From the IMG/VR virus record IMGVR_UViG_3300028581_000312, positions 1 through 20,067 of that record: a stretch of 20,067 nucleotides of DNA. One strand, written 5' to 3'. The translations under genes and the position numbers were made by a program. Each line of letters starts with the position of its first letter. The first letter of the stretch is position 1. The notes under the pieces were generated by a model. It saw nothing but the letters and a program-made list of their open reading frames with translations. It was not told the DNA's origin and ran no database searches. Source of the stretch: a virus. Positions 1-20,067 of the stretch are shown in pieces.

Positions 1-323
1 TTTCCATAAGAAATAAATTGAATAGTCTAGAATCATTAACTGGTGTTACATCTGGAAGTAGTGGTATTTCTGGAAGTTCTGGAAAAGATGGTAATTCTGG
101 AAGTTCTGGAAAAGATGGTAGTTCAGCACAAAGTGGTATTACCAGTGGTTTTCTATCCAGTCGTTTAGCAATAGCAACATCATATAAAGCTATCGAACAA
201 AAAAAATATACAATTGGATATTCTACCGATACATCTGATGATAATATTGCAATAGATATCACTTTAACACCGGGTAATACAAATAAATTACTCAATATTA
301 TAGAAAGTTTCAATGATTCTTAA
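1..323 (+). CDS. Collagen-like GSSG-repeat protein, C-terminal part (5' end outside window)
   Basis: The frame is open from position 3, so the gene enters from the left. A TTG at 18 is the first possible start but is unlikely to be the real one. The visible part has about 30 residues of glycine-serine triplet-like repeats (GSSG, GKDG) followed by a non-repetitive tail of about 60 residues rich in Thr, Ile and Asn. Collagen-like Gly-X-X tracts with small polar residues are common in phage tail fibre or head-decoration proteins, where they form trimeric stalks. The tail is too short to match to a known knob or chaperone. It is followed at once by an intrinsic terminator. Role as fibre or decoration protein is inferred from repeat type and the neighbouring sheath gene. 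Confidence 0.7.
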   Translation, partial: SIRNKLNSLESLTGVTSGSSGISGSSGKDGNSGSSGKDGSSAQSGITSGFLSSRLAIATSYKAIEQKKYTIGYSTDTSDDNIAIDITLTPGNTNKLLNIIESFNDS

Positions 324-328
324 AATAA

Positions 329-358
329 AAAGGGAAGATTTTTCTTCCCTTTATTTTT
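329..358 (+). terminator. Intrinsic terminator after collagen-like gene
   Basis: A perfect 10-bp stem (329-338 with 343-352), loop TTTT, is followed by ATTTTTG on the plus strand. It lies 5 nt after the stop codon of the left-edge gene. Confidence 0.85.
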
Positions 359-366
359 GTCCAATA

Positions 367-394
367 AAAAAGGGAAATTTTCATTTCCCTTTTT
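367..394 (-). terminator. Intrinsic terminator of tail sheath gene (probably bidirectional)
   Basis: A perfect 12-bp stem (367-378 with 383-394), loop TTTC. The A-run on its left arm gives a U-run on the minus strand, 20 nt past the sheath stop codon. The T-run on the plus side would also stop rightward transcription. Confidence 0.85.
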
Positions 395-413
395 CTTTAT
401 ATTCATTTAAGAA

Positions 414-3400
414 TTATTTTGCTAAGAACCCTGAAGATTGGATTGTACCTTTCTTCAATATTGTTATGTTATTTACGATAACACCCATACCCTTGATGAT
501 TTCAATATAAGTATCAATAACACCCATTTGTAAATCAATGATATAATCTGTGTTGTTAGATTTGTCCATAATGTTTTTGTAAGCGTATAGAGCGTTTGAA
601 TCTAACATTTCTTTACAGATTTGGTCAGCTCTATATTTTATTTCATTACGAATTTCAGGAGTATTGAATCTCCATTGGTAATTCAACAACATGTCATATA
701 ATCTGTTTTCAAGTTCGATAAGAACTTCACGACTATGGATTATACTCAATGAACTGTATGGGAATACTTGAGCTGTGTTTTCAGAGTTGATATAGTATCC
801 TCTCTTTTGTGTAAAATCAATTGGATTAGCACACATTTCCATCAAATCAAGTAAGTTATCATCAGTAAATCTCATTTCTGTTTCGATTACATCAGGTAAT
901 TTACCCATTATTGAACCAGCTACGATTGTCCAAGGATAGATACCGCCCGCGGTTGTTAAAAACTTATTCATATAAGCTTTAGCAACTTTTGCTGCTGGTG
1001 GGATAAACTTTGTTTTATCAGTAGCATCTTTAACATATGGGAAGAAATAACCAACGGTTGATCTTCCAACACCTTCACCAAAGCTGTATAAGTAACTTGG
1101 ATTGGTATCTGGGTTTCCACCTTCTTTTAAATATGTTGTATTTAAAGTTCTATCATCATTGATGAAACTAGGATCTAAAGATGTTTTGAATTGACGTACA
1201 CTTGGCATGTTAATGAATCCAAGACAGTTAAGTTTCATACCACAAAGGTCAACATATTCTTGTTTGGAATTGTTGGTTAAACCTAAACCGAATGAATCAA
1301 TCAAATATCTCCAACTAATACGGTTTTTATTCGCCAAACCTTTAGCTAAGTTTTTGGAACTATCAATTACTGTCAAAATATCCATTTGACGAGCGTCTGT
1401 TCCATTTGGCATCGAATCCGGATGAACTGTAAATGGTTTCAATGTCACACCATTATATTCAGTAAAATAATTATCTATTGAAACATAACATGTGGTGAAA
1501 TAATCAGGACTTCCGGATGTTCCGTTATTTGAAATCTTGATTGAACCATCAGTATACAAAATTTTTCTAGTTGTATCAACAGTATCATTCTTTATGTCTA
1601 TAATACGAACCAATTTTCTTGGAACCATACCAGCTATGTAACCTTCACCGGTTGGATCATCATAATAAGTAGTATCATAATAAGCTTCCAAATACATACC
1701 TCTTACGATATGTGCATATCTGGTTTTATCAACATAAATCCAACGAGTATTGGTAGGATCTGTAATTGCAGATGAATTTTCAATTTCAACTGTTTCTTTT
1801 AAAGAACCTTTATCTGAATAGATAGTGAGTTTTTTATTGTAACCAGAATCCCATTTGTTTATTGCGTAAGCATTACCATCAACATCAACAAATTTTACTG
1901 TTAAATTGTTACTAGTATCTAACCACATTTTCAAGAAAACTTTGGTTTGTGTATCACCACTTTCATTATCAACATAAAAATAATCACCATTATTAATTAA
2001 TCCATTGTAATAATCTTGATAGAAATTACTCCATTTAGCTACAATTCCAGTTGTTCCAGTTGCTGGATAATAAGATAATGGGTGATTTGTTGTAATTAAA
2101 GTATCAGTCCAATACAATTGATCGTATCCAACAAGATATGGTAAAACAAATTCATTATCTATGTAATAAATTAAGAAACTACCATCTGAAATTTTGAAAT
2201 AATCAAAAGGTGCAGTTGTTGTATCAAAATAAATTCTGATAGAAGCATCTGTTGATACGGTTGGTGTGTAAATAGTTGGTGATAATATTGAAAATTTATC
2301 ACCATTTTTCCAATTAATAATAACACCTTTATTTGCAATAATATTTGTATAAATTTCAATAAAGATTTTAATCTTTCTTAATTTATTATAATCTGTATAA
2401 TCTGTTGAACCTTTTGTTCCTACAAATGTTAAATCTAAATAAGTATTTCCATCTGTTGTAGTTCCACTAGCACCTGTTACATCTGTTGAAAGAAGTAATG
2501 GTAAATAACTGGAACCAGCTGATGTTGTAACACCTGTATAAACATAACTTAATGAAGGTAAAGTTGTACCACTTAATGTTCCCACTACCCCAGTATATGT
2601 TATTCCAACATAACCCAAAATTATTGTACTATCTATATTTAAAAGATAATTAGGTTTAGTTGCACTTGATATTGTTCCAACAACTTGATTACCTTTTAAT
2701 GTATGAACAGTTGAATAATCACTATTCAAATACATAACATCATATCTCGAATATGTTGATCCACTTTGAGAAATAACAAATGGTTCAAAGAATAAATTAT
2801 GATTTGTTAAAGCTGTAGTGCCACTATATTTGGTTTGACCCAAAACATATGACCATTCACTTGTACCATCAGTTAAATTCATTTTTAAACTATACATCAT
2901 AATACCAGTGGTTGTTCCACTAACAACTTGTAATGTTAAACCACCTTTTGTTTCTGATACAGTTATCGTATTGCCACTTACAGAAGTAACATAATAAGGT
3001 GTGGTATAATCAATCACACCAAATGATTTGTTAAAATAAACGACATCATCAACTGAAAATTTATATGAAGTTCCAGTAAATGTTATTACATACGAACCAT
3101 TAATGGATAAAACATTGTAAATATACAAATCTTGTTTTAAACCTAAAGTTGTTCCAGATGGAGATATATTTGTATATCCATTTGTATAACTAGCTGTTCT
3201 ACCACTTACAAAAGCACCGTCCATATGGGATGCATAATTTCCAAAAGCATTAGTAGGACTATTTAAACTATCCAAATCTTTTTGTGAATAAGGTAAACTT
3301 TCACTTACACTACCAAAATAAGAAAGGAAGTTAATAGTTTTCTTTGAAGAACCAACTAATGTTTGTCCAATCAAATCAATATTACCTTTATAAAAATCCT

Positions 3401-4328
3401 GACTTAATAATGCATCTTCATCATAATAACAGAAAAGACCAGTTTTATCTGTATTTGTATTGATAACATTCTTAACATACATATCAATGTTATTTAAATC
3501 TCTAAAATTAGGAATTAAAGAAACATCATAAAATGCTACTTGATTTGTTAATGAATCGTTCCAGAAGTTAGAAACTTGTGCTTTAATAAGACCATTTGAG
3601 TTGAAATATTTACCCCAATATGAATCAACTGCCAAAGTTTCGTAATCTGTCCAATCACCAGCAACTGCCAAAACTGAAATCATGTAATCAGAAATCAAAT
3701 CTTTTGGATTCATAAATAAAGGTACTTTATCAGAACCACCATACCATTGTTCCGCTGTAACATCGAAACCAGATGCACTTGATTTAAATAACCAAACGGT
3801 TGAACGTGTTCCACCGATATTTGTTATACTTAATAAATCTTTTGCTGGATCAGGTTGAGTTGTTGGATGATCAATATATTCACCTGTAACAATGTCACCA
3901 AATGATTCAGTATCTCTTTCCCAGAAATCTTGACGATTGAAAAATCTTTCATATGGTGATGTATTTTTTGGTCCATTATTATATTGAGAAGCAGCTGAAA
4001 TTGATTGCCATTCTAGAGTATCTCTATTTGGATCTGTTTTCAATAAGTTTAATGCGAAAATAGGTCCGGTATTCAACATATCTTCAACTGTTCTATGGAA
4101 AAATGAACCTTTATTTTCTAAATTTTTATCAATAGGTCCAAAAATCGCTTCAAATTCAGCCGGACTGTCAACTCTAACAGGACGATTGAACGGACCTTTT
4201 TTGGAGAAACCCGGTACCAAGTTAATCAAAATATCTTGAATTGGAAGTTCAATTATTGACTGGTCGATTTCATTGATATAGATTCCCGGTCTTCTGTATT
4301 TACCTAAGTTTTTGTTATCTATTGGCAT
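414..4328 (-). CDS. Contractile tail sheath protein, enlarged (1304 aa)
   Basis: This is the sheath subunit of a contractile tail, which polymerises around the tail tube and contracts to drive it into the host. The N-terminus has the typical start RRPGIYINEID, then the segment KKGPFNRPVRVDSPAEF found in T4 gp18-like sheaths. The last 300 residues hold the conserved core, with the IHSREVLIELENRLYD stretch and a C-terminal beta-arm region (residues 1270-1304). T4 gp18 is about 660 aa. The extra length lies roughly in residues 360-900, a Gly/Thr/Ser/Tyr-rich, beta-type region that looks like inserted surface domains. Start is the ATG at 4328, 22 nt downstream of a TTAATATATA promoter, and a terminator follows the stop. 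Family call is firm; the function of the insertion is unknown. Confidence 0.93.
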   Translation of the reverse strand: MPIDNKNLGKYRRPGIYINEIDQSIIELPIQDILINLVPGFSKKGPFNRPVRVDSPAEFEAIFGPIDKNLENKGSFFHRTVEDMLNTGPIFALNLLKTDPNRDTLEWQSISAASQYNNGPKNTSPYERFFNRQDFWERDTESFGDIVTGEYIDHPTTQPDPAKDLLSITNIGGTRSTVWLFKSSASGFDVTAEQWYGGSDKVPLFMNPKDLISDYMISVLAVAGDWTDYETLAVDSYWGKYFNSNGLIKAQVSNFWNDSLTNQVAFYDVSLIPNFRDLNNIDMYVKNVINTNTDKTGLFCYYDEDALLSQDFYKGNIDLIGQTLVGSSKKTINFLSYFGSVSESLPYSQKDLDSLNSPTNAFGNYASHMDGAFVSGRTASYTNGYTNISPSGTTLGLKQDLYIYNVLSINGSYVITFTGTSYKFSVDDVVYFNKSFGVIDYTTPYYVTSVSGNTITVSETKGGLTLQVVSGTTTGIMMYSLKMNLTDGTSEWSYVLGQTKYSGTTALTNHNLFFEPFVISQSGSTYSRYDVMYLNSDYSTVHTLKGNQVVGTISSATKPNYLLNIDSTIILGYVGITYTGVVGTLSGTTLPSLSYVYTGVTTSAGSSYLPLLLSTDVTGASGTTTDGNTYLDLTFVGTKGSTDYTDYNKLRKIKIFIEIYTNIIANKGVIINWKNGDKFSILSPTIYTPTVSTDASIRIYFDTTTAPFDYFKISDGSFLIYYIDNEFVLPYLVGYDQLYWTDTLITTNHPLSYYPATGTTGIVAKWSNFYQDYYNGLINNGDYFYVDNESGDTQTKVFLKMWLDTSNNLTVKFVDVDGNAYAINKWDSGYNKKLTIYSDKGSLKETVEIENSSAITDPTNTRWIYVDKTRYAHIVRGMYLEAYYDTTYYDDPTGEGYIAGMVPRKLVRIIDIKNDTVDTTRKILYTDGSIKISNNGTSGSPDYFTTCYVSIDNYFTEYNGVTLKPFTVHPDSMPNGTDARQMDILTVIDSSKNLAKGLANKNRISWRYLIDSFGLGLTNNSKQEYVDLCGMKLNCLGFINMPSVRQFKTSLDPSFINDDRTLNTTYLKEGGNPDTNPSYLYSFGEGVGRSTVGYFFPYVKDATDKTKFIPPAAKVAKAYMNKFLTTAGGIYPWTIVAGSIMGKLPDVIETEMRFTDDNLLDLMEMCANPIDFTQKRGYYINSENTAQVFPYSSLSIIHSREVLIELENRLYDMLLNYQWRFNTPEIRNEIKYRADQICKEMLDSNALYAYKNIMDKSNNTDYIIDLQMGVIDTYIEIIKGMGVIVNNITILKKGTIQSSGFLAK

Positions 4329-4350
4329 GTTTCTTTAATTATTTTTTAAG

Positions 4351-4360
4351 TATATATTAA
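4351..4360 (-). promoter_or_regulatory. Late-type promoter motif TTAATATATA, tail sheath
   Basis: TTAATATATA on the minus strand, followed by C, with 22 nt between motif and the sheath ATG. The same spacing is seen at 4557-4566 and 16677-16686. Late class is inferred from the structural genes it precedes. Confidence 0.7.
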
Positions 4361-4378
4361 AATCCGAAACTCATTATT

Positions 4379-4534
4379 TTATTCTTTTGTCGATTCGTCA
4401 TTCTTTTCTACTTCTTCTTTCTTTTCTTCAATTATGTCTAAACCTATTTCGGTTCTCTTGGTTTTCTTTTGTTCCTTAGCTTTCCAATTTGATTTGAAAT
4501 CTTCGAAATCAAGTAAATTTTTTAAATCTTTCAT
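4379..4534 (-). CDS. Small charged hypothetical protein (51 aa) upstream of sheath gene
   Basis: A short minus-strand frame reads from ATG at 4532-4534 to TAA at 4379-4381. It starts MKDLKNLLDFEDFKSNW and ends in a Lys/Glu-rich tail (KKEEVEKNDESTKE). It has no membrane segment and is probably helical or disordered. I do not recognise a family. It is accepted as a gene because a perfect TTAATATATA motif lies 22 nt before its ATG, the same spacing as for the sheath gene next to it, and because both point the same way. It may be a small virion or assembly protein; that is a guess. Confidence 0.65.
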   Translation of the reverse strand: MKDLKNLLDFEDFKSNWKAKEQKKTKRTEIGLDIIEEKKEEVEKNDESTKE

Positions 4535-4556
4535 AATTATTGCTTTATTTTTAGTG

Positions 4557-4566
4557 TATATATTAA
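4557..4566 (-). promoter_or_regulatory. Late-type promoter motif TTAATATATA, 51-aa gene
   Basis: Minus-strand TTAATATATA followed by C, 22 nt before the ATG at 4534. Its surroundings and spacing match the sheath promoter. Confidence 0.65.
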
Positions 4567-4630
4567 ATCTTTTTTTTGATTTTTACACAGTTAATGTTAT
4601 ATATAATTTTTTTCTTATTTCTTTTTTACA

Positions 4631-4638
4631 TACTTTTA
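4631..4638 (+). promoter_or_regulatory. Host-like -7 element TACTTTTA before the 4652 operon
   Basis: TACTTTTA resembles the Bacteroidetes TAnnTTTG -7 box (last base A instead of G), 13 nt before the ATG at 4652. No clear -33 TTTG is seen. An AT-rich TTATATATAA at 4597-4606 is an alternative. Confidence 0.4.
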
Positions 4639-4651
4639 CAAAAAATTAAGT

Positions 4652-5041
4652 ATGTTCGACGAAAGAATCGCTAGATTTGTTCTTAGACCCAATTTAGAGG
4701 GAAAAGATGATAAACTCATTCTTGGATGTTCTTTTCAATCCGGAAGATTAAAACCGGGTGTTGTCTATGAAATTGTTGATTTTATGGGACAAATAATGAT
4801 TCGAGAAGTCGGTGAATCTGCTTGTAAAATGACCCGACCGGATTCAAAAGGTGGTTCTTGTTGGTGTAATGATGCAAATCACATCATTCATAGTGGTAAT
4901 CATTTAATGACATCAGAAGAATATGATAATATGATTTACGTACAAAATCGTTCGGAAGAAGAAGAAATAAACGATAAGAGAAAACAAACATTGGATGAAA
5001 TTTTTGGTACAAACAAAAAACACAATTTAAAATTTTTATGA
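4652..5041 (+). CDS. Hypothetical phage protein (129 aa)
   Basis: First gene of a four-gene plus-strand run. It has no signal peptide or membrane helix. The middle holds a Cys cluster (residues 55-75: CKMTRPDSKGGSCWCND, then NHIIHSGNH), which could bind a metal. The last 35 residues are highly charged (EEEEINDKRKQ) and probably helical. The N-terminal half looks like a small beta-fold with Gly turns. I do not recognise the family. Its stop overlaps the next start by 4 nt (ATGA), so the two are probably translationally coupled. Confidence 0.8.
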   Translation: MFDERIARFVLRPNLEGKDDKLILGCSFQSGRLKPGVVYEIVDFMGQIMIREVGESACKMTRPDSKGGSCWCNDANHIIHSGNHLMTSEEYDNMIYVQNRSEEEEINDKRKQTLDEIFGTNKKHNLKFL

Positions 5042-5253
5042 AAAAATCAGATTGGGATAACATCAAAATAGATAGTTTGAAAGAACACATTATGGTCTAT
5101 CAATCACCGAGAAGTAAATTTTCAGGACATCGTCCAGCTGATTATATAGAACTAAAAATTCCAAAATATTCTTTAAAATTTGGAGATTATTTAGAAACAA
5201 ATGAAACATCAAAATATCATTATAAAAGAATTAAAGAAATCCGAGAAATATGA
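5038..5253 (+). CDS. Hypothetical phage protein (71 aa)
   Basis: A small basic soluble protein starting MKKSDWDNIKIDSLKEH, with many Lys, Tyr and Ser residues and a short segment DYIELKIPKYSLKFGDYLE that reads as beta-strands. It overlaps the gene before and the gene after it by ATGA, so it sits inside a coupled operon. No family is recognised. Confidence 0.75.
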   Translation: MKKSDWDNIKIDSLKEHIMVYQSPRSKFSGHRPADYIELKIPKYSLKFGDYLETNETSKYHYKRIKEIREI

Positions 5254-5552
5254 AAAAAATTATATTTTTGTTAATTATTTTTAGTTTGGTTGGTTGTATT
5301 AAAGATAAATCACCAAAATCTACCGAATATTATAATATCACATATAACGAAAGTACCATCAATACATGTAAACACAACTGGGAATATGGTGTATGGATAA
5401 TAACTTATGATGAAGGTGCATTCAAACGTGGACAAATAAAAATGCAACAAAATCGTTTTGGTGGGAATCACAGATATTTACCAGCACAATTCTGTACCAA
5501 ATGTGGTGTTTTAAGATTAGCACCAAAAGAATTAAATCAAACTAAATATTAA
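5250..5552 (+). CDS. Small predicted lipoprotein with a zinc-ribbon-like Cys/His set (100 aa)
   Basis: The N-terminus is a classic lipoprotein signal: MKK, a hydrophobic run, then lipobox LVGC with Cys16 as the lipidated residue. The mature part has C-x-H (TCKHNW) near residue 40 and C-x2-C (FCTKCGVLRL) near residue 85, a pattern that could hold one zinc ion. Such Cys sets are unusual in an exported protein, so either the site is structural or the Cys residues form disulfides. The start overlaps the previous stop (ATGA). Phage lipoproteins often block superinfection (Llp and Cor type), but nothing here shows that. Confidence 0.78.
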   Translation: MKKIIFLLIIFSLVGCIKDKSPKSTEYYNITYNESTINTCKHNWEYGVWIITYDEGAFKRGQIKMQQNRFGGNHRYLPAQFCTKCGVLRLAPKELNQTKY

Positions 5553-5558
5553 TTAATA

Positions 5559-6182
5559 ATGAGATATAAGTATAAAAAAACGAAACATTTACCTTTTTCT
5601 AAGGGATTAACGAGGGGTGATAAAATTATCGAATCGTTAGATAATTTTCACAACAAAGAAATAATCGTAAGTTTGAAACTTGATGGAGAAAATTCAACTT
5701 TAATGAATGATTGTATCTATGCTCGTTCATTAGATAGTGCGGATCACGAATCTATTCATTGGTTAAAAGGTTTATGGGGAAATATAAAACATAATATTCC
5801 AGAAAATTGGAGAATTTGTGGGGAAGATTTATTCGCAGTTCATAGTATAAAATACGATTCTCTACCTACTTATTTCATGGTTTTTAATATTTGGAATGAA
5901 AATAATATATGTCTTTCATGGGATGATACTTTGATTTGGTGTGAACTTTTAGGTTTACACCATGTTCCTGTTATCTATCGTGGTATTTTCGATGAATCTA
6001 TTTTACAAAAAATTGCTAATGATTTAGATACAGATAAAAATGAAGGATTTGTTGTCCGTTTATCAAATAGTTTTAGTTATGATGATTTTCCTAAAAGTAT
6101 ATGCAAATGGGTAAGAGAAAAACATGTAAAAACAAGTTCTCATTGGAAATATGATAAAATTGTAAAAAATGAATTAAAATAA
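5559..6182 (+). CDS. Short RNA ligase-family nucleotidyltransferase (207 aa)
   Basis: Members of this ATP-dependent RNA ligase family join RNA ends through a lysine-AMP intermediate. The motifs are in order: motif I KLDGEN with nucleophile Lys40; a conserved GED at residues 88-90; motif III FMVFNIW at 106-112; motif IV EGFVVRL at 162-168; and motif V CKWVREKHV at 182-190. All are intact, so the adenylyltransferase core should be active. At 207 aa it lacks the C-terminal domain of T4 Rnl1 or Rnl2. Phages use such ligases to repair tRNAs cut by host anticodon nucleases, usually with a kinase-phosphatase, but no such partner is in the window. It starts 6 nt after the preceding gene, and its stop codon directly abuts the stop of an opposing homing endonuclease gene. 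Confidence 0.88.
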   Translation: MRYKYKKTKHLPFSKGLTRGDKIIESLDNFHNKEIIVSLKLDGENSTLMNDCIYARSLDSADHESIHWLKGLWGNIKHNIPENWRICGEDLFAVHSIKYDSLPTYFMVFNIWNENNICLSWDDTLIWCELLGLHHVPVIYRGIFDESILQKIANDLDTDKNEGFVVRLSNSFSYDDFPKSICKWVREKHVKTSSHWKYDKIVKNELK

Positions 6183-7250
6183 TCAAATTTCATTTGAATA
6201 TTTTTCTTTAATTATTTTTATTGATTCATTTAATTTTTCTTTTCTAACAACCCAAAATTTATCTTTTTTTCCTCTCCCTATTACTCTTAAATTTCTAACT
6301 GCGTTTTTTATATTACCTCTTGTATATTTGAAATATTCAGCACATTTTGTTGTGTTTTTAAATTCCATGATAACTTCAAAATTTTTATCTAAAAGAAGAA
6401 TAGGTATAGATAGACAATCAGATATTTTATTTCTAAATTCTTCACTTTTTCTGGATTTTTGAAATTTTTCTGAATTTATCATATTCAATCTCATTTTTTC
6501 TTTTTGTTCTTCAGTTCTATTAATTTTTTTACCAAACATTCCATTTTTATTACCGGAATTAGCTTCAGATATTTTATTTTTTGTTTCATCTGAACAATGT
6601 TTTCCATAATTCGGATGATTAATTCCTTTTACTTTATCACTAATTTTCTTTTTTGTTTCATCACTTCTAAAAGTACCAAATAAGGGATGTTCCTTTCCAA
6701 TTCGTTTACCTTTTCTATTTTCACTTATTCTTTTTTTTGTTTCGATAGATAATTTTTTATTCAATAAAGGTGAAATATGATATTTATAATATTCTTTCAA
6801 TTTATCAGATAATATATTTTTATCATAATCTGTCATCTTTTTTCCATAATTATAATTTTTTTCACCCATACACTTACCTTTTCTATTATCAGATATTTTC
6901 TTTTTTGTTTCTTCAGATAATTTATAACCACCACCATTTACCATTCCACCTATTATAGTATTTTTCAAATCAAATTCTTTATTATATTTATATTTCAAAA
7001 TCCAAAATATCTCTCTTTCTTCTAAATTTTCACATTCTTCAATTAATATAATTTTTATATTTTTTTCTTCATTTAATAAAATTAATTTTTTTATCCATCT
7101 ATCTTTTTTTGTTAAAAAATTATTTTTAATAATCTTAGATTTAGTTCCTGAAATGTGACTAGATAATCTTTTTTTTGGTACATTTTTTGTTAATCCAATA
7201 TATTCAATTCTTTTTGTAATTGGGCATTCTAATCCATAAATATATCCCAT
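6183..7250 (-). CDS. GIY-YIG homing endonuclease with NUMOD3 repeats (355 aa)
   Basis: A free-standing homing endonuclease that would spread its own gene by cutting alleles lacking it. The GIY-YIG nuclease domain is residues 1-95: YIYGL and YIGLT strands, Arg28 in KKRLSSH and Glu80 in LEEREIFW are the expected catalytic residues. Residues about 112-250 carry several NUMOD3 DNA-contact repeats (forms of ETKKKISDNRKGK followed by a G-rich turn such as NYNYGKK). Residues about 285-335 resemble a NUMOD1-type helix-turn-helix (FKNTTKCAEYF). It is Lys-rich and lies opposite in direction to both neighbours. Its TGA starts at the base after the RNA ligase stop. A variant TTTATATATA motif lies 16 nt before the ATG. 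The locus it targets may be the ligase gene or its flank; that is inference. Confidence 0.92.
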   Translation of the reverse strand: MGYIYGLECPITKRIEYIGLTKNVPKKRLSSHISGTKSKIIKNNFLTKKDRWIKKLILLNEEKNIKIILIEECENLEEREIFWILKYKYNKEFDLKNTIIGGMVNGGGYKLSEETKKKISDNRKGKCMGEKNYNYGKKMTDYDKNILSDKLKEYYKYHISPLLNKKLSIETKKRISENRKGKRIGKEHPLFGTFRSDETKKKISDKVKGINHPNYGKHCSDETKNKISEANSGNKNGMFGKKINRTEEQKEKMRLNMINSEKFQKSRKSEEFRNKISDCLSIPILLLDKNFEVIMEFKNTTKCAEYFKYTRGNIKNAVRNLRVIGRGKKDKFWVVRKEKLNESIKIIKEKYSNEI

Positions 7251-7335
7251 ATAAATTTTTTTATTTTATATATAAAAATAAAAATATCCATAAATGTATC
7301 ATTTAGGTTTATTAAAACAATAAAATTATGGTATG

Positions 7336-7370
7336 ATTATTGTTATTAATATATAAAATAAAACAATAAT
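7336..7370 (+). promoter_or_regulatory. Late-type promoter TTAATATATA inside a 9-bp inverted repeat
   Basis: TTAATATATA is at 7346-7355, 16 nt before the ATG at 7372. It is flanked by exact 9-nt inverted repeats, ATTATTGTT (7336-7344) and AACAATAAT (7362-7370). The dyad could be an operator or an mRNA leader hairpin; only the symmetry is seen. Confidence 0.55.
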
Positions 7371-7371
7371 T

Positions 7372-8256
7372 ATGAAAAAATCATTTCTTTTTACTATTCT
7401 TATAACAATGTCTTTTTTATTTGGTTGTTCACCAACTAAACAAACTACATCACCCCCAAAAACCAGATTCGAGATACAAATGATGGCTCATCAACAGTCT
7501 GAACAAAAAGATACAAATATATCACAAACTTTTTATGATGAATACCAAAATTATCAATCCGGTAACAATCAACCATATGAAAATATAACTATCAATATAA
7601 TAGAATCAACACCTTATTATAATTGGAGCCCTTACTTTTATTTTGGATATTCTTTTGGATACCCATATTATCCTTATTATTATGGATATGGATATCCATA
7701 TTATTTTAGATATCCTTATTGGTGTTGGAATCATTACTATCATCACAATTATTATGGTCATTATTATGGACCAAGACATGGTTATAATCATAATGGAATA
7801 CAAAATAAAAATTCTAGACAAATAAATCCAAACACTAGACAAACAAATCCTAGATATTCACAACCAAATCAAAGGAATACACAACAAAACCCTAGATATT
7901 CAAGACCAAATACTAGACAAACTAATCCAAATTACGTCCAACCAAGAAATGAAAAATCATATTATCCACCATCTTATCGTCAACCTAGAAATAGTCAAGA
8001 ATATGTAAGTCCTAGAACTCAACCAAATACACATAGAAATAATAATTATTCACAACCAAGAAGTACACCACCACAAAGGAATTATTCTACACCTGTTCAA
8101 AGAAACAATCCATCTAATTATTCACAACCAAGAAGTACACCACCACAAAGGAATTATTCACCACCAGTTCAGAGAACACCACCACAAAGGAATTATTCAC
8201 CACCAGTTCAGAGAAGTACTACACCATCTACACAACCAAGAAGCGGTAGAAGATAA
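7372..8256 (+). CDS. Predicted surface lipoprotein with Tyr/Gly/His-rich and Asn/Gln/Pro/Arg repeat regions (294 aa)
   Basis: It starts with MKKSFLFTILITM and lipobox FLFGC (Cys19). Residues about 80-135 are extremely rich in Tyr, Gly, Pro and His (YYPYYYGYGYPYYF-type runs). From about residue 145 the protein is a low-complexity chain rich in Asn, Gln, Arg, Pro and Ser, ending in near-exact tandem repeats of SQPRSTPPQRNYSPPVQR. This suggests a lipid-anchored, disordered, positively charged extension exposed on the cell envelope. No enzyme motif is seen. A late-type promoter precedes it, so it may be made late, for example to alter the envelope or block adsorption. The function is unknown, and both flanks carry unrelated genes. 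Confidence 0.8.
   Translation: MKKSFLFTILITMSFLFGCSPTKQTTSPPKTRFEIQMMAHQQSEQKDTNISQTFYDEYQNYQSGNNQPYENITINIIESTPYYNWSPYFYFGYSFGYPYYPYYYGYGYPYYFRYPYWCWNHYYHHNYYGHYYGPRHGYNHNGIQNKNSRQINPNTRQTNPRYSQPNQRNTQQNPRYSRPNTRQTNPNYVQPRNEKSYYPPSYRQPRNSQEYVSPRTQPNTHRNNNYSQPRSTPPQRNYSTPVQRNNPSNYSQPRSTPPQRNYSPPVQRTPPQRNYSPPVQRSTTPSTQPRSGRR
8044..8214 (+). repeat. Tandem repeats inside the lipoprotein gene
   Basis: A 44-bp unit at 8044-8087 recurs exactly at 8116-8159. A 39-bp unit encoding TPPQRNYSPPVQR-type sequence then recurs (about 8138-8174 and 8176-8214). Such in-frame repeats change copy number easily. Confidence 0.8.
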
Positions 8257-8324
8257 TAATTTAAAAAAATTTTTTTATATTGTTAATTTTTCATATATTT
8301 ATTGATATGATAAAAAATTAAAAT

Positions 8325-8552
8325 ATGATAAAAGATATTAAAATTATTTGTTCGAGGGTTGTTATTGATCCACAGGGTTATAGACAATTGGAAGTATCAT
8401 TAGATGAAGCTGATATTGATAATGTTTTAGAAAATTTAACAATTTCTGATATTTTATCATATTTCAATGAAAATGATATTTTAGATGAAATTGGTTCAGA
8501 AAAAGCACAAGAATATTTTGGTGAATATTTTGGTTTAATTGATGAAAGATGA
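8325..8552 (+). CDS. Small acidic hypothetical protein (75 aa)
   Basis: It starts MIKDIKIICSRVVIDPQGY and is strongly acidic after residue 25 (SLDEADIDNVLENL, DILDEIGSEKAQEYFGEYFG). It is probably mainly helical, with no signal or membrane segment. I do not recognise a named family. The leader upstream is AT-only sequence without a clear promoter; a palindromic A7T7 stretch at 8263-8276 may end the preceding transcript. The stop is followed after 3 nt by the first palindrome of the gene-free region. Confidence 0.75.
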   Translation: MIKDIKIICSRVVIDPQGYRQLEVSLDEADIDNVLENLTISDILSYFNENDILDEIGSEKAQEYFGEYFGLIDER

Positions 8553-8556
8553 ACTA

Positions 8557-8582
8557 CTACGACACTAAAGATGTCGTAGTTT
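8557..8582. repeat. Palindromic direct repeat, left copy
   Basis: A 26-bp sequence with perfect arms CTACGACA and TGTCGTAG around loop CTAAAGA, then TTT. It is identical to 8948-8973. Here the stem is 9 bp, because A8556 pairs with T8580. It starts 4 nt after the stop codon of the 75-aa gene. Confidence 0.9.
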
Positions 8583-8584
8583 CG

Positions 8585-8610
8585 GGATCAAAAATGATCC
8601 TTCTTTTTAA
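8585..8610 (+). terminator. Hairpin and T-rich tail after the 75-aa gene
   Basis: GGATCA (8585-8590), loop AAAA, TGATCC (8595-8600), then TTCTTTTTAA. Together with the palindrome just before it, this is a plausible rightward terminator. Confidence 0.6.
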
Positions 8611-8907
8611 ACGCTTCATAGCTTATGCCACAAGTGGTCTTATTTTTGCTCCACGTTCGTAATCGGCAGTTCCTGTCGATCGGTCTTAAAAAAACCGATA
8701 ATGTTGTTTATTGTTTTTGCATTGGCACATCCTGTCTTTCAAGGGGAGTCATAGCAGCATCGTTTTAACGATGTTAAAATTAAGTCATTAGTGCTTGGTT
8801 TTCGCTGACTACTTTTTTTATGATTTTACCTAGATTAATAAGTTGTTAATCTAGAACCATATAATCATTACATCAAAGAACTATTTAAAACTATTTCTAG
8901 TTAAATG

Positions 8908-8917
8908 TATATATTAA
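8908..8917 (-). promoter_or_regulatory. Late-type promoter motif with no gene behind it
   Basis: Minus-strand TTAATATATA followed by C, the same core as the sheath promoter. No ATG lies at the usual 16-24 nt, and no long minus-strand frame follows, so it would drive a non-coding transcript across 8553-8900. Confidence 0.5.
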
Positions 8918-8947
8918 ATTAAAAATATCATTTTTTGTCAAATTCAT

Positions 8948-8973
8948 CTACGACACTAAAGATGTCGTAGTTT
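8948..8973. repeat. Palindromic direct repeat, right copy
   Basis: Exact copy of 8557-8582. It is followed by TCTTTG, so on the plus strand it forms an 8-bp stem with a U-rich tail and can act as a terminator just before the 9007 gene. Confidence 0.9.
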
Positions 8974-9006
8974 TCTTTGACGGATCATTATAAAAATTAT
9001 AAAATT

Positions 9007-9258
9007 ATGGAAATAAATGCAAATTTTACACAAAAAGTAATAATCAATCCGAAAGATGTTATTGAAAAACTAATTGAAAATGAAATTGGTTGGAGAAGTT
9101 GGATATTTGAAAAAAATGGCAAATATTATAAGGGGTTTGAACAAAGTGCTGGTTGTCATTCTTTTGATGATGAAAAAGAAATCACACAAGAAAAATATAA
9201 TTATGTTAGAGCACTTCAATTGGTTTCAAAATGGTTAGATGATAAAAATAAAAAATGA
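9007..9258 (+). CDS. Hypothetical protein (83 aa)
   Basis: The ATG at 9007 (MEINANFTQKVIINPKDV) is preferred over an upstream in-frame TTG at 8977, because the TTG falls next to the terminator palindrome. It is a small soluble alpha/beta protein with a Trp-rich middle (GWRSWIFEKNGKYYKGF), an AGCHSFDDE segment and a C-terminal helix (YNYVRALQLVSKWLDDK). I do not recognise a family. It overlaps the next gene by ATGA. Confidence 0.75.
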   Translation: MEINANFTQKVIINPKDVIEKLIENEIGWRSWIFEKNGKYYKGFEQSAGCHSFDDEKEITQEKYNYVRALQLVSKWLDDKNKK

Positions 9259-9488
9259 AAGCGGGAATAAGAAAAACCATTGAAGGACTCAAATCCTATA
9301 TGGTGAAAAAAGGTTATACCGGACTCTATTCAACTTGTGACTTTGATGGTTGTGGTTGTGAAATATCAGATATCGCTCCGTGTGGATGTGATTTTTCTGA
9401 TTGTAATTTGGGTTACAAACGAGAATGTACTCCCGAAGAATCTAAAGAATATGATTTTATGGTAACAAATATTAAACCAACCAATTAA
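9255..9488 (+). CDS. Cysteine-rich small phage protein (77 aa)
   Basis: Nine Cys residues lie between about residues 28 and 58, in closely spaced pairs (STCDFDGCGCEISDIAPCGCDFSDCNLGYKREC). This strongly suggests a metal-binding mini-domain with one or two zinc ions. It has no signal peptide, so it is cytoplasmic, where disulfides are unlikely. Basic N-terminal residues (KAGIRKTIEGLKSYMVKKG) could contact nucleic acid. It overlaps the previous gene by 4 nt and is followed 5 nt later by the next. The role is unknown. Confidence 0.78.
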   Translation: MKAGIRKTIEGLKSYMVKKGYTGLYSTCDFDGCGCEISDIAPCGCDFSDCNLGYKRECTPEESKEYDFMVTNIKPTN

Positions 9489-9493
9489 AAAAG

Positions 9494-9916
9494 ATGAAAA
9501 AGAAAGCATTTGAAAAATTTATTACTTTATCTATTGAAAAAGGTAAAAAAGAAAAAACCATTTATGATAATGGATTAGATCTTATTAACTTTATGGATGA
9601 TTATAATTCTATTAGTAATATACTATTAAATTCTATATATGGTGAAGAAACTTCAAATTTAATCAACGATTTCATTATTGATAGTATTTACAATGAATTA
9701 GATAAAAATAATTATATTATCTATAAGGATACAAGTTCAGATCCATCCGATGTTCATCAAGAAATTATTGCTGATTGTTCAACTATAGATGGATTATATG
9801 ATTACGTTGAAAAAATAAGATTAGAATTAATTGCATCAAATTATTCATATGATATAAAAGAACCTATAGATATGAAAGATAGATTAAAAATATTAGAAGA
9901 TTTAATTAAAATGTAA
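9494..9916 (+). CDS. Hypothetical acidic helical protein (140 aa)
   Basis: It is rich in Asp, Glu, Ile and Asn with no Cys and almost no Pro, and reads as a bundle of helices (FEKFITLSIEKGKKE, NLINDFIIDSIYNEL, LYDYVEKIRLELIA, MKDRLKILEDLIKM). There is no signal or membrane segment. It is the third gene of a compact run before the DNA ligase, 5 nt after the Cys-rich gene. I do not recognise a family. Confidence 0.75.
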   Translation: MKKKAFEKFITLSIEKGKKEKTIYDNGLDLINFMDDYNSISNILLNSIYGEETSNLINDFIIDSIYNELDKNNYIIYKDTSSDPSDVHQEIIADCSTIDGLYDYVEKIRLELIASNYSYDIKEPIDMKDRLKILEDLIKM

Positions 9917-9940
9917 TTTTTTTATATCACAGAAATACCG

Positions 9941-9948
9941 TATCTTTG
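9941..9948 (+). promoter_or_regulatory. Bacteroidetes-type -7 promoter element before DNA ligase
   Basis: TATCTTTG matches the Bacteroidetes TAnnTTTG -7 box exactly, 20 nt before the ligase ATG. A T-run near 9917-9923 is the only candidate for the upstream element. Early expression by host RNA polymerase is inferred. Confidence 0.55.
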
Positions 9949-9968
9949 TATCATAAAAATTTATAAAA

Positions 9969-11975
9969 ATGGAAAACGATAACACCGCCCGAATTAAAGA
10001 ACTAGAAACTCTTTTGGATCAATGGAATTATTCTTACAGATTCGAAGGAAAACAGATTGTTCCCGATTCAGTTTATGATTCACATCTTGACGAATTAGCT
10101 GACTTAGACCCCGATAATAAAAGGGTTGTAAAAGTTGGTGAAACTCCCCCAGATGATGAACGTAAGGAAAACCTTCCTTTGATTATGGCTTCAATGAGTA
10201 AAGTTAAATCTTACGATGAATTAAAAGCGTGGATGATTAAAAAAGGAATTCCATTAAATACGATTCTTTGTATCACACCCAAATATGATGGTCTTTCCAT
10301 TCTTAATGATGTCAAGTTATCAAAAGCTTGGACAAGGGGTGACGGTTCTATCGGACAAAATTCAGATCCACATTTTAAAGATGTAATGGAAAAATATTCG
10401 AAAGATAAAATCGAATCATTTTTACTTTCATATCAATACGCACCATCAGTTTATACCACTGGTGAAGCTCTTATCACAAAAGATGTATTTCAGAAGAAAC
10501 ATTCCAAAACAGTATTGGGTGATATTGATGGATTTGATAACGGAAGAAATCGTGTAAGTGGTCTTTTCAATAAATATAAGAAAGAAAATAAACCAGCTTT
10601 CAATGATGTTGTGTATATGAGGTATGGTTTCTATTGTGGAATTGATATGGATAAGAGTACACAACTTGACATTCTCAATCAATATTTTAATTCACCTGAA
10701 GTTCCTTATATTCTTCAAACTGTTGACAATTTGAATACTGAATATTTAAGGGGTGTTTTTGATAATTGGAGTAAAATGTTTGAAATTGATGGTCTTATCA
10801 TCGAAGTAAATGATAAAAATCTTCGTAATTCAATTGAATCAGAACGTTCAACAAAAGATAACCCAGATGTTATGAATCCGGGTTACGCTAGAGCTTACAA
10901 AGCTTCATTTGAAGAAGTTAAAGAAACATCTGTTTTAGGATTAAAATTAGAAGTTTCTAAATTGGGATTTGTTATTCCAGTCGCTGAAGTTGAACCAGTT
11001 ATATTAGATGGTGCTGAAGTTACAAATGTTACTTGTAACAATGCTAAAATGATTTATGATTTAGGAATTGGAAAAGGTGCAATTATACGAGTAATGCGTA
11101 GTGGAATGGTAATTCCGTATCTTGTTGATGTTGTTAAAAAATCAGATGATTTTTATCTTTTCCCTTCAACTTGTCCAAGTTGTGGAACAATTCTTATTTG
11201 GAATGATACAAACACACATTTAATGTGTACAAATGATAATTGTACCGATAGAAAAATTAAACAAATTACATCATTCTTCGATATTCTTGATGTAAAAGGT
11301 GTAAGAGAAACAACATTCAGACAATTATACAATTCTGGTTATGATACAATTCAGAAAATTTTAGCAATGTCTATTGATGATTTCAAAAAATTAGAAAGAA
11401 TGGGTGATAGTAAAGCGTCAAATATTTATGATGCAATTCAATCTAAAATTCAAGGGATCACACTTTCAAAACTCCAACACGCTTCTGGTTTATTTACAGA
11501 TCCAACAAGTGGATTTAGTTTAGGTAGTAAAAAACTTGTTCTTTTGGAACATTTTACACAAAAACCATCAGTTTCACAAGTGATGAAAATAAAAGGGTTC
11601 TCGGATTCTTCTGCCCTTATTTATTGTAGTAATTATGATCGTTTTTTCGAATGGATTTCCACACTTCCAATTTCAATTAAAAAAGGTGAACCTTTTACAG
11701 CAACATCTTCTGAATTATTTGGTAAATCTTTTGTTTTTACCGGATTTAGAAATGAAGAACTTAAAAAAGAAATTGAAAAAATGGGTGGTAAAGTTTTAGA
11801 TAGTGTATCTAGAAATACTACTTATTTAGTAATGAAGAAAAAAGGTTCTGGAAGTTCAAAGGAAAATAAAGCTATCGAAATGGGTATTATAATATTAGAA
11901 ATAAAAGACTTGGAAGAATTAATATATACTGTTAAAAATAACGGTATAAATAATGCAAAAACAAACACAAAATGA
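9969..11975 (+). CDS. ligA: NAD-dependent DNA ligase
   Basis: It seals DNA nicks using NAD+, here presumably for phage replication and repair. At 668 aa it has the full bacterial LigA layout: domain Ia (about 5-60, YDSHLDEL), adenylation core with motif I KYDG (nucleophile Lys105), ATRGDG-like WTRGDGSIG (122-130), GEALI (165-169), EIDGLIIEV (272-280) and AYKASF (Lys311), an OB fold (about 320-395), a four-Cys zinc finger (C402, C405, C420, C425), helix-hairpin-helix repeats (430-555) and a BRCT domain (585-655). The OB segment has RSGMVIPYL where most LigA proteins have RAGDVIP. A host-like promoter box precedes it. Its last 23 nt overlap the next gene and carry that gene's late-type promoter a little upstream. 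Confidence 0.96.
   Translation: MENDNTARIKELETLLDQWNYSYRFEGKQIVPDSVYDSHLDELADLDPDNKRVVKVGETPPDDERKENLPLIMASMSKVKSYDELKAWMIKKGIPLNTILCITPKYDGLSILNDVKLSKAWTRGDGSIGQNSDPHFKDVMEKYSKDKIESFLLSYQYAPSVYTTGEALITKDVFQKKHSKTVLGDIDGFDNGRNRVSGLFNKYKKENKPAFNDVVYMRYGFYCGIDMDKSTQLDILNQYFNSPEVPYILQTVDNLNTEYLRGVFDNWSKMFEIDGLIIEVNDKNLRNSIESERSTKDNPDVMNPGYARAYKASFEEVKETSVLGLKLEVSKLGFVIPVAEVEPVILDGAEVTNVTCNNAKMIYDLGIGKGAIIRVMRSGMVIPYLVDVVKKSDDFYLFPSTCPSCGTILIWNDTNTHLMCTNDNCTDRKIKQITSFFDILDVKGVRETTFRQLYNSGYDTIQKILAMSIDDFKKLERMGDSKASNIYDAIQSKIQGITLSKLQHASGLFTDPTSGFSLGSKKLVLLEHFTQKPSVSQVMKIKGFSDSSALIYCSNYDRFFEWISTLPISIKKGEPFTATSSELFGKSFVFTGFRNEELKKEIEKMGGKVLDSVSRNTTYLVMKKKGSGSSKENKAIEMGIIILEIKDLEELIYTVKNNGINNAKTNTK
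11919..11928 (+). promoter_or_regulatory. Late-type promoter motif embedded in the ligase 3' end
   Basis: TTAATATATA followed by C, 24 nt before the ATG of the nuclease gene at 11953. It lies within ligase codons for Leu-Ile-Tyr-Thr, so the nuclease can be expressed apart from the ligase. Confidence 0.6.
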
Positions 11976-12837
11976 ATTTATTAAAAAATGTATTAAAATT
12001 CATGGTAATAAATACGATTATTCAAAAGTAGAATATAATGGAATAAAAGAAAAAATTAAAATTGTATGTTTCACACATGGAATATTCGAACAGTTACCGT
12101 ATAATCATTTACTTGGAAAGGGTTGTAATAAATGTAATCCTCAATTTGGTGAAAAAATAGGTGGTGATAAATTTATAGAAAGATCTAATAAAATACATGA
12201 TAATTTTTATGATTATTCATTAATAAAAAATTACAAAAATAATAGAACAAAAGTAAAAATAATTTGTCCTAAACATGGAATTTTTGAACAAGAACCAAGA
12301 CATCATTTAAGTGGTCAAAAATGTCCCACTTGTCAGGGTAATAAAAAATTAACAGATGATGATTTCATTAAACGTTCTAAAGATATTCATAAAAATAAAT
12401 ATGATTATAGTTTATCCAAAATAAATGGTACTCGCAGTAAAACAAAAATAATTTGTCCTAAACATGGTATTTTTATACAAATTGTAGATAGTCATTTAAG
12501 AGGTCACGGTTGTCCAAAGTGTAAAGATTCAAAAGGTGAAAAAATAATAGAATGGTATTTAATTAAAAATCAAATAGAATTCAAAAAACAAAAAATGTTT
12601 GATGATTGTAAAGACATAAGAAGATTAAAATTTGATTTCTATTTAGAAAAATATAATCTATGTATTGAATATGATGGTTTACAACATAGTAAAATTACTG
12701 AATGGGGTGAAAAAAAATTAAAAGACTCTATTAAAAAAGATACCATTAAAAATATTTTTTGTAAAAATAATAACATAAATTTATTAAGAATATCATATAA
12801 AGAAAATATAATTACAAAATTAAACGAATATTTTTAA
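11953..12837 (+). CDS. Homing-type endonuclease: three zinc-ribbon repeats plus Vsr/EDxHD-like nuclease domain (294 aa)
   Basis: Three copies of a roughly 55-residue DUF723-like module (8-61, 75-127, 138-190) each carry F-I-x2-x-x-x-IH, YDYS, C-x2-HGIF and a closing C-x2-C (C39/H42/C58/C61; C105/H108/C124/C127; C168/H171/C187/C190), so each can bind one zinc and read DNA. Residues 195-294 form a small PD-(D/E)xK/Vsr-like nuclease: GEKIIEWYL, LKFDFYL (Asp228), CIEYDGLQH (Glu239) and NNINLLRI. This design is seen in phage mobile nucleases. It overlaps the ligase end by 23 nt in another frame and has its own late-type promoter inside the ligase gene. It looks like a recent selfish arrival beside ligA; the target is not known. 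Confidence 0.85.
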   Translation: MQKQTQNEFIKKCIKIHGNKYDYSKVEYNGIKEKIKIVCFTHGIFEQLPYNHLLGKGCNKCNPQFGEKIGGDKFIERSNKIHDNFYDYSLIKNYKNNRTKVKIICPKHGIFEQEPRHHLSGQKCPTCQGNKKLTDDDFIKRSKDIHKNKYDYSLSKINGTRSKTKIICPKHGIFIQIVDSHLRGHGCPKCKDSKGEKIIEWYLIKNQIEFKKQKMFDDCKDIRRLKFDFYLEKYNLCIEYDGLQHSKITEWGEKKLKDSIKKDTIKNIFCKNNNINLLRISYKENIITKLNEYF

Positions 12838-12861
12838 TTTTTTTATTTCAATAATTTTATA

Positions 12862-12869
12862 TACTTTTA
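12862..12869 (+). promoter_or_regulatory. Host-like -7 element TACTTTTA before the 12886 operon
   Basis: TACTTTTA, the same octamer as at 4631-4638 and close to TAnnTTTG, 16 nt before the ATG at 12886. It opens a seven-gene run. No clear -33 element is seen. Confidence 0.4.
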
Positions 12870-12885
12870 TAAAAATGAATAAATA

Positions 12886-13251
12886 ATGGAAGAAGTTAAA
12901 TATTTTATGTGGTACGACAGTTGTAATAATGAACCTTGTCATGGTCCCCATTACTATTGTGATGTTGATAAAATTGGAAAAAAATATTATCATACATTAG
13001 ATGAATTGTTGAAAACCAGTATAAGTGATTCTATAAAGAAAAGATTGATAGGTACAAAACTTGGTACAAAAATCAAAATTCATTATTTACATTCAAATGG
13101 TGATTTAATGGTAAAAAGAGTCGATGAAAATCAAATGAAAATTCTCGACACTTTAACTAAAAGTACCAAAGAATGGAGTAAGGCAAATGAAAAATTGAAT
13201 CAAATTGAAGAAGATAGAAGAAAATTAATCAGTAAAATTAAAGTTCGATGA
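12886..13251 (+). CDS. Hypothetical protein with C-terminal coiled coil (121 aa)
   Basis: The N-terminus is aromatic and contains Cys/His residues (MWYDSCNNEPCHGPHYYCDVD), a possible metal site. The middle is a small beta region (GTKIKIHYLHSNGDLMVKRV). Residues about 85-121 are a charged helix with heptad-like spacing (ILDTLTKSTKEWSKANEKLNQIEEDRRKLISKI). No family is recognised. It opens an operon of small genes and overlaps the next by ATGA. Confidence 0.77.
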   Translation: MEEVKYFMWYDSCNNEPCHGPHYYCDVDKIGKKYYHTLDELLKTSISDSIKKRLIGTKLGTKIKIHYLHSNGDLMVKRVDENQMKILDTLTKSTKEWSKANEKLNQIEEDRRKLISKIKVR

Positions 13252-13469
13252 AAAAGATAATTATTTATTATTGGAATGGTAAGAAAATAAACGATTTTTG
13301 TTATGAACATAATCAAGAAATGACTTATAGTGTTGAGAGAAGAAATGAAATTATTGACGAAATTCTCAATAAAGGTTATAATTTGATGATAAGATCACAT
13401 AATACAGATAATATTCCAAACGATAATTTGGTTATTTACATCAGTAAATATAGTTTTGGACAACGTTAA
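13248..13469 (+). CDS. Small hypothetical protein (73 aa)
   Basis: It starts MKKIIIYYWNGKKINDFCYEH and looks like a compact alpha/beta fold: a beta-strand, a long helix (SVERRNEIIDEILNKG) and two strands (YNLMIRSH, NLVIYISKY). There is no signal cleavage site, and the hydrophobic start is too short for a membrane segment. It overlaps the preceding gene by 4 nt. No family is recognised. Confidence 0.72.
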   Translation: MKKIIIYYWNGKKINDFCYEHNQEMTYSVERRNEIIDEILNKGYNLMIRSHNTDNIPNDNLVIYISKYSFGQR

Positions 13470-13478
13470 AAATAAAAT

Positions 13479-13757
13479 ATGATACAACAAAAATACATTG
13501 ATGCCTTATCAAAAGAAAGAAAAGATTTATTGTGGAGAAGAGATGCTTCAAATTTTTTCCAAAGAATATTTTATAGAAAATATACCGATTGGATTATGAC
13601 GGATGAAGTAAATGTATATTCAAGACAAGAATATTTAACAGATAGTTGGCATTCATTTAAAGAACCAGTTGGTAAACCAAAAACTATAACCAAACAAGTT
13701 TCAGTTAGAATGAAATTAAGTGATGGTGAAATCGAAGTAAATGAAACAGAAGTATAA
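13479..13757 (+). CDS. Hypothetical protein (92 aa)
   Basis: A soluble, basic protein that begins MIQQKYIDALSKERKDLLWRRDASNFFQRIFYRKY, an amphipathic helical stretch with many Arg and Lys residues, and ends in a short beta hairpin (KQVSVRMKLSDGEIEVNET). The gap to the preceding gene is only 9 nt, and the next lies 19 nt on. No recognised domain. Confidence 0.72.
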   Translation: MIQQKYIDALSKERKDLLWRRDASNFFQRIFYRKYTDWIMTDEVNVYSRQEYLTDSWHSFKEPVGKPKTITKQVSVRMKLSDGEIEVNETEV

Positions 13758-13776
13758 TTAAACAAATAACAACAAT

Positions 13777-14280
13777 ATGAAAAAAACAATTTTATTTTTA
13801 TTAATCGGTGTTATGACTCTTTTAATGAGTTCATGTAAAGAAAATTATTCAAAGGGTGAAAGGATTGGTTTCCTACCCAAATTTTCACAAAAAGGTGTTT
13901 GGTGGCCTAGTTGGGAAGGTGAATTAAATCTCACCCAAACAGGAATGAATACTAGTTCAACATTTCAGTTTTCAATTGATAATGATAGTGAAAATCCAGA
14001 ATTAATTGAAATGCTTAAAAAAGCAGCAGATTCAAATTGGAAGGTAAAAGTATCTTATCATGAAGTTTGGGGATTGAAAAATATCTTCAGTAACAGAGGA
14101 CACACCGATGATTTTGTAACAAAAGTTGAAATTCTTGATAAAACACCAATGGATATTTTTAGTGGTGGTAAAACAAAAGATAATAATTCAACTACAAATA
14201 TTACATCAGGAAAAAATGATACCATATTTGTTATCGTTATCAATCCGGAAGATGTTAAAAAATATTTAAAGAATAAATGA
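13777..14280 (+). CDS. Predicted lipoprotein resembling a Bacteroidetes chromosomal lipoprotein family (167 aa)
   Basis: The signal is MKKTILFLLIGVMTLLMSSC with the lipidated residue at Cys20. The mature part YSKGERIGFLPKFSQKGVWWPSWEGELNL and the later SNWKVKVSYHEVWG ... GHTDDFVTKVEIL recall, from memory, a conserved Bacteroidetes lipoprotein family (often misnamed 6-phosphogluconate dehydrogenase) whose shared pattern is GxRxGxxxKxSxKGxxxKTWEGEL. No catalytic motif is seen. The C-terminal part adds a Lys/Thr/Asn-rich linker and a short hydrophobic strand (DTIFVIVINPEDV). It probably sits on the envelope; capture from a host is inferred. It overlaps the next gene by ATGA. Confidence 0.78.
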   Translation: MKKTILFLLIGVMTLLMSSCKENYSKGERIGFLPKFSQKGVWWPSWEGELNLTQTGMNTSSTFQFSIDNDSENPELIEMLKKAADSNWKVKVSYHEVWGLKNIFSNRGHTDDFVTKVEILDKTPMDIFSGGKTKDNNSTTNITSGKNDTIFVIVINPEDVKKYLKNK

Positions 14281-14732
14281 GACCAATAGAAAGAATAAAA
14301 CCATATATTTCCCTCTTAAAAAGTAGAAATAATGTTTTGGATATTTCTGAAAAAGAAGTTGTAAATTTTTCAGAATTCAAACCAGATTATGATGAACTAG
14401 AAAAATTTTGGTTAGAAAACCCGGATTTAAGATTCACACAACTTTGTGTAAATACTGGACTAATCCCAAATATTCCCGGTTTTTGGTATTATACCGAAGA
14501 TTTGGATTTCATGTTGAATCTCGGATTTGAACCACGTGAAGTAATGTTATGGGGGACATATGGAAAAAATTTGGATCAACCTTTGAAATATGTATTTTTG
14601 AAAGAAATGTCAAATAGTCATATACAAGCTGTATTAGATAATGTAAAATCTATTTCTGAAAGATATAGAAAAGAATTTGAAAATGAATTGAAATATCGTG
14701 AAGAAAATAATATTAAAATAGAAGATTTATGA
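14277..14732 (+). CDS. Hypothetical protein (151 aa)
   Basis: A soluble, acidic, mostly helical protein with Trp and aromatic residues in the middle (PDLRFTQLCVNTGLIPNIPGFWYYTEDLDFMLNLGFEPREVMLWGTYG) and a charged C-terminal helix (SERYRKEFENELKYREENNIK). The middle resembles the kind of small phage domain that follows a count of order or level of parts, but I cannot name it. Overlaps of 4 nt with both neighbours place it firmly in the operon. Confidence 0.77.
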   Translation: MRPIERIKPYISLLKSRNNVLDISEKEVVNFSEFKPDYDELEKFWLENPDLRFTQLCVNTGLIPNIPGFWYYTEDLDFMLNLGFEPREVMLWGTYGKNLDQPLKYVFLKEMSNSHIQAVLDNVKSISERYRKEFENELKYREENNIKIEDL

Positions 14733-15052
14733 AATTCTGGTTATTAATTTTTTGGATGATTGCAACCCTTTTCCTTACTGTAACAATAGTTGGAATGTTT
14801 ATATTTATAGCTAATTATAAGAGGTCAACTTGGATGCAAATGGGATATGACTTGGTAAGAATGGAATCGGATAAAACCATCAATTCATTACTTTATTTAA
14901 TATGGATGATTTTTACCTTGATTTTTACCGTTTCCATAGTCGGAATGTTTTTATTTATCAAACCAGATTATAGTGATTTTCAAAGATCAACTTGGTTCGA
15001 AATAGGAAAAATACTTAAAGATTTTATTACAAACAACCCTAAAATAAATTAA
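14729..15052 (+). CDS. Small membrane protein made of two duplicated units (107 aa)
   Basis: Two predicted membrane helices sit at residues about 3-27 and 52-77. The units are clearly related: WMIATLFLTVTIVGMFIFI is followed by YKRSTWMQMGYDL, and WMIFTLIFTVSIVGMFLFI by FQRSTWFEIGKIL. The gene therefore arose by tandem duplication of a helix-plus-amphipathic module of about 48 residues. There is no signal peptidase site. It would insert in the inner membrane, and roles such as superinfection immunity or lysis control are possible but unproven. It overlaps the previous gene by ATGA. Confidence 0.78.
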   Translation: MKFWLLIFWMIATLFLTVTIVGMFIFIANYKRSTWMQMGYDLVRMESDKTINSLLYLIWMIFTLIFTVSIVGMFLFIKPDYSDFQRSTWFEIGKILKDFITNNPKIN

Positions 15053-15054
15053 AA

Positions 15055-15240
15055 ATGAAAATATCCAAAAAATTAATAACAGATCTTTTTGAAAAGAAAA
15101 AGAAATCAATCGAAAAATGTACAGCTGTTTCTTGTATGAATTGGTGTATGAAAGGTTGCACCTTGAATAAAGAATTAAATTTCTTCAATTGTGGAAACCA
15201 ATATGTTGTTGGAACAAATAAAGAGAAGAAAAGGAAATAA
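15055..15240 (+). CDS. Small Cys-rich basic protein (61 aa)
   Basis: It starts MKISKKLITDLFEKKKKSIEK and carries five Cys in a short span (residues about 21-46): C-x5-C-x3-C-x3-C then C in FFNCGNQ. It ends in a Lys/Arg tail (KEKKRK). This suggests a small zinc-binding, nucleic-acid-contacting protein, though no family is recognised. It begins 2 nt after the membrane-protein gene and is the last gene before the terminator region. Confidence 0.68.
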   Translation: MKISKKLITDLFEKKKKSIEKCTAVSCMNWCMKGCTLNKELNFFNCGNQYVVGTNKEKKRK

Positions 15241-15246
15241 AGATAT

Positions 15247-15265
15247 GATTCACAAAAAGTGAATC
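15247..15265 (+). terminator. Hairpin after the small-gene operon
   Basis: GATTCAC, loop AAAAA, GTGAATC, a perfect 7-bp stem 6 nt past the stop, followed by a moderately T-rich stretch. It is a weak terminator candidate. Confidence 0.45.
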
Positions 15266-15318
15266 TGATTTGGGTTTTTGGTTTGACAGAAAAAGGGGAG
15301 TGGTTTCTTCTGATTCGG

Positions 15319-15351
15319 AAAAGGTTGTTTTGAAAAAAATGACCTTTTTTT
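15319..15351 (+). terminator. Strong intrinsic terminator with GAAA tetraloop
   Basis: 13 pairs (15319-15331 with 15336-15348, two of them G-U), loop GAAA, and a T7 run ending at 15351. It ends rightward transcription from the small-gene operon. Confidence 0.8.
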
Positions 15352-15352
15352 A

Positions 15353-15362
15353 TTAATATATA
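15353..15362 (+). promoter_or_regulatory. Late-type promoter motif upstream of tnpB
   Basis: TTAATATATA, 34 nt before the tnpB ATG. A terminator hairpin begins at its last base, so a transcript starting a few bases downstream would lack most of the hairpin's left arm. Confidence 0.55.
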
Positions 15363-15396
15363 AAATGGAGTATAAAAAACACTCCATTTTTATTTT
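15362..15396 (+). terminator. Terminator hairpin between promoter motif and tnpB
   Basis: A perfect 10-bp stem (15362-15371 with 15381-15390), loop ATAAAAAAC, followed by TATTTTAT. It would stop read-through from upstream just before tnpB. Confidence 0.7.
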
Positions 15397-16635
15397 ATGT
15401 TTAAATCAATTAAAATACAACTTTATCCAGACCAAAATCAATCCGATTATATTAATCGTTTATGTGGTTCGTATCGTAAAGTATATAATATGTGTTTAGA
15501 AAAGAAAATGAACACTTATAACACAGATAAAACAAATTTTGGTTTAAAAGAATTAGGTAATTATTTTCATCAATATTTAACTAAAACAAGTGAATTTTCT
15601 TATTTACAAGAACATAATACTAGAGTTTTAAAACAATCAATAATTGATTTGTTAGATGGTTATAAAAGATTTTTTATTAATAACAATGGTTTTCCTAAAT
15701 TTAAATCAAAACATGATGATAAACAATCTTGTAGATTTCCCTTAAATGTAATTTCAAAATTAAATAAATATTCAAATAATCAAATAACATTGGGTAAACA
15801 ACTCAAAAATTTAAAATTTAAATGTTCAAATAGAGATAAAAAATATTTATCTGATAATAAAGATAAAATTAGATCAGCAACATTAACCAGAACAAAATCT
15901 GATAAATATTTTCTTTCAATTTTAATTAAAAATATTATTCCATTAGAACAACCAAAACCAATTAATGATATTATCGGTATTGATGTTGGCATCAAAGATT
16001 TCATGGTTTGTTCAAATGATCAAGTATTTAATAATTTAAAATTAAGAAAAAATAATGAAAAGATATTAATCAAACTACAAAAACAATTATCTAAAAAAAT
16101 TGTCGGTAGTCATAACAGATATAAAGCTAAAATAAAACTAGCAAAAAAACACGAAAAATTAAATAACATAAAAATAAATTACATACATAATATTACAACC
16201 CACTTAGTTCGTGAGAACCAAACGATAGTTATTGAGGATTTGAATGTTAAAGGTATGTTAAAAAATCATCATCTAGCTAAATCAATTCGGGATTTAAGTA
16301 TTTATGAAACATTTAGACAATTAAAATATAAATGTGAATGGTATTCTAGGAATTTGATTGTGATAGATAGATGGTTTCCTTCAAGTAAATTATGTAATGT
16401 TTGTGGTTACAAATATGAACAATTAAAATTAAATGAACGTGAATGGATTTGTCCTAAATGTAATACAAAACATGATAGAGATAAAAATGCATCAATGAAC
16501 ATTGAAAATGAAGGAAAAAGAATTGTAGGGATGCGTTGTCCCGAAATTACGCTTGCGGACTATCCAACTATGGATGATTGTTCAGAAATGAATTTAAAAA
16601 GTAGTGATAGGATGAAACAAGAAATATTATTATGA
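15397..16635 (+). CDS. tnpB: TnpB RNA-guided nuclease (IS200/IS605 OrfB type), no TnpA
   Basis: TnpB cuts DNA chosen by an omega RNA made from the end of its own gene. The 412-aa protein has the N-terminal helix-turn-helix/wedge region (LYPDQNQSDYINRLCGSYRKVYN), RuvC-I GIDVGIKD (Asp196), RuvC-II IVIEDLN (Glu280), a zinc finger C333-x2-C336/C352-x2-C355, and RuvC-III HDRDKNAS (Asp360/Asp362). All catalytic residues are present, so it should be active. The tail (PTMDDCSEMNLKSSDRMKQE) matches the C-terminus typical of this family. No TnpA gene lies nearby and no clear IS ends were found, so it is either a lone tnpB, which many phages carry, or a domesticated one. It lies between terminators and a structural gene. 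Confidence 0.92.
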   Translation: MFKSIKIQLYPDQNQSDYINRLCGSYRKVYNMCLEKKMNTYNTDKTNFGLKELGNYFHQYLTKTSEFSYLQEHNTRVLKQSIIDLLDGYKRFFINNNGFPKFKSKHDDKQSCRFPLNVISKLNKYSNNQITLGKQLKNLKFKCSNRDKKYLSDNKDKIRSATLTRTKSDKYFLSILIKNIIPLEQPKPINDIIGIDVGIKDFMVCSNDQVFNNLKLRKNNEKILIKLQKQLSKKIVGSHNRYKAKIKLAKKHEKLNNIKINYIHNITTHLVRENQTIVIEDLNVKGMLKNHHLAKSIRDLSIYETFRQLKYKCEWYSRNLIVIDRWFPSSKLCNVCGYKYEQLKLNEREWICPKCNTKHDRDKNASMNIENEGKRIVGMRCPEITLADYPTMDDCSEMNLKSSDRMKQEILL

Positions 16636-16640
16636 ACGAT
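16520..16640 (+). ncRNA. Candidate omega RNA overlapping the tnpB 3' end
   Basis: In IS605-type elements the omega RNA scaffold overlaps the tnpB 3' end. Here the last coding bases are unusually GC-rich for the window and foldable: GGGA (16528-16531) pairs with TCCC (16539-16542), while GCGT in that loop (16533-16536) can pair with ACGC (16549-16552), a pseudoknot. ATCCA-ACTA-TGGAT follows at 16562-16575. The 3' end and guide are not located. Confidence 0.55.
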
Positions 16641-16676
16641 GGTTTCCCCTTTTTCATGTATTTCAACACCATGATT

Positions 16677-16686
16677 TTAATATATA
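16677..16686 (+). promoter_or_regulatory. Late-type promoter motif before the 698-aa structural gene
   Basis: TTAATATATA, 22 nt before the ATG at 16709. This is the same spacing as for the sheath and the 51-aa genes. Confidence 0.7.
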
Positions 16687-16708
16687 AAGAAAAAGAAATA
16701 CATTCAGG

Positions 16709-18805
16709 ATGGCAGCAACACCAACAAAGAAATTAATAAATCTAGACCCAAATATTTTATTGGAATATGAATATAATTCTAATCATATAAGTGAGAATTA
16801 TCAAATATGGTCTGATCTTAGTAAAGGTACTAGAAACTTCGTCTCAACGTCTAATTACAACGATTTAAACCATAATTTATTTCAAGTAGATCCAGTCTTA
16901 AAGAAATATTCTAAAATTGATACTACAAAATTCAATTTCTTAAAAGTACAGAATTATTTCACCGCACCCGTAATGTATGATAGAGTCACCCTTTATCTTC
17001 CTACAAACTATGATTTCGATGTTTATGTTGGTATCTTTTTAAATATTTATGCTTACGATTATTACAATAAGAAAAAATATCCATTGAGTAATTTTTATTA
17101 TGACAAATCTGGTATTCAAATAATTAGTGGATCGACAGAATACGCAGAATATATGATAAATCTTGGTCAACCATTTCTTTACAACGGTAGAGAATGGGGA
17201 AAATATCTTCAATTTTATATACCATCCATAAATGATGTCAGTAATCAAAGAGATATAAATCCAAACGTAAATCAAGTTACACCGGATTCAATTAATGATC
17301 ACTTAACAAATGGATTGGGTTTAAGTTTAACTTGTCCGATATTTTTTGAATTTTCTTTCATCACATCAAAAGTAAATACGTTAGGTACAGATTATTATTT
17401 TTTAAGTGATACATCGAAATTATCAATATCAAGACAACCAGAATATCAAACTTTGGGTGTAACTATTTCAGAATCAAGTGATTGGGATTTCTTTGAAATT
17501 TACGGAACTTATCAAAATTCAAATGAAAATCTTGATAATTTTGTTAACGATTTAGAAAGTAAAGGGAAAAAAATAAATATTGAATATGTTGTTACTCTAT
17601 ATGAAGAAAATTTAATTAGTGGTTTTCCAACTACATTTTTAGTAACAGAAAATTTCTCACAAAAATTAGAATATCGTCCTATTATCAAATATTCAAATAC
17701 CACCGCTGCTATAGATGTAGAAATGAGGGTTATGGATTTAGTTGATAATAGTTCAATAAGTAGATTTGCATCAATTGGTTTAACAACAAATCTTTTGAAA
17801 TATGGTAAGAAATTAGCCAAATTAGATGTTTCAACTGTTACTAAACCAAAGATTTATAATTATAAAGCTGATAAAATAATGAATTTTGGAAATAATAATT
17901 ATAATCCAAATATAGCGAATTTAAATGTTGTTAAAGTACCATTCCCAATTTTAGTTAATAATTATAAAATATTAGCTAGTAATTATACTAATAGTCAAAG
18001 TGATTATAAACCGATGGGAACTTTAAATGTTATTGTTACACCATTTGATAATGTTCTTAAATTTCAAATAGGAAAACAAGATTCCCAAGATGCACCTATT
18101 TTACCTTATAGTTTAGGTAATGTCATGATGAATGGAAAATTAAATTTAGTTTTTAGATCAGATACAAAAACAATTGAAAAAGATATTTATTATCAAACAA
18201 ATGAAAATCAATTTGATTTGGGTATAGTAGTATTTAAAGTTAATCAAGAAGATATTCCTGTTTTAAAACAAATGTCAAAAGACAAATTTGATAATTTTTA
18301 TATTATTTTAAATGCAAATAAAACAAAAACTTTATTATATAGTGGTAAATTTAAAATATTCGAAAACATGAAATTTGTTGACATCAGAACAAATTTACCA
18401 TCAATAACAAGTACTGGAACAACTACAATTACAACAAACACCGGAACAACAGATAAAGTTGAAAATACACCACCACCACAATTCGATTCAAATGGTATCC
18501 CAATATTAAATCCTAATTCAAGAGGACAATTAGATTATTATAGAAATTTAACTGTTTATGCAAAACCAAATTTAAATAATAATGAATTAACTGCTTTGGG
18601 TAAAGAAATAAATACTGTAGGTGTTATTGCTTATTATCGAAATAATGCTTTTGTTGTTCAAAGAGTCAAAGTTGAAGATATCGAATTGTTAAAAAGAAAT
18701 AAAAGAATTGATTTCATTTTCGAAATGAAATTGGATTTTGGATGGAGAACTTCTAAAAATCTTTATGATTTTAATACAATGATTAATTTGAAAGACGGTA
18801 AATAA
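16709..18805 (+). CDS. Probable virion structural protein (698 aa)
   Basis: Large, soluble and rich in Asn, Tyr, Thr and Ile, with no catalytic motif, signal or membrane helix. It reads as a chain of beta domains (residues 1-560), then a Thr/Gly/Pro linker at about 565-600 (TSTGTTTITTNTGTTDKVENTPPPQFDSNGIP is its span) and a C-terminal domain of about 100 residues (LDYYRNLTVYAKPNLNNNEL onward). The AAT-rich codons match the sheath gene. A late-type promoter with the sheath spacing precedes it, and a collagen-like fibre gene lies downstream in the opposite direction. A baseplate or tail protein is the best guess from context. No family is recognised. Confidence 0.75.
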   Translation: MAATPTKKLINLDPNILLEYEYNSNHISENYQIWSDLSKGTRNFVSTSNYNDLNHNLFQVDPVLKKYSKIDTTKFNFLKVQNYFTAPVMYDRVTLYLPTNYDFDVYVGIFLNIYAYDYYNKKKYPLSNFYYDKSGIQIISGSTEYAEYMINLGQPFLYNGREWGKYLQFYIPSINDVSNQRDINPNVNQVTPDSINDHLTNGLGLSLTCPIFFEFSFITSKVNTLGTDYYFLSDTSKLSISRQPEYQTLGVTISESSDWDFFEIYGTYQNSNENLDNFVNDLESKGKKINIEYVVTLYEENLISGFPTTFLVTENFSQKLEYRPIIKYSNTTAAIDVEMRVMDLVDNSSISRFASIGLTTNLLKYGKKLAKLDVSTVTKPKIYNYKADKIMNFGNNNYNPNIANLNVVKVPFPILVNNYKILASNYTNSQSDYKPMGTLNVIVTPFDNVLKFQIGKQDSQDAPILPYSLGNVMMNGKLNLVFRSDTKTIEKDIYYQTNENQFDLGIVVFKVNQEDIPVLKQMSKDKFDNFYIILNANKTKTLLYSGKFKIFENMKFVDIRTNLPSITSTGTTTITTNTGTTDKVENTPPPQFDSNGIPILNPNSRGQLDYYRNLTVYAKPNLNNNELTALGKEINTVGVIAYYRNNAFVVQRVKVEDIELLKRNKRIDFIFEMKLDFGWRTSKNLYDFNTMINLKDGK

Positions 18806-18818
18806 AAACAAAATATTA

Positions 18819-18855
18819 AAAAAATGGACAATATTTGAAATATTGTCCATTTTTT
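18819..18855. terminator. Bidirectional terminator between convergent genes
   Basis: A perfect 17-bp stem (18819-18835 with 18839-18855), loop TGA, with A-run and T-run at its ends. It serves the 698-aa gene on the plus strand and the collagen-like gene on the minus strand. Confidence 0.92.
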
Positions 18856-18861
18856 GTGATC

Positions 18862-20067
18862 TTATTTTATCTTATTTTCTAATTCTTTAATTTTGGATTT
18901 CAGATAACTTACTTCATAAATTAATAAATCTATGTATTTCACTTTATAATTTCCTTCAATTCCATAAACTAATTCCGGATTAATTTTTATCAAATCTTGA
19001 GCAATTATACCATATCTGATATCACCTAAATTAGATTTCATTTCGAATTTTTTGTATTCAATATCAATCAAATCAGATTTTATCTTTTCGATATTAGTTT
19101 TTAATGAAATATCAGAACCAAGTATGAAGTTAGCTGCTGTTAATTGATTACTAGAATCTCTATAAACTGCTGCATTTGTATTATAACCGTAAGTTGCCGC
19201 TGTATCTCTGAATAATAATTCATAATTACTTCCAATTCCCGGTAATACACCATTTGCTCCACTTGTACCCGATGTTCCTGATCCACCATTTGCTCCACTT
19301 GTACCCGATGTTCCTGATCCACCATTTGCTCCACTTGTACCCGATGTTCCATTACCACCATTAACACCCGATGTTCCATTACCACCATTTGCTCCACTTG
19401 TACCTGATGTACCATTACCACCATTTGCTCCCGATGTTCCAGATGTACCATTTACAGTTAAACCACTTGTTCCAGCTCCACCACTTGTTCCCGCCGTTCC
19501 GGAAGTTCCAGATGTATTGGATCCGACAGTACCACCAGCTGTTCCATTTGTACCAGATGTAGCGGATTGACCAGCAACACCATTTGTTCCTGATGTTCCT
19601 GATGTGAATGATATACCAGCACCACCACCATTTGTTCCTGATGTTCCTGATGTATATGATAAACCACCCACACCATTTGTTCCAGATGTTCCACTACCGC
19701 CGGATACACCAGTTGTCCCGGATGTACCAGAAATTCCACTTCCACCCGATACACCATTCGTTCCATTTGTGCCAGAAATCCCACTTGCACCTGCGATACC
19801 ATTTGTTCCTGATGTTCCTGATGTGTATGATATTCCAGCACCACCACCATTTGTTCCTGATGTTCCAGATGTATATGATAAACCACCCACACCATTTGTT
19901 CCAGATGTCCCAGCTGTTCCTGATGTTCCTGACAATCCACTTCCACCTGCAATACCATTTGTTCCCGATGTCCCAGCTGTTCCTGATGTTCCTGACAATC
20001 CACTCCCACCTGCAATACCATTTGTTCCTGATGTTCCTGATGTTACTGATTGACCAGCAACACCATT
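18862..20067 (-). CDS. Collagen-like tail fibre protein with C-terminal S74 self-cleaving chaperone (5' end outside window)
   Basis: The frame is open to the right edge, so the start lies outside; a TTG near 19998 is only an internal codon. More than 250 visible residues are collagen-like Gly-X-X triplets built from Thr, Ser, Ala and Asn (GTSGTSGANG, GTNGVGGLSYTSG), expected to trimerise as a stalk. The C-terminal 85 residues are a Peptidase_S74 intramolecular chaperone: SDISLKTNI supplies the Ser-Lys pair, then YKKFEMKSN, RYGIIAQDL, VKYIDLLIYEVSYLKSKIKELENKI, the last forming a coiled coil. In this family the chaperone trims itself off just before that Ser after folding, here near 19116. It points against the 698-aa gene and shares its terminator. 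Receptor binding is probable. Confidence 0.9.
   Translation of the reverse strand, partial: NGVAGQSVTSGTSGTNGIAGGSGLSGTSGTAGTSGTNGIAGGSGLSGTSGTAGTSGTNGVGGLSYTSGTSGTNGGGAGISYTSGTSGTNGIAGASGISGTNGTNGVSGGSGISGTSGTTGVSGGSGTSGTNGVGGLSYTSGTSGTNGGGAGISFTSGTSGTNGVAGQSATSGTNGTAGGTVGSNTSGTSGTAGTSGGAGTSGLTVNGTSGTSGANGGNGTSGTSGANGGNGTSGVNGGNGTSGTSGANGGSGTSGTSGANGGSGTSGTSGANGVLPGIGSNYELLFRDTAATYGYNTNAAVYRDSSNQLTAANFILGSDISLKTNIEKIKSDLIDIEYKKFEMKSNLGDIRYGIIAQDLIKINPELVYGIEGNYKVKYIDLLIYEVSYLKSKIKELENKIK
19255..19362 (-). repeat. 36-bp tandem repeats in the fibre gene
   Basis: Two exact 36-bp units (19255-19290, 19291-19326) and a diverged third, coding for GTSGTSGANGGS-type triplets. Confidence 0.85.
19578..19908 (-). 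repeat. Long duplicated block in the fibre gene
   Basis: About 112 bp at 19578-19689 is repeated with few changes at 19797-19908, a shift of 219 bp (73 codons). It encodes the recurring GGLSYTSGTSGTNGGGAGIS segment. Confidence 0.8.
19909..20034 (-). repeat. 63-bp tandem repeat in the fibre gene
   Basis: Two near-identical 63-bp units (19909-19971, 19972-20034), 21 codons each, encoding GIAGGSGLSGTSGTAGTSGTN-like triplets. Confidence 0.8.

Follow-up and report, generated by a model that had tools for sequence, protein, structure and literature searches.

The window, a 20,067-nucleotide stretch of viral DNA (IMG/VR record IMGVR_UViG_3300028581_000312), contains a gene-free interval of about 420 bp, first proposed at 8553-8976. 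The ORF list indeed has no reading frame of at least 50 aa inside it. Alignment of copies from other contigs extends it to a wider element of about 440 bp (~8549-8989) with TTTAT beside it at 8990-8994, and its informative strand is the minus strand. On its left lies a 75-aa ORF whose TGA stop overlaps the terminal ATGAA of the element. A complete TnpB is encoded further along the window (15397-16635, plus strand). Elsewhere, proteins with NUMOD3 (6183-7250, minus strand; GIY-YIG-like) and DUF723/DUF4379 (11953-12837, plus strand) are probable homing endonucleases, and the region of the phage is rich in homing-type elements. A collagen-like protein with SGTSGTNG repeats, whose tail resembles a fibre chaperone domain, occupies 18862-20067 (minus strand). 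The protein at 16709-18805 (plus strand) has no Pfam or PHROG match and shares 57.5% identity with a protein of the 735-kb uncultured phage LR756501; by sequence comparison, the phage is a relative of very large phages. No similar DNA was found among named phage records at E 1e-5.

The interval differs from its surroundings in composition, as the original prediction had stated. G+C amounts to 38% in the core (8584-8800) and 40% over 8549-8690, compared with 28-29% in each adjoining 500 bp, and the core value is attained by just 0.5% of equally sized windows when the G+C-rich collagen-like gene at the window's end is mostly left out of the background. Both strands are predicted to fold stably (z = -5.2 for the plus strand and -4.2 for the minus strand), with no shuffled sequence equally stable. 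The two palindromic repeats described earlier, 8557-8582 and 8948-8973, are identical over 26 nt, the hairpin proper being 23 nt with an 8-bp stem and a 7-nt loop. With up to three mismatches allowed, this 23-mer occurs twice in the window and 0.00 times in 100 shuffles, and exact matches are present in ten other IMG/VR contigs. Several of the additional internal hairpins also prove real and conserved in the alignment consensus. A comparison with Rfam, which had been suggested as a check, agrees that no known RNA family is present: nothing reaches the gathering thresholds, a permissive search returns chance-level matches only, and the window contains no tRNA or tmRNA.

Read on the minus strand from 8989 to 8549, the element comprises an LE hairpin, a phage promoter motif, a boxA-like leader, a 5' RNA domain, an omegaRNA-type 3' domain and an RE hairpin ending in TTCAT, with the TTTAT target motif lying outside LE (Table 1).

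Table 1. Features of the element and its immediate flanks, in window coordinates
Feature	Positions	Strand	Basis
Whole element, TnpB-less IS200/IS605-type	8549..8989	-	Copies aligned across many contexts; runs from LE (8989 side) to RE (8549 side)
Target-site / presumed TAM motif TTTAT, outside LE	8990..8994	-	LE junctions of the family
LE hairpin, CTACGACA stem	8948..8970	-	Inside an outer GTCAAA/TTTGAC pairing, 8937-8942 with 8976-8981
Promoter motif TTAATATATA	8908..8917	-	7 copies in the window vs 0.67 expected
Conserved 5' RNA domain (boxA-like leader, stem P2, TGGTTC...GGTAAAATCA motif)	8809..8881	-	Alignment A2, model R1
boxA-like leader GTTCTTTGAT	8872..8881	-	GTTCTTTGA invariant in 11/11 solo RNAs aligned
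3' omegaRNA/reRNA-type domain, homologous to tnpB 3' end + RE	8549..8690	-	Alignment A1, model R2
omegaRNA helix 1 (ATCG-A-CAG-GAA-CTG-C-CGAT)	8662..8680	-	A1: 8 pairs, 4 changed on both sides
omegaRNA helix 3 (GACCACTTGTGGC)	8627..8639	-	A1: both sides changed in 3/5 pairs
omegaRNA helix 4 (GGATCATTTTTGATCC)	8585..8600	-	A1: 5 pairs, 100% paired
RE hairpin; encodes TnpB C-terminus ETTTSLVS in intact relatives	8557..8579	-	A1 helix 5
RE terminal cleavage-site-like TTCAT, guide GAAA at 8580-8583	8549..8553	-	RE junctions
Presumed guide CTTTCATCAATTAAACCAAA, first 16-20 nt of flanking DNA	8529..8548	-	By analogy with the ISDra2 reRNA

The two ends can be told apart by comparison with relatives that have kept a gene. 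In L003 and L005, the 23-nt hairpin is the end of an intact tnpB and encodes the last residues of the protein, ETTTSLVS, and its stop. On its minus strand, the window spells out the same residues at each hairpin, and no frame stays open from one to the other, which makes the hairpin at 8557 the RE and the one at 8948 the LE. Intact tnpB genes with the same ends are found in L003, L005, L044, L050, L053 and L074. In these relatives, as in the window, the hairpins form a direct repeat in the same orientation, and there are no terminal inverted repeats.

Junctions from the wider family delimit the element. All 21 distinct RE junctions share GAA, the hairpin and AGTTCAT and have no similarity beyond; as the search was anchored on TAGTTCAT, the informative parts are the GAA foot and the dissimilarity past RE. 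At the LE side, GTCAAAG(A)AAA plus the hairpin is common to 15 family members, and TTTAT(A) precedes it in 14 of the 15, with TTTTTAAAA in its place in the exception. The outer arms GTCAAA/TTTGAC can be read directly in the window sequence. A 16th row of the LE table, from L076, was a chance match without family features and was discarded. With TTTAT(A) at 14/15 LE junctions and nothing common beyond RE, the junctions indicate insertion 3' of a fixed short target without target duplication. The RE boundary is sharp after TTCAT, and the LE boundary lies just past TTTAT(A), uncertain by 1-3 nt. Frame restoration in interrupted genes fits a cut after TTTAT in L052, with other offsets needed in L013 and L060; L060 seems to be without part of the host gene, so frame restoration fixes no single boundary. 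Some copies have degenerate ends. Very short LE-RE fusions with the same terminal TTCAT occur in L069 (8256-8305, ~50 bp), L076/L077 and L071 and are apparently minimal, ends-only elements.

In IS608, the insertion site is recognized through a tetranucleotide at the hairpin's 5' foot (PMC7290912). Here, the LE foot AAAA is complementary to the TTT of TTTAT and the RE foot GAAA to the TTC of TTCAT; the two sites differ by one base (T vs C), and the feet correspondingly by one base (A vs G). These complementarities fit feet that would guide the cleavage sites by pairing, in the IS200/IS605 manner. By analogy with ISDra2, whose TAM and target is TTGAT (PMC8612924), TTTAT would be the TAM of the TnpB. 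The earlier suggestion of a transposase-less, IS200/IS605-like element is thus upheld: its ends are LE and RE, the RE hairpin corresponds to the last tnpB codons in relatives, and the ends, target motif and guide/cleavage pairing all fit the family.

The RE-side 142 nt of the element align with tnpB 3' ends plus RE from G002, L053, L072 and L074 (alignment A1). The consensus contains 37 pairs, 12 of them changed on both sides. Pairing holds in 98% of cells, falling to 27-41% once partners are slid by 1-3 columns, and the covariation score of 0.273 (0.115 in shuffles) is reached by 0 of 500 shuffles. Model R2 matches the tnpB 3' end in G002, G012 and G015. The reRNA/omegaRNA of ISDra2 consists of ~150 nt from the tnpB 3' end and RE, with the last ~16 nt taken from the flank (PMC8612924), and the 3' domain is, in position and make-up, a putative RNA of this kind. 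Among tnpB-less copies of the window's type alone (alignment A3), 12 of 57 pairs have changed on both sides. The peptide MKRLKRRIIFDPETTTSLVS (followed by a stop) can be read from the window copy, but L049 and L060 do not preserve it, owing to a frameshift or to changes, so it is the RNA, not the peptide, that is kept. The RNA is also kept in three copies without a usable LE hairpin. A candidate long-range pairing between the boxA-like leader and the 3' domain is supported mainly by invariant positions and is not put forward.

Upstream of this domain, the element carries what would be its own start signals. The other six copies of TTAATATATA in the window stand 16-34 nt upstream of a same-strand ATG; the one at 8917-8908 (minus strand) is the sole copy with no ORF after it, and it points at the RNA of the element. 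The leader that follows resembles boxA, whose E. coli consensus is GYTCTTTAANA (PMC5725501), and a GYTCTTTRA-type sequence thereby opens the predicted untranslated transcript. Two phage tmRNA genes (L058 1543-1913 and L067 5393-5788, both minus strand) are directly preceded by the same promoter motif and GTTCTTTGAT. In bacterial genomes, GTTCTTTGACATATTG lies 52-301 nt before 23S rRNA at 38 of 121 matches, mostly in Bacteroidota. From the boxA likeness, the shared tmRNA leader and the position before 23S rRNA, we infer that GTTCTTTGAT may be an antitermination signal for long untranslated RNAs. The occurrence of the leader before phage tmRNA suggests a general protection of such RNAs in these phages. 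The string GTTCTTTGACATATTGGTTTAC... also recurs away from rRNA in Bacteroidales-type genomes (L217, L224, L237, L242, L259, L271, L293 and L323).

Besides the leader, the 5' RNA domain contains a strongly covarying stem and the motif TGGTTC...AGRTAAAAYCA. In alignment A2, 6 of the 14 pairs have changed on both sides; the covariation score of 0.483 compares with 0.179 for shuffles, 0/500 of which attain it. For the outer helix, two alternative registers fit about equally well. Covariation among homologues, proposed earlier as a check on a structured RNA, is therefore present in both RNA domains. The interior is a covarying RNA, part of it homologous to the tnpB 3' end plus RE, and the two original guesses, a structured RNA and a transposase-less element, hold together on the minus strand.

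Model R1 locates 12 occurrences of the 5' domain in 11 phage records, its remaining matches being no better than E = 0.06; a pattern search gave mostly chance matches, and only those with GTTCTTTGA upstream were used. A tnpB gene follows the domain in none of the eleven distinct copies read. Most copies join it to the omegaRNA type of the window. In L008, L132 and L136 it is joined to a second omegaRNA type, which is common to the tnpB of L005 and L073, and in L083 and L093 to unrelated 3' parts. These combinations with different 3' parts mark the 5' domain as a module of its own. Because it is recurrent, was seen before no tnpB and occurs with more than one omegaRNA type, the whole looks like a dedicated guide-RNA-only element rather than the product of random deletion. 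At L083 11011-11081 (minus strand), the 5' domain adjoins a tRNA-like sequence and an unrelated 3' part, without an RE hairpin, possibly representing a different RNA with the same leader. Models R1 and R2 gave no convincing match in four complete huge-phage records (best W03, E = 0.04, 19.6 bits).

A 98%-identical copy of the element is present in two other phage contigs, L013/L014 (records G001 and G005), with different flanks on both sides. It has lost the LE hairpin (29 nt), and one base pair of its RE hairpin has changed on both sides in a compensatory manner (G-C to T-A), with few other differences from the window. Copies between different flanks show movement of the element. When the sequences flanking the L013 insertion are joined, a frame of 182-183 codons stays open; the same operation on the tnpB element in L052 yields one of 108 codons. 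Several contigs end inside copies, which is typical of repeats in assemblies. The original prediction had also suggested a search for phages with an empty site; none was found through relatives of the right-hand and left-hand genes or a PHROG match of the joined ORF, through the corresponding comparisons (relatives and PHROGs) for the ORFs joined in L013 and L052, or through flank-against-flank BLAST and guide searches. An apparent empty site for the L005 guide, in the unrelated contig L095, was a chance match. The RE pattern has no exact match in 84,980 bacterial and archaeal species genomes, and hence no host-borne version was found. A ~75-nt fragment of the omegaRNA domain lies near the end of a glycosyltransferase-like coding sequence in L051 (~640-720).

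The TnpB of the window (PF01385, PF07282 and PF12323) has intact RuvC and zinc-finger motifs. Its gene has other ends, lacking the hairpin ends of the element's family, and matches the omegaRNA model marginally (16423-16585, E = 0.096), so that no cognate partner is demonstrated in the same genome. The tnpB genes of G005 and G011 give weaker matches to the same model. Among relatives sharing the element's kind of 3' end, the TnpBs retain RuvC D/E/D and zinc-finger motifs intact, the E motif of L005 being missed by the pattern used. No single record was found to combine a solo element with a tnpB of the same close 3'-end type, the records being mostly fragments, and Y1 TnpA (PF01797) is absent from the 25 records searched, most of which are also fragments.

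Taken as a whole, the element appears to make its own guide RNA for TnpB and may spread by borrowing TnpB from elsewhere. It probably represents a non-autonomous, IS200/IS605-type element resident in a large phage, one that lost tnpA and tnpB, kept both recognition ends and a complete guide-RNA gene, and is spread or retained via TnpB in trans. Among known kinds, PATE or MITE-like derivatives of IS605 are closest. A broader reading, advanced tentatively and stopping short of probable, is that large phages harbor distinct guide-RNA-only homing elements: these would encode no protein, carry their own promoter, antiterminator and 5' domain, be paired with the omegaRNA type of the available TnpB lineage and, as parasites of TnpB transposons, propagate by programming TnpB in trans.

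The strongest alternative is a plain PATE- or MITE-like relic, in which an internal deletion left the ends and the tnpB 3' tail, the RNA features are functionless leftovers, and any movement is due to TnpA in trans. A Halanaerobium PATE-like sequence of the same make-up is known (28 nt of LE, the last 58 nt of tnpB and RE; PMC7290912), minimal LE-RE fusions are also present in L069 and L076/L077, and the remnant tnpB frames of the window element are broken. Decay of this kind is nevertheless unlikely given the 5' domain and boxA-like leader, which recur at 12 places in 11 records and were seen before no tnpB. That domain covaries while being combined with different omegaRNA types, and solo copies retain their pairing through compensatory changes.

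An improbable alternative is a regulatory guide RNA, with a nuclease-dead, TldR-like TnpB or antisense pairing repressing the gene whose sequence follows RE. Phage-encoded TldR proteins with guide RNAs are known (PMC13418256), the presumed guide of the window is antisense to the end of the 75-aa gene, and three seemingly immobile copies keep the RNA. The intact RuvC motifs of the TnpBs examined (apart from the missed L005 E motif) nonetheless make cutting likelier than repression, and the guides differ in every copy, as expected of insertion-site guides and not of a fixed target.

Less probable still is a free-standing structured phage RNA of other function, comparable to GOLLD, ROOL or tmRNA, that was captured between IS605 ends. 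The L083 arrangement, in which the 5' domain lacks an RE hairpin and stands beside a tRNA-like sequence with an unrelated 3' part, and the leader shared with phage tmRNA would be in keeping with this, but the 3' domain of the window copy is homologous to tnpB 3' ends and Rfam holds no match. That the hairpins are just bidirectional terminators or repeats at the ends of two phage genes has almost nothing to recommend it, since the terminator-like stems with T runs on the plus strand at 8948 and 8584 leave the sharp ends, target motif, covariation, tnpB homology and foreign-flank copies all unexplained.

For an element that supplies a guide RNA to TnpB in trans, we infer the following course of transcription, homing and use of trans-supplied TnpB and TnpA. 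On the evidence of sequence, a Y1 transposase would recognize the LE and RE hairpins with their AAAA or GAAA feet, and the phage promoter motif inside LE would drive a minus-strand RNA starting near 8900. This RNA would consist of the boxA-like leader, the 5' domain and the omegaRNA-type 3' domain; because it would end in the RE hairpin, its 3' end would run into flanking DNA. The leader would shield the untranslated RNA from Rho-dependent termination. TnpB from elsewhere in the same phage, or from a co-infecting phage, could then bind the RNA, and the complex would cut the element-free site in other phage genomes, namely TTTAT followed by CTTTCATCAATTAAAC, which is the same site without the element. 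Repair from an element-bearing copy would insert the element, allowing it to spread or be retained without encoding a protein, and mobilization to new sites would require TnpA in trans. Repair-based restoration and spread has been proposed for ISDra2 (PMC8612924), and gene drive by IS200/605 elements has been shown in plasmids (PMC11870625).

Like ISDra2, IS608 and other IS200/IS605 members, the element has subterminal hairpins of the same sequence at both ends without terminal inverted repeats, a tetranucleotide-type guide at the 5' foot, a fixed short target 5' of LE and an omegaRNA drawn from the tnpB 3' end and RE. It differs in having a promoter, a boxA-like leader and a 5' RNA domain in place of tnpA and tnpB, and its TTTAT target and terminal TTCAT depart from the TTGAT of ISDra2. 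With the PATEs of Halanaerobium and Haloquadratum it shares the form of an ends-only IS605 derivative, made of an LE hairpin, a tnpB tail and RE (PMC7290912). Unlike them, it adds ~100-200 nt of RNA that is conserved and covaries, has a promoter motif and a leader of its own, and recurs in many phages in combination with different omegaRNAs. The RNA resembles TnpB reRNA/omegaRNA in coming from a tnpB 3' end plus RE with a presumed guide from the flank, and in its homology to phage tnpB 3' ends, but it has no adjoining tnpB and is predicted to use its own promoter and to act in trans. Its leader shares the GTTCTTTGA core with the boxA of rRNA operons, the same string standing before Bacteroidota 23S rRNA and phage tmRNA; here, in contrast, the putative NusB/NusE site leads the RNA of a mobile element.

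In the openly searchable literature that was covered, no description of a guide-RNA-only class of elements was found. TnpB systems are usually viewed as one transposon encoding both nuclease and guide. If the reading is true, guide and nuclease have been separated in phages, and a gene-less element of 440 bp could home with the nuclease of another element, as a natural counterpart of a split gene drive. It would also offer a simple explanation of conserved non-coding blocks in large phage genomes, and the use of several guides per nuclease would be a possible step from TnpB towards CRISPR-like systems.
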